DNA from: Candidatus Omnitrophota bacterium
Lineage (GTDB): Bacteria; Hinthialibacterota; Hinthialibacteria; Hinthialibacterales; JAKPRU01
Direction: 5' to 3'
Assembly: GCA_029570205.1 (NCBI GenBank)
Contig: JAKQSI010000093.1
Span: 62,001-126,000 of the forward strand
DNA length: 64,000 nt
Shown here: piece by piece, positions 1 to 64,000 of the stretch
How positions within the stretch are numbered: position 1 is the stretch's first letter
How the letters are laid out: each line of letters opens with the position of its first letter
The notes under the pieces: generated by a model
The model's input: the letters and a program-made list of their open reading frames with translations, nothing else
What the model was told of the DNA's origin: nothing
Databases searched by the model: none
Made by a program: the position numbers and the translations under genes

Positions 1-2
1 AC

Positions 3-338
3 CCGGACAGCTACCAGGTTCCGCGTGTGGCCATCTCCGAGAAGAAAGACTTGATCCTTCTTCAACTGGAGATGCCGGGGGTCGGTCCCAGCGGTGTGGA
101 ATTGAGCATTGATAAGGACCGCCTCACCGTGATTGGACGTCGCGAAGAGGAAGTCAACACGCTGGATCCCGTGTACCGAACAAGAAACCCCCTGCACTAC
201 CGGCGACTCTTCTCGCTTGGCCGGGGGGTGGATGTGGATGGGATCACCGCTTCCCTGGAGAATGACGGGATGTTGTTGATCACGCTCCCCAAGCTGACTT
301 CCGAGAGTGGGAAGTCTGTGGTGGTTCGTGCTGTCTGA
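3..338 (+). CDS. Small heat shock protein Hsp20 (alpha-crystallin domain), 5' end outside window
   Basis: This is an ATP-independent holdase chaperone that binds unfolding proteins in the cytoplasm. The reading frame is open from the left edge (PDSYQVPRVAI...), so the true start lies upstream and the GTG at 27 is probably internal. The visible 111 residues hold most of an alpha-crystallin domain: LEMPGV near the start, the LTVIGRREE strand, and the C-terminal strand pair DGMLLITLPK that is diagnostic of the family. The typical I-x-I tail motif is replaced by SVVVRAV. A hairpin terminator follows 20 bases after the stop. Family assignment is secure from these motifs; whether the protein is heat-induced cannot be judged because the promoter is outside the window. 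Confidence 0.9.
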   Translation, partial: PDSYQVPRVAISEKKDLILLQLEMPGVGPSGVELSIDKDRLTVIGRREEEVNTLDPVYRTRNPLHYRRLFSLGRGVDVDGITASLENDGMLLITLPKLTSESGKSVVVRAV

Positions 339-358
339 ATGAACAAAAAATCGTAGAG

Positions 359-392
359 ATAGCCCGGCGCCGGATGGTGACGGGCTATTGTT
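359..392 (+). terminator. Intrinsic terminator after hsp20
   Basis: Positions 359-366 (ATAGCCCG) pair perfectly with 381-388 (CGGGCTAT) around a 14-base loop, followed by a T-rich stretch (TGTTATTTG). It sits just downstream of the hsp20 stop on the same strand. Confidence 0.65.
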
Positions 393-1061
393 ATTTGTAT
401 TTGTGGATACAGAGGGCTTCAAATACTGCCGCAAAGCGGCATTCTGACATCTCGGATGGCCCTCAAAACGCAGGCCTGCAAAGTCCATAATTAGTCCGAA
501 GTTCCGACGAATTTTTCATAAGATCGGTTACGTAAAGTCGGGATTATGAGCGGGTTCGGGGAGTTTTTGGAGCGGGAAAGGGCGCCCATGTGTATGATGG
601 GATTCTATAAAGTTATTATGCGATATGTCTCGATATAGCATATTGCATCGGCATATAAATGTAGTCATGTATATCGATACAGCGCCCAACCGGAACTCCC
701 CACCCTGCATTCTCCTGCGCGAATTCTATCGTGTGGTAAAGAAAGTCATGAAATGAACCCTGGCCAACCTCGCGGATTGGCCGCCGGAACTGGTGGAGGG
801 GTTTCGGGTGCTGCTGCGCGGGGGAACCGTGGTGGAGAATCCGGTGGAGAGTTTCGAGGTGGTGCGGGCGTACCCCACAGCTATGGGCGTTGGCGCCGAT
901 TCTGTTTGACGACAATGATGCAACAACAGCTCAAGCGGCACGCGTTTCCATCGCTGCGCTTGCGCAACGCTCTCCAATGTGTCCGGTAACGATATACTGA
1001 ATTTTGCTGTATTTCTAGTAATGACAAGTGGTTACACGTTTTTTGTTAAAGGAACTTCAGG
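393..1061. other. Intergenic region, no confident gene
   Basis: About 670 bases without a convincing gene. It holds a 6-bp hairpin at 427-441 (TGCCGC-AAA-GCGGCA). At 757-909 (+) there is a protein-like stretch reading ANLADWPPELVEGF and then GGTVVENPVESFEVV, ending in a stop at 907-909, but it has no usable start codon and an in-frame stop directly before it. This looks like the tail of a decayed gene that I cannot identify. The rest of the interval is AT-rich and shows nothing recognisable. Confidence 0.4.
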
Positions 1062-1946
1062 TTAAGTTGGCGAGTATGAATACGACCGTCGAATCCCCTC
1101 ACGAACCGATAATGGACGAATCCCCAGACAGGATCGGATCTTGCCACTGTTCAGGGAAAGATCCCTCGGACGCGGGGCGATTGTAGGGGAAGAGTCAATA
1201 GAGATCGGCTCGACCAGATTCGGATCGAGTCCCGTTTCTTCGGCCAGAATCCAGCCGAATTCCGCACGGCTGAGTCGATCCGGCCCGCCGAGGTTGAATA
1301 TCTCCCGCGTCGGATGCCTCTCAATTGCTGTCTGCACGGCAATCGCCACATCGGAGACATGAAGCGGTGTTCGGAACTCGTCCATGAACAGCCTCGCGTG
1401 TATGCCCTGTTTCATTTGAGAGTAGATGCGGTCGCAGAAACAGAGACGATATTCCTTTCTGCCTCCATACAACAAAGCCATCCGAAGAATGATCCAATGT
1501 CCCTCAAAATGCCGAACTTCCTGTTCCGCCAGCAACTTGGTTCGGCCATACTCGTTGATCGGTCCAGGTGTGTCTGTCTCAAGAAACCATGATTTGGAAG
1601 CGTTGTAGACATGTTCCGTTGAAACATGGATCAGGTAGCATCCATGGGGCAGGGACTCGACAAGGTTGCGTGTGCCATCCCGGTTGATTCGTATGGCCTC
1701 GTCGGGGTGAGATTGAGCGCGTTCCGTATTGGCTTGTGCGGCGCAGTGGATGACCGCCGTGGGACTACAATTCACGATGACCTGCCGAACCGAATCCCGG
1801 CATGTCAGGTCCATCGATACCCATTTCATGCCGGGGATAGTTGGGCGCTCACTTCGATAAGTCCCGATAATTGAGCAAATTGGAGATAAGTTATAAGCCA
1901 AGTTCGCTCCCAGAAAGCCGCTTGCGCCTGTGATCAAGATTGCCAT
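1062..1946 (-). CDS. RmlD-like NAD(P)-dependent sugar reductase/epimerase (extended SDR)
   Basis: This is a cytoplasmic nucleotide-sugar oxidoreductase of the dTDP-4-dehydrorhamnose reductase (RmlD) family. It has the N-terminal dinucleotide-binding motif GASGFLGANL at residues 7-16, a conserved HCAAQANTERAQSHPDEA segment resembling RmlD, STEHVY where RmlD has STDYVF, and the catalytic Y-x3-K as YGRTK. The 294-residue length is typical. The ATG is preceded by AAGGA at good spacing. Its neighbours (fliN, orphan gene) are not sugar genes, so the substrate cannot be inferred from context; a dTDP-sugar is likely but unproven. The gene lies 107 bases downstream of fliN on the same strand. Confidence 0.8.
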   Translation of the reverse strand: MAILITGASGFLGANLAYNLSPICSIIGTYRSERPTIPGMKWVSMDLTCRDSVRQVIVNCSPTAVIHCAAQANTERAQSHPDEAIRINRDGTRNLVESLPHGCYLIHVSTEHVYNASKSWFLETDTPGPINEYGRTKLLAEQEVRHFEGHWIILRMALLYGGRKEYRLCFCDRIYSQMKQGIHARLFMDEFRTPLHVSDVAIAVQTAIERHPTREIFNLGGPDRLSRAEFGWILAEETGLDPNLVEPISIDSSPTIAPRPRDLSLNSGKIRSCLGIRPLSVREGIRRSYSYSPT

Positions 1947-2052
1947 AATTCTTCCTTAGAAATTCGAAAACTGCCACAAAACAGATCTGAACCGGAGTAT
2001 GAAGACAGAAGATTGTAATAGGGGATACCGAGTCGAAAAAGATGGGGCCGAA

Positions 2053-2604
2053 TCAACCGGGACCGAGCGCCTCAATGCGCTCCTGAACCGAAAGGATATC
2101 GGTAACACGAATACCAAAGCTGTCGGCGATAACCACGACTTCTCCCCGTGAGAAGTTGCGGGCGTTTACATACAGATCAACCGGCTCACCGGAAAGTTTG
2201 TTCAGTTCAATCACCGATCCGGGACCCAGCTCCAGAATCTCGCGAATTGTGCGAACCGCGCTCCCCAGTTCGGCCCGAATTTCCAGGTCCGTATCCAGGA
2301 TTAAATCCATATTGGTTTGATCCGTGACCTCTTCATCGGATTCCAAAGGGTGAAACACGGCGGGTGCGATCGTGACTTCGCCATCGGGGAGTCGGACATT
2401 TCGGAGCCTCCCCTGCGGTTTTTCTGCCTGATTTCTGTTTGCGGACACACCGGGGGCTGGCTGCCTCTTGGCTGATCCCCGACCGCCACGTGGTACAGGT
2501 TTCGGTTCCGGTTCGTAGCTCTCATCCGGTTCCGTAGCCGATCCGATACCCGAGCTGGCGCTCAGCAAGGCATCGATTTCTTCTTGCGAAAGCAGATCGC
2601 CCAT
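2053..2604 (-). CDS. fliN: Flagellar motor switch protein FliN
   Basis: FliN is part of the C-ring of the flagellar motor and, with FliM and FliG, sets rotation direction. Its C-terminal 80 residues match the SpoA/FliN domain: LDLEIRAELG-type start (seen as LDTDLEIRAELGSAVRTI), GSVIELNKLSGEPVDLYVN, and RGEVVVIADSFGIRVTDI. The N-terminus reads MGDLLSQEEIDALLS, the short peptide usually found on FliM and FliY (a CheY/CheC-type docking helix), followed by a low-complexity basic linker. At 183 residues it is longer than minimal FliN. No other flagellar structural genes are adjacent, so this copy is isolated from the main flagellar cluster. A good sigma-70 type promoter lies upstream at 2649-2678. 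Confidence 0.88.
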   Translation of the reverse strand: MGDLLSQEEIDALLSASSGIGSATEPDESYEPEPKPVPRGGRGSAKRQPAPGVSANRNQAEKPQGRLRNVRLPDGEVTIAPAVFHPLESDEEVTDQTNMDLILDTDLEIRAELGSAVRTIREILELGPGSVIELNKLSGEPVDLYVNARNFSRGEVVVIADSFGIRVTDILSVQERIEALGPG

Positions 2605-2648
2605 AATATCTTCGCCCAGTCCCGATAACTGCTCCTGATTTCGAGATC

Positions 2649-2678
2649 ATTATACACGGATTTCGCTTGTCCAGGCAA
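2649..2678 (-). promoter_or_regulatory. Sigma-70-like promoter of fliN
   Basis: On the minus strand a perfect TATAAT (2649-2654) lies 18 bases from TTGCCT (2673-2678), about 45 bases before the fliN ATG. It is a housekeeping-type promoter rather than a FliA type. Confidence 0.55.
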
Positions 2679-2792
2679 ATAATTCCCTTTTTTTGTTCAC
2701 AGATCACGCAAAACAAGCAGAATCCAGCCTTCAGATCAACTTTTGTAAGGAGGGAACGCAACATTCGTTCCATGCAGTACACCATACCCAAC

Positions 2793-2814
2793 GGTCAGGC
2801 AAAGACGCCTGACC
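2793..2814 (-). repeat. 8-bp intergenic hairpin downstream of the orphan gene
   Basis: GGTCAGGC (2793-2800) pairs perfectly with GCCTGACC (2807-2814) over a 6-base loop. It lies 31 bases beyond the stop of the minus-strand gene ending at 2846. There is no U-run, so it may be a repeat of the same type as those at 3754, 9413, 10927 and 33537 (shared AGGC/GCCT core) rather than a simple terminator. Confidence 0.5.
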
Positions 2815-2845
2815 TACTGGGGATAGGTCTCCGGGCCTGCCAGGA

Positions 2846-3496
2846 TCACAAAATGCCCTCTCTCAGGAGCTGCAATTTGTGCTCCATCTGGAGGATCTCT
2901 CCGGGGAGTTCCCGTAACATCCGTTCGGCTTTGAGCCTCTCACCGGGGAGACCGTATTTGCCTCTTCTACCCTTGATTTGAGGCTCTTCTTTTCTCAAGT
3001 CTCTCAGAACCTGCCTGGCCTGTTCTATCTCCCGGATCAACTCCCGTTGGCGATCATCTTCAGGAACCGGCTCCTTTGCAGGAGCGGACTCTGATGGTTC
3101 ATACGGAAGGGGAGGTTTCACGGGGCGCACAATCGTAGGGTCCAGAGGATGAGGGCGAGATTGAGCAGGCCCCTGCTCAGCCAGCTCCGCCAATTCAGAA
3201 AGAAGGAGAATCAAGTTGGGGATCTTGGAGGGAGGCGGCGCTGATCCCCGGGCGGGGGGGCCAGCTGTATCCCGTGCGGTAACGGCAAACGCGGTGAATA
3301 TACCCTCTTTGTCTTCCTCATACATCCTCCGAAGGCGCATGACCATTTCGCGTACTTCGGGATTCCGGAGAGTCTCCTTCTCCGCATTTTTCAGATGCAG
3401 ATTCAGCAGCGCCTCTGCCATGCGACGGCTTTTCGGATCGTTCGCCATGTTTCTCATTTTACAGGCGGCTCGAACCAAAAACAGGTGATAGTCCAT
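2846..3496 (-). CDS. Uncharacterised coiled-coil protein
   Basis: I do not recognise this 216-residue protein. It is rich in charge and likely mostly helical. Residues about 20-75 form a helical N-terminal part (SRRMAEALLNLHLKNAEKET). A Pro-rich linker at about 80-145 follows (GPPARGSAPPPSKIP, then PLDPTIVRPVKPPLPYEP), and a C-terminal coiled coil (ELIREIEQARQVLRDLRKEE) runs to the end. There is no signal peptide or membrane segment. The start is uncertain: ATG codons at 3496, 3454 and 3445 all lack a clear ribosome site. It precedes fliN on the same strand with a 240-base gap that contains its own fliN promoter, so a shared function with fliN is only a guess. Confidence 0.55.
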   Translation of the reverse strand: MDYHLFLVRAACKMRNMANDPKSRRMAEALLNLHLKNAEKETLRNPEVREMVMRLRRMYEEDKEGIFTAFAVTARDTAGPPARGSAPPPSKIPNLILLLSELAELAEQGPAQSRPHPLDPTIVRPVKPPLPYEPSESAPAKEPVPEDDRQRELIREIEQARQVLRDLRKEEPQIKGRRGKYGLPGERLKAERMLRELPGEILQMEHKLQLLREGIL

Positions 3497-3864
3497 TCTT
3501 TTGAGGCGGACGATTCAATCGTGAAAACTCGATTTGCGATCCGTCTCCATCGAAATATCTCGATGCAAGGAATGTTATGGGACATCTGCATCCGGAGAAT
3601 CAGGAAGGCTAACTCATTCGAGATGAACCAGTTAGATCATTTGTTTCGCCAAGAGGATATTGAAAGCGAATTGGAATGCTGCCTGCATATATAAAAGAGA
3701 TAAATGCGGCCCCTCACCCCAACCCTTTCCTTGAAGGAGAGGGAAAAGAGGCCGGCACAGTCTTCCAGCCTGTGGTGATACAACGGTCAAAACTGTTCGT
3801 TTAGAGTTCTTGAGTTACGGAACACCGAGGGAATGAGTTTGGAACTATCGGAGGATATAAAATC
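3497..3864. other. Intergenic region before the T2SS operon
   Basis: A 368-base spacer between divergent genes. It contains the composite repeat at 3711-3775 and a short inverted repeat CATCGA/TCGATG near 3548-3566. No open frame here looks like a gene. The gspE ribosome site GGAGG sits at 3850-3854. I could not find a convincing -10/-35 pair for the operon. Confidence 0.5.
3711..3775. repeat. Composite dispersed repeat, copy 1
   Basis: The first half is CCCTCACCCCAACCCTTTCC with its partial complement GGAGAGGG, and the second half is a hairpin-forming block CACAG(T)CTTCCAGCCTGTG at 3756-3774. The same two blocks in the same order recur at 9367-9434. Here one base of the hairpin arm differs (T in place of G). 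Confidence 0.7.
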
Positions 3865-5568
3865 ATGAGAGACGGAGCTGGGCTGCTCGGAAAACGGTAT
3901 GGAGAATTGTTACGGTCGCTGGAAGTTATTTCCAGTGATGATGTCAACCGCGCGCTGGCCATCCAGGAGAAAACCGGCAAGAACCTGGATACCATCATCA
4001 TTGACAACGGCCTGGCGAACGAGCAGACCATCATGGAGACGCTTTCATCCCACTTGGGAGTCGAAAGCATGGATATCACGGATCTGGAGATTGCCCCGGA
4101 TATCCTCCATGCCATCCCGGTACGTTACATCCACCGGTACAACATTCTGCCCGTCGCCAGGCAGGGCAGCCTGTTGAAAGTGGCAACAGCGGACCCGCTG
4201 AATTTCCAGGCTCTGGATGATTTGCGCCTTCTTCTGAAATGCGATATCGAGCCGGTTTTGGCTCCAAGCGCCGATATTCGCGATTGCATCAAGCGATATT
4301 TCGGAATCGGCGCCGATACGGTAGACAGCCTCCTGACTGAAGAAGAAGCAGGGGAAGAGGAGGAAGAGGCGGAGAAGACCAACATCGAAGAGGTCGAAGA
4401 CGCCTCGATCATCCGATTTGTCAACCAGATCATGTCCGAGGCCGTTACCGACCGGGCCACGGATATTCATTTCGAGCCATTCGAGGATGAACTGAGAATT
4501 CGGTACCGGATTGATGGGATTCTTTACGAAGCCTCTGTGCCGCCCTCTATTCGCCACTACCAGTCGGCTGTAATTTCCCGTATCAAGATCATGGCGGATA
4601 TGAACATTGCGGAAAAGCGACTGCCTCAAGACGGGCGTATCAATATCAAAACAGGCAACCTGGAATATGACCTCCGTGTGTCCACGGTTCCCTCCGTGCA
4701 CGGGGAGAGCATCGTCATCCGTATCCTGAACCGGGACGCCAGCTTGCACAATCTGCAGCAGCTTGGATTCGACAACGAGTCGCTGTGGAAGTTCGATCTG
4801 CTGATCCGTAAATCCAACGGGATCATTCTGGTGACCGGCCCGACCGGTAGCGGAAAGACCACCACGCTCTATGCCGCGCTCGATAAACTGAATAAAACTG
4901 ACGTGAAGATTCTTACCATTGAAGAGCCGGTGGAGTACCAGATGAAAGGTCTGGTACAGATTCAGGTTCGCCCGAAAATCGGCCTGACCTTCGCGAGTGT
5001 TCTTCGGTCTTTCCTGCGGCAGGACCCCGATATCATGCTGGTGGGCGAGACCCGCGATTTCGAGACGGCGGAGATCGCCATCCAGGCCGCACTGACCGGT
5101 CACCTGGTGTTCACCACGCTACATACAAACGACGCGCCGGGGGCCATCACCCGCCTGATCGATATGGGCGTGGAACCGTACCTGGTTTCATCTTCCGTGA
5201 TCGGCGTAGTGGCCCAGCGGTTGATGCGCTGTATCTGCCCGAACTGCAAAGAGGAATATGAGCCGGAACACGACGTATTGGTTGGATTGGGACTGGATGA
5301 ACCCGAATTCCGGGACATCAAGTACTTCCGGGGAAAAGGGTGTGAAGACTGCAAGTTCCTCGGATACAAGGGCCGGACGGCCATTTACGAAATCATGCCC
5401 ATGGACGAGGAACTCCGCGACCTGACCGTTCAGCGGGTCTCCACGAGTGTACTGAAAGATCACGCATTGAAAGTCGGGATGAAGACTCTTCGAAAGGCCG
5501 CATTGGAGAAAGTCCGCCAGGGAGTGACAACCCTGGATGATTTGATGCGTGTCACGCAGGAGTGGTAG
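3865..5568 (+). CDS. gspE: T2SS assembly ATPase GspE (GspE/PilB family)
   Basis: GspE is the cytoplasmic hexameric ATPase that drives assembly of the type II secretion pseudopilus. The N-terminal MshEN-type domain (residues 1-150) is followed by a very acidic linker (EEEAGEEEEEAEKTN) and the catalytic core. Visible motifs are Walker A GPTGSGKTTT at residues 325-334, the Asp box around EEPVEYQMKGLVQIQV, Walker B DPDIMLVGETRD near 387, and the His box HLVFTTLHTNDA. A zinc-binding set of cysteines (C456, C458, C461, C493, C496) matches the CM motif of GspE. Length 567 is normal. The ATG follows GGAGG with 10 bases spacing. It is the first gene of an eleven-gene operon, and gspF begins 3 bases after its stop, which identifies it as T2SS rather than type IV pilus. 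Confidence 0.95.
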   Translation: MRDGAGLLGKRYGELLRSLEVISSDDVNRALAIQEKTGKNLDTIIIDNGLANEQTIMETLSSHLGVESMDITDLEIAPDILHAIPVRYIHRYNILPVARQGSLLKVATADPLNFQALDDLRLLLKCDIEPVLAPSADIRDCIKRYFGIGADTVDSLLTEEEAGEEEEEAEKTNIEEVEDASIIRFVNQIMSEAVTDRATDIHFEPFEDELRIRYRIDGILYEASVPPSIRHYQSAVISRIKIMADMNIAEKRLPQDGRINIKTGNLEYDLRVSTVPSVHGESIVIRILNRDASLHNLQQLGFDNESLWKFDLLIRKSNGIILVTGPTGSGKTTTLYAALDKLNKTDVKILTIEEPVEYQMKGLVQIQVRPKIGLTFASVLRSFLRQDPDIMLVGETRDFETAEIAIQAALTGHLVFTTLHTNDAPGAITRLIDMGVEPYLVSSSVIGVVAQRLMRCICPNCKEEYEPEHDVLVGLGLDEPEFRDIKYFRGKGCEDCKFLGYKGRTAIYEIMPMDEELRDLTVQRVSTSVLKDHALKVGMKTLRKAALEKVRQGVTTLDDLMRVTQEW

Positions 5569-5570
5569 GA

Positions 5571-6785
5571 ATGCGTTACTCCTATAAAGCAAAAAAGAAT
5601 TCGGGGGAAGTGGTTCAAGGTTACATTGAGGCCGAGAACCGTCGCCTGGTGATCGGCAAATTGCAGAAGATGCAGTTCTTCCCGATCTCTGTTGTGGAGG
5701 AAGCGGGGGGCAAGGGGTTACAGACGGAGTTCTCACTGAACTCCCTTCGCCGAGTCGGATTGAAAGACATTACAACTTTCAGCCGTCAACTGAGCGACCT
5801 GCTGAAATCGGGACTTCCATTGGCAAAGGCCCTGGAAGTTTTAACGAAGCAGACCAGCAATCCGAAGCTGTTGAGCATCCTGAGAACCATTTGCAGCGAT
5901 GTGCAGGGAGGCAGTACCTTCGCCGATGCGCTGAAACGTCACCCGAAAGTGTTCAGCGATCTGTATTGCAGCATGGTTCATGCCGGAGAAATCAGTGGGG
6001 GCCTGGATGCCGTCATGGAGCGTCTCTCCAATTTCCTGGAATCCGAGCAGGAAACCCGGAGCAAGTTTATCACGGCGATGACTTACCCGGCTTTCATGGT
6101 CATTGTGTGCGTGGCTGTCGTGATCGTGCTGTTCACATTTGTGGTCCCCAAATTCCAGAGCATGTTCGAGGAGAGCGGCGCGGTATTGCCGATCTCGACA
6201 CAGTTTCTCATGGGAGTCAGCCGTTTTGTTCAATTATGGTGGTGGGTCATCCTGGGTGGATTCGTCGCTTTGATCGTTCTGTTCCGCCATTACATTCACA
6301 CGGAGGCCGGGCGCATCCAGTGGGATGAATTCAAATTGCAGCTTCCGCTGATCGGGGACCTGGTAAAGAAACGAGAGGTCTCGAAGTTTGCCCGCACTCT
6401 GGGAACACTGCTGGCAAACGGAGTGAATATTCTCCGCGCCCTGGAGATCACCGAGGAGGTGGTTTCCAACAAGATCATTGCAAAGAACATTCGCGAGATG
6501 GCGGGAAACATCAAGGAGGGAGAAAGACTCTCCGACCGAATGGCGCAAAGCCCATACTTCCCGCCACTGGCCGTCAACATGGTGGCGGTGGGTGAAGAGA
6601 CCGGGGATATGGAGCGTACGTTAAACCGAGTCGCCCAATCTTACGAAAACGAGACGGAACGCGCGATGAAAACAGTGACCACGTTATTGGAACCGATGAT
6701 GATTGTCGTGATGGCGGTGATCGTCGGATTTATCGTATTTGCCATGATTATGCCGATCTTTCAGATCAGCCAGAGTATTCAGTAG
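5571..6785 (+). CDS. gspF: T2SS inner-membrane platform protein GspF
   Basis: GspF is the polytopic inner-membrane platform of the secretion machine and contacts GspE. It has the duplicated T2SSF domain: FSRQLSDLLKSGLPLAKALE in the first repeat (about residues 65-85) and FARTLGTLLANGVNILRALE in the second (about 270-290). Three membrane segments are visible, around residues 165-190 (MVIVCVAVVIVLFTFVVP), 220-240 and 375-400. I chose the ATG at 5571, two bases after the gspE stop, rather than an in-frame GTG at 5562 that would overlap it, because MRYSYKAKK... is the usual family beginning. Length 404 is standard. Confidence 0.95.
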   Translation: MRYSYKAKKNSGEVVQGYIEAENRRLVIGKLQKMQFFPISVVEEAGGKGLQTEFSLNSLRRVGLKDITTFSRQLSDLLKSGLPLAKALEVLTKQTSNPKLLSILRTICSDVQGGSTFADALKRHPKVFSDLYCSMVHAGEISGGLDAVMERLSNFLESEQETRSKFITAMTYPAFMVIVCVAVVIVLFTFVVPKFQSMFEESGAVLPISTQFLMGVSRFVQLWWWVILGGFVALIVLFRHYIHTEAGRIQWDEFKLQLPLIGDLVKKREVSKFARTLGTLLANGVNILRALEITEEVVSNKIIAKNIREMAGNIKEGERLSDRMAQSPYFPPLAVNMVAVGEETGDMERTLNRVAQSYENETERAMKTVTTLLEPMMIVVMAVIVGFIVFAMIMPIFQISQSIQ

Positions 6786-6880
6786 GAAGGGATGGAAGCC
6801 TCGGATACAAACACCATATTCATAAAGAAACGAAAGATTCCGATAAGGGAATTGGATTCTACGAAATGGAGGACATCGTG

Positions 6881-7297
6881 ATGAAAAGAGAGAGTAAGAA
6901 TCGGGCCAGGGCATTTACGCTGGTGGAACTGCTGCTGGTGGTCACGATCATCGGCATTCTGGCCGGGGCGGTATTGATCAACATCAGCGGGCAATCGAAG
7001 CGCGCGCGGATCTCCCGCGCGGGGAGCGATATCGCCACGATAGAAAGCGCTCTCAGCCTGTACGAGATGGACCTCGGCGATTATCCGGATGAGCTGCAAA
7101 GTCTATTGGAAAATCCCGGGGAAGACGGATGGAACGGTCCATACCTGAAGAAAAACTCCCTGGCGGATCCCTGGGGGAACGACTACCAGTACCGATATCC
7201 GGGGAACTACGGTGTGGAATACGACCTGTACTCCCTGGGGCCGGATGGAACCGACGGAACCGATGACGACATCGGAAACTGGGAAAAGGAATCCTGA
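6881..7297 (+). CDS. gspG: Major pseudopilin GspG
   Basis: GspG is the main subunit of the T2SS pseudopilus. It has a short basic leader, the prepilin peptidase site before FTLVELLLVVTIIGILAG, and the hydrophobic helix that follows. The C-terminal half carries the calcium-binding GspG signature: DPWGNDYQYRYPG, then YDLYSLGPDGTDGTDDDIGNW, plus the alpha-helical IESALSLYEMDLGDYP block. I start it at the ATG at 6881, which has GGAGGA at 6868-6873; an ATG at 6866 overlaps that ribosome site and is less likely. Length 138 fits. No dedicated prepilin peptidase (GspO) gene is present in the window, so processing must rely on one elsewhere. Confidence 0.94.
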   Translation: MKRESKNRARAFTLVELLLVVTIIGILAGAVLINISGQSKRARISRAGSDIATIESALSLYEMDLGDYPDELQSLLENPGEDGWNGPYLKKNSLADPWGNDYQYRYPGNYGVEYDLYSLGPDGTDGTDDDIGNWEKES

Positions 7298-7893
7298 TGA
7301 AATACACCCGTCGCGGCGGATTCACACTGATCGAGCTGGCCACGGTAGTCGTTATTCTGGCCATCGTCATGGCAGCGGGATTACCCGCGTTCAGCGGATT
7401 TCAGAAACGCGCGGGGCTTTCGGCGGAAGCGGAGCGGCTCGTGCAGACGCTCCGCTACGCCCAGCAACGGGCCATCCTGGAACGCCAGGACATGGAAGTG
7501 GTCATCGATCTCAAGGAAAAAGCGTACTGGATTCCGGTGGTTAAGGAGGACATTCGGAGGCATCGCGGGCGGGTGCGGAAATCCCGACGGCAAGAAGAAT
7601 TGATGAGTCTTCGCCAGAAAATCAAGGATGGTTACATCATCGAGTTTTTTTATTATCCCCTGCTGGATCAGGAGGCCAAAAAAGGCGAGAACAGTATTCG
7701 ATTCTATCCGGATGGAACAGCGGACGCCGTCAACCTGACGCTTCTGAAGACCGCAGAATATCGAGAAGAGGAATATCGAGTTTTTATCAAAGTGATGGGG
7801 ACGACCGGCCAGGTGAAAACCTTTCAGAGTCGGGATGAAAACGACGGATGGGATTTCTTTGACGGGAAACTCGATTCAATGAGTGAACTATGA
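7297..7893 (+). CDS. gspH: Minor pseudopilin GspH
   Basis: This is a type II secretion minor pseudopilin thought to sit at or near the pseudopilus tip. It has a basic leader MKYTRRG and the processing/hydrophobic segment FTLIELATVVVILAIVMAAG, followed by the GspH-like block ... EAERLVQTLRYAQQRAILER. The remainder is a beta-rich domain without strong sequence identity to well-studied GspH. The ATG overlaps the gspG stop by one base (TGATG), indicating translational coupling. Assignment as GspH rests on this FTLIE helix, the AQQRAI motif and position between gspG and gspI. Confidence 0.88.
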   Translation: MKYTRRGGFTLIELATVVVILAIVMAAGLPAFSGFQKRAGLSAEAERLVQTLRYAQQRAILERQDMEVVIDLKEKAYWIPVVKEDIRRHRGRVRKSRRQEELMSLRQKIKDGYIIEFFYYPLLDQEAKKGENSIRFYPDGTADAVNLTLLKTAEYREEEYRVFIKVMGTTGQVKTFQSRDENDGWDFFDGKLDSMSEL

Positions 7894-8321
7894 ATACGAA
7901 GTTGCACGGACAGAATCGTTGCTCAGACCGAACCGGGTTCGTTCTCCTGGAGGTATTGGTGTCTATGACGATCCTGGCCGTTGCCGGCACCGCATTGATC
8001 CAGTGTTTCCAAGCCTGTATCGATGCTCAAAAACGGATCAAGCAGCGCTCGCAGGCCATCTATCTCACACAGAGCAGAATCCTGGATATGGAGTTTCTCT
8101 ATTATGGAATGGAATCCGTTCGTCGTGCCCAACATCACGGCGACTATCGCGACCTGGGATTTCCGAATATGTGGTGGGAGGCATCGGTGAAAGTGGATCG
8201 AAAACGATACGCGCATGAGATCACGGTCACAACAAGTTGGGAACAGACGAACAAAACCTATTCGTATTCCATGACCACTCTTGTGCCGCTGCCGCGGTAC
8301 GACGACCGATTGGTTCGGTAA
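7890..8321 (+). CDS. gspI: Minor pseudopilin GspI
   Basis: A 143-residue minor pseudopilin expected to form the tip complex with GspJ and GspK. The leader (MNTKLHGQNRCSDRTG) is followed by FVLLEVLVSMTILAVAGTAL, in which the usual FTLLEVL is FVLLEVL, a tolerated variant with the key Glu five residues into the mature protein. It overlaps gspH by four bases (ATGA). The soluble part is short and contains KTYSYSMTTLVPL near the end. Identity is inferred from the pseudopilin helix plus gene order (H-I-J-K). Confidence 0.85.
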   Translation: MNTKLHGQNRCSDRTGFVLLEVLVSMTILAVAGTALIQCFQACIDAQKRIKQRSQAIYLTQSRILDMEFLYYGMESVRRAQHHGDYRDLGFPNMWWEASVKVDRKRYAHEITVTTSWEQTNKTYSYSMTTLVPLPRYDDRLVR

Positions 8322-8331
8322 GACAAAGAAG

Positions 8332-9363
8332 ATGAACGACCCTGGAAAACATATCTGGAAACGGCCCGCTTTCACGCTGGTGGAGCTGATGTTGGCCATC
8401 TTGATCCTGGCCGTGGTGGTGGGGGCCATCCAGGGGACGATGCAGATGGGGTTCACTGCATACCGGAAGGGGCAGCAGGATATGGAGCTCTATCAATCTG
8501 CACGGATCGGATTGAATCGGTTGATCGATGAGATGCGCGGTGCGCTCTCTTCGACTGCGTTCTGGCGGCCGAACGCGGAAATCCGGGAAACCATGACTTG
8601 GGAGCAGGCCATGGAACTGGTTCGATTCGGCAACGCGGTGGAAGAGGACGAACCCGGCCCCATCCAGTTCATCGGCTCGTCCGATGAGGTCACCTTTGCG
8701 CGAAAAGTTTACGGCGGGACCTCCAATCGGGATTTCGATCTTCAGGAGGTCCGTTTCTATGTGGATTCGTCCAAAAACCAGCTTCGGATGGAGATTATCC
8801 GATCCCTTCTGGAAATCAAAATCGCCAGCTGGTATTTTGCCTACTTATTTGAGACCAAGTTGAACGCGGAGATTCTCATCGACCAGGCCGGACGGGCGCA
8901 TCGCATCCGGCAGCTCTCTTCCCCGGATGAACCGCCCCTGGAGCAATTCATCGGCGATACGGGCATGGACGGGCGGACTATGCCCATCGCATACGGAATT
9001 AAGGAAATCCAGTTTCGATATTCCGACGGAGAACTATGGACAGACGACTGGGATTCCACCGAGTACATTCAAATCCCGTTGATTCCAATGAACCGTAACG
9101 ACACCTATTATGAGAATCCTGAAGATGAATTCATGCACCAGGAGAAGGGTATTCCGTCCGCCGTCGCGATCAAGCTCGTTCTGGCGAACGGGGCAAAACT
9201 GGAAGTGCAAGTGGATATCCCGGCAGGAAGTCTGAATCATTTGGGGATACGGGATCGGCAGGGCGATCTTGCGCGAGGTCCCCAGGTGGAGTCGGGAACG
9301 GCGCAACCGGGAGAACGTCGGGGTCCCCAGATGTATCGCCGAATGCTGAGAAGAAGGATTTAA
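8332..9363 (+). CDS. gspJ: Minor pseudopilin GspJ
   Basis: GspJ is a larger minor pseudopilin of the tip complex. The mature start FTLVELMLAILILAVVVGAI is typical, and the following ... YQSARIGLNRLIDEMRGAL matches GspJ-like proteins. At 343 residues it is much longer than E. coli GspJ (about 195), due to extra beta-rich sequence and a Gly/Arg-rich C-terminus (RRGPQMYRRMLRRRI). The ATG at 8332 has AAAGAAG upstream; an in-frame TTG at 8281 inside gspI is not needed. It is followed by a repeat-bearing spacer before gspK. Confidence 0.85.
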   Translation: MNDPGKHIWKRPAFTLVELMLAILILAVVVGAIQGTMQMGFTAYRKGQQDMELYQSARIGLNRLIDEMRGALSSTAFWRPNAEIRETMTWEQAMELVRFGNAVEEDEPGPIQFIGSSDEVTFARKVYGGTSNRDFDLQEVRFYVDSSKNQLRMEIIRSLLEIKIASWYFAYLFETKLNAEILIDQAGRAHRIRQLSSPDEPPLEQFIGDTGMDGRTMPIAYGIKEIQFRYSDGELWTDDWDSTEYIQIPLIPMNRNDTYYENPEDEFMHQEKGIPSAVAIKLVLANGAKLEVQVDIPAGSLNHLGIRDRQGDLARGPQVESGTAQPGERRGPQMYRRMLRRRI

Positions 9364-9366
9364 GAA

Positions 9367-9434
9367 CCTCACCCCAACCCTCTGCCGGAGGGAGACCGGC
9401 AGAGAAGAGGGTGGCACAGGCTTCCAGCCTGTGG
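9367..9434. repeat. Composite dispersed repeat, copy 2, inside the T2SS operon
   Basis: CCTCACCCCAACCCTCTGCC with an internal inverted repeat (CTGCCGG...CCGGCAG) is followed by CACAGGCTTCCAGCCTGTG (9415-9433), a perfect 8-bp stem with a 3-base loop. The same block order is seen at 3711-3775. It lies between gspJ and gspK, so the hairpin would be transcribed within the operon mRNA. Confidence 0.75.
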
Positions 9435-9474
9435 TTCCCGGATATCCGGCAGAAGGATTTTGAAGACAGTGTTG

Positions 9475-10884
9475 ATGAACCTTCCCATAGCCCGCCTTTC
9501 GGAGCCGCGTTGCCCTGGAAGGAACGACGTATGCCCCGCCGGGCACGAACGTGAACGGGGTATTGTGATGGTTCTGGTACTCTGGGTCATTGTTGTGCTG
9601 ACCACGATGGCATTAACTTTTACGCATGAAACGCGGCTCTCCGCAAAAATGGCCGGGTTTCAGGCGGATAATTTCGAAGCGGATATGATTGCCCGGGCAG
9701 GATTACGGCAGGCGATGATCCTGATTCGAGAAGACCTTTACAAAGATCATGCCGACAGTATCGAACGGGGAACCATTTTCCGATTCGATCCCACGGACCG
9801 GTATATGTACGATGCCGGGAATGAATGCTGGGCGCACGGAGGAGAACGTCGGGAGGATTTGTACACGGACAAGGAATTCGGCGGGGGCTATTATCGCGTA
9901 ACCGTGAGGGATGAAGCCGGAAAACTGCCGTTGAACGGGAAGGTTGCGCCGGAATCGTTTCAACGTCTCCTGATGGCGTTGGGATGGGAAGAAAAAGAGG
10001 CGCTGGTGGTGGCCGGGGCTATCCAGGACTGGCGGGATGCGGATGATGTCCCCACAGAAAACGGCGAACACGGCATCCGAGATACCAGCACAGAGGCCGC
10101 CTTTTACAACCCGCGTCAGAGTACACGTGATCTGGAGCGCTTCGGCCCGGAATATCTTTGCAAGAATGCGCCTTTCAGCACAACGGATGAGCTCCTGATG
10201 GTGCGCGGGATCACTCCGGTGGTTTATTTCGGTGAAGACGCTAACGACAATGGGAAACTGGACCCGAACGAGCGCGACGGCGACAGGTCGCCCCCCCTCG
10301 ACAACGGGGACGCTTTTCTCCAGAAGGGGCTGAGAGACTATGTCACAGTTTACTCCGGAGCGGTCAATCTGAACACGGCGTCGTTCGAGGTCCTGTATGC
10401 AATTTTGTATCCCCTTGTCGCGGATGAGGCAGAAAAAATGGCCCAAAACATCGTCAAGTTTCGCGATGGGCATGACCGGATCCCTTACACGGATGACGAT
10501 CAGCCATTTCGCTCCTGGGACAATAACGACGAGGACGATATTCACTTCGATAAGATCGACGGGGTGACTCCGGAGTTGATCCAGAAACTCCAGCAATCGG
10601 ATGTGGCGACGCTGCGTTCGGATGCGTTTGAAGTAACCGTTCTGGGGGAATACCAGGATGTCCAGAAGGGGTATCGTGCGATTGTGACCCGACAATGGCT
10701 GAACGAGGAGCGCCTGCCGCTGTTTGGAGTGGATACGAATCTTGTGGAAGACCTGGAGCAGGTCCAAATGAATGTGCTGGTTTTCGAGCCGATCTACAAT
10801 GCAGGGGACCAGTTCTCGCAATCGGTGGATCGCGCTTCCCGGAGGCGCGCAGAGCGCAGTCATCGGCGATTCAGAAGGCTTTAA
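9475..10884 (+). CDS. gspK: Minor pseudopilin GspK with calcium-loop insertion
   Basis: GspK caps the pseudopilus tip and lacks the usual Glu at position 5. After an unusually long leader (about 29 residues, containing two cysteines) comes GIVMVLVLWVIVVLTTMALTF and then the GspK hallmark ETRLSAKMAGFQADNFEADM. A tandem helix-hairpin-helix-like region follows, including the SAVNLNTAS motif near residue 295. A loop DANDNGKLDPNERDGD at about 260-275 resembles an EF-hand/dockerin calcium loop and is an addition compared with enterobacterial GspK. Starts at ATG 9475, GTG 9469 or TTG 9460 are possible; the Shine-Dalgarno AAGGA at 9453 is nearer the earlier ones. Length is about 469. Confidence 0.85.
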   Translation: MNLPIARLSEPRCPGRNDVCPAGHERERGIVMVLVLWVIVVLTTMALTFTHETRLSAKMAGFQADNFEADMIARAGLRQAMILIREDLYKDHADSIERGTIFRFDPTDRYMYDAGNECWAHGGERREDLYTDKEFGGGYYRVTVRDEAGKLPLNGKVAPESFQRLLMALGWEEKEALVVAGAIQDWRDADDVPTENGEHGIRDTSTEAAFYNPRQSTRDLERFGPEYLCKNAPFSTTDELLMVRGITPVVYFGEDANDNGKLDPNERDGDRSPPLDNGDAFLQKGLRDYVTVYSGAVNLNTASFEVLYAILYPLVADEAEKMAQNIVKFRDGHDRIPYTDDDQPFRSWDNNDEDDIHFDKIDGVTPELIQKLQQSDVATLRSDAFEVTVLGEYQDVQKGYRAIVTRQWLNEERLPLFGVDTNLVEDLEQVQMNVLVFEPIYNAGDQFSQSVDRASRRRAERSHRRFRRL

Positions 10885-10926
10885 CAGGGGGAGAGTGAGG
10901 AACCCAGGGAGGGAAGGGAGGCGGGT

Positions 10927-10948
10927 GGCACAGGCTTCCAGCCTGTGG
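10927..10948. repeat. Hairpin repeat unit between gspK and gspL
   Basis: CACAGGCTTCCAGCCTGTG at 10929-10947 is a third copy of the hairpin block, identical to the one at 9415-9433, this time without the CCTCACCCC half. It lies 43 bases after the gspK stop within the operon. Confidence 0.75.
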
Positions 10949-10994
10949 GAAAGAGGAAAAACATTTTAGTGGCGACATAACAGGACGCGATAGA

Positions 10995-12749
10995 ATGGCA
11001 AGATCTGCAACAGGGACAAGAAGGCCGACGGGACCGAGAACCACGACCGCTCGCCGCCCGGCAGGAGCGAAAGCGGCTCCTCGAAGGGGTACTCGGCGTG
11101 CCGCGCCCCAGAAGAAAAAACTCGGTCGGAGAAAACGATTCGCCACGGCAATCGATATCGGCCATTACTCTGTGAAAATCGCCACGGTGGCCATGGATGA
11201 AGCCGGGACAGCCGTGGTGCAGCGGGCAACCGTCCAGCCCCTTGACCTTGCCGCGGCAGCCGGTGAGAAAGAGGCCCTGTACCAGGCGCAGGTCAAGGCG
11301 CTGAAAGCCGCCATTCATAGTCACGGACGTCTTATAGGGCGTATTGTCTTGGCCTTGCCGAGGGATTCCACCACCATCCGGTACATCACTCTGCCTTCCA
11401 GTCATCGCGACGAGCTCAAGGAAATGCTCTTTCTGGACGCGGAGCGCCATATCCCCTTTCCTGTGGACAATGTCGAAATCGACTTTGAGGTCCTGGAAAA
11501 ACTTGGCGAACATGAAAGCCAAATCATGATGATAAGCGCTCCCCGCTCGGAGATTGAGCCGCTCCTGGATATTTGCCACGAAGCCGGGGTGAATCCCGAA
11601 GCAGTCGATGTGGATATCCTGGGAGCCTGTTACGCCTATATGACAAATGGGAAAACGGACGAAACAAAGGCCATTATTGACTTCGGGCGAGAAAGCACCC
11701 GCCTGGGCATTGTTTCAAACAATCGCGTTCTCTTTTCCCGCAGCCTGTCTGTCTCCGAATCCAGACTTCTGGAAGGATTTCCGGGAGCGAAAACCTGGAG
11801 CGATCTTCGAACGCGGCTCACGGCCATTGGAACGCTTCCGCCCAAGGACCGCGCAAAAGTGGAGCAATGGATCGGGGACCTCTATGTGGATCTCATGCGG
11901 TCGGTCAGCGCGTTTGTGTGCGAACATCCCGGTAATCGTGTGGACCGGATCATCCTGTGCGGCGGGGGACCCTACCTCCCCTCCGGCCCCTCCGATAGTC
12001 TGGCGCTGCGTCTTCAAACGAAAGCGGTTGCGGAAGTGCCGCTGGATGGGGAGATACCCTCCGATTCATCCTACCAGGGACCGGAATTGGCGGTCGCGAT
12101 CGGGTTGGCTCTTCGCGCTCTTCGAAAGAACGGGGAGGCGGTCAATCTTCTCCCTCGCGACATCATCGCCGAGCAGGAGCGCAAGGAGCAGCGGGCGTTC
12201 TTCCGAAGCGCATTGCTTCTGGGATTATTGGCCGTTCTTTTCTGTGGTGTTGGTCTATATCTGAAATGGGAAGAGAAATACGCCCAACTGAAGGAACTTC
12301 GAGAACAGGTCAAGGCCATCGAGCCGGAGACAAAGGATCTGCGCTTCATGCAAGCGAAAGTGGATATTGTTGACAGCTATCTGGACCGGGATCATTCTTG
12401 CCTGAAGGTGCTTACAACAGTCTTGCAGGCGCTCCCGGACGAGCCGCCACACAACGTTTCTCTCAATCGAATCATCTTTAAGAAGCGAGATACGCTGGCC
12501 CTGGAGGGGCTGGTCCGTACGTCGGATGACGTAACTCGCGTGGGAGATATCCTGCTCCAATTGGCCGCCGAACCCAACAAGATATTCCGGAGTGTTTCTC
12601 CGGGGAAACACTCCGAGCGGGATACGGGGATCGATGGCTTGAAAGCGAGGGATTTTACGTTTGAGTGCGAGCTCGAATACAAAGAATACGAGACGGAGCG
12701 TGAAAAGGCTCGTCCTGCGATATCGGCACGCTCTCAGTCGGGACGATAG
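10995..12749 (+). CDS. gspL: GspL-type protein: PilM-like actin fold fused to PilN-like membrane domain
   Basis: This inner-membrane protein would couple the ATPase GspE to the periplasmic part of the secretion system. A basic, Ala/Thr/Arg-rich tail (residues 1-50) precedes a PilM/GspL actin-like domain beginning AIDIGHYSVKIATVAMDE, with IDFGRESTRLGIV as a second phosphate-loop-like motif and VDRIILCGGG. A transmembrane helix (FRSALLLGLLAVLFCGVGLYL, about 401-421) and a PilN-like periplasmic coiled coil plus ferredoxin-like domain follow. The fusion at 584 residues is the GspL arrangement rather than separate PilM and PilN. It sits between gspK and gspM. The highly basic N-terminus is unusual for GspL. 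Confidence 0.86.
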   Translation: MARSATGTRRPTGPRTTTARRPAGAKAAPRRGTRRAAPQKKKLGRRKRFATAIDIGHYSVKIATVAMDEAGTAVVQRATVQPLDLAAAAGEKEALYQAQVKALKAAIHSHGRLIGRIVLALPRDSTTIRYITLPSSHRDELKEMLFLDAERHIPFPVDNVEIDFEVLEKLGEHESQIMMISAPRSEIEPLLDICHEAGVNPEAVDVDILGACYAYMTNGKTDETKAIIDFGRESTRLGIVSNNRVLFSRSLSVSESRLLEGFPGAKTWSDLRTRLTAIGTLPPKDRAKVEQWIGDLYVDLMRSVSAFVCEHPGNRVDRIILCGGGPYLPSGPSDSLALRLQTKAVAEVPLDGEIPSDSSYQGPELAVAIGLALRALRKNGEAVNLLPRDIIAEQERKEQRAFFRSALLLGLLAVLFCGVGLYLKWEEKYAQLKELREQVKAIEPETKDLRFMQAKVDIVDSYLDRDHSCLKVLTTVLQALPDEPPHNVSLNRIIFKKRDTLALEGLVRTSDDVTRVGDILLQLAAEPNKIFRSVSPGKHSERDTGIDGLKARDFTFECELEYKEYETEREKARPAISARSQSGR

Positions 12750-12760
12750 GAGACCGGCCC

Positions 12761-13369
12761 ATGGTTCGCAGCCCAAGAGAACGATTACTGCTCACGACAG
12801 TGTGGATTTGCATCCTCGGCGCAGGTGGGTGGTTTGTCGGACAGCAGTTGTACCAACTCTGGGTCGGCATCGATGAAGAAATCCAACAACAGCGCACAAA
12901 ACTGACCCGTTTACAGAAAGACCGGCTGAAAAAAGCGAGCATCGAGGGGGATTACAAAAAGACGCAGTCGCAGTTGACCATCGATAAAAGCGAAGCGGGA
13001 CAAGTGGCGGATTTCCGAACCGAACTCCAGAACCTCCTGCAAGGCGCAGGGCTGAGCGTTCGGGAATTCGGTCAGCAGGAAAGACCTCGCCTTGAGGACG
13101 ATTTCAAGGTACTGCTCGTCGAGGTAAATGACGTGCAGGGAACACCGGAGCAGCTTGGAACGTTCTTATACAACCTCGAAAACGAATCGAATGTAATGGA
13201 CGTGGAACAGCTGACGATCAATGCCGATACGGGAGGCCGGGGACGGTTCGGACGCGGGGGAGGTCTGCTCTCCATGAATATACGTGTCGCCCGGCTTGTG
13301 GAGTATTCCACGTCGGAACTGCAAGATCTCCAGGCAATCAAATCGCGAAGCAGGAGGTCCAAAGAATAA
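12761..13369 (+). CDS. gspM: GspM/PilO-like inner-membrane protein
   Basis: A 202-residue bitopic protein with an N-terminal membrane helix (residues 9-30, LLLTTVWICILGAGGWFVGQ), a coiled coil at about 38-75 and a C-terminal ferredoxin-like domain recognisable from GTFLYNLENESNVMDVEQLT, the region most conserved in PilO/GspM. A Gly/Arg-rich insert (GGRGRFGRGGG) precedes the last strand. It starts 11 bases after gspL, and its stop overlaps the next start by one base. The role is to pair with GspL in the inner-membrane complex; this is from family knowledge and position. Confidence 0.82.
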   Translation: MVRSPRERLLLTTVWICILGAGGWFVGQQLYQLWVGIDEEIQQQRTKLTRLQKDRLKKASIEGDYKKTQSQLTIDKSEAGQVADFRTELQNLLQGAGLSVREFGQQERPRLEDDFKVLLVEVNDVQGTPEQLGTFLYNLENESNVMDVEQLTINADTGGRGRFGRGGGLLSMNIRVARLVEYSTSELQDLQAIKSRSRRSKE

Positions 13370-13953
13370 TGCCCAGCAAGAAAGGAATGACCCTCTGGTA
13401 TTTGATCCTGGCGCCTGTCGTGATCCTGTCCGCACTGTATATGGGGCTGGAAATCCGCGAACGGATTCGCCCCGATACCGCTCGTCCCTCTCGTCTTCTT
13501 ACCGAGTCGGTTGAGCCGAGTCCCGCCGTTTCAGAATCAACTGTCGATGTTCCGGGAGTGGACAAAGAGAAAGACCGCCTTGCGGTTATCTCTGTTTTCC
13601 GCGATACGAAGGTGTTCGATCCGATCTCCACGCCGGTTCCGACCCCGACTCGACCGCCCGAACCGACCCCCGTGCCTTCTCCTCTGCCCTTGGCAGAAAA
13701 CTACAAAATCATGAATATCCTGGGAACCTCGGCGATTTTGATGAGTTACACCCTGGAACAGAAGATTGTCCGTGTGGGCATGGTAGTGGAAGATCCTCTC
13801 GGAGCCTTCCAGGTCATGGAAATCGATCCGGTGCAGAAACGGGTCCGAGTGAAACTGATTTCGGATGGCCATGAGAAATGGCTTACGGAATTCGCACAGC
13901 CTGCCTCAAGCAACCCGCCGGCCGGCGCTCCGCCCGGGCCGAGGAGGAGATAG
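13369..13953 (+). CDS. gspC: GspC/PilP-like protein
   Basis: A 194-residue bitopic protein linking the inner-membrane complex to the secretin. It has one N-terminal membrane helix (about residues 8-25, LWYLILAPVVILSALYMGL), a long Pro/Thr-rich periplasmic linker (TPVPTPTRPPEPTPVPSP), and a small beta domain (LAENYKIMNILGTSAI through KRVRVKLISDG) with the homology-region character of GspC/PilP. No PDZ or coiled-coil tail is present. It is encoded directly before the secretin. I call it gspC by position and architecture; pilP-like would be an equally fair label. Confidence 0.78.
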   Translation: MPSKKGMTLWYLILAPVVILSALYMGLEIRERIRPDTARPSRLLTESVEPSPAVSESTVDVPGVDKEKDRLAVISVFRDTKVFDPISTPVPTPTRPPEPTPVPSPLPLAENYKIMNILGTSAILMSYTLEQKIVRVGMVVEDPLGAFQVMEIDPVQKRVRVKLISDGHEKWLTEFAQPASSNPPAGAPPGPRRR

Positions 13954-13961
13954 CCAACGGT

Positions 13962-16106
13962 ATGTCAATCCTGAATCGAGAAATGATGCAAAGCGAGGAC
14001 GGTACAAGGAAAATGGTACATCTCCGACTGATGAGGGAATCCATGGCGGGCCGGATCATCTATAGTTTCTGGATCATGGCATTTTTGTTTCTGCCGATTA
14101 TGCTTTCGGACGGGCAGGCGCCTCCGGGATCCCCTCCAAGCGAAGGCGCTGCTGCCGGCGGCGCAGACGCAGGCGCTGCGGGCGGGGATACCGGTGGCGG
14201 CAAAACCGGCGGTGGCGGTTTAGATACAAGGCTTTCCGGCCCCATCGTCGCATCCCAAACCGATTTGAGTCAGATGCTGACACTGATCGGTGCAGAGGCC
14301 GGAATTCACTTTACGATTGACCAGGGAATCAATCCGAAAGTGACTTTCTCCCTCGAAAACCCATCCGTCCGGGAAATCCTGGACACCGTCCTGCCCGGCC
14401 AGGGATTGGACTATCTCGTTACAGAAGGGGGGAACATTCGCATTGGAAATGAGCCGGTCATTAAAGCTCTCAAGCAGGGGGAAGTGCAGCTGGTTACGCA
14501 AACCTTCCGACCCAACTATGTCAATATCGATGCTCTCAAAGAGACATTGAGCGGCATCCGAACGGAGGCAGGCCAGCTGATTTTCGAAACCGACTCCAAT
14601 CGCATCATTGTCAAAGATACTCCTGAAGCTGTCGCGGAAATGGAAAAAATTATCGCCGAGCTGGACATTCAGACCGAAACGCGCGTGTTCGAGATCGAAC
14701 ACGCCGATGTCCAGGCCGTTGCCGACCAACTTCAGGGCGTTATCAACACCCAGGAAGGAGAACTGATTGTTGATGAACGCAACAGCCTCCTGATTATTAC
14801 CGATACCGTTGATCGTCTCGACCAGGCGGAGGCCATTATCGAGCAGCTGGATAAGGACCTGGAAATCCGCGTATTCCCGTTGAAGTTTACCGACGAGTAC
14901 AATATCGACTTCATCATCGGTCTTTTGGAACCCATGCTCTCGGCTTCGGGATTTATAGAATACGATCTGCGAACCATGCGGTTGATTATCCAGGACACCC
15001 CCAGCCGACTGGATAAGATAGCCAAGCTGCTGGAAGAGTTAGACATTGCAACCCTGCAAGTGTATCTGGAAGTGGATATCGTCCAGGTAAACAAGGTCGA
15101 TGAGCTGAATCTCGGTACGGAAATGGCGATCGGGAAGGAGTCGGCCGGTGTGGAAATCGGTACGACCACGGCGCAATTCTCGCTGGACCCCTTTGCGAGT
15201 ATCGGTTCTTCCGGGATCACATTTACCGATATCAGCGACGGGCGCTACAAGCTGGCCATTGAGGCGATGGTTCGGGAAGACAAGGCGCAGGTGATTGCCA
15301 GCCCCCGTCTTCTGGCAGCGGACGATGCGCCCGCCTATTTCAACCTCGGATCGGAAGAACCGTACTCGGTGCGCCAACGGGGGTATTCCGGCGGGTACGG
15401 GTACGGCGGGTATGGGGGCGGGTATGGCGGCGATTACTACACCCAACGCTCACGGCCCGTCGGAACAATCCTCGATATTATCCCCCATGTCAGCGAGGCG
15501 GGATACATCGATATGGAAATCAGCGTCGAGGACAGCAGCGCGGATCGGGTGGACATGGGAAACGATCAACAGGGACTGCGTGTGCATCAGACATTGATCG
15601 AAACCCGTGTCACCGTAAAAGACCGCCGAACTGTAGTCCTCGGTGGTGTGATCAACCGCAAAACCAACGATGGGAAAAGCGGTGTTCCCTTCCTGCGAAA
15701 AATCCCGGTTATAGGAGCCGCGTTCGGGAATACGAGCAGCTCGGACCAGAAGACGAAGCTGCTGATCTTTATTACCCCCACGATCGTCAATATTGACGAT
15801 CCTTATGATTTCGCTTTCGTTGAGAATACCGAGCGGATTCGCCAGCTGCGGGAGGGTGGCGCCATGGACTTCATGGAAGCCAACGTGGATAAATCTCTGT
15901 TGGATTGGAGCGATGAAATCCCCCATGAAAAAGAGGATGTTATCTTCGACAAGCGCCCCACTCCCAAGAAAATCTCTCTGGAGAAGGGCGAAACTGAGGC
16001 GGACTGGGAGAACGACGAGGCCGAGTCTGTCCTTCCATCAGAGCTGAAGGATCGAGAGTACAAAGTGATCGAGGACAACGAGGCCCCCGCAGCGGGAGAA
16101 CGATAA
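13962..16106 (+). CDS. gspD: T2SS outer-membrane secretin GspD
   Basis: GspD forms the outer-membrane channel through which folded substrates leave. N0/N1-type domains appear from about residue 90, with two or three repeated N-domain motifs (ETRVFEIEHADVQAVADQL, then LEIRVFPLKFTDEYNIDFI). The C-terminal secretin domain shows VGTILDIIPHVSEAGYIDME, the VVLGGVINRKTNDGKSGVPF motif, KIPVIGAAFGN and LLIFITPTIV. A Gly/Tyr-rich insert at about residues 474-494 lies before the VGTILD strand. The start is uncertain: ATG 13962 has GGAGGAGA 11 bases upstream, while ATG 14043 gives a cleaner signal peptide (MAGRIIYSFWIMAFLFLPI) and has GAGGGA. An acidic tail of 70 residues follows the barrel. Confidence 0.92.
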   Translation: MSILNREMMQSEDGTRKMVHLRLMRESMAGRIIYSFWIMAFLFLPIMLSDGQAPPGSPPSEGAAAGGADAGAAGGDTGGGKTGGGGLDTRLSGPIVASQTDLSQMLTLIGAEAGIHFTIDQGINPKVTFSLENPSVREILDTVLPGQGLDYLVTEGGNIRIGNEPVIKALKQGEVQLVTQTFRPNYVNIDALKETLSGIRTEAGQLIFETDSNRIIVKDTPEAVAEMEKIIAELDIQTETRVFEIEHADVQAVADQLQGVINTQEGELIVDERNSLLIITDTVDRLDQAEAIIEQLDKDLEIRVFPLKFTDEYNIDFIIGLLEPMLSASGFIEYDLRTMRLIIQDTPSRLDKIAKLLEELDIATLQVYLEVDIVQVNKVDELNLGTEMAIGKESAGVEIGTTTAQFSLDPFASIGSSGITFTDISDGRYKLAIEAMVREDKAQVIASPRLLAADDAPAYFNLGSEEPYSVRQRGYSGGYGYGGYGGGYGGDYYTQRSRPVGTILDIIPHVSEAGYIDMEISVEDSSADRVDMGNDQQGLRVHQTLIETRVTVKDRRTVVLGGVINRKTNDGKSGVPFLRKIPVIGAAFGNTSSSDQKTKLLIFITPTIVNIDDPYDFAFVENTERIRQLREGGAMDFMEANVDKSLLDWSDEIPHEKEDVIFDKRPTPKKISLEKGETEADWENDEAESVLPSELKDREYKVIEDNEAPAAGER

Positions 16107-16109
16107 ATC

Positions 16110-16125
16110 GCGGATTGCAATCCGC
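16110..16125. repeat. 16-bp perfect palindrome between convergent genes
   Basis: GCGGATTGCAATCCGC is perfectly self-complementary. It lies four bases after the gspD stop and before the minus-strand HD-GYP stop. It could act as a two-way terminator stem, but neither side has a U-run. Confidence 0.5.
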
Positions 16126-16133
16126 CATCCACT

Positions 16134-17102
16134 TTAACTACCGGGTCCGAAAAGGCCGACGAAACTGTTGAAAAAGTTCCGGTCGAAATTGCCCAGCATC
16201 TCATTTTGCATAATCTGGAGAGCCTCAAAAGAGGAGTTCGGTCTGCGGTAGGAACGTTTTGTTGTGAGCGCATCGAACGTATCGGCGATGCAGCAGATTT
16301 TCGCGTAGATGTGGATTTCCTCGCCTTTCAGCCGCTTGGGATACCCTGAACCGTCATATCGCTCATGATGCTGGTAGGCAATGATGGCGGCTTCCTCGGT
16401 GAGATTGCCGGTCTTGTCAAGGATTTGATGACCCAGGTAGGGATGGCGGCGCATGATTTTCCATTCTTCCTGCGAGAGCGGCCCGTCCTTGTTGATGATT
16501 TCCGCCGGGATTTCGCGTTTACCGATATCGTGCAGAAGAAATCCGCTGCCGAGCCGTTCGAGTTTTTTTCTCCCTTCTCCCTGAAATATCTTCTCTGCAA
16601 GAGCAACACTGAAAATACAGACATTTACGGAATGGGTGTATGTGTAATAGTCATGGGAGGTCAGGGCGATCAGGTTGCGCGTGGCCGCCTCTCCCTGAAG
16701 GATCAGAGAAACGGTCGGAGCGATCACCGCGTGCGAACGCCGAATAGCCTCCGAGGCACGGGGTTCATTGAACACGGATTCCATAATGCGTGACGAGGTG
16801 TTGTAGACAATCAGGCTCCTGCGTTCTACCGGCAGAGACTCATTTTGGGCGATGGCCGCCAGGTGCTGTTCCAGGTAGAGTTCGTATTTCTCCATCTGGT
16901 CATTGGGCACGTAAAGAACACGGTGGTGATTTCGGCGAAGGGTTGCCGCGACATCGGGGGTAAACTGCAAATCCCTGGAGCGATACAGCACCAATTTTTC
17001 GGTTTTCTCATGTCGGATATAAAGATCGAAACCGGGTGCGGTATCTTCCAGAATGTCTTTCAAATCCAGCGGGAAAAATCCTTCCGGCATTGAACTTCTC
17101 AT
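16134..17102 (-). CDS. HD-GYP domain protein (probable cyclic-di-GMP phosphodiesterase)
   Basis: HD-GYP proteins hydrolyse cyclic di-GMP and so favour motility over biofilm. The N-terminal 130 residues are a separate domain without a clear match. The C-terminal half has H...HD in FLLHDIGKREIP, the second-metal and GYP segment HHERYDGSGYPKRLKGEEIH, and ADTFDALTTKRSYR. All metal ligands expected for activity appear present. I start it at the ATG at 17102 (MRSSMPEG), which has AAAGGA close upstream; an upstream frame to 17171 is open. It converges on gspD and has no partners on its strand, with a 428-base gap before the sugar operon. Confidence 0.88.
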   Translation of the reverse strand: MRSSMPEGFFPLDLKDILEDTAPGFDLYIRHEKTEKLVLYRSRDLQFTPDVAATLRRNHHRVLYVPNDQMEKYELYLEQHLAAIAQNESLPVERRSLIVYNTSSRIMESVFNEPRASEAIRRSHAVIAPTVSLILQGEAATRNLIALTSHDYYTYTHSVNVCIFSVALAEKIFQGEGRKKLERLGSGFLLHDIGKREIPAEIINKDGPLSQEEWKIMRRHPYLGHQILDKTGNLTEEAAIIAYQHHERYDGSGYPKRLKGEEIHIYAKICCIADTFDALTTKRSYRRPNSSFEALQIMQNEMLGNFDRNFFNSFVGLFGPGS

Positions 17103-17530
17103 ATCCTTTGTCACCGACCAGGAATCAAAGATACGGGGAGACCTCGCCTTATGATAATGCGAAAGAACCACCTTCCATATCCTGACATGGCAGGTGCAAT
17201 TCGTCGGACAAGCTGAAACATAGCGACTTACCGCCCCTCTCCCGGGCCGGTCAGGTTCTCAACCAAAAGGCAGAAAACGGGCTGGACTATTCCGGTAAGA
17301 CCGTCTTAAGGCACACCATGTGCGCAAAAAAACTCTTCCCTGGGATCGCAAGAGTTACAGAGGCAATCGCGTTAAATTGAGCGTTCTATTGAGAGGCCGG
17401 TTCATAATCTTATCGAAAGGCCGGTCCGGCGACAATCGCAGGAACCGACCTTTCGACAAACGATCTTTTTCGACCTTCGTATCTTCACCGTTTATGAATC
17501 AAACAGGAAGGGCCGAAATTGACGAACCGA
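17103..17530. other. Intergenic region with inverted repeat
   Basis: A 428-base spacer downstream of the sugar operon and upstream of the HD-GYP gene. An imperfect inverted repeat, 17414-17427 (CGAAAGGCCGGTCC) with 17441-17455 (GGAACCGACCTTTCG), could fold into a 12-13 bp stem and may end the sugar operon transcript, though it lacks a U-run. No coding sequence is convincing here. Confidence 0.45.
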
Positions 17531-18373
17531 TCAGCCCTCCGTGAGTTGCTTCAAAAACGTCAGTGTATCGCTTGCGAGGTCTTCCGGACTCGGCGACAGT
17601 TCCCGCCAGATTGCAGACGCTGCCGCGATCTCCTTGATCGCGGGCAGGAATGATTCCAGCACCAGCCAACGGTCGTACCCGATTTCCCGCAGTGCCGTGA
17701 TCATCCCCTGCCAGTCGATATGACCATACCCGACCGGGCCTCGGTCATTTTCACTGCAATGAAAATGATAGAGACGATCCCCGCAGGCTTTCAGGGCTTC
17801 GATGGGCTTACGCTCCTCGATATTGGCATGAAACGTGTCGTAATGAACGCCGAGCGCCGGTGAACCCACATCCGCAACCAGACGGCACGCATCGGACATG
17901 GTATTCAGGAAATACGTTTCAAACCGGTTGAGCGCTTCGACCCCCAAGAGAACTCCGGCGGATTCCGCGTGGGACGCGACCTCGGAGAGGCAGTCCACGC
18001 ACCATCGCCATTCCTCCTGGGTCCGACCCCGACCCACCAGGTGTCCCACCGGCGAATGCAACGGACCGGAGATAATCTCCGCTCCTATTTCGTATGCCAG
18101 GTCGATATCGGCCTTGAGAAAATCTATGCCGCGTTGACGGGCTTTCGGATCGGGATCCACCAGGCCGGCTCCGGGAGCAATCACGGAACAGATCGTGCAT
18201 CCCAGGCCGGTATCTGCCAGCGCCTTTCGCACCAATGCCGCCGTAATTCCCTGCGTAGAAAAGATCGGTAACTCGACACCATTATACCCCAGGGATCGAA
18301 CCTTCTCGAACAAGCGAATGTCTTGATCGCTGAATCCGCCTGTCCAGAGTAAAAGATTGACTCCGAATTTCAT
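17531..18373 (-). CDS. Sugar 3-epimerase of the D-tagatose/D-psicose 3-epimerase type (TIM barrel)
   Basis: This enzyme should interconvert ketohexoses (C3 epimerisation) in the cytoplasm using a divalent metal. Matches to the family are GVEALNRFETYFLNT (metal Glu), LGVHYDTFHANIEE (metal Asp and His), FHCSENDRGPVGYGHIDW (metal His plus substrate Arg) and VLESFLPA (metal Glu). This set is closer to D-tagatose 3-epimerase than to other xylose-isomerase-like barrels. Length 280 fits. It is the last gene of a four-gene minus-strand operon, 21 bases after the dehydrogenase gene. The actual sugar cannot be told from sequence. Confidence 0.82.
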   Translation of the reverse strand: MKFGVNLLLWTGGFSDQDIRLFEKVRSLGYNGVELPIFSTQGITAALVRKALADTGLGCTICSVIAPGAGLVDPDPKARQRGIDFLKADIDLAYEIGAEIISGPLHSPVGHLVGRGRTQEEWRWCVDCLSEVASHAESAGVLLGVEALNRFETYFLNTMSDACRLVADVGSPALGVHYDTFHANIEERKPIEALKACGDRLYHFHCSENDRGPVGYGHIDWQGMITALREIGYDRWLVLESFLPAIKEIAAASAIWRELSPSPEDLASDTLTFLKQLTEG

Positions 18374-18394
18374 GATTCTCCTCTGTATGTCGCA

Positions 18395-19477
18395 TTAGGG
18401 TGTAATGACGATTTTCATCGCTTTGTCGCTGCGATCTCGTACCATGGTGATAGCCTTAACCAGGTCCGGCAGGCCCATGACATGAGAAGCCAGAGGCTTG
18501 GTATCGATCAACCCTGTGCCCAGCGCCTGGATCGCAGTCGGCCAGACCAACGGGGCCAGCCAGGAGAATCGAATCGTCTTGTCCCAAAGAATCGAAGCCA
18601 ACGCCGGTACACGGATCAGGGCCTGATCCGACGGCAGCCCGAAATAGACAACGCGGGCACGTCTGCCGGTGATCTGCAGGGCCATTTCCATGGCCTCCAC
18701 CGCGCCGGTCGGCGTAATGACCGCATCGGCGAACATGCCGCCGGACATTTCGGCGATCTTGGCTTTCAGGTCGGCGACATAATATGGAGAAGCGGGATCG
18801 TTCACATTGAATACAGCATCCGCCCCCAGTTTCCTGGCCACATCGAGCCGATAATCATCGCCTTTCGAGCCGGTGACAACTACGGTCCCGGCGCCCCGAC
18901 GCCGCACCAGCTGAAGCATCATCAGGCCGATCACGCCCGGTCCCATCACTACACAGAAATCACCGGTATTGACCTCCATTTTCTGTGTACCATAGGTGGC
19001 GCAGGCCAGTGGCTCGGTCAACGCAGCCTGCTCGTAAGTGACACCATCGGGAATCTTATGGACTCCGGTGTAATTGGAAACACAATACTCTGCAAATGCC
19101 CCGTTGGCGGACACCCCCAAAACGGTCTTCTTCTCGCACAAATTGACTTGTCCGCGTTTGCAGACAATGCAGGCATTGCAGTATTGAACCGGATCAAGTA
19201 CCACACGGTCCCCCGGCGCAAACAGACCCAACCGCTTGGGGATGTCTCCCACCTCGACTACCTCGCCTGAAAACTCATGGCCGAGAATCAACGGCCCTTT
19301 CCCAGTCGGGGTTTCCAGGGAGCTTTGGCCGAAATAGTAGGCCACATCGGAACCGCAAATCCCGCAGGCTTTCACACGCACCAGGATTTCATTCACCTGA
19401 ACTTTCGGAATGGGGACTTCCTCCAGGGTCATCTTGTTGGGTTCGTAGAAGACTTGCGCTTTCATTTTTTCAGTCAT
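18395..19477 (-). CDS. Zinc-dependent medium-chain sugar alcohol dehydrogenase
   Basis: A 360-residue oxidoreductase of the sorbitol/L-iditol dehydrogenase group, oxidising a polyol or sugar with NAD(P). It shows the catalytic zinc region CGICGSDVAYYF and GHEFSGEVVEVG, the structural zinc cysteines in CNACIVCKRGQVNLCEKK (C-x2-C-x2-C-x7-C pattern), and the Rossmann segment VVMGPGVIGLMMLQLVRRRG. It lies between two TIM-barrel isomerase genes, 18 bases downstream of one and 21 upstream of the other, which implies a short pathway oxidising and epimerising one sugar. Its exact substrate is unknown. Confidence 0.86.
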   Translation of the reverse strand: MTEKMKAQVFYEPNKMTLEEVPIPKVQVNEILVRVKACGICGSDVAYYFGQSSLETPTGKGPLILGHEFSGEVVEVGDIPKRLGLFAPGDRVVLDPVQYCNACIVCKRGQVNLCEKKTVLGVSANGAFAEYCVSNYTGVHKIPDGVTYEQAALTEPLACATYGTQKMEVNTGDFCVVMGPGVIGLMMLQLVRRRGAGTVVVTGSKGDDYRLDVARKLGADAVFNVNDPASPYYVADLKAKIAEMSGGMFADAVITPTGAVEAMEMALQITGRRARVVYFGLPSDQALIRVPALASILWDKTIRFSWLAPLVWPTAIQALGTGLIDTKPLASHVMGLPDLVKAITMVRDRSDKAMKIVITP

Positions 19478-19495
19478 GGTTGTTCCTCCTGATTC

Positions 19496-20404
19496 TTAAT
19501 ATCGCGCCAGATACGGCGCCAGGAATTTCTGGGCCGCCTCGGTGACATCCCACGCCTCCGGCCAGAAGCAGAGGTCGATGGTCCACCACTTGCCCGTGTA
19601 TCGGGCATCCTCCATAATTGCCGGGATCACCTTGTCGAAATCGATTTTTCCCTCGCCGAACGGTCTGTGCGTACTGGTTTCGTTCCCGTGCAACGTCCCG
19701 TCCGAATCGATCAGGTGAACATGCCCGATCTTGCCTTTCAGCATCCGGGCAAATTCGACCACGCCGCCGGGGAGAGTCTCCTTGTCGCCGAACTGCCGAG
19801 CACCCACCACCGAGCACATATAGGCATGGCAAGTGTCGAACATGACCTTGAAATTGGGATGGTTCACCTCCTCGACCATTCGGACCACTTCGCTGGGCTT
19901 ATTGAATAGGAAACCGGGTTCGAATTCCCAAACCATCTTGACACCGTGTGATTCCGCAATTCCGGCGCATTGCCGCCAGAGATCCGCGATCCGTTTCAAG
20001 GCCACATTTCGATCGACTCCGGGGATTCCATCCGGGCCGCTCACCGTGTCGACTCGGATGGCGGGCGCTCCCAGATCAAGGCACAGTTGGAGGTTTTTCT
20101 TGAAGAGGTTGAGGTAAGCGTTGTTCTGCAGAGCCGCATCCGTTCCGGGACCGGGCGTGCCCCAGAAATCCGCCGCGAGGCCGGATACTTCCAGCCCGTT
20201 GACCTTCACCAGATTTTTCACCTTCTCTCGATCACATTTCATCGGATAGTCGTCCGGGTGGATATGCGGACGAAATCCGCCGATTTCAACACCGTCGAAT
20301 TCCAGTTCACCGAGTCGTCGGACAACCTGTTCGAATGGGATAGGGTTCTTTTCATACGGGCCGAATGTGTAGGCCCACGTTCCGATGGAGAGTTTTCTGG
20401 TCAT
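19496..20404 (-). CDS. Sugar phosphate isomerase/epimerase family protein (AP endonuclease 2-like TIM barrel)
   Basis: Cytoplasmic TIM-barrel enzyme of the xylose-isomerase-like superfamily. Features include LSIGTWAYTFGPYE at the start, LEFDGVEIGGFRPHIHPDDY, MVWEFEPGFLFNKPSE (metal Glu), KVMFDTCHAYMCSV (metal Asp/His), GHVHLIDSDGTLH (metal His) and WWTIDLCFWPEA near the end, where the usual last metal Glu is not obvious (IDLCF replaces the typical VELC). I start it at ATG 20404, which has AGAGGGG upstream, giving 302 residues. It is in the sugar operon between the phosphomannose isomerase-like and dehydrogenase genes. Confidence 0.78.
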   Translation of the reverse strand: MTRKLSIGTWAYTFGPYEKNPIPFEQVVRRLGELEFDGVEIGGFRPHIHPDDYPMKCDREKVKNLVKVNGLEVSGLAADFWGTPGPGTDAALQNNAYLNLFKKNLQLCLDLGAPAIRVDTVSGPDGIPGVDRNVALKRIADLWRQCAGIAESHGVKMVWEFEPGFLFNKPSEVVRMVEEVNHPNFKVMFDTCHAYMCSVVGARQFGDKETLPGGVVEFARMLKGKIGHVHLIDSDGTLHGNETSTHRPFGEGKIDFDKVIPAIMEDARYTGKWWTIDLCFWPEAWDVTEAAQKFLAPYLARY

Positions 20405-20445
20405 GAGCGATACCCCTCTGTTTTCGGCTGTGCAAGCCGTATTTT

Positions 20446-21555
20446 TTATTCGATCACGGGTGGATAGCAGCACACCACCTCGAGTGTTTCCCGCCCTGTG
20501 TTGACCACGTCGAATCCGGGCAATGAAGTTGGAATAAAGAACGATTTGCCTTTCGCGATGGGCACTTCGCCGAACGGCCCGCGCAGTACGCCTTTGCCCT
20601 CGGTGGTCACCATGCAGTAAAAGCCCTGATTGCCGGGCATACTGATTTTGTCCTTGACGAGGAGGCGAGTGACCCAGAAATACTGACGCGCTTCCGGCGG
20701 AACCAGGTGTTCCTCAATACTGCCGTTCTCCCGGCGGGCAATCTGCGGCGTTCGCATGACATAATTGTTCAAATAATCCAGCGGCATGGCATCGAACCGG
20801 GCCGCATCCAGAGCGATATCCCAATCCAGGCCCAGCGAAGCCTCTTCCCGGGAGTACGGATATCCCTTCCATTCCGCGAGGATATTCCAGTCGGTCGGCT
20901 CCTGGGGTTCCAGGATGCAGACGCCCGAGCCGATCGAGTGTACAAAGCTGTCGCGCAAGAAAATAACATCCCGTTTTTGGGGTTGAATCTCGTGCATGTG
21001 AGCGCGAATGGTTTCGACATCCTGGGCTTCCATCCATTCCCGGAATTGTTCTTTGGTGATGTCGTTTTTCCAGCCGATCCAGGCTTTTGCGCCGGGGCGG
21101 GTTCCAACCACAATCCACGCCTCGTTCTTGCCGTTCGGCGAATTGAGATACTTCTGGGCGAATTCCGGTGACGGATGCCAGTGGACAGGGATATGAGCAT
21201 CGTCGCCCACATCGAATATCTTCAACAGAACGCCGAGACTGGCGCCAAACTTGGCATAGTGTTTTGCACCCAGGGTCTCGTTGGGAAGGGCTTCCAGAAT
21301 CTCCTTGAGAAGAATAATGGAGCCATCGGGAAGCTGGACACGACTGAACCCCTTATCGGGCGGATTTTCGCGTCCCGGCGTGATGGCGCGGTTAGTGGAA
21401 AAAATCCATTCCTCGGCGCGGAAGTCGTCTTTCGGGTCCGGTTCGCCAAGGAACTCGGCCCGCAGTTTCCCTCCATTGTAGAAATGCAGGTACGTGTTTG
21501 GAGCCAGGGCGACAGGAGCGCTGATCAGTTTACGCAAGACATCGGTTGAAGCCAT
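20446..21555 (-). CDS. Mannose-6-phosphate isomerase class I-like cupin
   Basis: A cupin-fold enzyme resembling type I phosphomannose isomerase, which interconverts mannose 6-phosphate and fructose 6-phosphate. The zinc-site region reads VHWHPSPEFAQKYLNSPNGK with the following KNEAWIVVGTRPGAKAWIGW, and a second cupin half ends LPGFDVVNTGRETLEVVCCYP. The 369-residue length is close to the family norm. ATG 21555 has AGAGGTG upstream and is preferred to a more distal frame reaching 21633. It is the first gene of the operon, and a 15-bp dyad lies about 80 bases upstream. Confidence 0.75.
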   Translation of the reverse strand: MASTDVLRKLISAPVALAPNTYLHFYNGGKLRAEFLGEPDPKDDFRAEEWIFSTNRAITPGRENPPDKGFSRVQLPDGSIILLKEILEALPNETLGAKHYAKFGASLGVLLKIFDVGDDAHIPVHWHPSPEFAQKYLNSPNGKNEAWIVVGTRPGAKAWIGWKNDITKEQFREWMEAQDVETIRAHMHEIQPQKRDVIFLRDSFVHSIGSGVCILEPQEPTDWNILAEWKGYPYSREEASLGLDWDIALDAARFDAMPLDYLNNYVMRTPQIARRENGSIEEHLVPPEARQYFWVTRLLVKDKISMPGNQGFYCMVTTEGKGVLRGPFGEVPIAKGKSFFIPTSLPGFDVVNTGRETLEVVCCYPPVIE

Positions 21556-22030
21556 AATGACACCTCTCTTAACGTAGGCCACCGGGAATCCCGGAGTCTC
21601 GTCGAAACACCGGAACGGCAGCCCGGAGTTCAAGGTCGAATCTCGACCGCTGCAATGTCAGAAGGGTAACATGCCGAAGCCGCTCTGAATAGCGCAATGC
21701 CCGCCTGTGCGGGAGAATACCCGACCCAATCTGCGGGAAACGGTTATTCCAGGGTGGGCAAGGCAATACGGCGGATCCCTATCCTCCGGGCGGGCAAGGA
21801 CCGGTATACTCGGATTTTCCGGACAGGGAAGAACGGGAACAAACCGAATTCCAGGTCTCGGATGAAAAATGCGTTACCCAGGATCCCGAACACCTGTTAC
21901 CCATATTCCCGGTTCAAATATTCCGAGGGTGAAAAAAACAATGGTTCGGGTTTCCATCTGGTGACGTGGAAATATGGTGGATTGGATTTTCTATTGAGAT
22001 AGTTCGGCCATAGATTGCCAGGTTCTCCCA
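21556..22030. other. Divergent promoter region, no gene
   Basis: A 475-base spacer between the divergent sugar operon and murJ. It contains the dyad at 21634-21648. No reading frame here has protein-like composition. I found no convincing -10/-35 boxes for either side. Confidence 0.4.
21634..21648. promoter_or_regulatory. Possible operator dyad upstream of the sugar operon
   Basis: GGTCGA-ATC-TCGACC is a 6-bp perfect inverted repeat with a 3-base centre, 79 bases before the first ATG of the sugar operon. The size suits a dimeric regulator, but no regulator gene is adjacent. Confidence 0.3.
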
Positions 22031-23608
22031 ATGAGATCGTCCCGCTCTCTTTTGCGTTCTGTCGGCGATTTTACCTTCGCGACCCTGATCAGCCGCGTGC
22101 TGGGGCTGGTCCGCGATGCCTGTTTTGGTGCGTTTCTCGAAAAACATGTTGCGGATGCGTTTATGGTGGGGATCACCATTCCGAGCACGTTTCGGATTTT
22201 GTTTGCGGAAGGGGCGCTTTCGGTGGCTTTTATCCCGATCCTGTCCCGCGTGCGGATGGCGGGAGGTGAGGAAGAGGCGCGGAAGTTCGCCCGCTCCGTG
22301 TGGAATCTGATGGTTGTGGTGGTCGGTTGTGTGGTGCTATTGGCCATTCTAACCGCGCCTCTTTATGTCCCGTTGTTGTTGAACAAGTGGCAGAATCGCG
22401 ATGTCGGGATTGAACTGGCCACGGAAATGGTCCGGATCATGTTCCCGTTTCTTTTCTTCATTTCGCTGTCGGCGTGGGCCATGGGGATTCTGAATGTTTA
22501 CGGATCCTTTTTTCTCCCGGCGGTGAGTCCGGCGATTTATAACGTGGTTGTGGTCTGCGGAGCGGTCTGGGCCGGGTTATGGATGTCGGGTGTGGATGCG
22601 GCCAGGGCCATGGCCGCCGCGGTAGTGATCGGAGGGTTTTTGCAGTTCTGCATCCAGGTCCCCGCTTTATGTCGATTGGGCTATTTCCCGTGGTTCACTC
22701 GGGATTCTCTTCACCCGCAGGTACGGGATTTCCTTATCGCATTGACTCCCACGCTGTTTGGTCTTGCGGTGTACCAGATCAATATCATCATCAACCGAAT
22801 CTATTTTGCGTCGTACCTGGAAGTCGGCTCGATTGCGGCGCTGACTTACGCATTTCGGCTGCTGCAATTCCCGCAGGGGGGACTGGGAGTCGCCGTGTCG
22901 GCGGCGGCCCTGCCGCGACTGGCCGAGGAAGCCCAGCAGTCCTCCGGTACGGCATTCTGCTCGACTATGGTTCGCTCGCTTCGAGCATTGATCCTTATCC
23001 TGATTCCATCCTCGGTCGGACTGGCCGTCATCAGTCGCGACCTCGTCGGGGTGATCTACAATCGGGGGAAGTTCCTATCCGGTAATCTTCTGGAACCCAC
23101 AACCTCCGCTCTGATTGCCTATACGGCCGGATTATTCTTCTTCTCTGCGGCAAAATTGCTGACACAGGGTTTCTATACGTATCGCGACGTCAAAACGCCG
23201 GTCAAGATCGGCTTTGTTTCTGTGGTCGTCAACATCTTGTTTTGTTATTTATTTGTCTTTGAAGTTCGAATGGGTGTGGCAGGATTGGCGCTTGCCAGTA
23301 CCCTTGCTTCCGTGGTTCAAACGGGACTTCTCTATCATCTGTTGAGACCCAGGCTGCCCGGTTTTCCCGTGGGGTCTGTATTGGGGTTGATCGTACGGGT
23401 GTTGCTTTGTTCGGGCGTTATGGGCTGGCTATGCTATTTGGCTATCCACCGTTTTGCGTATTTAGGGGCCGGATTTTCCGGCTATGGAATGCGGGTTCTG
23501 ATCGGGGTTTCGTTGGGTGTGTTCGTATATAGTGTGCTGGCGTTGCTGTTTCTTTGGGAAGATGTCAAGGTGGTGCTGAAGCTGCGTCGTCATAAAGGAC
23601 AGCCGTAA
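22031..23608 (+). CDS. murJ: Lipid II flippase MurJ
   Basis: MurJ moves the peptidoglycan precursor lipid II across the inner membrane. The 525-residue protein has about 14 hydrophobic helices and family motifs: TLISRVLGLVRDACFGAFLE, DAFMVGITIPSTFRILFAEGA, AFIPILSR, and in the middle AYQINIIINR-like QINIIINRIYFASYLEVGSI followed by FRLLQFPQGGLGVAVSAAALP. Arg residues in the first helices that line the MurJ cavity are kept. It stands alone between divergent and convergent neighbours. A weak hairpin (23623-23642) with a T-rich tail follows. Confidence 0.93.
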   Translation: MRSSRSLLRSVGDFTFATLISRVLGLVRDACFGAFLEKHVADAFMVGITIPSTFRILFAEGALSVAFIPILSRVRMAGGEEEARKFARSVWNLMVVVVGCVVLLAILTAPLYVPLLLNKWQNRDVGIELATEMVRIMFPFLFFISLSAWAMGILNVYGSFFLPAVSPAIYNVVVVCGAVWAGLWMSGVDAARAMAAAVVIGGFLQFCIQVPALCRLGYFPWFTRDSLHPQVRDFLIALTPTLFGLAVYQINIIINRIYFASYLEVGSIAALTYAFRLLQFPQGGLGVAVSAAALPRLAEEAQQSSGTAFCSTMVRSLRALILILIPSSVGLAVISRDLVGVIYNRGKFLSGNLLEPTTSALIAYTAGLFFFSAAKLLTQGFYTYRDVKTPVKIGFVSVVVNILFCYLFVFEVRMGVAGLALASTLASVVQTGLLYHLLRPRLPGFPVGSVLGLIVRVLLCSGVMGWLCYLAIHRFAYLGAGFSGYGMRVLIGVSLGVFVYSVLALLFLWEDVKVVLKLRRHKGQP

Positions 23609-23622
23609 GGCGTTCTTGGAGT

Positions 23623-23654
23623 GCGGGCGCGTTAGCTCCCGCCTTTCCCTTTTC
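23623..23654 (+). terminator. Possible terminator after murJ
   Basis: GCGGG (23623-23627) pairs with CCCGC (23638-23642) with extra inner pairing CGC/GCT, followed by CTTTCCCTTTTC. The stem is short. Confidence 0.35.
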
Positions 23655-23657
23655 TTC

Positions 23658-25226
23658 TCATTCCGGATACACAAAATTGTCCGGCAGGCGGATGAAGTCG
23701 ATATGCGGGAGCGGGCCGGTCGCGTGCAACAATTCCACAGTTTTGGGGCCTGCCTCGGTATTCCGCAGAATCACATAGGAAAACCCACCGCTCGGAATCT
23801 GGTCGAAGTGCATCGGTCCGAAATAGGTCTCCCCAACGAGGTTCAATTCCACAATCTTGGGAACACCCCACCACCGGGGCGAACCCGCATCCAGGGAGGC
23901 AAACATCTGATAGTTGAATCGACGATGGTCGGTAATTCCCAGATCCGACAGAAACACGGCCCGCGACCAATCTTTAATCAATTCCATATAAGATATTCCC
24001 GTCGCTGCCTCCACATTTTCTATCCCTTTCTTTCCGGTTCGAACCAATTTCGCGACAATGCCGTCACCGTATCGGTCGGCGAGGTATCGACAAAACAGAT
24101 AGGCCCCCCCGCGTTGGGTATCATTGGGAACCAGATTTGTCACGATGTTGATTGCGCCCGTGTTGCGGAGAAATTTCTCCGTGTATTTCGGGTTCTTGAC
24201 CCGCGCGGAACCGACATAATCCTCCGCCAGCATGGAAAGACCCACATTGAGCCAATTCTCCTCCACGTTGGGAAAAAGATACCCGTTTCCGAATAAGACG
24301 GCATGGTAACGGAAGTTCACCAATTGCTGGAAAGCGTTCGCGATATTCCCCGTGATATCCTCCGGGGCGATTGTCCTTTCCGGAGTATTGGGGGGGCACA
24401 CATACAGGAGTTCCATGGCGTTTGATACACCATTCCAACCGGCGGTTTCAAACAGGTCGCCTTCATAGAAGGAACTGTCTCCCGCTCCCGCTGCTGCCGT
24501 CGTGAACAAAATCGCAACCTGCCCGTCGCCGTTCAAATCTCCCGGATTGCCGAATACGTTTGAAAGAACCGGATATGTAATTGTGTCGAAAATCTGTCCC
24601 TGGCCGTTGACGGTTGCCTGGCCGACCGGAGATTCACTCTGCAACCAGATCGCGTCATCCACATAAATCGCCGCATGTTTCCCCGAATACCGAAGGGTGG
24701 CGGTGACCGGCGCGCCTCCATGAATCGCAAAGGTTCTCTGTTCGCCTGCTGCCGGCGGCCCCGAAGTCTGCTTCCCGACTAGCGCGGGTTTCTTCCCCAG
24801 TTCGACACCGAGGAGAGAGAAGAATATCGATGGAGGAAACTTTTCCGCCGAAACGGATTCCTCCTCTGCCTTCTTCTTAAATGAGAACAGTTCCCGATAA
24901 ATCCCTACTTCGGATTTCTGCGAACCGAAGGTTTCATTCCGAATAATTAGAAGATACGCCTCCGTTCCTGTTGGGAAATTGAGATTCAAGGTTGTGACCG
25001 GATCGGAGACCGCAAGTGTGGAAATGGGGGGAATCGGATATTGCCCAAACTGCCCGGCCAGAGAATAGACATCCAGATGGTCGACCGCATTGTCCCCGTT
25101 CAAATCACATCGGGCATGGAGCCAATGGCGGAGTTCAAGCGTCGGGTGGTACGGCTCCGCGATGGCAGAAGAAACGAGAGATACAAACAGCAGGAACGTG
25201 GGGAGTACAATCAAGGGAATCCGCAT
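23658..25226 (-). CDS. Secreted M30-like (hyicolysin-type) pseudoprotease with dockerin-like calcium loop
   Basis: An exported 522-residue protein with signal peptide (MRIPLIVLPTFLLFVSLVSS, cleavage after AIA at 23). Residues 41-59 are a dockerin type I-like loop, DLNGDNAVDHLD. The middle resembles M30/hyicolysin-like metalloproteases (GDLNGDGQVAILFTT at 229-243; EGDLF at 255; a long helix before the active site). In that family the zinc site is HEFQH followed by WLNEGLSHLAEE; here the matching segments are NAFQQLVNF (297-305) and NWLNVGLSMLAED (324-336), so both zinc His, the catalytic Glu and the third ligand are replaced. It is therefore likely inactive. Function unknown; a surface or binding role is possible. 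It is a candidate T2SS substrate, which is inference. Confidence 0.72.
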   Translation of the reverse strand: MRIPLIVLPTFLLFVSLVSSAIAEPYHPTLELRHWLHARCDLNGDNAVDHLDVYSLAGQFGQYPIPPISTLAVSDPVTTLNLNFPTGTEAYLLIIRNETFGSQKSEVGIYRELFSFKKKAEEESVSAEKFPPSIFFSLLGVELGKKPALVGKQTSGPPAAGEQRTFAIHGGAPVTATLRYSGKHAAIYVDDAIWLQSESPVGQATVNGQGQIFDTITYPVLSNVFGNPGDLNGDGQVAILFTTAAAGAGDSSFYEGDLFETAGWNGVSNAMELLYVCPPNTPERTIAPEDITGNIANAFQQLVNFRYHAVLFGNGYLFPNVEENWLNVGLSMLAEDYVGSARVKNPKYTEKFLRNTGAINIVTNLVPNDTQRGGAYLFCRYLADRYGDGIVAKLVRTGKKGIENVEAATGISYMELIKDWSRAVFLSDLGITDHRRFNYQMFASLDAGSPRWWGVPKIVELNLVGETYFGPMHFDQIPSGGFSYVILRNTEAGPKTVELLHATGPLPHIDFIRLPDNFVYPE

Positions 25227-25301
25227 GGCTTCCGTCGCATTTCAGAGTGATCTTCACGTCCGATTCAAGTCACATATTGAAAAACCGCGTTGCGGGTGTG
25301 A

Positions 25302-25877
25302 TTAACCCGGATTGTTGTCCCAGTTGTCGCGATAGGTTTTCTGGGGGATATTCCCCGGCCCGACCCGTTCGATGCTTCCCCGGCTGTTCAGCCCATTGGA
25401 CACGTCATACCGGGGATAGGAATCCGATGTAGTGCTTCCGTCAAACCAGCCCCGGTCCGGTCCCAGGGCAGTAATGACCCATTTGATGTTGTATCGAATC
25501 ATGGCCGGGTGAGAGTCGAAAGTGGGCGGGCCGTGGAAAATATAATACTTTTTGAGCGGTTTTCCGTAAGCGCTCAGCACGGTCTGCGCGCCGTAGTCGG
25601 ATTCCAGAATCGGCCCAAAAGGGTCTTCGGGAATGGAAGGCATATATGCCATTGGCGTGGTGAGATCGCACAACCGGAAGTTTCCGATATAAAAGTTATT
25701 GTCCAGTTTGTAGCTCTCAATGGCGGTTTCCAGGGATTTCATATCCGCCTCGCATCGGGCGAGTTTGGCGCGGATTTGGGCGTTCATGAAATTCGGCACG
25801 GCAATGGCTGCCAGGATGCCGATGATTGCCACAACGATCAGGAGTTCAATCAGGGTGAATGCCGCTTTTCGGTGCAT
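25302..25877 (-). CDS. Type II pseudopilin-like protein (prepilin N-methylation motif)
   Basis: A 191-residue protein with the classical processing site: MHRKA then FTLIELLIVVAIIGILAAIA, typical of GspG-like/PilA-like proteins. The mature part contains MKSLETAIESYKLDNNFY and an aromatic, Gly/Asn-rich C-terminus (DRGWFDGSTTSDSYPRYDV). Similar proteins are common as orphan pseudopilins in planctomycete-like genomes. ATG 25877 has GGAGG eight bases upstream and is preferred to 25901. It lies between glyA and the pseudoprotease gene, away from the main T2SS operon. Confidence 0.85.
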   Translation of the reverse strand: MHRKAAFTLIELLIVVAIIGILAAIAVPNFMNAQIRAKLARCEADMKSLETAIESYKLDNNFYIGNFRLCDLTTPMAYMPSIPEDPFGPILESDYGAQTVLSAYGKPLKKYYIFHGPPTFDSHPAMIRYNIKWVITALGPDRGWFDGSTTSDSYPRYDVSNGLNSRGSIERVGPGNIPQKTYRDNWDNNPG

Positions 25878-25905
25878 GATGGGGTCCTCCGAGCGCGACA
25901 AATCT

Positions 25906-25927
25906 GGGGGAATTCACGAATTGTCCC
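25906..25927. repeat. Diverged copy of the 28-bp palindrome family, downstream of glyA
   Basis: Read on the minus strand this is GGGACAATTCGTGAATTCCC, agreeing at 19 of 22 positions with the core of the perfect palindrome at 56061-56088. It begins 54 bases after the glyA stop. Confidence 0.45.
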
Positions 25928-25981
25928 TAATACAGAATACCTCACCTGATCCAGACATGACAAGTCATTTTCCGGAGATTC

Positions 25982-27235
25982 TCAGGCAATAGACCAGTCT
26001 GCATACAGAGGGAAGGCATCGCACAGATCCCGGACTTTCTCGCGTGTAGAGCGGATGACTTCCTCGTGCAGTTTAGATTCGATCACATCGGCGATCCAAT
26101 CCCCGATCTGCTCCATTTCCGTGATGCCCATGCCCCGCGTGGAAAGCGCCGGGGTCCCGATGCGGATTCCGCTGGTGACCATGGGATTTTGGGGATCGTT
26201 CAGGACGGTGTTTTTGTTGGTGGTGATGCCGGCGCGCTCCAGGGCCAGCTCGGTGTCCTTGCCGGTCAGCCCGTTCGGGACCAGGTTGACCAGCATGAGG
26301 TGGGTATCCGTGCCGCCTGTGACAAGACGAATCCCCCGGTCGGTCAGGCGTTTCGCAAGAGCGTGTGCGTTGTCGATCACACGCTGTTGATAGGTTTTGA
26401 ACTGCGGTTGAAGGGCTTCTCCGAAGGCGACGGCTTTCGCCGCGATGACGTGCATCAAAGGTCCTCCCTGGGTGAAGGGGAAAACCCTCTTATTCACTTC
26501 TTTTTTGTATTCCTCGCCGCAGAGAATCAATCCCCCGCGAGGTCCCCGCAAGGTTTTGTGAGTGGTGCTGGTTACGATGTCGCATGATCCGATAGGGGTC
26601 GGGTGCAGGTCGGTTGCGACCAGCCCGGCTGTGTGCGCAATATCGGCGACCACTTTCGCCCCGGCCTCATGCGCTATCTCCGCAAACCGCGCAAAGTCGA
26701 TTGCGCGGGGGTACGCGCTCGTTCCAAGGATCACGAGATCGGGATGATTCTTTTTGACGGATGCAATGAAATCGTCCGGTTCCAGGCGTTCCGTTTCCGG
26801 ATTGAGTTCATACGAGACTGCCTGGAACAACTGCCCGGAGAAATTGACAGGGGCGCCATGTGTCAAATGACCGCCATGAGGCAGTTTCATTCCCATGATC
26901 TTTGTGCCGGGTTCCACCAGGGCCAGATAGGCCGCCAGGTTGGCTTGGGAGCCGGAATGAGGCTGGACATTGGCATGATCCGCGCCGAACAGTTTTTTCG
27001 CCCGTTCGATGGCCAGGTTCTCCGCGATATCCACCGATTCGCAACCGCCATAATAACGCCGTCCCGGATACCCCTCAGCGTACTTATTGTTCAGCGGCGT
27101 ACCGAGAGCCGCCAAGACCGCCGGAGAGCAAAAATTCTCCGATGCAATCATTTCCAGGGTGAACCGTTGACGGTCAACCTCGCCCTTCACGGCCTGGTAG
27201 ACCTCAGGGTCGGCGGAAGCGAGACAGGAACACAC
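25982..27235 (-). CDS. glyA: Serine hydroxymethyltransferase
   Basis: GlyA converts serine and tetrahydrofolate to glycine and 5,10-methylene-THF, using PLP. It has the family's N-terminal block [40 protein letters not shown], the PLP-lysine site [14 protein letters not shown], and the C-terminal [15 protein letters not shown]. The start is GTG 27235 because AAGGAG lies seven bases upstream and the protein then begins [14 protein letters not shown], as in other SHMTs, giving 417 residues. Longer frames upstream would run into the tRNA-Phe gene. Monocistronic by appearance, downstream of the tRNA terminator. Confidence 0.96.
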
Positions 27236-27320
27236 GGCAGTTCTCCTTATGAAACGCGGCGCTGAAGAATGCAGATCGCGCAATTTCCCGGTTGCCTCTC
27301 CTGAAGAAGGAGGGATTCTC

Positions 27321-27349
27321 ATCGTACTGATCGTCCTGCCTTTCGCCAA
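27321..27349 (-). promoter_or_regulatory. Possible glyA promoter
   Basis: On the minus strand TTGGCG (27344-27349) and TACGAT (27321-27326) are separated by 17 bases, about 86 bases before the GTG. Both boxes match the consensus at four of six positions. Confidence 0.3.
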
Positions 27350-27371
27350 GGGAAGACAACCGGTCCGAAAA

Positions 27372-27400
27372 TGAAAACGGCTCCCGTTGACGGGGGCCGT
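27372..27400 (-). terminator. Terminator after tRNA-Phe
   Basis: On the minus strand ACGGCCCCCG pairs with CGGGAGCCGT (one mismatch) over a four-base loop, followed by TTTTCATTTTC. It lies 13 bases beyond the tRNA 3' end. Confidence 0.65.
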
Positions 27401-27412
27401 ATGAAAATCGAG

Positions 27413-27485
<73 letters not shown>

Positions 27486-27500
27486 TTTGAGGTGTCGCTT

Positions 27501-27529
27501 CTTTTACCCGTTCTACCGATTCCTGTCAA
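27501..27529 (-). promoter_or_regulatory. Promoter of tRNA-Phe
   Basis: On the minus strand a perfect TTGACA (27524-27529) is 17 bases from TAAAAG (27501-27506), whose downstream edge is 15 bases from the tRNA 5' end. Confidence 0.6.
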
Positions 27530-27562
27530 GAAACCATGTCCGAATTGAGGGATAAAAGGCTC

Positions 27563-28018
27563 TCAATCCCAGCCCAGAAGATAGCTCATTTGAAGCCGGG
27601 TGTCTTTCAAACGCCTTGCAACAAGCGTGGAGATCATCTCCATCAGGGAAGCTTTCAGCAATACATCCTCCTCCAGGAGTTTCAGCAACGGCTCGCGGGG
27701 AATTCGGAGAAGCGTGGACTGTTCCATGCACAGGCAGGATGCGGTCAGGAGATGAGGGGGAACCAGAGCGGACCAGCCGAAAAACTCGCCTCTTTCCGCG
27801 AAATCCACAACGACTTTTCGATGCCTCGGCAACTCCATTTCAACGGCAACTCGCCCGGAAAGAACAAGATACAATGCATCAGCCACGTCATTTGTTCGAT
27901 AAACGTAAGTCTCGGAAGGACAATCCATTAGATCGGAAATTTGTGCCAATTTCCGGACCTGTTCGGGGCTGTAACTTTTCAGACACTCGAGACCTTGAAG
28001 AAGTTCCGGTGGGACCAT
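27563..28018 (-). CDS. Cyclic nucleotide-binding domain protein (Crp-like, no DNA-binding domain)
   Basis: A 151-residue cNMP-binding (CAP effector) domain. Residues roughly 35-110 show the beta-roll pattern ALYLVLSGRVAVEMEL followed by the ERGEFFGWSALVPPHLL phosphate-binding cassette. The usual Arg that contacts the cyclic phosphate (RTA/RSA) is not clear: the equivalent is LTASCLC, so the ligand is uncertain. It ends with a helix (VARRLKDTRLQMSYLLGWD) and has no helix-turn-helix, so it is not a Crp-type regulator by itself. ATG 28018 has AAGG nearby; TTG 28033 is an alternative. Function unknown. Confidence 0.75.
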   Translation of the reverse strand: MVPPELLQGLECLKSYSPEQVRKLAQISDLMDCPSETYVYRTNDVADALYLVLSGRVAVEMELPRHRKVVVDFAERGEFFGWSALVPPHLLTASCLCMEQSTLLRIPREPLLKLLEEDVLLKASLMEMISTLVARRLKDTRLQMSYLLGWD

Positions 28019-28400
28019 TTTGATACCTTGCAATTGAGAATCGGATTGGACTGCCCGTCTTTCCGGACCGGATTATGTCCGTTTTGAAACGTGGCAAGCC
28101 TATCACCCGCCTGTTCGAAGATCAATCCCATTGGAAAAGCAATCTTTCTCGTCCGGGTCGAGATCGCCCGGAAGGGAGCGGATTCGGAGTGGATACATCG
28201 GAACGGTTGCAGAGGAAACCGATATTTTTGCGGGAGTTTTTTTGCTTTGCATTCTTTTCCATAATAGGCTGATAACACAGAACTTAAGGGAAATATAAGG
28301 GTCCGGAGCGCAGAAAATATGCCGGGGGGACTTGCAAATTTGTGAGTGGGACACTACAATTCTGATTCTGCGAGTGAGCGAATTCTTCTGAATTTGGCTC

Positions 28401-28428
28401 TTGCATTGTGAGATACACCTGATATCAT
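28401..28428 (+). promoter_or_regulatory. Candidate rRNA promoter
   Basis: TTGCAT (28401-28406), 16-base spacer, TATCAT (28423-28428). It lies upstream of the boxA and processing arm, as an rRNA promoter should. The -35 is weak. Confidence 0.3.
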
Positions 28429-28490
28429 AATAGGTGGTTCAAAAATCCACTCGGAGAGAGTGGGGCCGCTTCTGTGTCGATGGAGCGGGC

Positions 28491-28502
28491 GTTCTTTGAC
28501 AA
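28491..28502 (+). promoter_or_regulatory. boxA-like antitermination site in the 23S leader
   Basis: GTTCTTTGACAA resembles the rRNA boxA (consensus near TGYTCTTTRAMAA). It is placed between the candidate promoter and the processing stem, where NusB-NusE antitermination acts in other rRNA operons. Confidence 0.5.
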
Positions 28503-28523
28503 GAGAATAGCAAAGTGTTGTAT

Positions 28524-28544
28524 AGGTAGTGGGACAATACTGCG
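28524..28544 (+). promoter_or_regulatory. 23S processing stem, left arm
   Basis: AGGTAGTGGGACAATACTGC and the next base pair with 31582-31602 downstream of the 23S gene: 21 positions with one mismatch and one G-U. Such a stem is the substrate for RNase III-type excision of pre-23S. Confidence 0.8.
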
Positions 28545-28559
28545 TGTGTAAACGGGTAT

Positions 28560-31568
<3,009 letters not shown>

Positions 31569-31581
31569 CCCCCGTAAGCCG

Positions 31582-31602
31582 CGTAGTATTGTCCCACCAC
31601 CT
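31582..31602 (+). promoter_or_regulatory. 23S processing stem, right arm
   Basis: CGTAGTATTGTCCCACCACC is the complement of 28524-28544 and lies just beyond the 3' end of the 23S gene. Confidence 0.8.
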
Positions 31603-31671
31603 GGACAACAACTTTGTTTTCGTCAGTCACCCGACCGGCTGACTGTTCAGGGTGATTCATAGAAATCAGAT

Positions 31672-31790
31672 TTTGGGTGGCCATAGCGGCGGGGATCCAC
31701 CTGTTCCCATCTCGAACACAGAAGTTAAGCCCGCTCGCGCCGATGGTACTGCCGGGGACACCCGGTGGGAGAGTAGGTCGTCGCCCAAAT
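31672..31790 (+). rRNA. 5S ribosomal RNA
   Basis: TTTGGGTGGCCATAGCGGCG begins the molecule and its end GTCGTCGCCCAAAT closes helix I (UUUGGGUG with CGCCCAAA). Internal blocks CCCATCTCGAACACAGAAGT and CGGTGGGAGAGTAGG are standard 5S motifs. It is about 119 bases, 104 bases after the 23S end, and followed by a strong terminator. Confidence 0.95.
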
Positions 31791-31795
31791 CCTTC

Positions 31796-31823
31796 AATAA
31801 ACCCCGCTTCGGCGGGGTTTATT
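31796..31823 (+). terminator. rRNA operon terminator
   Basis: AATAAACCCCGC pairs perfectly over 12 bp with GCGGGGTTTATT around a TTCG loop, five bases after 5S. The 3' arm ends in TTTATTAT. Confidence 0.9.
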
Positions 31824-31986
31824 ATCGGTTGATGGAGTGAACATCTGTTCAGTTCACTTTCCGACATTCGTTTGCTCTACATCCCCTTTTTTGCGCCTCC
31901 CGACAGCATTTCCTTGCCGATGCCACCAGGGTCATACCCGGAGACTCTTTCACCTGGTGCCCGACTTGCACTTGTGCGCTCCACCG

Positions 31987-32367
31987 TTTGAAATACTCCT
32001 GGCGGAGGATGATCCGGTCGCCCAGCCACTGATTCCGCGCAAAATATACAGATATCTGGTGGGAGATCAGGTTTTGGAAGAGGCGGACGGGCGTATCGGC
32101 AGGTTGTTTCGTGCCTATGAGGTATTTGGCGCATAGGGTGGGGAAAAGTTTGTGATTCCCATGCCCGGAGGGAGCCGGTCAGCGGCAGCTAGCGTTGCGG
32201 AACGGATTCGCGGCACGTTGGCCACCGGACCGATTTTGACGAAGCCGGACACCGTTGTTCTAACCGCGAGCTTCGGGGTTTGCGAGGTGACCGTGGATCG
32301 GGAATTCGAAACGGTCTTCGAGGAAATCCCTGCTTCTAACTGTCTGACCTGTATAGATTTACAATGA
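31987..32367 (+). pseudogene. Decayed response regulator/GGDEF (diguanylate cyclase) gene
   Basis: A single frame reads ILLAEDDPVAQPL, the start of a receiver domain, and jumps directly to GGDEF-domain sequence VGDQVLEEADGRIGRLF. An in-frame TAG at 32134-32136 then interrupts it, after which the same frame gives GGEKFVIPMPGGSRS (GGDEF replaced by GGEKF), ASVAERIRGTLA and VLTASFGVCEVTVDREFETV. The intact gene would have been about 300 residues (REC-GGDEF, PleD-like), so roughly 200 residues are missing between the two parts, and there is a nonsense codon. No start codon is obvious. It is almost certainly non-functional. Confidence 0.7.
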
Positions 32368-32483
32368 AAGCATTTTATCAGGTCCGAACGGAACAAATGA
32401 ATTGTTTTATAGATATCTAAAGATTGTCGTTTTTATGCCGATAATTAGGACGAAAAACTAAAGGTGTATCTACAGGTGCCGAA

Positions 32484-32663
32484 ATGGGAATTGCGGCTGT
32501 TGAAGGTGCCATAGGCTTGCCCAACCTGATGGGCGCGCTGCTCCAGGCGACGATGCAAAAGTCCCTGGAATTGGCCGCACAGCAGGCAGCAGTAAACCTT
32601 CCCCTCGAGTCTCAGGCCGTCTCGATTGAGGGGCTTGGCGAGGTTATCGACGTCTACGCATAA
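32484..32663 (+). CDS. Small Ala/Leu-rich protein, possibly of the YjfB motility type
   Basis: A 59-residue protein (MGIAAVEGAIGLPNLMGALL...) with AGGTG five bases before the ATG. The central part (MQKSLELAAQQAAVNLPLES) is an amphipathic helix. The pattern MxIAAxxxA...L...ATMQKSLEL...QQA recalls the short YjfB family described as putative motility proteins, but the likeness is weak. It lies in an otherwise decayed region, near a YvyF-like gene. It may be real or chance. Confidence 0.3.
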   Translation: MGIAAVEGAIGLPNLMGALLQATMQKSLELAAQQAAVNLPLESQAVSIEGLGEVIDVYA

Positions 32664-33070
32664 ATTCCGCGCAGGACCCTTCCCCCACCATCCTTTCAAT
32701 CCGGATTTTCCTGAATCCCCCTCTCTTTGTTCTCCTTGCAGTCGATTTTTGATTCCGTTTGATTTCATCCGGTTCGAATGAAGAGCGGTAGATTCTGTTT
32801 GGGGATCTGATGTTATGTCCGGCAGATTTGTCGGATCGCAATTCTTTTCCTCCGACTTCAGTTTGATGTGCGGGAAACCGATAACTTGAGTCAGTTGGTT
32901 GTCTGTGGCGGCCGGTAAGGAGGAGCCTGGTCCGGTCGGCTGTTTTATTCTGCTACTCGGGTTGTTTACGCCTGCCTGATTTTTCCGTTTCGCGAACGGT
33001 GAATCCCTTCGAGGGCTTTGAGAGGAACATTATGCACGGTTGGATCGTCGATCCGGCCGGGGGAGGTATC
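32664..33070. other. Intergenic region, no gene seen
   Basis: About 400 bases without a convincing coding sequence; a short inverted repeat CCGTT/AACGG sits at 32985-32999. The ribosome site for the next gene is at 33061-33066. Confidence 0.4.
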
Positions 33071-33499
33071 ATGTTTGGAAATTGCGATGTATGTCAGAAA
33101 TACGGTCCGGTGGATAAGTACGGTTGCTGCAAGTCCTGCGCGAAGACCGAGGAAGACCTCATTGCGGTTGCGCGTGAGTTCATCCGCCGCCACAGCAAGG
33201 TGCAAATCACCGATCTGGCGGAGGCGCTGGGGATCGATCCGGCTCGGGTCTTCAAGTGGTTGCAGCAGGGGCGCCTCCGTACTACCGCAGCAAGGCAGAT
33301 TTGTCCCGATTGCGGTCAGCCTGTTCTGAACGGTCTTTTCTGCGGATGTACTCGGTACGTGGAAACCATCACCCCCAATGGAGCCGATGCGAAATCCCAT
33401 GGAACTCCCCGGCGTGTTCAAGCCAAGTGGGAAGAATACTGGTTTACCAAGTCCAGGATTCATCGCCACCGCCATCGTCGAATCTGGCTGAGTACTTAG
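33071..33499 (+). CDS. YvyF-like flagellar-operon zinc-ribbon protein
   Basis: A 142-residue protein with a Cys pair set at the N-terminus (CDVCQKYGPVDKYGCCKSC), a middle helical domain resembling a helix-turn-helix (VQITDLAEALGIDPARVFKW), and a second zinc knuckle (CPDCGQPVLNGLFCGC). This zinc ribbon-HTH-zinc ribbon order matches the YvyF/TIGR03826 flagellar operon protein. ATG 33071 has GGGAGG four bases upstream. The C-terminal 35 residues are basic and look unlike the family (IHRHRHRRIWLST). The role of this family is poorly known; in Bacillus it is encoded with flgM. Confidence 0.55.
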   Translation: MFGNCDVCQKYGPVDKYGCCKSCAKTEEDLIAVAREFIRRHSKVQITDLAEALGIDPARVFKWLQQGRLRTTAARQICPDCGQPVLNGLFCGCTRYVETITPNGADAKSHGTPRRVQAKWEEYWFTKSRIHRHRHRRIWLST

Positions 33500-33536
33500 G
33501 GTAGCTGCCAGGCAGAGACGCATGGCCCACTGGTGG

Positions 33537-33556
33537 GACAGGCCTCCGTGCCTGTC
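33537..33556. repeat. Hairpin repeat unit of the AGGC/GCCT family
   Basis: GACAGGC (33537-33543) pairs with GCCTGTC (33550-33556) over six bases. The core resembles the hairpin units at 2793, 3754, 9413 and 10927. Confidence 0.5.
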
Positions 33557-33557
33557 G

Positions 33558-33670
33558 ATGGGCGAGCTTTCTCAGGAGCGAAGCGTGTACATCTCGCCGT
33601 TCGAACGCGCAAGCCTGAGATCGCCATGTCGCCGCCCTTCGCAGACTCCGGGCAGCTCCTCGCGATGACG
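33558..33670. repeat. Dispersed repeat of the GTCATCGCGAGGAGC type
   Basis: The minus strand from 33670 reads CGTCATCGCGAGGAGCTGCC, then GAAGGGCGGCGACATGGCGA and TCTCAGG. This resembles the widespread GTCATTGCGAGGAGCGAAGC...GCAATCTC type of intergenic repeat seen in many environmental genomes. A further GAGCGAAGC block is present near 33575-33585. Confidence 0.45.
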
Positions 33671-33704
33671 TGATGCTCTGTAAAGGCAATTCGGTTACAC
33701 AACA

Positions 33705-34817
33705 CTAGGGATTTGAGGGGATTGTCTGGGTGTTCCCGCGCAAGATATTCAAGATTTGCTCTCCGGAGCGTGCCAACAGGCTGAGCAACGCATCGGTGAC
33801 TTCCGTGTCGTAGGCGGTTCCCCGGTTGTCCTTGAAGTAGGTGATGATCTGCGGTGCGGGCCAGGCCGGTTTATAGCAACGCTCCGTCGCCAGCGCATCA
33901 CACACCTCCGCCACAATCAGCATCCGGCTGGGCAACGCGATTTCATCCCCTTTCAGGCCTTGTGGATATCCTTTCCCGTCCACTCGCTCATGATGTTCAT
34001 GCACGAACACGGAGACTTCCGCGAGGGACCCGATGGGAGCCAGGATCTTGTAGCCGGTCTCCGAATGAGTCTTCATAATCTCATATTCTTCCGGGGTGAG
34101 TTTATCGGGTTTGAGCAGAATGCTGTCCGGAATCCCGATCTTTCCGATATCGTGAAGCAGCCCTGCGATCCTCAGAGATTCGTTATATTCCTTGGGCAGG
34201 GAGAGCTCGCGGGCAAGAGTCAAGACGAAGTTGGAAACCCGTGCACCATGCCCCTTCGTATATAGATCTCTGGCCTCCAAAGCCAGAGAAAGCGATTCAA
34301 TGGAATGAATCAGGAATCCCTTGATTTCCCTGGTTTGTTCCTCCACCTTCTGTTCCAGATAGTTGCGATACTCAATGTTTTCCAGAACCAGTCGTCGTCG
34401 TTCCAGGGCACGGGAGGCGATCAGTTCCACAAGGTCGAGGTTGAAGGGTTTGGTGAGAAAATCATAAGCCCCGAGGCGTACGGCCGAGACCGCATCCTCC
34501 AGAGTCGGCTGGCCGGTCATGAGAATAACCGGAATGTTCTGGTCCAAGACGATGACTTCTCTGAGGATATCGATGCCGGTCAGGCCGGGCATATAGATGT
34601 CCGTGTATACAAGATCGAAGTCGAACTGCCTGCTCTGAATGCGTTCGAGCGCTCGACGCCCGTCGGTGAATGGCTCCGTTTCGTATCCCAGCATTCGGAG
34701 GAATTCGCCCAGCATTGCGCAGATGTCGACCTCGTCGTCGATTATGGCGATGCGCGGCTTGAGATCGGGTCTGTTCGGTCGGTATAAAGTGGTTTGGATT
34801 CCTGGCGGCATACGCAT
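33705..34817 (-). CDS. RpfG-like response regulator: receiver plus HD-GYP
   Basis: A two-domain response regulator, likely a cyclic-di-GMP phosphodiesterase switched by phosphorylation. The receiver (about residues 22-140) has the acidic pair IIDDE, phosphorylation Asp in LVYTDIYMPG, MTGQ and TKPF. A coiled-coil linker leads to the HD-GYP domain: GHGARVSNFVLTLA, LLHDIGKIGIPDSILLKP, HHERVDGKGYPQGLKGDEI (GKGYP variant of GSGYP) and AEVCDALATERCYK. Metal ligands appear intact. Divergently transcribed from the next response regulator gene with about 125 bases between starts, suggesting a shared control region. Start could be ATG 34817, ATG 34811 or TTG 34829. Confidence 0.9.
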   Translation of the reverse strand: MRMPPGIQTTLYRPNRPDLKPRIAIIDDEVDICAMLGEFLRMLGYETEPFTDGRRALERIQSRQFDFDLVYTDIYMPGLTGIDILREVIVLDQNIPVILMTGQPTLEDAVSAVRLGAYDFLTKPFNLDLVELIASRALERRRLVLENIEYRNYLEQKVEEQTREIKGFLIHSIESLSLALEARDLYTKGHGARVSNFVLTLARELSLPKEYNESLRIAGLLHDIGKIGIPDSILLKPDKLTPEEYEIMKTHSETGYKILAPIGSLAEVSVFVHEHHERVDGKGYPQGLKGDEIALPSRMLIVAEVCDALATERCYKPAWPAPQIITYFKDNRGTAYDTEVTDALLSLLARSGEQILNILRGNTQTIPSNP

Positions 34818-34943
34818 ATATCTGAACAAAGAACTTAGCGTAGGTATTTTACTCTATGAGGTCGGTTGAATCGAGGGTGTGCCTGTCCTCGAGTGATTTG
34901 GGTGATAGACTGATAGAAATGCGACAGGCGGACTGAGTGGAAA

Positions 34944-36188
34944 ATGGAACAGGACCGATTGATTCTCCTTGTTGACGATAATTCACAGTACCGATCTGCG
35001 GTGGCTCGAAATCTCACAGTGGAGGGGTACCGTGTTTTGGAGGCGGAGGACAGCACGCAAGCTCTGGAGCAGCTTCAGCGTGAATCTCCCGTTGCGATTA
35101 TTACTGACTTGGATATGCGTACCCATGATGAAGGACTGCAATTGATCCGGCAGGTCAAGCGAAATTACCCGCATCTTCCGGTCGTGATGGTGTCGGCTGT
35201 TGGGGGATTTGATGAAGGCGCGCTGGCTCGTCAGTATGGGGCCATGTACGTTGTCAGCAAATCCAGGATCGACGCGGAAATCGAGAGGTTATACGAGCGG
35301 TTGGATCGGATTTGCCGGTATCGTGATGAGATCGATGCACTTCGGGATCTCGTGGAAACCGCGGACAGTGGAACGGGTATGGATCGTCGGCAGCTATACG
35401 AACGGCTGGATCGTCTGTTGCAAGAGCAGGACCTGGATGCCGGGATGAAAGGGGTGGTGTTCGAGTTACGGGACCGGTTGGAGGTTTCCGAGCGCAGGGA
35501 GAGTCGTTCGGGGCGCCCGACGGTGGATCTGCAGGGCGCGCTGAACGAATTGCGCACGTTCCTGCCGGAATTGGATTCCCTCCACCCGGAAACTCAGACG
35601 ATGCTGGCCATCGGGTATCATTTGGAGCAATCGGAACCGAGCGCCGGCTTGTCTGTCTCAAGGAATGCCTGTTTCTCCTATTCCTTTGCGGTTGAGAATG
35701 AGGTGAAGAACCGTGTCGGCAGGCGCATCACTCGATTCTTGACGGGTGGGGAGGCCGAGAAGATTCTTCGGGAACTGTATGATCCCAAAATCGATAACCT
35801 GGACATCTTTTTCAACCAATACATTGTGCGAACGATTCAGGCAAACGACCTGGATGTGAATTCGGACATCACGCGCCAAGTTCTTGAACGGATGCTTCGT
35901 CACCGGCAGAAGTACAAGCCGGATGGCTTGAAGGCGCTGGGGGTCATGTTTTTCTGCTTTGGTCGAACATTCAGTTTTCAGGGAGCCTGCGGAACCGTGA
36001 CCGTGAAGAATCCCATGGGACTGAAAGGACTGGAGGACGATCAGACGATGAGGCTTTCAGGATTCCTGATTCGCCTGCAACATTTGAGAAATCCGTTTGT
36101 TCATCCGGAGTTCAGTGATCGGGAGAAAACGGTTTGCATCCGGGATACAGCTATCGAGTGTCTGCGGTTGGCATCCTATCTGGTATGA
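34944..36188 (+). CDS. Response regulator with HEPN-like C-terminal domain
   Basis: Residues 1-120 are a CheY-like receiver: VDDN at 10-13, phosphorylation Asp D55 in ITDLDM, S in VMVSAV, K in VVSKSR. A coiled-coil region (about 108-185) follows. The last 230 residues match no domain I know; near the end, 382-RNPFVHPEF-390, preceded by LIRLQHL, is an R-x4-H motif in a helix as found in HEPN domains (RNases or RNA/nucleotide-binding modules). The middle contains KNRVGRRITRFL and a long stretch SRNACFSYSFAVENEVKNR. The ATG is 127 bases from the divergent HD-GYP regulator. Output is unknown, and the HEPN link is inference from the motif only. Confidence 0.7.
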   Translation: MEQDRLILLVDDNSQYRSAVARNLTVEGYRVLEAEDSTQALEQLQRESPVAIITDLDMRTHDEGLQLIRQVKRNYPHLPVVMVSAVGGFDEGALARQYGAMYVVSKSRIDAEIERLYERLDRICRYRDEIDALRDLVETADSGTGMDRRQLYERLDRLLQEQDLDAGMKGVVFELRDRLEVSERRESRSGRPTVDLQGALNELRTFLPELDSLHPETQTMLAIGYHLEQSEPSAGLSVSRNACFSYSFAVENEVKNRVGRRITRFLTGGEAEKILRELYDPKIDNLDIFFNQYIVRTIQANDLDVNSDITRQVLERMLRHRQKYKPDGLKALGVMFFCFGRTFSFQGACGTVTVKNPMGLKGLEDDQTMRLSGFLIRLQHLRNPFVHPEFSDREKTVCIRDTAIECLRLASYLV

Positions 36189-36247
36189 GCGGAACGGGCA
36201 TGAAACTCGTCGTTGATCTTGTGACTTGCTTTTGCGGTTGTGAATAT

Positions 36248-36263
36248 GCTAACGTGCGTTAGC
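36248..36263. repeat. Hairpin after the response regulator
   Basis: GCTAAC (36248-36253) pairs with GTTAGC (36258-36263) over a four-base loop, 60 bases after the stop codon. No U-run follows. Confidence 0.3.
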
Positions 36264-36401
36264 TGGTGTCCGGTTGCATTGAAAATCCCATGAAACGTCA
36301 ATGTCAGGGGCAATTCCCGGTGGAGGAGACAGAAACGGGATAGGCGCGGAATTGCACAGTTGGAACTTCGACGATATCCCGGCATCTCACTCGACGCTCT
36401 T

Positions 36402-37118
36402 ATGAAGAGTTTGGCATTTAACCTTGCTTTTAAAGTCCACCGCAATGAAATCCCATTCGCCGAGGGGATCCTGAAAGCGAATGCGGAGGGGGCGGCGGAG
36501 GATTTTCTGGACGCGCTGAATTCGCTTGCCGGCGAAGTACGCTATGATCCGGCGCAGCTTCCCGACCTTTTGGCACAGGCACAGGGTGCGGCCGGCGGAT
36601 CAGCCGGGCAGCCGCTGCAAGAGCTGAAGCCGAGTGTGGATCTCTCTGCTCTATTCGAAGAACTGAACAATCTCCACAGGAAGAAACGGGATTTGGAAGA
36701 GGGAATCGCGACTCTCAAGACGATGGCGGCCCAGCGCTATCCCATGATTGTTCCGGGGGTCAATTCCGTTTTGCTTCTCATCACCTTTGGGGTATTTGTC
36801 ATGATTCTTTTTGCCATGCAGCAGACAATCCTGGGACTGATTTTTATTCTGGTCGGGTTGGTCGGAGCCGGACTGTTCTATATAAAGGATATGAAAGTGT
36901 TGCAGAAACAACGTGCGGAAGCCGAGAGACGTCGGGCGAAACACGAGGCGGAAATTGCAAGATTGCAGGCCCTGCTGGAGGAAAATGAGAAACTGACGGC
37001 AACCAAAGAGGCCGAACTGAAGGCTGCCCAGCAAGCCATCGTTACCGCGCGCCAGGATGTATTCCGGTCGGTAGGCGGATCCCCCGAAGCGCCACGATTG
37101 GATATCAGAAATGAATGA
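36402..37118 (+). CDS. Membrane-anchored coiled-coil protein, unrecognised
   Basis: I do not recognise the family. Residues 1-75 form a helical N-terminal part (KVHRNEIPFAEGILKANAEG). A coiled coil around 85-110 precedes two adjacent membrane helices at about 120-165 (VNSVLLLITFGVFVMILFAM, then LGLIFILVGLVGAGLFYI), and a second long charged coiled coil follows (QRAEAERRRAKHEAEIARLQ). The C-terminal tail is short. This resembles a bitopic signal or scaffold protein. ATG 36402 is the first good start; a TTG at 36360 extends it. Overlaps the next small gene by eight bases, so co-translated. Confidence 0.55.
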   Translation: MKSLAFNLAFKVHRNEIPFAEGILKANAEGAAEDFLDALNSLAGEVRYDPAQLPDLLAQAQGAAGGSAGQPLQELKPSVDLSALFEELNNLHRKKRDLEEGIATLKTMAAQRYPMIVPGVNSVLLLITFGVFVMILFAMQQTILGLIFILVGLVGAGLFYIKDMKVLQKQRAEAERRRAKHEAEIARLQALLEENEKLTATKEAELKAAQQAIVTARQDVFRSVGGSPEAPRLDIRNE

Positions 37119-37326
37119 GGAAATCCCACAGGACTCTTCAGGACGAACCGCCGTTACTCTTCAGGATATCTGCCTGAGTAACAGCTGGGCGCTGCAGGCA
37201 ATTCTTGAATTTCTGGAAGAAGAGAAACCCGGTTCAAAAGACCGGATTTGGAACAAGTACCTGGAGATGAAAAGAATCTCAGAAGAGGCAGAACGCCAAA
37301 TGGATGCGGATGCGGACCGGACATAA
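37111..37326 (+). CDS. Small protein of unknown function, overlapping the coiled-coil gene
   Basis: A 71-residue acidic protein (MNEEIPQDSSGRTAVTLQDI...). It has no membrane segment; EEKPGSKDRIWNKYLEMKR suggests a helical body. The ATG lies eight bases before the stop of the upstream gene, which suggests translational coupling. It precedes a STAS-domain gene by 91 bases. Function unknown. Confidence 0.5.
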   Translation: MNEEIPQDSSGRTAVTLQDICLSNSWALQAILEFLEEEKPGSKDRIWNKYLEMKRISEEAERQMDADADRT

Positions 37327-37417
37327 GGAGAAATGCCGCGGACGATCTTTGTGGCTTTGATGACCGAGAACTTTCCAGCGATTTGTGTCGGACATGGTGT
37401 AAGGAGCAAAGGACTAT

Positions 37418-37759
37418 ATGATCAAGATCAATCACCGAAAACAAAATGATGTCGTGATTCTGGATCTTTCCGGCACGATTGATTTGGAGGGAATTGAGAC
37501 CGTGAAAGAAGCGGTCAGCCGGGAACGTCAAGCCGGCTGCAAGAAGATGATTTTGGGCATGAAAGGTGTGGACAGCATTATTTCCAGTGTGATTCAGAGA
37601 TTTCAGGCCACGGTGACGGCATTTTGGGTGCCCGGCGGTCGGATTGTTCTGGTGAATCTTTCGGTTGGGAACAGGCGGATTCTCGAGAAGCAGGCATTCT
37701 TCAAAATGCTTAACACGGCAGACACCGAGGAAGAGGCATTGGAGTTGTTGGCGAAATAG
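37418..37759 (+). CDS. STAS-domain protein (anti-sigma-factor antagonist-like)
   Basis: A 113-residue STAS domain: VVILDLSGTIDLEGIETVKE, then MKGVDSIISSVIQRFQATV, where SpoIIAA-type proteins have the phosphorylated Ser in DSSGLG, and VLVNLSVGNRRILEK. The switch motif reads DSIISS, so a serine is present at or near the phosphorylation site, but the Gly that follows it in active antagonists is missing. AAGGAG/AAAGGA precede the ATG. No RsbW-like kinase or sigma factor is adjacent. It could act in a partner-switch or in chemotaxis signalling with the neighbouring che genes (inference). Confidence 0.78.
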   Translation: MIKINHRKQNDVVILDLSGTIDLEGIETVKEAVSRERQAGCKKMILGMKGVDSIISSVIQRFQATVTAFWVPGGRIVLVNLSVGNRRILEKQAFFKMLNTADTEEEALELLAK

Positions 37760-37781
37760 GTTCGGAATAGGGCGCCCGCCA

Positions 37782-38879
37782 TCAATCGGATCCGACAAAG
37801 CCGTTTCGTACCAGGTTCACAATGGCTTTCGGGATGTCTTGCAAGGGAAGTACCTGTTCGGCTCCTCCCATTTCAATGGCCTCTTTGGGCATTCCAAACA
37901 CGACACAGGTTTGTTCGTTCTGGGCGATGGTGTGTGATCCGGTTTCGCGCATCTGGGTCAAGCCACGCGCGCCATCCGCTCCCATGCCGGTCATAATCAC
38001 CCCAAGCGCATTCGGTCCGATTTCCCGAGCCAGGGAGTGAAACAGGACGTCTACCGAAGGGCGATGACGCATGACCGGTTCGGATTGACTTAACACGGCG
38101 ATATACCCCGTCGCGGTGGACTGTATGAGCATGTGCGAATGCCCGGGGGCAATCAGCACCTTTCCCGGTTCCAGCGGTTCGTGATCCTCCGCCTCCTTGA
38201 CGGTCAGTTCGCAGAGTCCGTTGAGTCGGTTGGCGAATGCACGGGTGAATCCCTCCGGCATGTGTTGCACGACCATGATGGGCGGCAACTCCTTTGGAAG
38301 GGCTGCCAGGACATCTTTGAGCGCCTCGGTTCCCCCGGTTGATGCGCCCATGCCGATGACCAGACCTCCCGAGCGAGTTCTTGGGATCGATCCTTTGGGC
38401 AGGGGAGGAATGGTGATCCTCGGAGGGGGTGTGAACGAGGCGGGTCTGGTCAGGAGACGTCGACGGATTTTGGCTCCCGCTACGGCCTTGATTTTCTCGA
38501 TCAGGGTAGCAGCAATCGTGGGCATTCCCTCTGTGACCGAAGCGCTGGGTTTTGTCACGAAATCGACAGCCCCCAATTCCAGGGCTTTGATTGTTGCCAC
38601 GGCGCCGCGTTCGGTTACCCCGCTGACCATGATTACCGGCACGGGATATACCGAAATCAATTCCGGCAGCAATTCCAACCCGCCTTTCTGCGGCATTTCG
38701 ACGTCCAGGGTCACCACATCCGGTTTGAGTAATTTCACTTTCCGAAGCGCAAAGGTTCCGTCGGAAGCGGTCCCGACCACCTCAATCATCGGATCCTGTT
38801 GCAACAGATCGGAGAGAATCTTCCGGACCAATGCAGAATCATCCACTACCAACACCCGGATTTTGTCTTTTGTTTCCAT
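37782..38879 (-). CDS. cheB: Chemotaxis response regulator/methylesterase CheB
   Basis: CheB removes methyl groups from (and deamidates) chemoreceptors when phosphorylated by CheA. Receiver: VDDSALVRKIL and phosphorylation Asp in VVTLDVEMPQ, MVSG, TKPS. Catalytic domain: GASTGGTEAL (Ser), VVQHMPEGFT (His), and MTGMGADGA (Asp). Full length 365. It is the last gene of the minus-strand che operon and converges on the STAS gene with 22 bases between stops. Confidence 0.95.
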   Translation of the reverse strand: METKDKIRVLVVDDSALVRKILSDLLQQDPMIEVVGTASDGTFALRKVKLLKPDVVTLDVEMPQKGGLELLPELISVYPVPVIMVSGVTERGAVATIKALELGAVDFVTKPSASVTEGMPTIAATLIEKIKAVAGAKIRRRLLTRPASFTPPPRITIPPLPKGSIPRTRSGGLVIGMGASTGGTEALKDVLAALPKELPPIMVVQHMPEGFTRAFANRLNGLCELTVKEAEDHEPLEPGKVLIAPGHSHMLIQSTATGYIAVLSQSEPVMRHRPSVDVLFHSLAREIGPNALGVIMTGMGADGARGLTQMRETGSHTIAQNEQTCVVFGMPKEAIEMGGAEQVLPLQDIPKAIVNLVRNGFVGSD

Positions 38880-38933
38880 TCTTCCCGTTTCAGTCCATTC
38901 TTTCCTGTTTTCGTATTCGTTGAGAGATATCTC

Positions 38934-39290
38934 TTATTTCAGCGCGCGGTTCACCGCTTCCAGAACCGTTTCCGTTGTGAAGGGTTTGACAACGAATTCG
39001 GAGACTCCCAGGGTGATCGCTTTTTTCAAGATACTTTCCTGGCCGAGCGCCGTAACCATGATGATCTTTGCAGATGGATCCTCTTCCAGGATTTCCCGGG
39101 CGGCCTCGATTCCGTCCTTGACAGGCATCGTGATATCCAGGGTCACCAATTCCGGACGATTCCGGCGATATAAACTCACTGCCTTTTCACCGTTCTCCGC
39201 CTCTAAAACTTCGTGCTTCTCTTTTTTCAACATGTTGCGCAAGACCATTCGCATGAAATACGAGTCGTCTACTACGAGTATTCTGGCCAT
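38934..39290 (-). CDS. cheY: Chemotaxis response regulator CheY
   Basis: A single-domain receiver of 118 residues: ILVVDDSYFMRMVLRNML, phosphorylation Asp in LVTLDITMPVKDG, and switch residues MVTALGQ and VVKPF. When phosphorylated by CheA, CheY binds the flagellar switch (FliM/FliN). It lies between cheD and cheB; the gene upstream ends 82 bases away. Confidence 0.9.
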   Translation of the reverse strand: MARILVVDDSYFMRMVLRNMLKKEKHEVLEAENGEKAVSLYRRNRPELVTLDITMPVKDGIEAAREILEEDPSAKIIMVTALGQESILKKAITLGVSEFVVKPFTTETVLEAVNRALK

Positions 39291-39372
39291 ATCAATCCCG
39301 ATTCTTCCCTGTTGCCTTTTATCCGGATGTCCGACACCCGATCCGACCGTCCATCGTGAGAGACCGTGAACC

Positions 39373-39861
39373 TCATAGAAATTCGCGCTTGTTCACCTCC
39401 CGAACCAGGACTTTGCCGCTGTCGGTTTGGAAGATTACTTTCCGCCCACGGTCGCCTCCGACATCCTCTGCGACAATCCGGATGCCGTTCGCGTGCAGGA
39501 ACTCTCTGGCCACAGCGACATTCCGTTCGTTGATCATTGCGAAAGAAATCTGTGAGAGCATGTGTGCGCCGCCGAAAATCTTGGCCGATGTTGTCCGAGT
39601 TTCCATGCCGAGTTGTTTCATCCGAACGAGCAATTCCGGCAGCGCTGTCTTTCCGTATTTCCCGCTGTGCTTCGAGTCCACTTGCGCGGACGGAGGAGGA
39701 GCGGGAAGCACATGATGGTTCATACCGGATATTTTGTTCTTGGAGTCATACAAACACACGCTAACGCAGGAACCGAGCACCGTCGATACCTGTTCTGCTT
39801 TTGTGGTGACATAAATCTCTCCAATGCTGAGATTTTTTTGCGGAAGATTGTTTGTTGTCAT
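39373..39861 (-). CDS. cheD: Chemoreceptor glutamine deamidase CheD
   Basis: CheD deamidates receptor glutamines and, with CheC, forms a feedback loop on CheY-P. The active-site region reads VLGSCVSVCLYD with the catalytic Cys, followed by GMNHHVLPAP with the catalytic His, then KIFGGAHML and a C-terminal RDSG-like VIFQTDSGKVLVREV. Length 162 is typical. It lies 14 bases downstream of cheC on the same strand. Confidence 0.93.
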   Translation of the reverse strand: MTTNNLPQKNLSIGEIYVTTKAEQVSTVLGSCVSVCLYDSKNKISGMNHHVLPAPPPSAQVDSKHSGKYGKTALPELLVRMKQLGMETRTTSAKIFGGAHMLSQISFAMINERNVAVAREFLHANGIRIVAEDVGGDRGRKVIFQTDSGKVLVREVNKREFL

Positions 39862-39875
39862 CAGGTCTCTCGATA

Positions 39876-40466
39876 TTACCTCAACCGTGCCGCAAGGTTC
39901 TCCACAAGATCGGGAGAGGGCAGAAAGAGAAAATGCATTCCGATTCCCCGTTCCTTTTCCGCCATATTCGTGTCCACCAGAATGGCCTTGTCGGCGATCA
40001 GGCTCTGTTCGGCGATCAGTCCTTCCAGAACCGCCGCGAGCATGTCATACACAAAGAACGGTTCTGTGGGACGCAGTTCCAGACCGACACGGTCTGCAAG
40101 GACGTTAAGAAAACAGCTGCCCACAACATTTGCCAGTTCGCCAAGAGCCGAGGGATCGGATAAGTTGATCACACCATCCTCGAACGGAACGCTTCCCCAG
40201 AGTATCTCATTCAGTTTTCTCGCATTCTCTTCATACATGAGGAAAACCATATAGCCGCTGTTGTCCCCGGTGATCCTGAGAAGGATCATCGCCATGGGAG
40301 TATCCGGCGGATAGAGAGATTCACACAGATTCTCGAAGGGGATTTGCTCGATGCGATTGACCCGGATACTCAGCGGACGACCGACCATCATTTCCATGGA
40401 CCGTCCCGCGAGCTCCGCGCTTTCCGAAAAAACCGACTTGATCCGTTCGAGTACTGTTTCGTCCAT
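39876..40466 (-). CDS. cheC: CheY-phosphate phosphatase CheC
   Basis: CheC dephosphorylates CheY-P and is activated by CheD. The first phosphatase helix is present as SALGELANVVGSCFLNVLAD, with the Glu-x2-Asn pair (ELAN); the second site, if kept, lies near the N-terminal ESAELAGRSMEMM (E-x2-G rather than E-x2-N), so one centre may be inactive. At 196 residues the length fits. The ATG overlaps the cheA stop by one base, indicating coupling. Confidence 0.85.
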   Translation of the reverse strand: MDETVLERIKSVFSESAELAGRSMEMMVGRPLSIRVNRIEQIPFENLCESLYPPDTPMAMILLRITGDNSGYMVFLMYEENARKLNEILWGSVPFEDGVINLSDPSALGELANVVGSCFLNVLADRVGLELRPTEPFFVYDMLAAVLEGLIAEQSLIADKAILVDTNMAEKERGIGMHFLFLPSPDLVENLAARLR

Positions 40467-42559
40467 TATATTCCCAACGTCTCCTGAATCAGAGCGGCTA
40501 CATCGAGGATCAGGATCACACTTCCGTCCCCCAGGATCGATGCGCCCGCAATGTAGCCGGAATGCTGTTCGTGTGCGCCCAGGGACTTGATGACGATTTC
40601 CTGTTCGTTGACCATCCGGTCCACAACCAGACCGACATGTTGATTCCCGTGTTGCACGACGGCGATATAGATTCTACTATTTGTCTCTCGACGAACGGGA
40701 GTTTCGAGCACACGATCCAATCGCAGGATGGGAACCACCCCTTCCCGCAGGCGGATCACTTCGCCCCTGCCTTCAACCGTAAAGATCTCGTTGCTTGTGA
40801 TCCGAAGCGTCTCCGTGACGTTCGCGATGGGCAAGGCAAACATTTCGGAACCGGCTTCCACCAGCAGAGCCTGGATGATTGCCAGGGTCAGGGGCAGGCG
40901 GATCGTGAAGGCGGTTCCTTTCCCCGGTTCCGTCTCAATATCGATGCTTCCCCCCAGCTCGTCGATGGTCCGTCTGACCACATCCATTCCGACTCCCCGG
41001 CCTGAAATGTCGGAGACCACCTGAGCCGTCGAGAAGCCGGGCTGAAAGATGATCTGAAGTACCTCTCGATCCGGCAGTTGGTTGATGGCTTCCTCTGTGT
41101 ACAGGCCCCGTTCGACCGCTTTCTGTTTGATACGTTTCAGATCCAATCCCTTACCGTCGTCTCGGACGGTGATGGTGATGTTGTTTCCCTCATGGGATGC
41201 AGCCAGAGTCAGTTTGCCCTGGACAGGTTTTCCGGAGGCGATCCGCTCGGCCGGGGACTCAATCCCGTGATCGACCGAATTCCGGATCATGTGCGTCAGG
41301 GGATCCCCGATGACATCGATGATCTTCTTGTCAATTTCCGTTTCTTCACCTTCCAGAACCAGGTCCACCTCCTTTTCGCGTCCGTGAGAGAGATCTCGAA
41401 CAACCCGGTGGAAACGCTGGAAGACCTGGCCGACTGGAACCATCCGGGATTCCATGATGGCTTCCTGCAGCTGGGTGATGATCATTCCCTGCTGGACCAG
41501 GCTGTCGAGCAGGAAGCCTTCCTCCCCGGTGTTGCCCCGGCGGGCGGCCAGCTGTTGACCCAGTTCCATCGCCCTTCCCCGGTTAATAACCAGTTCTCCG
41601 GCGAGATCCAACAGACGGTCCAGTTTTGCGATATCCACACGTACGGTTTGAGTTCGGACCCTGTCTTCCCGTCGCTCAAAGGATGTCGAAGGCGATTTTT
41701 CGGCCTCGGCAGTGGGCGGCTTTACCTGAACCGGGGACACCGATTCTGGCGCTTGTTCCGTGGATTTCTTTTCGGATTCATCCGGCCATTCGAATTGTTC
41801 CGCCTGAGTGATATCCCGCGTAATAACGTTCTGGACCTGTCCCACGGAGCACCCGTTACGAACATCCGACTCGGAGGAATCCGTTGCAAGAATAAAGGAA
41901 AATCCCTTTTCCACCACGGCGTTTTCGTCCTGTTCCACATCCGGTTCACAGACCAGGATGTCTCCCAGGGATCGCATGTTATTGCAGATCAGGAAGGCGC
42001 GGGTTGCGGCCATGGGGATATTGTCTTCGAAAAGCACATCCACTTCGTAGATTCTGTGTCCCGCAAGGCGGTATTCCTCGATTCGGTTTCGTCTCGTCTC
42101 ATCCAACCGGATCCGTGGGACCTTCGCCGTCGGAGTTTCTGCAATCTCCGGCGGTCGGATCGCGGCCACACTGTGCAGGCGTGTGATGAGTTCCGTGCTC
42201 TGCTGTTTAACCCGATTCTTGTGCGCTTCGGATTCCTGATCGCCCAAGTTGGAAAGCATTTCCTTGAGCAAATCGAATGAGTCAAACAGGGTCGTGATGA
42301 CATCGCCGGTGATGGGGGCCTTTTCGTCCCGCATTTTCGCCAGGACATCCTCCATGGTGTGGGTGAATTCGCTGATGTGCATGAATCCCACCATCGCGGA
42401 GGAGGATTTCATGGTATGCGCCGCCCGAAAAATGGCCTGTAACGGTTCCGAGTTCCCCGGATTCTGCTCGAGGGCCAAAAGCGCCTCGTTCATCTGTTCC
42501 AGGTGTTCCTCAGAGTCCTGGTAGAACAGTTCGATGTACTGATTGGGATCGAATTCCAT
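40466..42559 (-). CDS. cheA: Chemotaxis histidine kinase CheA
   Basis: CheA autophosphorylates in response to chemoreceptors and phosphorylates CheY and CheB. Domain order: HPt with the phospho-His in AHTMKSSSAMVGF (about residue 48), a P2 response-regulator binding domain (about 145-235), the dimerisation helices with RVDIAKLDRLLDLAGELVI, the HATPase domain (HMIRNSVDHGIESPAER, DDGKGLDLKRIK, GRGVGMDVV), and a CheW-like C-terminus (VIRLREGVVPILRLD). ATG 42559 has AGAGGTG; a longer frame reaches 42631. Length is 697. Confidence 0.95.
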   Translation of the reverse strand: MEFDPNQYIELFYQDSEEHLEQMNEALLALEQNPGNSEPLQAIFRAAHTMKSSSAMVGFMHISEFTHTMEDVLAKMRDEKAPITGDVITTLFDSFDLLKEMLSNLGDQESEAHKNRVKQQSTELITRLHSVAAIRPPEIAETPTAKVPRIRLDETRRNRIEEYRLAGHRIYEVDVLFEDNIPMAATRAFLICNNMRSLGDILVCEPDVEQDENAVVEKGFSFILATDSSESDVRNGCSVGQVQNVITRDITQAEQFEWPDESEKKSTEQAPESVSPVQVKPPTAEAEKSPSTSFERREDRVRTQTVRVDIAKLDRLLDLAGELVINRGRAMELGQQLAARRGNTGEEGFLLDSLVQQGMIITQLQEAIMESRMVPVGQVFQRFHRVVRDLSHGREKEVDLVLEGEETEIDKKIIDVIGDPLTHMIRNSVDHGIESPAERIASGKPVQGKLTLAASHEGNNITITVRDDGKGLDLKRIKQKAVERGLYTEEAINQLPDREVLQIIFQPGFSTAQVVSDISGRGVGMDVVRRTIDELGGSIDIETEPGKGTAFTIRLPLTLAIIQALLVEAGSEMFALPIANVTETLRITSNEIFTVEGRGEVIRLREGVVPILRLDRVLETPVRRETNSRIYIAVVQHGNQHVGLVVDRMVNEQEIVIKSLGAHEQHSGYIAGASILGDGSVILILDVAALIQETLGI

Positions 42560-42584
42560 TGCGCACCTCTGATTCTCGCGAACA

Positions 42585-43427
42585 TCATTTTCCGATCGGT
42601 TTCCGGTATACCGATGCCATGATGAACTCAAAACGCGTAGCCATCCCGTGAAGCGTCTCCGAATGACCTAAAAAGAGATACCCGCCCGGGCGGAGAACCT
42701 CGTAATACTTCAACATCAGTTCTTCCTGCGTTCCCCGGTCGAAATAAATAATCACGTTTCGGCAGAAAACAATATCGAACCCTCTTAATTGCCGTTGAAA
42801 GGGATCATTGAGATTGATCTTGGCGAATTCGATCAGGCAGTGCAATTCAGGCTTGACTTTCACTCTTCCGGTTCCCTTCAGGAAATACTTACGCAGCAGG
42901 TCCATGGGGATACCGTTTACTTTGTCTTCGGTGTAAATGCCCTCGCGTGCCGTTCGCAGGGCGCTGTCGCTGATATCGGAGGCCAGAATGGAGACCGGTC
43001 GTCCCGGCGAACGTTGTTGTGCCTCCAGGGCCGAGATGGCGATGGAGTACGGTTCCTCCCCGGTAGAACAGGCGCTGCTCCAGATTTTCACGGGTGTGGA
43101 ACCGGATTTCGGATCCAGAAGATGCGGCCACACCTGCGTGTCGAGGAATTCAAATTGTTTTCCTTCACGAAAGAACTGGGTGGTGTTTGTGGTGATTGCA
43201 TCAACCATCTTCTGCAATTCTTCCCGTCTTCCCTCCTCCGAAGTAACGTATTTGTAGTAATCACTATAGGAATCCATGTTCAGTTCGCGAAGACGCTTGG
43301 CCAGGCGGTTCATAACCAGCATCTTTTTATGAGGGCGAAGGGCGATGCGGCTTTCTTTGTAAATCAAGTCTCGAAATCGCTCGAAATCGAGCTGGGACAT
43401 CTGTTTTTGACTCAGTGTCAGCGCCAA
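42585..43427 (-). CDS. cheR: Chemoreceptor methyltransferase CheR
   Basis: CheR methylates receptor glutamates using SAM. The N-terminal helical domain (FRDLIYKESRIALRPHKKML) is followed by the SAM-binding fold with WSSACSTGEEPYSIA, ILASDISDSAL and FCRNVIIYF, ending LFLGHSETLHGM. Length 280. TTG 43427 has AGAGG eight bases upstream; ATG 43400 is an alternative. It lies between cheW and cheA. Confidence 0.93.
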   Translation of the reverse strand: MALTLSQKQMSQLDFERFRDLIYKESRIALRPHKKMLVMNRLAKRLRELNMDSYSDYYKYVTSEEGRREELQKMVDAITTNTTQFFREGKQFEFLDTQVWPHLLDPKSGSTPVKIWSSACSTGEEPYSIAISALEAQQRSPGRPVSILASDISDSALRTAREGIYTEDKVNGIPMDLLRKYFLKGTGRVKVKPELHCLIEFAKINLNDPFQRQLRGFDIVFCRNVIIYFDRGTQEELMLKYYEVLRPGGYLFLGHSETLHGMATRFEFIMASVYRKPIGK

Positions 43428-43524
43428 CTCTTGGGCCTCTCTTTGTTGGAAAGCGATCTGCCGAGCAGTCGGCGGTTCCTCCCATCCGGTTCCTCTTCAC
43501 GAGTCATGGACAGGGCCGGGTCGT

Positions 43525-43992
43525 TTATAGAGCGGCCAATTCTTCCGAGGACAATATCCTCTCAACATCGAGCAGGATCATCAGTCTGTCTTCGATTCTT
43601 GCCATGCCACGAATGTATTCTGCGGAAATTGAGGCCCCCATTGGAGGCAGCGGGGAGACCTGATCGGAGTCAATCTGGATGACCTCCGAGACTTCATCGA
43701 CGATCAGTCCCATTTCTTTTCCATTGACGTTGACGACAATGATCCGTGTTTTTCGGTCTCGTTCCCCCTTCGGAAGACCGAATCGTGTTCGTAAATCCAT
43801 TACCGGGACCACTTTCCCGCGCAAGTTCAAAACCCCTTCGATAAACGGCGGAGACTTTGGAATTCGGGTCAATGATTCGAATCGGATAATCTCCTGCACT
43901 TTGAGGATATCGATCCCATACTCTTCTTTGTCGAGAATGAAACTGACATACTGCTGGGTGAGGTTTTCGGTGGCGACAGTTTTCGCGGCCAT
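43525..43992 (-). CDS. cheW: Chemotaxis adaptor CheW
   Basis: CheW bridges CheA to chemoreceptors. The CheW-like domain shows QQYVSFILDKEEYGIDILKV, IPKSPPFIEGVLNLRGKVV, DLRTRFGLP and LIVDEVSEVIQI. ATG 43992 gives 155 residues; the frame is open to 44028. It is the first gene of the che operon; no methyl-accepting chemotaxis protein is encoded in the window. Confidence 0.93.
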   Translation of the reverse strand: MAAKTVATENLTQQYVSFILDKEEYGIDILKVQEIIRFESLTRIPKSPPFIEGVLNLRGKVVPVMDLRTRFGLPKGERDRKTRIIVVNVNGKEMGLIVDEVSEVIQIDSDQVSPLPPMGASISAEYIRGMARIEDRLMILLDVERILSSEELAAL

Positions 43993-44227
43993 AGTGCATT
44001 GCCCTTTCCCAACCGCGTAACGAGGCAATGAATTTCATGCTGCCGTTCCTTTGCGGACGGGCGTGTCACGGATGTCTTTCTCTCCAAATCACGTCCTGCG
44101 GTTGTCAAGAATGTCCCGATATTCCTTGCGTTTCAACAGGAAAAGTATACGCCGACGGACGGCGATTCCATAGGACTCGTCCACTGAAAAGTCAAGAGTT
44201 TACCGGCCCACAGGCTTCGACATGGAA

Positions 44228-45163
44228 TTACCCCGCGGACCTGAAAAATGCGACCGTTTCTTTCAGCCCTTCCTCAATGGGAACCTGCGGTGTCCAGTTC
44301 AGATATTCTCGGGCAAGATTGTTCGCCATGTAAGAATGATTCACATCGCCCGGACGGGGCGGTTCGTGGATTTCTTCTTGCTTACTGCCTGTGAATTCGC
44401 GGACCATTCGGAATATCTCGTTTGTGGTGGTCCGGCGACCGGTTCCGATGTTGAACACCGACCGGACACCTTCAGGAATAGCGGCGTTCTTGGCCAGCCG
44501 GTTCGCCCGGGCGATATCCCGGACAAACACATAATCCCTGGTCTGAAATCCGTCGCCGTAAATGACCGCCGGTTCGCCGTGCAGGAGTCTCCGGCTGAAT
44601 ATGGCCACCACGCCGGCCTCTCCGTGTGGGTCCTGACGGGGGCCGTAGACGTTCCCATATCGCAGAGCGACATACTCCAGCCCGTGGGCGTGGCGCATGT
44701 AGTTCAGGTAATACTCGACCGCGTACTTGCTGATCCCATAGGGTGACAAGGGAAAGACAAATTGGTCCTCTTGCAGGGGAAGAGCGGGCGGTTCCCCATA
44801 TACGGCTGCGGATGAGGCATACACCACACGCCGTACACCTGTTCGGACACATTGCTGCAAGACTCGGATGCTTCCTTCAACATTTGTGCGGGCATCGACC
44901 TCCGGTTTGCGAGTGGAGACAGAAACACTTACCTGCGCTGCCAGGTGAAACACCACTTCAGGCCGTTCCCGGTCGAAGATTTCCTCCAGGGAATCGAGAA
45001 TATCCGCCTGGTAGAACCGTGCGTCGGGGTGAACTTGCTCCCGATGTCCCGATGAAAGGTTATCGATCACCGCGACCGAGCAACCGTCCGCGATCAGACT
45101 CTCCACAACATGGGAGCCGATGAATCCTGCTCCACCGGTCACCAAACAGGTTACACCACTCAT
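44228..45163 (-). CDS. NAD-dependent nucleotide-sugar epimerase/dehydratase (GalE-like)
   Basis: A short-chain dehydrogenase of the UDP-glucose 4-epimerase group. Motifs: VTGGAGFIGSHVVESLIADG, DNLSSG, ASSAAVYGEP, SPYGISKYAVEYYL (catalytic Tyr-x3-Lys), LRYGNVYGPRQDP, and DYVFVRDIARAN. ATG 45163 has GGAGG five bases upstream; an upstream in-frame ATG at 45175 overlaps that site. Length 311. Situated at the edge of a cell-surface polysaccharide region, it probably supplies a UDP-sugar; the exact activity is uncertain. Confidence 0.88.
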   Translation of the reverse strand: MSGVTCLVTGGAGFIGSHVVESLIADGCSVAVIDNLSSGHREQVHPDARFYQADILDSLEEIFDRERPEVVFHLAAQVSVSVSTRKPEVDARTNVEGSIRVLQQCVRTGVRRVVYASSAAVYGEPPALPLQEDQFVFPLSPYGISKYAVEYYLNYMRHAHGLEYVALRYGNVYGPRQDPHGEAGVVAIFSRRLLHGEPAVIYGDGFQTRDYVFVRDIARANRLAKNAAIPEGVRSVFNIGTGRRTTTNEIFRMVREFTGSKQEEIHEPPRPGDVNHSYMANNLAREYLNWTPQVPIEEGLKETVAFFRSAG

Positions 45164-45214
45164 GGTATCCTCCATTGAGGTTGCGTTCCACTCAGGAATT
45201 TCCGGTCAATCGAA

Positions 45215-46300
45215 TCACAGAACGATGCATTCCGTTGAAGAACCGTTCAAGACTTCAGCTCCATCGGAGCGCACAACGACCATATTCTCAATACGGATTC
45301 CGCCCCAGTCCGGTACATACACACCGGGTTCCACCGTAATCACCATGCCTTCCAGCAGGGTTCTTTCCTCAGTGGGGGAGAGCCGGGGTATTTCGTGAAT
45401 TTCCAGGCCGACACCATGCCCCAGGCTGTGCATGAATTGATCTGCCCGCCTGTGTTTTTGCAGAACCATTCTGGCTGTCACGTCGGGGTCGCGGCAGGGC
45501 ACATTCGAACGAATCACCTGTACAGCCGCATTTTGGGATTCCCACACGGCACGATAGGCCGCCCGGAACTCATCGCCCGGATCCCCCAGGAATACCGTGC
45601 GGGTTATATCGGAACAATACCCTTCCCAGGCACAGCCGAAGTCCATCAGAATGGGATTGCCTTTGACCAGCACGGTTTTTCCCGGTTTGCCGTGGGGAAG
45701 GGAAGTGCGTGCCCCAAACAGAGCCAGTGTTTCAAAGGATTCCTTTTCCGCGCCTTCCCGCCACATACGATCTTCCAATATGTGGGCCAGCTCGCGCTCC
45801 TCCATTCCCTCGCGAATGTCTCCCAGGACTTGCTCGAATGCCCGCTCGGCAATTTCCAATGCTCGGCGAATCGAGTCGATTTCTCCTTCCTCTTTTGTGA
45901 GACGCAGTTCCTCGATCCACTCTGTCAGAGGCACAAAATCGCGATCCGTGCAGGCCTCCACCAGTGTTGTGTGCAGCGCCACGGAGAGATGACGGCTTTC
46001 GAAACCCACTTTTCCTGACGGATAATCTTTGAGCGTCTCCGCCGTTGCGACCGAGTCCCTGCGCTGCCCCTGGAGGACAAAATCGGCTCCAACAACTTCC
46101 CTGGAAATTTGCTCCTGATATCGCCCATCCGAGATGATCGTGCAGCGTTCCCTGCCCAGAATGAGCAGGGCGTGGCTGCCGGTAAATCCGCAGAGGTATC
46201 GGATATTCGGAAGATGAGTGACAAGAAACGCGGAGAGATTCTCCCGTTCCATTCTTTGACGCAACTGGTTTTGTCGGTTGAGATAAGGCGAATTCATCAT
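45215..46300 (-). CDS. Xaa-Pro aminopeptidase/dipeptidase-like M24 metallopeptidase
   Basis: Cytoplasmic M24 peptidase likely removing N-terminal residues before proline. N-terminal creatinase-like domain (residues 1-130) and catalytic domain with metal ligands in MDFGCAWEGYCSDITRT (two Asp), HSLGHGVGLEIHE (His), GMVITVEPGVYV (Glu) and GGIRIENMVVV (Glu). Length 361 fits. It is 51 bases upstream of the epimerase gene and 65 downstream of the methyltransferase gene; its presence in a sugar region may be incidental. Confidence 0.9.
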   Translation of the reverse strand: MMNSPYLNRQNQLRQRMERENLSAFLVTHLPNIRYLCGFTGSHALLILGRERCTIISDGRYQEQISREVVGADFVLQGQRRDSVATAETLKDYPSGKVGFESRHLSVALHTTLVEACTDRDFVPLTEWIEELRLTKEEGEIDSIRRALEIAERAFEQVLGDIREGMEERELAHILEDRMWREGAEKESFETLALFGARTSLPHGKPGKTVLVKGNPILMDFGCAWEGYCSDITRTVFLGDPGDEFRAAYRAVWESQNAAVQVIRSNVPCRDPDVTARMVLQKHRRADQFMHSLGHGVGLEIHEIPRLSPTEERTLLEGMVITVEPGVYVPDWGGIRIENMVVVRSDGAEVLNGSSTECIVL

Positions 46301-46365
46301 CAGTTATTTCGGACGGTAAAGACGAGTCGAGATTCTGTCAAGTTGACATGTGGAGAACTCCGTAT

Positions 46366-47358
46366 TCAGATTTCCCTGCCCAGCCATCGCATGGCCTTTT
46401 CATAGAGTCGAAAAGACCGTCGCTGTTCCAGTTCCGCTATGCGCCGATGTCCCTTTTCGGCGAGGGCCAGCGCCTCCCCGTAAGCGACCTCCCAGCTCGC
46501 AATGGCCTGTTCCAGGCGTTCCACGTAACGCGCGGTGATTTCCTGAGAACTTTGGTATTCATCGGACTGGGGCCGGATACAGGAGGTCCAAAGCGTACTC
46601 AGTTCATTGAGCAGACGGCATGTCCCTTTCGCCCTCCTGGCGGGATCGACAACGGGCTGCGGCAGGAGCGGTTCCAATGGCGGCTTTGTAGCCACGATCA
46701 GGGTGCGATACGCGGGGTCACAGGAATCCGCCGGGTAGATTTCCTCGCGATAAATGCGGTCCAGTTTTTCGGCGGTAACCAGGCGGTCTGCTTGTGATTC
46801 GAGAACCGGATCGGTCAACATGAGTAAGGTCCAGATCGGCAGGAATCCCACAGGCATTTTTGAGACAGACCAGCCGTTGGCCTGGAATGTTGCGCAGGTT
46901 GCAGCCAAATCCGGCAGAGGATTTTTGAGATGCTCTGAGAGCCAGGGATGCGGCTTTCCATGGAGTTTCATGTACAGGTCATTGACTGTTTTTTCTGCTT
47001 CGCGAACCGACTCCTGGTGGAACGGCGCAGTCAGTACGATTGCCTCGCGGGCGATACGGCATAACTCTGTAATGGATCGGCTCCGAAAGTTCTCAGGGAG
47101 GTGTTCCAGAGTATCCAGGCACACAGCAATATCGACAGATTTGTGAAAAAAAGGCAGATTGTCCGCCGAACCACAGACAAAATCCTCACAGGCCGCCGTT
47201 CGAATATCCACGCTGACCACGGACCATTTTTCCGGCAGGATCAGGCTCTCTCCGGTTCCGCCGCCCACATCCAGCACGCTTCGTGGTCCGGGGGGAAACA
47301 GGCCATGAAGCACATCGGAAACCGCCTTGCCGCGCTGCCATGCGTCAAACCGCAACAT
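46366..47358 (-). CDS. SAM-dependent methyltransferase (class I) with coiled-coil C-terminus
   Basis: The N-terminal domain is a class I methyltransferase: SVLDVGGGTGESL (motif I), VVSVDIRT (motif II), and DIAVCLDTLEHLPENFRS. It is followed by helical segments and a C-terminal coiled coil (ARYVERLEQAIASWEVAYGE) with LEQRRSFRLYEKAM, a tail seen in glycan-modifying methyltransferases and glycosyltransferases. 330 residues. The neighbouring glycosyltransferase and O-antigen-ligase genes suggest a role in surface glycan modification (inference). It is divergent from the ArnT-like gene 55 bases away. Confidence 0.75.
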   Translation of the reverse strand: MLRFDAWQRGKAVSDVLHGLFPPGPRSVLDVGGGTGESLILPEKWSVVSVDIRTAACEDFVCGSADNLPFFHKSVDIAVCLDTLEHLPENFRSRSITELCRIAREAIVLTAPFHQESVREAEKTVNDLYMKLHGKPHPWLSEHLKNPLPDLAATCATFQANGWSVSKMPVGFLPIWTLLMLTDPVLESQADRLVTAEKLDRIYREEIYPADSCDPAYRTLIVATKPPLEPLLPQPVVDPARRAKGTCRLLNELSTLWTSCIRPQSDEYQSSQEITARYVERLEQAIASWEVAYGEALALAEKGHRRIAELEQRRSFRLYEKAMRWLGREI

Positions 47359-47412
47359 TTTGGACTACCCCTTGTTCGGATTTCTGTGTGATTATCCCCG
47401 CGATTCTGCCGG

Positions 47413-49014
47413 ATGTCAGGGGAATTGGCATTCTTGACCGATGCCGGTCGTTTGGGGCATTCTCCCCTCATGGAACAAATGGAGCGTCAAGGTGCAACTG
47501 TCTCAGTAGAGGAAGAACGCCCCACAGGGATTCCTCATGTCCTGTCTGCGTTGGTTCTTGCCGGGCTGCTGCTCAAGTTATCACTGATCGGCTGGAACCG
47601 TGGCGAATATACCGATGGGATTATCCAGCTGCAACTGTGGGATTCGCCGATAGTTTTCTTCCCGCCCCTGTACACGTTGGTTGTTCAGTTCGTAAACCTG
47701 TTTGTAGGGGATCTTTTGACATCGGGAAGACTGGTCTCCATTGTCGGTTCTGCGCTGGTTCCGATTCCGCTGTTTTTTGCGGCAAGGCGTCTTGGAAGCG
47801 ACTCCATTGGGATTCTTGCTTCGCTCCTGTGGTTTTTATCTCCAATGCAGAATCGGTGGGGGCTGAGGGTGATGACGGATTCTCTGTTTGTTTTGTTGTT
47901 TACTGTGGCGCTGCTCTATTACATTCATGCAATTCTGGATCGTGGAGGGGCGGGGAACCGCGCCTTGCGAGCGACTTTTTTCTGGGCCGGACTGGCGACA
48001 CTTACCCGCTATCATGGCTTGATTTTCCTACTCTTATGGTTTCCGCTGGTTCGGTGGCGGATTCAGTTTCGGCCCCGAAGACGCGAAGGAGAGCTGGAGC
48101 CGGGGACTGTTCGTTTTTCCTGGCCTCTCCCGTTGGTCTTACTTCCATGGGTGGGATTGATTCTCTGGCTGGCGGTCCGGGGATTCGGTCATTTCGGGCA
48201 GTTTACGGAGCGAGCGAGTCATGGGTTGTTCGTCACTCTGTTGACTTATTTCAATTTCTTCGAGGGTTTTGTGCTTTACCTGCCATGGGCGGTGGGGTAT
48301 CCGCTTGCGATCTGGATCATTTATGCGGTGGGAAGACTGTGGAATCGGCGGGGACCCTGGGGGCTGATTCGTGCTGTGACTGTTTTCACGATTGTGATCT
48401 GGCTTCCGGTACAGACGGTGTTTCTGTCTTTTCAATTCCGATATTTCCTGCCCCTGCTTCCGATCTGGTGCCTGATGGCGGGATATGCAATTGAGGAGTG
48501 CAGAGAGGACAGGTTAATCCCGGCGCGAATTCGCCGGTTTGGATTGGCGGTGACATTGATCTGGCTGGGTGGCATGTCGGCGCTGGTGGTCGGGTTGCAG
48601 CGGGATGCGTTTGGGGATATCACCGACGCGGCGCTTTTTGTTTCTCAGTGTCCTCAAGAGGAACGGATTTTCTCTAATGAGACCTACCGTCCCGGAGTGG
48701 ATGCCGTGAAAATGGTGTTCTGGTCGGGACGGCCGGTTTTAGGGTATGATCCGGATCGTGTTCAGCCGGGCGACCTGGTTGCGATTCACAATGTATATGG
48801 GGATCTCCGGAGCGACCTGGACAGGCGTTTTACCTTCGAGGTGGTTTACCGTTCACGCCGATATCTCTATCCGTTGCTTCCGGACATCATGGTGTGGCCG
48901 CCGGGAACGACCAGCCATCCGATTTCGATGGCTTTTCGATTCACGCCGCAGATGTACCAGACCGAAGTGGTTCGAATCATCGGGAGACGCGACTCGACAG
49001 CTCTGTCACCTTGA
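47413..49014 (+). CDS. Membrane glycosyltransferase, ArnT/PMT (GT39/GT83)-like
   Basis: A 533-residue integral membrane protein with about ten to twelve helices. The first periplasmic loop reads NRGEYTDGIIQLQLWDSP, where GT39/ArnT proteins have their acidic DD/DE motif; here it is GEYTDG. Later LSPMQNRWGLRVMTDSLFVL resembles the conserved second loop region, and LTRYHGLIFLLLWFPL follows. These enzymes transfer sugars from a polyprenyl-phosphate donor to lipids or proteins in the periplasm. The start is uncertain (ATG 47413, 47470). It converges on the next gene, with a 38-base overlap of 3' ends. Confidence 0.78.
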   Translation: MSGELAFLTDAGRLGHSPLMEQMERQGATVSVEEERPTGIPHVLSALVLAGLLLKLSLIGWNRGEYTDGIIQLQLWDSPIVFFPPLYTLVVQFVNLFVGDLLTSGRLVSIVGSALVPIPLFFAARRLGSDSIGILASLLWFLSPMQNRWGLRVMTDSLFVLLFTVALLYYIHAILDRGGAGNRALRATFFWAGLATLTRYHGLIFLLLWFPLVRWRIQFRPRRREGELEPGTVRFSWPLPLVLLPWVGLILWLAVRGFGHFGQFTERASHGLFVTLLTYFNFFEGFVLYLPWAVGYPLAIWIIYAVGRLWNRRGPWGLIRAVTVFTIVIWLPVQTVFLSFQFRYFLPLLPIWCLMAGYAIEECREDRLIPARIRRFGLAVTLIWLGGMSALVVGLQRDAFGDITDAALFVSQCPQEERIFSNETYRPGVDAVKMVFWSGRPVLGYDPDRVQPGDLVAIHNVYGDLRSDLDRRFTFEVVYRSRRYLYPLLPDIMVWPPGTTSHPISMAFRFTPQMYQTEVVRIIGRRDSTALSP

Positions 49015-50719
49015 TTCGCGCCACCTCGGAAAGCGGGTCGAGTTTCAGGGCTTTTTCATATTCCGGTAAAGCGAGTTCTTCTTTGTGCAACAGTTCCCAA
49101 ATTGAACCGATGGCGATGCGCAGGGATGGATCGAATGGAGCCAGACTTGCGCAGGCTTCGTATTGTTCCCGCGCTTTCTCCAGTTCCCCGGAGGTTTTCA
49201 GGGTATCGGCATACCGGCGGCGGATATCGGGATTGTGTGGAGATGCCTGTACGGCTGCCGCCAGGGATGCCAGGGTCGGTCTTTCATCCGGGATTTGGAG
49301 CGAGGCTTCTGCGCGATAGGCAGCCCCTGTTTCTCCGGATCGATCAAGCCAGCCTGTCAAATGTTCGACAGTGACGGAATTTCTCTGCTCCGCCGGCCGT
49401 TTCAGTTGTTCTTCCAAGGCCCTTTTGACAATATCGGCCCGCCAGGGCGCCCATTGCGCGGCATGGACAAGGTTTGCCTGCGTTGCCAGGATTCTTTCGG
49501 CACGCCATTCACGCGCCGACTGAATAATCGGGACCACCATCAACGCGGCCATCAAAGCCGGGACGAGGGAGGTGGTTGTGAAATAGGCGGCGGAATCCGG
49601 AATACATGCTCTTTTGTCCTCCTTGGTTCCCTCTTTCAGGCCGAGAAGTCCACCCATCAGCAGCCAACCCAGAGGTGAAACCAACCAGAAAGATGTCGGG
49701 AATCCAATAACCAGCCACCCGATCAAAATCAGGATTCGCCAGATTCGGGGATGAGAACGATCCTGGGGGCATTGGGTCGGCATGGAAACCAGGAAAACGA
49801 CGAACAGCACGGCCACGACGAGCAACCCAATCAGCCAGCCATGGTCGGCGATCCGCTGGTCGGCATATTCCCTCCACCACGGCTCCATTTCGGTCAGGGC
49901 TGTCTGGGGGATTCTGCGGGGAATCGACCAGAGCCACTCCCATGTTTCGGGACCAACGATCCTCTCTGCAATGGATTGAAACTTGAGAAGTGTCGCCACA
50001 CTGGTGGTTCGGAGAACCGACGGAATACCGGCGTGGACAAGAATACCCGGAAGGAGAGCCATAGCGGAAATCCCCAGCCAGATTGTCAGCGCGAGCCCCG
50101 ATGGTATAAACGGACCGTCAGAAGAAATCTGTCTTGCAACCAGAGCGGCAACGAGAATGACTGCAAGGGCCAGCAATCCGATCCAATCGGCAAGAACAAA
50201 CAATAGAAGGGAGTACAGAAGTCCGACGATCCAGAGCAAAACGACGACCCAATTCCGCCTCCCGGTCATCAGTTCCCATGCCAGCGCCCCTGGAAGACAG
50301 GCCGTGACGAGAAGCCAGGCAGGTCCGACGTATCGCCGTGCCCACGTCCATCCGAGAGAATCCGCCACAAGAATTACAAGAGCCATGAAAAGGCAGGGAC
50401 CCTCAAAAAACCAGGGATTCCGAAACCGGTCGTGCCGATAACCCCAGAACAGAAAAGCGCCGGAGAAAACCAGCAACAGGGCGTTTTTTCGCATGGGTTC
50501 CGGCCATGTTTTCAAAAGAGCAATTACGCCGCCGCCGAGAAGCAGAAGCCCCAGGATCCTGGCGGGAGTGGATAAGGTTTCATCTGTCTCCTGCACGGAT
50601 TTTCGGAGGATATCAGCGATCAGGCCGATTGCGGAGAAAATGAGGAGAATCGCGACCGTCCCGGGTGACGGTCCCCCCAGCAAAATGGGTAAGCTCAGTC
50701 CGGCCGCTATGAGGAACAT
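48977..50719 (-). CDS. Multi-pass membrane protein with C-terminal TPR, O-antigen ligase-like
   Basis: A 580-residue protein with about ten to twelve membrane helices through residue 400 (first at [20 protein letters not shown]) and then a soluble part with TPR repeats ([56 protein letters not shown]). The membrane-then-TPR layout matches bacterial O-antigen ligase/polymerase-like proteins; the diagnostic ligase loop is not obvious in this one. It shares that layout with the 980-residue protein on the other side of aroQ. The 3' end overlaps the ArnT-like gene on the other strand by 38 bases, and its start overlaps the aroQ stop. Confidence 0.6.
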
Positions 50720-51147
50720 AAACTCACAAGAGCGCGAAGGCCCAGAAGGTAACTTTGAATACCGAATCCCGAAATCTGTCCTGCCGCCACACCCGCGATA
50801 AACGAATGATGCCGGAACTCCTCGCGTCGATGGATATTGCTGAGATGCACTTCCACCGTCGGAATGCCCACCGCCGCGATGGCATCTCGAATCGCGACCG
50901 AGGTATGGGTATAGGCAGCAGGATTGATAAGAATCCCGTCGAACCGGTCCAGGGCCTCGCCGATGGTGCGGACAATCGCTCCTTCCGACGCGTGTTGAAC
51001 GATATCCAGTTCCACGTCGAGCTCTGTTGCCAGGGTTTCCAGCGACCGGTTGATCTCCGCCAGGGTTGTTGTGCCGTAGGTCTCCGGCTCGCGCCGTCCG
51101 AGCAGGTCCAGGTTGGGACCGTGAACCACCAGAATTCGTTTGGGCAT
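50707..51147 (-). CDS. aroQ: 3-Dehydroquinate dehydratase, type II
   Basis: AroQ catalyses the third step of the shikimate pathway as a dodecamer. Motifs: [18 protein letters not shown] (with the flexible loop Arg and Tyr), [28 protein letters not shown] (catalytic His). ATG 51147 ([10 protein letters not shown]) has GGGAG ten bases upstream; the frame extends to 51222. Length 146 is standard. Overlaps the start of the membrane/TPR gene by 13 bases, so the two are probably coupled. Confidence 0.94.
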
Positions 51148-51270
51148 GGTTACCAGTTCTCCCGAAGTTCGTTCCTTTTTGAAGTGAGCGGCTCTAGGAG
51201 GAAAAAGAGCCTCGCGATACAATAATAATCTTTACAGATTGCGTTCAATCGAGCCTAGCATATCGGAATA

Positions 51271-54213
51271 GTGCCCGTGTACGAAACCTTACGTCCCTTC
51301 TACGAATTTAAGTTCTGGATACTGATCTTTCCTCTGATCGGTCTGGGTATTTATTTGGTTCTGTTTTCCCGTTCCCATGACGAGCTCTTTGAACGCCTGG
51401 CCTTGTTGTTTGGACGTCTGGTGCTTTATTTCGGCAGTTTTTACGCAACTCTGATCTTTTACACGGGGACTTGGCAACACTATACCACAACCAAGGCGAT
51501 TTCGTTCGAATTTGTGATCCTGTTGATGCTTGCCTCCTGGTGGGCGTTAAAAGGCCGCTGGGACCGTCCACGCACGCCGATGTTTATTCCCGCAGCCTGC
51601 CTGTTTCTGGTTATATTGGTCACAACCTTTTTCGCAGTGAATATGGCGGAATCATGGGAGGCGCTGACTCTTTATGGAGCCGCCCTCGCACAGGTGGTTT
51701 TACTTACCGTCTTTCTGCGTCGAGTTTCCGATCTGAGGCTCTTTTGTATCATTTTGAATATCACGACCGTACTGGTGGTTTTATATGCTCTTGGGCAGTG
51801 GTTTGACTGGCAGCCGATCTGGAGCGCTGTTGAGGGACCGAATGCCGAACGATTCACAGCCAAACCCGTTTCGTTTATGGGCAATGAGAACTATGTGGCG
51901 GAGTTTCTCAACCTGGCTTTTCCGCTGGCCATTTCGCTTCTGATCTACTCGTGGGGACACCCGTTCTGGATGGTGATGTATTCCACCATTGTTTGTCTGG
52001 TATTGATCGCGTTTTTGTATATCGATTGCAATGCGAGCTACATGGGATTCGCGGTCGGATTTCCGGTAATGGCATTGATTTTGATCTCGTATCGCGGATT
52101 GCCGATTCTTCAACGTCTTAATTTTACCAACCCGAAATCGGGGAATCCGATCACTTTGGCGGAGCTGCGTTTCTGGTTCCGGCGGGGGGTGTTTGGCCTG
52201 GTGTTGGGGTTTTCCGTTCTCGCCGCCGTTCTGGCTTCCATGGAGAATCCGATTCGCACGCGCGTGGCAAATCTGATCACTTGGGCCGATGTAGACGGCG
52301 ATTACCAGCCGGATGGGGTTCCCCCCATGATTTTCCGCCTGGAATGTATGCGAGCCAGCATTTTCAAAACTTATGACAATATATTTACCGGTATCGGTCC
52401 GGGCAATTTCAAAATCATCCATCCGGGATATGAGAGCCAGCTGGAACGGAAACTTCTCGGTAAAGAGACACTGGCACGCAAGGCGCACAATGATTTTCTT
52501 CAGCATTCTGCGGAGTTCGGTATTTTCGGGCTTTTTGCTTATTTCTGGTTGTGGTTGACGGCGTTGTGGTGCGGATTTCGGTCGCTGCCAATTCTGGATT
52601 GGGAGCAGGCGGTTCCGGTTTCGGTCGGTCCGAAGAATCGGCCGTTCTCATTCGATGACCGACGGTTTCTCTTTTATTTCCAGGTCGGAGCGATCACCGG
52701 GATGGTTATTGCGCTGGTCAGTTGCAATTTCGGCCACACATTTGTTTTGCCCGCCGGGGTGATACTGTTCTATTTCGTTGCGGGGTCCTCGGGGCTGGTG
52801 TATTCCTGGATTTGTGGTGAGCAGTTGACCCGCCGGAAAGAGATCAACGTATCCGGTTTTCATTATGCCGCCATTCCGACATACATCCGCTGGCCGGTTC
52901 TTCTGGTCGGTGTTCTGCTGTTCACCCCGACGCTGGTTCGGCAGTTCACGGGGGAGAGTCGCCTTCGTACCGGGATGAACTACCAGGGCCATGGCCGCTA
53001 CGGGGAGATGTTCGATCATTTCGATAAAGCCATGAAAGTCTGGCCCTACCAGATGGAAACCTTTTACATCCTGGGCCGGTTTTGCATTGACGCTTTTCAA
53101 CAGATCGAACTGACACGAAAAGCCTATGAGGATGAGGCGTTAAAGTATGCGACTGAGCATACATTGACACCGGAACAGCAAGCCCAGCTGAATGCGCTGG
53201 TGGATCAGAGAACGGAGGAAGCGCTGTCAACAAATTATGGCTTACATGAGAAAGACAAATCTGCGATTGTCGATATGGGAGTCAAGTGCCTTCAGATCGA
53301 TGTGTTTCTCAATCCGATTTACAAGTGGGCGCATAACAACCTGGGGGTGCTGTATGACAAGAAGGGAGCCTTTGAGTTCGCCAAACGCGCTTACAACCGT
53401 GTTCTGGAGATCGACTACGAACAGGTTTATGCGCATTACAACAACGGATTAGGGTACCTGCGAGAGGCCCAATACGATCGGGCAAAAAAATCTTTTGAAG
53501 CAGCCTATGTGTCCAATCCGGAGAACCCGGAAGTACTTCAGTATCTCGGTTGCTGCTATTTTCAGCTGGGAGACTATGAGAGCGCGAAAAGCGCTCTGGA
53601 CCATTTCACTTACAAGAGATGGGATGAGAAAGGGGAGCCTTGGACACCGGACCCGGATTTGAGACACAGCCTGGCGGCCTGGTATGCCGAAATCGGATCG
53701 TATCTGGAAAGTGCGAAAAAGTACGATCAAGCTGCCGATGCGCTGGTCCGGGCGGCAAGCGCCGGCCTGAATGATTTTACACCGGAACAATGGCGGACTG
53801 TTTTGGAACATCTGGCTTTGAACTATTACCAACTGCGGAAATATGATGATGCGCTGCGGGTGTTCAGGCAGATGCTGGCCAGGGACGATAAAGACAATAC
53901 CGCCCGCCGATACATCGCTCAGATTTTGAGTATCCAGGGTAAATACGAGGAGGCTCTCGCCGAGATGCAGCGGGTTACTCAGGATGAGCCGAACGATGGG
54001 TTGGCCTGGTTCAACTGTGCCAGTCTCAAAGTTCCGTTGGAAAAATATGATAATGCCTCCATCATTGCGGATTTAAAGGCGGCCTATGAGAGGAATCCTG
54101 AAGTGACTCGAGAACAGCTGAAAATGAATCAGCCGCTCATCAATCGTCTACAGGGAGATCCCGCTCTCAAGGAGTCCGGTCTGGAGGACCTTTTTGCTCA
54201 AATCAGTAAATAA
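51271..54213 (+). CDS. O-antigen ligase-like protein with long TPR domain
   Basis: A 980-residue protein. Residues 1-540 are a membrane domain of about twelve helices, with the Wzy_C/WaaL-like periplasmic loop FTGIGPGNFKIIHPGY followed by KAHNDFLQHSAEFGIFGLFA, diagnostic of O-antigen ligase/polymerase families. Residues 570-970 are a chain of TPR units (YKWAHNNLGVLYDKKGAFEF; YAHYNNGLGYLREAQYDRAK; PEVLQYLGCCYFQLGDYESA). It probably ligates or polymerises glycans in the periplasm while the TPR region binds partners. GTG start at 51271; AT-rich, lower-GC sequence follows its 3' end. Confidence 0.82.
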   Translation: MPVYETLRPFYEFKFWILIFPLIGLGIYLVLFSRSHDELFERLALLFGRLVLYFGSFYATLIFYTGTWQHYTTTKAISFEFVILLMLASWWALKGRWDRPRTPMFIPAACLFLVILVTTFFAVNMAESWEALTLYGAALAQVVLLTVFLRRVSDLRLFCIILNITTVLVVLYALGQWFDWQPIWSAVEGPNAERFTAKPVSFMGNENYVAEFLNLAFPLAISLLIYSWGHPFWMVMYSTIVCLVLIAFLYIDCNASYMGFAVGFPVMALILISYRGLPILQRLNFTNPKSGNPITLAELRFWFRRGVFGLVLGFSVLAAVLASMENPIRTRVANLITWADVDGDYQPDGVPPMIFRLECMRASIFKTYDNIFTGIGPGNFKIIHPGYESQLERKLLGKETLARKAHNDFLQHSAEFGIFGLFAYFWLWLTALWCGFRSLPILDWEQAVPVSVGPKNRPFSFDDRRFLFYFQVGAITGMVIALVSCNFGHTFVLPAGVILFYFVAGSSGLVYSWICGEQLTRRKEINVSGFHYAAIPTYIRWPVLLVGVLLFTPTLVRQFTGESRLRTGMNYQGHGRYGEMFDHFDKAMKVWPYQMETFYILGRFCIDAFQQIELTRKAYEDEALKYATEHTLTPEQQAQLNALVDQRTEEALSTNYGLHEKDKSAIVDMGVKCLQIDVFLNPIYKWAHNNLGVLYDKKGAFEFAKRAYNRVLEIDYEQVYAHYNNGLGYLREAQYDRAKKSFEAAYVSNPENPEVLQYLGCCYFQLGDYESAKSALDHFTYKRWDEKGEPWTPDPDLRHSLAAWYAEIGSYLESAKKYDQAADALVRAASAGLNDFTPEQWRTVLEHLALNYYQLRKYDDALRVFRQMLARDDKDNTARRYIAQILSIQGKYEEALAEMQRVTQDEPNDGLAWFNCASLKVPLEKYDNASIIADLKAAYERNPEVTREQLKMNQPLINRLQGDPALKESGLEDLFAQISK

Positions 54214-54429
54214 GAATCTATCCGGGTTCGATTCTGGTCCCCGACCTCCCGACATCATTTGAGATGAATTGCGATGGCGAATGCTTTCGATCCTTGTCGA
54301 AAAGAGTCATTCTGCTGTAAAGTCCACTTAAAATTTTCCGATTATCTATAACGATTTCTGCGCAGAGCAACCGGCGGACGGACAAAATGTCTGCCCGGGA
54401 ATAAGCAACCAACAGAAAGGAGATTGCTT

Positions 54430-55065
54430 ATGAGCGCTTCGTCCAATTGTGAAGAGGTCCTTACCATGATTGGACAGAAAACCCTGATTCGTCCTTTGGA
54501 GCATGCAGACTGCGACCGGATTGCCTCCTGGAAACCGATTGTCGATCCGTTGATGGCATTGTATGTGATTCCGAAGCGTGATCGGGCCGGCTGGGACCGA
54601 TGGTTCCAGGAATGCACGCAAGAAACGGAAAATCGGGCCTTTGCAATCGACTCCAGCGATCGGGAGTTTATCGGGTTTATCCTGCTGACAAAGATCAATG
54701 CCACAGCGGGCAGCGCGGATATTCACGTCCAGATCGATCCGGACCGGTTCGGCCAGGGGCTGGCGACGGATGGCCTGCGAACGTTTCTGGAGATTTATTT
54801 CGGCAAATGGAATCGCGAGACATTGACTGTGCCGCTGCCGTGCTACCATACAGCGGGACGTCGTTTTGTTCAGGCCAACTCGTTTGTTCTGAAGGAGCGT
54901 GTTTGGCGGCCCGAGCCGAGAGGAATGGACGTGTTTTCGATGCCCGCTCTGGCTCCTTATCGCCGGTTCTTTCGCGTTGTTTCCAATAAGACCGAGGCGC
55001 AATGGTCGGTTATGGAACTCAGCCGCCTGTGCTGGCTCAGTAAGCGGGAAACCTGGAAATCCTAA
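54430..55065 (+). CDS. GNAT-family N-acetyltransferase
   Basis: A 211-residue protein with the GNAT fold: IRPLEHADCDRIASWKPIVD at the N-terminus, DREFIGFILLTKIN, and the acetyl-CoA-binding stretch IDPDRFGQGLATDGLRTFLE (R/Q-x-x-G-x-G/A pattern as RFGQGLA). The C-terminal 60 residues are extra and unassigned (RRFFRVVSNKTEAQWSV). ATG 54430 has AAAGGAG seven bases upstream. The acetyl acceptor is unknown. Confidence 0.78.
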   Translation: MSASSNCEEVLTMIGQKTLIRPLEHADCDRIASWKPIVDPLMALYVIPKRDRAGWDRWFQECTQETENRAFAIDSSDREFIGFILLTKINATAGSADIHVQIDPDRFGQGLATDGLRTFLEIYFGKWNRETLTVPLPCYHTAGRRFVQANSFVLKERVWRPEPRGMDVFSMPALAPYRRFFRVVSNKTEAQWSVMELSRLCWLSKRETWKS

Positions 55066-55100
55066 TCGTCTGAAACTTCGCCCTCCGTAACCGGGTAGCG

Positions 55101-55928
55101 TTACCGTTGGGCGGAATCGCCTGCCGGTCGGGCGTAACAGTACCGACACGCATGAGGGCACTCCATCCAATAGCTGCCGATATCGACCGAACGGGTACAG
55201 CCGCAACTCCCGCGCTGCCCGGTATCTTTTCTTTCATCACAGGGTTCTCCCGCCAGTTGAGACAGCAGGACGCCATCGATGCAATGCGCCTGTTGAATAC
55301 CTTCGATCCCGATGATTTCGGGATTACAGCAATTCGCCGGAGTGATGCCGAACTTCTGCAGAGTGCGGGATAGATTCGAGGCTACCTCGATCTTCCTCTC
55401 CAACGGCGGGTCGTGAAACTCAATCCCCAGCCGCTGTCCTCGCGAGCGGGTTTTGCTGTAGTGAGTCATGAAGGAAAAGGTACATCGGTTGATTCCGCAG
55501 GAGGCGGCTGTTTCTGCGATACGTTCAAGCCCCGACAGGTTGTTTCGTTGTCCGTTATCCCAGAAGACAATCGGATCGAATCGCCACGAAATCCGTTCCG
55601 GTCCCCACCGACCGGCCAATGCTTTCAATTGTTCAAGGCGTTGTGTGAGCGGAGGCACGTTCGGTTCCAGTATGGGACAATCGTTGAGAGTGAACTGAAA
55701 GAAGAGACGGTATCGGTCCCATCGATTCGCATCTCGCAACAGGCGGCTGAAATCTTTGGACCAGAAAACGATTGTGTGGACCTCATCGGGGGCCAGATTC
55801 ACCTCATAAGTGCCCCGGTTATATGGCCGGGAGACAATAGCTTTGCCGGAGCGAAATGATTCCACAAGCCAGTCATAGAAATGGGCGGGGAGATCGGTTC
55901 TGCGGGAAGCGGAGATTAGGGTTTTCAT
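55101..55928 (-). CDS. DUF1848 family protein (radical-SAM-like cysteine motif at C-terminus)
   Basis: A 275-residue member of the DUF1848 family: it starts TLISASRRTDLPAHFYDWLV, contains DEVHTIVFWSKDFSRLL and TFSFMTHYSKT, and ends with the cysteine-rich SCGCTRSVDIGSYWMECPHA followed by CRYCYA, the family's conserved C-x3-C-x2-C iron-sulfur-type motif. The function is unknown; DUF1848 proteins are placed near radical SAM/spore photoproduct lyase-like enzymes. Its 3' end lies 36 bases from that of the GNAT gene. Confidence 0.85.
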   Translation of the reverse strand: MKTLISASRRTDLPAHFYDWLVESFRSGKAIVSRPYNRGTYEVNLAPDEVHTIVFWSKDFSRLLRDANRWDRYRLFFQFTLNDCPILEPNVPPLTQRLEQLKALAGRWGPERISWRFDPIVFWDNGQRNNLSGLERIAETAASCGINRCTFSFMTHYSKTRSRGQRLGIEFHDPPLERKIEVASNLSRTLQKFGITPANCCNPEIIGIEGIQQAHCIDGVLLSQLAGEPCDERKDTGQRGSCGCTRSVDIGSYWMECPHACRYCYARPAGDSAQR

Positions 55929-55997
55929 GGAGAAGGTCTCAGCGGAAAAAGGTCAAGTGTTGTTTGAAGAACCATCCGTCCGATGCGCACGCGGCCC

Positions 55998-56042
55998 GGA
56001 ATTTCCCTCACCTCTACCCTTTCCCGATGGGAGAGGAAGAAG
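55998..56042. repeat. CCTCACC-type repeat fragment
   Basis: CCTCACCTCTACCCTTTCCC with GATGGGAGAGG (56009-56038) resembles the first half of the composite repeats at 3711 and 9367 (CCTCACCCCAACCCT). It lacks the hairpin half. Confidence 0.4.
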
Positions 56043-56060
56043 AGAGCATCTGCAGTGGGC

Positions 56061-56088
56061 GCAGGGGCAATTCATGAATTGCCCCTGC
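56061..56088. repeat. Perfect 28-bp palindrome downstream of glcD
   Basis: GCAGGGGCAATTCA joined to TGAATTGCCCCTGC is exactly self-complementary over all 28 bases. It lies 69 bases beyond the glcD stop. A diverged copy is at 25906-25927 downstream of glyA. It could extrude as a cruciform or act as an RNA stem, but there is no U-run. Confidence 0.75.
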
Positions 56089-56156
56089 GAGGAGCAAGAG
56101 GGAGAAGATGAGCCTCGCCCTCCCCAATTGAATCAAATTATTTTCCGAAGACCAAG

Positions 56157-57539
56157 TTAAAAGACTTTGCCGGGATTCAGGAGTCCTTTCGGATCAAAAA
56201 CTTTTTTGATCCGGCGCATTATCTCCATTCCGCCTTCGCCGATCATGGCGGGCAGAAACCGCTTTTTCGCAATCCCGACGCCGTGCTCGCCGGTGATGGT
56301 TCCGCCGAGTTCAATGGCTTTTTGAAAGATCTCTTCGGCGGCCTTGTGGACTTGCAGCATCTCTTCCCGATTTCGCTCATCGGTAAGGAATGTCGGATGC
56401 AGGTTGCCGTCGCCCACATGCCCGAATACGCCCACTCGGAGTTTGTATTTCTGCGCGACGGACTGGATGAAAGCGATCATGTCGGCCAGTTCGCTGCGCG
56501 GAACAGTAGCATCTTCCAGGATGGTGGTGGGGCTGACCCGCGCCAGGGAAGAGAGCGCAGCCCGTCGCGCCTCGACCAGTTGATCGGCCTCGGCATCGGA
56601 GGTCGCCACGGAAATCTGAGATGCGCCATGGGCCATGCACGATCCCCGCGCGGCCTCGATTTCATCGCGAATCTGCTGCGGATGACCATCCACCTGGATC
56701 AGAAGCAGGGCGGCCTTGTCTCTCAAGAGTCCCAGTTTCGCGTTGTCCTCGACGCAGTTGATTACGGTATTGTCCAGAAACTCCAGCGTGCAGGGGATGA
56801 TTCCGTTTGCCACAATCCGAGTAACAGCCCCCCCCGCATCGACCAGGGAGTCGAAGAAAACCAGCATGGTCGCGGTTGCAGCGGGTTTCGGGCGCAGAGA
56901 GACCAGAATCCTGGTGACAATCCCCAGCGTTCCCTCGGAACCGGCGAACAGGCGGGTCAGGTCGTAACCGGCCACGTCTTTTTTGGCTTTGCCGCCGGTT
57001 TTCAGAATGGAACCGTCGGGCAAAACGACCTCCAGTCCCATCAGGTAGTCTCGCGTTACTCCATATTTGAAACAACGCAGGCCACCCGCATTCTCGGCTA
57101 CATTTCCACCCAGTGTGGAGATTTTCATAGAGCCGGGGTCCGGCGGATAAAACAAACCCAGTTTCTCAACCGCTGCCGCCAGGTTTGCCGTAATGACTCC
57201 CGGTTCGGCCAGCGCGGTCAGATTAACCGTGTCGATTTCGAGGATCTTGTCCATTCTCACCGTCTGGAGAACCAGGCCGTTCTCCACGGGAACACAACCG
57301 CCCGACAGACCGGTCCCCGATCCTCGAGGGATGATGGGAACATCGTTTGAGTAAGCGTACCGAATGACTTGCGCCACCTCTTCGGTAGTAACCGGTTGAA
57401 CGATGGCGAGAGGAGGGATATTGAATCCCGGAGTACCGTCATACGCATAGGTGGTCAAATCTTCGGGGGAATGATGGACATGATCGGAGCCAACGATGGA
57501 TTTCAGATGATCGATAAACTGCTGACGGGTGACTTCCAT
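56157..57539 (-). CDS. glcD: FAD-binding glycolate/lactate oxidase subunit GlcD-like
   Basis: FAD-dependent oxidase of the VAO/PCMH flavoprotein superfamily oxidising 2-hydroxyacids such as glycolate or D-lactate. FAD-binding motifs: PIIPRGSGTGLSGGCVP, GGNVAENAGGLRCFKYGVT, and AGSEGTLGIVT. C-terminal segments VFGHVGDGNLHPTF, TGEHGVGIAKK and FDPKGLLNPGKVF are typical of GlcD/Dld. ATG 57539 has GAGG five bases upstream; length 460. No glcE or glcF is adjacent, so the electron acceptor partner is elsewhere or the protein works alone. A perfect palindrome follows. Confidence 0.9.
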   Translation of the reverse strand: MEVTRQQFIDHLKSIVGSDHVHHSPEDLTTYAYDGTPGFNIPPLAIVQPVTTEEVAQVIRYAYSNDVPIIPRGSGTGLSGGCVPVENGLVLQTVRMDKILEIDTVNLTALAEPGVITANLAAAVEKLGLFYPPDPGSMKISTLGGNVAENAGGLRCFKYGVTRDYLMGLEVVLPDGSILKTGGKAKKDVAGYDLTRLFAGSEGTLGIVTRILVSLRPKPAATATMLVFFDSLVDAGGAVTRIVANGIIPCTLEFLDNTVINCVEDNAKLGLLRDKAALLLIQVDGHPQQIRDEIEAARGSCMAHGASQISVATSDAEADQLVEARRAALSSLARVSPTTILEDATVPRSELADMIAFIQSVAQKYKLRVGVFGHVGDGNLHPTFLTDERNREEMLQVHKAAEEIFQKAIELGGTITGEHGVGIAKKRFLPAMIGEGGMEIMRRIKKVFDPKGLLNPGKVF

Positions 57540-57624
57540 GGCAGCCTCATAAGATTCAAATGAGATACGACACATCTTATCGCATTTCTCACGAATGATT
57601 CATGGGAGAGGTCGGAGGAACAGT

Positions 57625-60087
57625 TCAGCGGGAGAAGGTTACTCGATGATTGCTCTTGTGAGGAACCAGCCATGTCTCTCCCTGCCGGGCGGAGAATAGA
57701 TCGGAAGCGTAGTAAGACCCTTTGATGGAACAGTCTTCCGCGAAAACCATCATTCTGCCCAGATAACTGACTGTGACAGGACTCTCGGCTCCATAAACCA
57801 GCTCGAGCAAAGAGCCTTTCCGCAACGAGGGAGTGGCGTAGAGGTACGTCCCCTCAAGGAGAAAATATGCCACACGATTATGGTCGGTATCCCAGGAAAC
57901 CACGGCCAGTTTGCCGTCCGTTTCGATTGTCGGTCCGCGGACCCCCTCCCCCGAATCGGCGACAATGACATCATGCCCCTTGATCCCCCAGGGGATGCGG
58001 ATTCCATGTCCTTTTTCGAGTTTCATCTGCTCGAATGAAAACCACGCGTTATCCAGGGTGTCGGTCATGACCAGGTGAAACGCGGAGTTGCCGAGCATCG
58101 GCTGCATACACTCCAGCATCCGGTCCTGACCATCGCGAATCACATCGGCTTGAACTCTGTCGCCGGAGGAAAACACAATACGCAGATGGGCTGTCTGGGA
58201 AATGGCCGACATGTGAGTCGGTTGACCTTTCTTGCCCGTATCGATCCGAATCGGATGCGTAATGGCGATCACCCGTGGGACCTCCGTTACCCCCTTGATT
58301 TCTTCCTCCGATTCGATGGGAACCAGGATCGAGTGGCTTGCCGTGGCTTCGGACACGCCGCGAACCAGCGACACAAAATAGGGCAGCCCCAGGGACTTGT
58401 CCGTTCGATAGAACGATATCCACTCCAAGTCATTCTGTTTTTGGGCGCATACGAGTTGCCCGTCCGCTACGAACGATTTTGAAGAAAACACTTCCCCAGA
58501 ACCTTTCGCGGACATATCGACTCCCTGGAATATCCTTCGCTGAATATTCTTGAACGAGAGATAATCCCCCACCGCTACTCCGTCCGCTGTCAGTTCCCGG
58601 GCAAGGAAGAAATCTTCGGATTCATCGGATTGGAGGATAATAAGCGGCTGTTTGTTGCTGGCGAGGATTTTGGCGGAGCCTTTTGATCGTGTAAGTTTTT
58701 TTGGCGATTCCTCTCGCCACCATGCAAGCGAGGCCGGATGGCTTGCGGTTTCCATACCGCCGTTTTCCCAGATTTCCATGGAATAAGGATCGCCGGTATT
58801 CGCTAGAGAAAGCAGGACCGGCCCAATGGCCGAGGGTCTTCCGCTCCTGCCGGGCGGGAACCAGCCCCCGGAGGGAGTAGGAGTGGGAGTCGCTTCCGGT
58901 TTGGGATGGTATAACCGCCAGAGCCACCTGGCGTATTCTCCTCTCTGCAACGCGGATTTCGGGGTTGTTCTCGGCTGCGGTGCGAGGAGAGAGGTTGGAG
59001 TGGGCGTCGGGGTGGAAGGGCCGGGTTCTTTGGCGTCACCTTCTTCCCAGAAGATGTTTCTTGTTCCCGGAGGCCAGGTCCGGGGGTCGTCCGGCGCCGG
59101 GTTCCCCTGTTCCGTTAGCCGTATGATAAGCGGCTGATCGGGAATCTTCTGTCTCCGAATGGTTTCCGTGATGCGGTCGCGGGGAATATAGTTCGGCAGA
59201 TTGGGGCCACCGACCCGGCGGACCGCATCCGCGAAAACAAGACTGTAGAACATGGGATACTCCAGATCCTCCAGGGAAGTATCGGATGAATCCGATGTGT
59301 TCCAGGATTGAAGAAGCCATTCCACGGCTTGAATCATGTCGGCGGTGAATTCGCGGTAGTCTTTCTTCTCGTAGAGGCTCTTGTCTTGATCTGCCGCCGC
59401 TGCCGAACAGAACAGGGTAATCAGTCCGAAACAGGCCGATGTCTGCATCCGTTGGTCCACGGTCAGGTTCATCGGATTGGTTTGTCGAAACTGCTCGGAA
59501 AGGACGGCGTGTTCCCGGCCGAATTGCTCGAGAAGGGGGCCACGCTCTTTTTTCTCCAGGGATCCCACCAACAGATCGCAGGACAGCAGAACGGTTGCCA
59601 GCAATTCGCTTGATTTCGGCAGGAGGTCAGGAATGAGCGGGGTTGTCTGAAGATCGTTGAGTGCGCGTCGTATCAGGAAAAGCCCATTATTACAAGTGTG
59701 CTGTTTATGCTCGATATAACCGGAGAAAGCCGTATCGAGCATAACGCCACAGAAATAATGAATGATCTGTGGATCCGATTCGAGCAAAGAAAGGGGCGTA
59801 TTGGTTTCCCAGAGGACCGCCCCCAGGTAAGACGGATTCTTCGGGTCGGCATAGGATTCCACGCGCTCGGACAAAGCGGCGCGCAGCGAATCAAGATCGT
59901 CGGCTTTCACCAGTTTGCGCACAGTTTCCCTGTCTGTGAAGAGAAACGGTGAATCCACTCGATCCTGCCATCGCAGCAAACGTCGGATGTGATTCTGGAT
60001 ATCCGAGGAAACAAACTGCGCCCCTGCTCCGGTGACGGTCACGAGGCAGAGAATCAAGCATAGAATGGATGCTGCGGCGGATTTCAT
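57625..60087 (-). CDS. Large secreted protein of unknown function
   Basis: An exported 820-residue protein with signal peptide MKSAAASILCLILCLVTVTG (cleavage after AGA, residue 23). The N-terminal 350 residues look alpha-helical (LLATVLLSCDLLVGSLEKKE; QAVEWLLQSWNTSDSS). Two low-complexity Pro/Thr linkers (TPTPTPTSLLAPQPRTTPKS and EATPTPTPSGGWFPPG) separate it from a beta-rich C-terminal half (ENGGMETASHPASLAWWREE; FLLEGTYLYATPSLRKGSLL). The helical-then-beta layout recalls heparinase II/alginate lyase proteins, but no catalytic signature is evident. It is followed on the same strand by glcD and preceded by the Tat-exported protein, so it may be a T2SS or Sec cargo. Function unknown. Confidence 0.5.
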   Translation of the reverse strand: MKSAAASILCLILCLVTVTGAGAQFVSSDIQNHIRRLLRWQDRVDSPFLFTDRETVRKLVKADDLDSLRAALSERVESYADPKNPSYLGAVLWETNTPLSLLESDPQIIHYFCGVMLDTAFSGYIEHKQHTCNNGLFLIRRALNDLQTTPLIPDLLPKSSELLATVLLSCDLLVGSLEKKERGPLLEQFGREHAVLSEQFRQTNPMNLTVDQRMQTSACFGLITLFCSAAAADQDKSLYEKKDYREFTADMIQAVEWLLQSWNTSDSSDTSLEDLEYPMFYSLVFADAVRRVGGPNLPNYIPRDRITETIRRQKIPDQPLIIRLTEQGNPAPDDPRTWPPGTRNIFWEEGDAKEPGPSTPTPTPTSLLAPQPRTTPKSALQRGEYARWLWRLYHPKPEATPTPTPSGGWFPPGRSGRPSAIGPVLLSLANTGDPYSMEIWENGGMETASHPASLAWWREESPKKLTRSKGSAKILASNKQPLIILQSDESEDFFLARELTADGVAVGDYLSFKNIQRRIFQGVDMSAKGSGEVFSSKSFVADGQLVCAQKQNDLEWISFYRTDKSLGLPYFVSLVRGVSEATASHSILVPIESEEEIKGVTEVPRVIAITHPIRIDTGKKGQPTHMSAISQTAHLRIVFSSGDRVQADVIRDGQDRMLECMQPMLGNSAFHLVMTDTLDNAWFSFEQMKLEKGHGIRIPWGIKGHDVIVADSGEGVRGPTIETDGKLAVVSWDTDHNRVAYFLLEGTYLYATPSLRKGSLLELVYGAESPVTVSYLGRMMVFAEDCSIKGSYYASDLFSARQGETWLVPHKSNHRVTFSR

Positions 60088-60217
60088 TTTTCAGACTTAG
60101 ACAATGGGATACAGATATTCTGCGGGTGGGGATTGGACGGGAAAAGGGAGACCGCAAACAACTACGCCCTGTGTGAACCGGGCACAGTTGCGGATGTCTG
60201 CACAGCCCCTTCAAAAA

Positions 60218-61660
60218 TCAAGCCTCTTCGATCAGTTCAAATCCCATCAGGTCGTTCAACGTTCTGACGGATTGTTTGTGATCGCCATAGAAGGTTACGC
60301 GGTGCCAGCCCCAGCGATCCCATTCCGAAAGCAGTTTGTTGATATCCCCTTTGACTTCTGCGGCCAGCTTGTTCCGACAGGCCTTGTCTTCATCGATGTT
60401 TTCGACCGTGACACCCTGGTGAAAAATAATCTGCTTCCGCGAAGAGCTGATCTCCAGAGTGGTCACCGTCTCGCCGAGAGGCATGAGTGAGCGGACACAC
60501 GCGCCCTTTCGGTCTTCCGAGTGGGAACGAATGTGATAGGGGTTGCTCTTGCCATTCGGCCCGAACACCTTGGTGGGGGCCACGCAGTGCGCGTAGATGA
60601 TCCGGTTCTTGGAAGTGTCGATGACCGGATCGGAGATGTATCCCGGAACCCCCGCCAGATAGGTCATCATCAGCATGGTGAGCGTCGAGGGCAAATCGCC
60701 CTCGCAGGCCCCCACATACCCGTCATTGTTCAGTTGCGTAAATCCCATGCAGGGATAAGCGGACAGTTTTCCACCGTAGAACAGGCCCAGGCAGTCTACG
60801 GCGATCGCCTGCGCGCCGTATTGCTGCATGACATCCCACATCGCAAGGTAGAAGGCAGCGGATTTTTCAATATCCTCCGGGGTCGGCTCGACTACTTTTT
60901 TGGCCTTTCGAGTCCAGAACCTGGCCCATTTCGCGGCCTCTTTCCGGTCCGCCTTCTCATAAGCCGCATTCATTTCCGGCGACTTGACCTGAAGAATCTT
61001 GACCCCGAACACATCGCGGATGGCATCGACATCCCCCCGCAGTTTTTCCCGGTCGGTGACATCCACAATGGTGGAGGCTTGCAGCTTCTTGATGCACTCG
61101 AAGCATTTCACACCCCGGACAACATCCTCGAAACGGGAGGAGGAGACATACGCCACCCTTTGCTTGTTTCTTTTTGCAGCCGAATACGCCGTGAGAAATT
61201 CGCCGGACCCGCCGTAAAGATCATCGACAAACAGAGTGGGTTTGCCGGATGCCCCGATTACCTGGGGAGCGCCGGTCCAGATACCGAGCATGTACACGAT
61301 GTATCCGTCAATATTTTCCCCGCTCTTGACCAGGTTTTCGGCTTCTGTGCCGTTCTGTACGGTCACCGGGAGAAACTCGACTGCCGGGCAGGCTTCCTGG
61401 AGTTTTGCGGTCAATTCCGCCTTGCGGCCTTCATAATCGTAACCGATATTCGGCCAGGTGGGTGTATCGGGAGAAATGTGGGTGAAGACCAGGCGAAGCC
61501 GGGGCCTGGCGCCACAGATCTCGGCCCGGCATTCCCCGGCGAGTGACGGGCTTCCTCCCAGAGCGAACATGGATGCACACGCCGCACATCCCGCCATGAA
61601 TTCACGTCGGTCCACACAATACGGTTGACTTGTACGAACGAGATCTTTCTGAGAATTCAT
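60218..61660 (-). CDS. Tat-exported L-fucose/L-arabinose isomerase-fold protein
   Basis: A 480-residue protein with a Tat signal (DRREFMAGCAACASMFALGG, twin Arg at 18-19; two Cys follow). The body has FucI/AraI-like features: VDCLGLFYGGKLSAYPCMGF, then NDGYVGACEGDLPSTLTMLM, PGYISDPVIDTSKNRIIYAH followed by CVAPTK, and a C-terminal IIFHQGVTVENI. In the FucI family, metal ligands are Glu, Asp and His; the Glu and Asp in ACEGD and the His in AHCVAPT are plausible ligands. It may act on sugars outside the cytoplasm or be a sugar-binding relative. Neighbours are sdhB and the secreted orphan. Confidence 0.65.
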   Translation of the reverse strand: MNSQKDLVRTSQPYCVDRREFMAGCAACASMFALGGSPSLAGECRAEICGARPRLRLVFTHISPDTPTWPNIGYDYEGRKAELTAKLQEACPAVEFLPVTVQNGTEAENLVKSGENIDGYIVYMLGIWTGAPQVIGASGKPTLFVDDLYGGSGEFLTAYSAAKRNKQRVAYVSSSRFEDVVRGVKCFECIKKLQASTIVDVTDREKLRGDVDAIRDVFGVKILQVKSPEMNAAYEKADRKEAAKWARFWTRKAKKVVEPTPEDIEKSAAFYLAMWDVMQQYGAQAIAVDCLGLFYGGKLSAYPCMGFTQLNNDGYVGACEGDLPSTLTMLMMTYLAGVPGYISDPVIDTSKNRIIYAHCVAPTKVFGPNGKSNPYHIRSHSEDRKGACVRSLMPLGETVTTLEISSSRKQIIFHQGVTVENIDEDKACRNKLAAEVKGDINKLLSEWDRWGWHRVTFYGDHKQSVRTLNDLMGFELIEEA

Positions 61661-61717
61661 TCTTTGTTCCTCCGATTCGGATGCCGGATGACGTATTCGA
61701 ATGCACAGTATGCCTTA

Positions 61718-62473
61718 CTATTTTCCGTATAGGAAGTCCTTGATGGACTGGACCACCACGTCGCCGTTCAGCCTGGCGATTACTGTCGTTAAAGGGATCT
61801 TTTTCGGGCAGACCCGGACACAGTTCTGTGCATTGCCGCACTCATGAATCCCACCGGGCTGCATAATGGCACGCAGTCGCTCGGCTTTTTCATACCTGCC
61901 GGTAGGATGAATGTTGAACAGGCGGACCTGGGCGAGAATTGCCGCGCCATAGAAGGAATTCCTGTCGTTGACTTGAGGACAGGCATCCAGGCAACAGCCG
62001 CAGGTCATGCACCGTGCGTATTCGTAAGCCTCCATCTGTTCCTCCGGTGATCGTTTCGGGCCGGGACCAAGATTGTGGGTTCCATCGATCTCCACCCAGG
62101 CGTGGACCTTCTTGAGCGTTTCGAACATTCGGGAGCGGTCTACCACGAGATCCCGGACAACCGGAAACTTCCGCATCGGTTGCAGGATAACCGGTGTTTC
62201 AATTTGATCGATCAATGCGGTGCAGGCTTGGCGGACCCGGCCGTTGATGACCATGGTGCAGGCTCCGCAGACCTCCTCCAGACAGCTGCACTCCCAGGCT
62301 ACAGGAGCAACCTGCCTCCCGGAGACATTTACCGGGTTGCGCCGGATTTCCTGCAAAAGAGCAATGACGTTCATATTGGGCCTGGATTCGACCTCGAACT
62401 CCTCCCAATACGGTTCGGCTCCGGGGTTGTCCTGTCGCCTGACTTTGACCCGAATCTTGTCCGCCGCGCTCAT
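61718..62473 (-). CDS. sdhB: Succinate dehydrogenase/fumarate reductase iron-sulfur subunit
   Basis: SdhB carries the three iron-sulfur clusters that pass electrons from SdhA to quinone. The 2Fe-2S site is CSCLEEVCGACTMVINGRVR with the last Cys in RQAC; the second region is CMTCGCCLDACPQV and the third CGNAQNCVRVCPKKIP. The sequence fits the B. subtilis/Chlamydia-type enzyme rather than the E. coli type. ATG 62473; 251 residues. It is downstream of sdhA on the minus strand (45-base gap); the membrane subunit SdhC is not in view. Confidence 0.95.
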   Translation of the reverse strand: MSAADKIRVKVRRQDNPGAEPYWEEFEVESRPNMNVIALLQEIRRNPVNVSGRQVAPVAWECSCLEEVCGACTMVINGRVRQACTALIDQIETPVILQPMRKFPVVRDLVVDRSRMFETLKKVHAWVEIDGTHNLGPGPKRSPEEQMEAYEYARCMTCGCCLDACPQVNDRNSFYGAAILAQVRLFNIHPTGRYEKAERLRAIMQPGGIHECGNAQNCVRVCPKKIPLTTVIARLNGDVVVQSIKDFLYGK

Positions 62474-62518
62474 GGTATCCTTTCAAGAGTTAAAGAATCT
62501 CCATTCATCCGTGCCTCA

Positions 62519-64000
62519 TCAATCGTACCGACGCGGATGCGGTTCGATCAGACTGTGATCGACTTTCTCATATGTAATTTCCGGCCCGGTGGGTGTATAC
62601 GTGGCAATGGTGGTTTTGCACCACCGGTCGTGGTTTGCTTTCCAGAGTTTGAGATACTCCCGGTATTCGGGGGAATCCACATTATCCGGCTGTTTGATCT
62701 CAAATTGCTTTTTGAAGTGCGAGCCACGGCATTCATTCCGCTGCAATGCGCCTTTCACGATGATTTTTGCCAACTCCAGCATATTCCACAGTTGATGCAG
62801 GAACAGCGCCGGCTGGTTGTTCCAGGTGGAATTATCGAGGGCCGAGCAGTCTTTCCATCGTTCCTGCAAAGCGTCCAGTTTAATTTGGGTTTCCTGAAGC
62901 TGAGGATTTTCACGCACGATGGTGACATTTTTCTCCATCCACTCTCCGAGTTCGCCATGGAGGCGATAGGGATTTTCCTTGCCGTTCATTTTGCGTATCC
63001 GTTCGAGGCGATCGGCTATGCGTTTTCTTTCATTTTCGGCGGCTGCGCTGAAATCGCCCTGGACGCTCTTGTGGAATTGGATGACCGCCGGCGCAACAAC
63101 CAGCCCCGCGAAAATACAGGAGAGCAGGGAATTGGCTCCCAGGCGATTCGCGCCGTGATATTGACAATCCACCTCGCCGATTGCATACAGGCCGGGGATG
63201 TTGGTCATGTGGTTTTTAGGGCTGCGGCGATCCAGAAGGCCATCCGGTGTTTTTTCGTAGCCCACCCACAGGCCACCCATGGAATAATGCACCGCCGGAA
63301 AAATGCGCATGGGGGTTTTGCGCGGGTCTTCGCCGACGAATTTTTCGTATATCTCCAGAATCCCGCCCAATTTGCGGTCCAACTCCTGCGCAGGTTTGTG
63401 GGTCAGGTCCAGATACACCATGGCTTTTCCATCCAGGCCGAGGCCGAGGTTGATACAGACATCGTAAATCTCACGGGAGGCGACATCGCGAGGAACCAGG
63501 TTTCCATATCGCGGGTAACGTTCTTCGAGGAAATACCACCGATCCTCTTCGGGGATGGTTTCGGGAGGACGGGGGTCGCCTTTCTTTTTCGGGACCCAGA
63601 TTCGTCCGCCCTCTCCGCGAGCGGATTCCGATATGAGGCGCAACTTGTCTGTTCCCGGAATGGCCGTGGGATGGATCTGGATAAACTCTCCATTGGCGTA
63701 CTTTGCGCCCTGCTGGTAGACCATGGATGCCGCCGAGCCGGTATTGATCATGGAATTGGTGGTTCGTCCGAATACCAGACCGGGACCGCCGGTGGCCAGG
63801 ATCACGGCGGCTCCTTCGAACGCACGGACCTCCATGGTTGCCAAATTGACCGCCACAATGCCGCAACAGATCCCTTTCGAGTCGATGACCGCCGAGAGGA
63901 ACTCCCAATTCTCGTATTTTTTGACTTTTCCAGCGGCCTCGTACCGGCGGACCTGTTCATCAAGCGCGTATAAAAGCTGCTGGCCGGTTGTTGAGCCGGA
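62519..64000 (-). CDS. sdhA: Succinate dehydrogenase flavoprotein subunit (5' end outside window)
   Basis: The frame is open to the right edge at 64000, so the N-terminus (FAD His) is missing; 493 residues are visible. It starts SGSTTGQQLLYALDEQVRRY and includes NLATMEVRAFEGAAVILATG, the active-site HPTAIPGTDKLRLISESARG block with IHPTAI, REGGRIWVP-like GEGGRIWVPKKKGD, HYSMGGLWVGYEKT, GLYAIGEVDCQYHGANRLGA and NSLLSCIFAGLV. The catalytic Arg and His regions are intact. C-terminal segments match non-classical SdhA. Confidence 0.95.
   Translation of the reverse strand, partial: SGSTTGQQLLYALDEQVRRYEAAGKVKKYENWEFLSAVIDSKGICCGIVAVNLATMEVRAFEGAAVILATGGPGLVFGRTTNSMINTGSAASMVYQQGAKYANGEFIQIHPTAIPGTDKLRLISESARGEGGRIWVPKKKGDPRPPETIPEEDRWYFLEERYPRYGNLVPRDVASREIYDVCINLGLGLDGKAMVYLDLTHKPAQELDRKLGGILEIYEKFVGEDPRKTPMRIFPAVHYSMGGLWVGYEKTPDGLLDRRSPKNHMTNIPGLYAIGEVDCQYHGANRLGANSLLSCIFAGLVVAPAVIQFHKSVQGDFSAAAENERKRIADRLERIRKMNGKENPYRLHGELGEWMEKNVTIVRENPQLQETQIKLDALQERWKDCSALDNSTWNNQPALFLHQLWNMLELAKIIVKGALQRNECRGSHFKKQFEIKQPDNVDSPEYREYLKLWKANHDRWCKTTIATYTPTGPEITYEKVDHSLIEPHPRRYD

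Follow-up and report, generated by a model that had tools for sequence, protein, structure and literature searches.

What does a response regulator act on if the domain behind its receiver belongs to no recognised family? The usual targets of response regulators are DNA and second messengers, and a few of them (ANTAR) bind RNA. The window, i.e., the whole stretch of 64,000 nucleotides of a Candidatus Omnitrophota bacterium, contains a gene that raises this question. A preliminary description of the window had proposed that its product joins an intact receiver via a linker to an output domain resembling HEPN domains. The features referred to below are as follows.

34944..36188, plus strand: response regulator gene, 414 aa, with receiver, helical linker and HEPN-like output domain (ORF, Pfam receiver match, homologues, dN/dS 0.053)
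34944..35303, plus strand: receiver domain, residues 1-120 (Pfam PF00072, E 1e-18; invariant columns in 43 homologues)
35106-35108, plus strand: codon of the phospho-acceptor D55, within the receiver
35304..35579, plus strand: helical linker, residues 121-212 (AF2 helices; dN/dS 0.14)
35580..36185, plus strand: HEPN-like output domain, residues 213-414 (AF2 model of residues 186-414; sequence-based Pfam, NCBIfam and PDB searches blank)
35694..35708, plus strand: E251-N-E-V-K255, Ex3[KR] motif in the long helix 238-267, the putative equivalent of HEPN helix-2 (alignment, AF2)
35922..35936, plus strand: D327, G328, K330 and A331, DGxKA motif (invariant in 51 sequences)
36087..36104, plus strand: R382-N-P-F-V-H387, Rx4H motif, placed where helix 365-382 ends and in the loop that leads to helix 392-410 (51-sequence alignment, AF2 models)

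The regulator gene and its relatives

The 414-aa ORF was found exactly as described, and with a dN/dS of 0.053 and homologues in all 14 genomes of the phylum it represents a real gene that evolves under purifying selection. In comparison with the congener G001, the linker is the least conserved part of the regulator (dN/dS 0.14), and the value of 0.041 for the output domain indicates strong constraint on this domain. The receiver is intact, as proposed, with a match to Pfam Response_reg (E 1e-18), and all 43 full-length homologues share D11, D12, D55, S84, and K106 without exception. Thus, the phospho-transfer chemistry is intact. The proposed linker between receiver and output is predicted by AF2 to contain helices at residues 109-140, 148-159, and 166-187.

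The bacteria concerned are uncultured and poorly known, and relatives of the window genome are labelled Hinthialibacteria (OLB16) or, in case of older records, Omnitrophota. All 14 genomes of the Hinthialibacterota contain the domain with one gene each, and in G006 and G010 the regulator gene is interrupted by contig ends or a frameshift. In case of the OLB16 genome (L069 / G010:C66:1461-2115), the C-terminus of the regulator lies in another frame and in two pieces, probably due to a frameshift or an assembly error. One copy was observed in 35 out of 40 genomes of the Sumerlaeota, including 20 out of 20 high-quality genomes, and further members occur in one UBP4 genome (L058, probably identical to G317) and in one further lineage (G181). 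All other genomes among the 386 sampled across the domain lack the receiver-fused form. With its single copy number and this distribution, the regulator gene is a vertically kept core gene rather than a mobile toxin.

A different architecture was observed in the class of G267/G395, where a more distantly related form of the domain is located at the C-terminus of HEAT-repeat proteins of approximately 700-1050 aa in 46 out of 58 genomes (including L083, L084, and L088-L107) and carries the motif RNRA[AIV]HEG. HEAT_2 was matched in a paralogue of this HEAT-fused class. The HEAT-fused group is a HEPN-like family that is absent from Pfam. The same class also contains a second, more divergent paralogue group (L165-L174, approximately 885-966 aa) with the motif LQ[ED]xRNxAAHR, in which the Ex3 position is occupied by D or by E. 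L175/G288 was matched weakly and carries RNPAAH. A match to a 509-aa ORF of G239, which covers part of the domain without the motif, was taken as a chance hit.

Conserved residues and predicted fold of the output domain

The C-terminal portion of approximately 220 residues is indeed of unfamiliar sequence, without significant match among Pfam, NCBIfam and PDB sequences, and a search of the PDB sequences with three profiles of the domain likewise gave nothing significant. The sequence RNPFVH near the C-terminus, on which the HEPN proposal was founded, begins at residue 382. Conservation of R382 and H387 had been set beforehand as a check, and both residues are invariant in 51 diverse relatives that span at least four lineages, including relatives at 16-22% identity. 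The underlying domain alignment, to which receiver-fused members contribute 37 sequences and HEAT-fused members 14, has only 9 invariant columns out of 229, namely E251, D327, G328, K330, A331, Q379, R382, N383, and H387.

According to the HEPN review (Anantharaman et al. 2013, PMC3710099), the HEPN signature consists of Rx4-6H with a polar residue (N, D, or H) after the arginine, and a second conserved acidic residue, typically within Ex3[KR], is located in helix-2. In the 51 sequences the residue following R382 is always N, which corresponds to the polar residue of the signature. K255 is invariant in the receiver-fused members and replaced by R in the HEAT-fused members, and in one paralogue group D takes the place of E at the Ex3 position. 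R382 and H387 had been singled out before any homologue was seen, and the HEPN literature then predicted N383 and E251 as further residues. With columns drawn uniformly, as a simple model, the chance that R382 and H387 both fall among the 9 out of 229 columns is approximately 0.0014, and for all four HEPN-specific residues it is approximately 1e-6.

The output domain would most likely act as a metal-independent endoribonuclease. It is rather unlikely that a HEPN-derived output has ceased to cut RNA and uses its conserved pocket for recognition, in phospho-dependent binding of RNA or a ligand or in a protein interaction. The superfamily includes non-catalytic binding members according to PMC3710099, the DGxKA motif is an extra invariant motif and a possible ligand or partner site, and a single-copy core gene is atypical of HEPN toxins. 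Nevertheless, R-N-x3-H and Ex3[KR] are kept without exception, whereas inactive versions are expected to lose the conserved charged residues, as outlined there (PMC3710099).

The AF2 model of residues 186-414, computed from 45 sequences, has a pLDDT of 92.9 and a pTM of 0.89. It contains helices at residues 215-229 and 238-267, the latter carrying the Ex3K motif, followed by an insert that comprises several helices as well as a beta-hairpin. After this insert, helix 365-382 ends at R382, H387 is situated in a loop, and helix 392-410 follows. In the model, the order of the helices and the placement of the motifs along the chain fully agree with the HEPN definition given in PMC3710099. Foldseek searches against PDB and BFVD gave no match below E 0.9, and the best Z obtained with VIA-align 2 was 5.7, to unrelated helical proteins. 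No HEPN chain occurs among the Foldseek and VIA-align matches of the model, which represent helical background only, and this outcome neither supports nor excludes a relationship to HEPN.

A Pfam scan of the output domain of the receiver-fused members remained without significant match. For the HEAT-fused relatives, single-sequence Pfam searches gave weak matches to DUF4145 (E 0.0023 and 0.033) and Abi_2 (E 0.028 and 0.2), both treated as HEPN families in PMC3710099, and to HEPN_RiboL-PSP (E 0.26), a HEPN family by name. The weak matches of these relatives include families not listed here as well, and those to HEPN families cover the stretch of helix and motif. In hhalign comparisons with DUF4145 and Abi_2, the response-regulator profiles, which are small, gave no significant result (probability 0.1-0.4%), and the HEAT-fused profiles, which are small as well, reached up to 26% over the motif only, with reversed decoys near 0.

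Taken together, R-N-x3-H, Ex3K, and the helix order support the proposed HEPN-like output, but Foldseek and VIA-align returned no HEPN match and the profile matches are weak and confined to the level of the motif. Due to the missing HEPN confirmation by Foldseek and profile-profile searches, a relationship of the domain to HEPN is quite probable rather than proven. The fact that no HEPN was matched by structure, or significantly by profile, as well as the large insert with its beta-hairpin between the helices, would suit a novel all-helical output unrelated to HEPN, in which R382 and H387 are part of a different active site or of a structural network and resemble HEPN residues by convergence. 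Four HEPN-specific residues among 9 invariant columns of 229, a helix order and motif placement that fit HEPN, and the weak matches of the HEAT-fused relatives to HEPN families make this explanation unlikely.

Genomic context and histidine kinase partner

At most Sumerlaeota loci, a membrane histidine kinase gene is located immediately upstream of the regulator gene, often with an overlap of 4 nt. The same arrangement, with the kinase gene directly upstream, was observed in UBP4 (L058) and in the lineage of G181 (L082). The partner kinase has TM segments, a HATPase_c domain and an invariant GHDxTN box. In 18 Sumerlaeota loci, genes encoding an LptE-like protein and LolA are situated upstream of the kinase gene, and the conserved operon LolA - LptE-like - histidine kinase - regulator occurs in L036-L050, extending approximately 2-3 kb upstream of the regulator. 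In L042, RuvX follows the regulator. In case of the Hinthialibacterota, the kinase gene is unlinked to the regulator gene, and an orthologue is present in 14 out of 14 genomes. The window genome carries its kinase gene on another contig (G000:C64:42376-44343) with the H-box GHDLTN. At this locus of the window genome (L160:4877-8178, minus strand), the kinase gene overlaps the gene of a multi-membrane protein by 4 nt and has NAD-epimerase genes nearby, which is again an envelope-type setting.

Kinase orthologues (E below 1e-90) and the receiver-fused regulator occur in the same 19 out of 386 genomes, with a nominal p of 1e-32 that is overstated because these genomes are related. Both genes are single-copy and near-universal in the Hinthialibacterota and Sumerlaeota, and both are present in 20 out of 20 high-quality genomes of the latter. 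Since four lineages agree without exception and the Sumerlaeota genomes add 20 out of 20, the cognate pairing is the best-supported part of the analysis. On the basis of gene order and occurrence, the prediction that the kinase is the cognate partner of the regulator is thus strongly supported. The operon structure of this kinase and its co-occurrence likewise argue for the phosphorylation control of the output which the preliminary description had considered.

The neighbours reported beside the regulator gene are present, namely a divergent HD-GYP response regulator gene (33705-34829, minus strand), an ORF for a coiled-coil membrane protein (36360-37118) and a gene for a STAS protein (37418-37759). 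A role of these genes as its conserved signalling locus is not supported, as the conserved partners lie elsewhere, and in the loci examined HD-GYP, coiled-coil and STAS genes are kept beside the regulator gene only within the genus. In another family of the phylum, a gene encoding a receiver-less HD-GYP protein (L035:8277-9284, minus strand) is divergently adjacent to the regulator gene. This protein is not an orthologue of the HD-GYP response regulator of the window, and its position is regarded as coincidental or as a loose theme. The window contains a chemotaxis cluster (37782-44028, minus strand) downstream of the STAS gene, with CheB, CheY, CheD, CheX/C-like, CheA, CheR, and CheW-like ORFs as judged from the sequence. 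A YvyF-like flagellar-region ORF (32999-33499) falls below the cut-off of its family, and 23S and 5S rRNA genes (28561-31789, plus strand) are located approximately 2 kb from the HD-GYP gene.

Although the regulator gene adjoins HD-GYP, STAS and chemotaxis genes in the window and is located near fliF/fliI/fliJ in order f2, it is highly improbable that it encodes a phosphorylation-independent or defence/toxin HEPN which is tied to such neighbours and whose receiver is a decoy or a nucleotide switch, since the phospho-transfer residues are all invariant, every complete genome contains the co-occurring kinase, PADLOC matches are restricted to the receiver region with none to a defence system in the output domain, and the gene is single-copy with a vertical distribution.

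Proposed mechanism and comparison with known systems

The locus is best read as part of an envelope-linked two-component system whose new output is HEPN-like and probably an RNase. With a probability of roughly 0.55, we regard the regulator as a two-component response regulator with a new HEPN-superfamily-like output that is most likely a metal-independent endoribonuclease. The membrane-anchored histidine kinase would sense the state of the envelope, a signal suggested by LolA and LptE being operon partners of the kinase, and would phosphorylate D55. The receiver would presumably dimerise, and passed on through the helical linker this dimerisation would pair two output domains. HEPN active sites usually form at dimer interfaces, so that such a pairing would assemble or expose R382, N383, and H387 together with E251 and K255. 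The assembled site could then switch on the cutting of particular RNAs. Catalysis by a HEPN dimer would suit receiver-driven dimerisation well.

Only tentatively would we extend this reading to a kinase that directly switches a HEPN endoribonuclease, is single-copy core together with it in at least two phyla and is tied to outer-membrane biogenesis, RNA decay replacing the control of transcription. If the output is an RNase, it would provide a direct route from signal to RNA decay, by which an outside signal acts on RNA. None of the libraries used contains the domain, and due to the identified kinase partner the idea is testable with purified kinase and regulator.

Unlike the known HEPN RNases (DUF4145, Abi_2, RiboL-PSP; Anantharaman et al. 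2013, PMC3710099), the domain described here is not recognised by any HEPN model, it contains the large insert with a beta-hairpin and the invariant DGxKA motif, and it is part of a single-copy core gene product fused to a receiver rather than of a toxin, a CRISPR effector or an abortive-infection protein. A receiver-HEPN fusion does not appear in the sections of that review drawn on here, and no earlier receiver-HEPN protein was found in open-access full texts; a prior mention in central response-regulator reviews is possible. The HEAT-repeat proteins of the class of G267/G395 share the homologous C-terminal domain with the same nine invariant residues, but at approximately 700-1050 aa they differ from the regulator by the lack of a receiver. 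Similar to the HD-GYP, GGDEF, and CheB response regulators, the regulator would be an enzyme fused to a receiver and controlled by phosphorylation, except that its output is new and its predicted substrate is RNA instead of a second messenger or a methyl group. The ANTAR regulators AmiR, EutV, and NasT are receiver-controlled as well and act on RNA and not on DNA (PMC3369931). In their case the output consists of a short helix bundle that binds RNA as an antiterminator, whereas the regulator described here carries an output of approximately 200 residues with a predicted RNase site.
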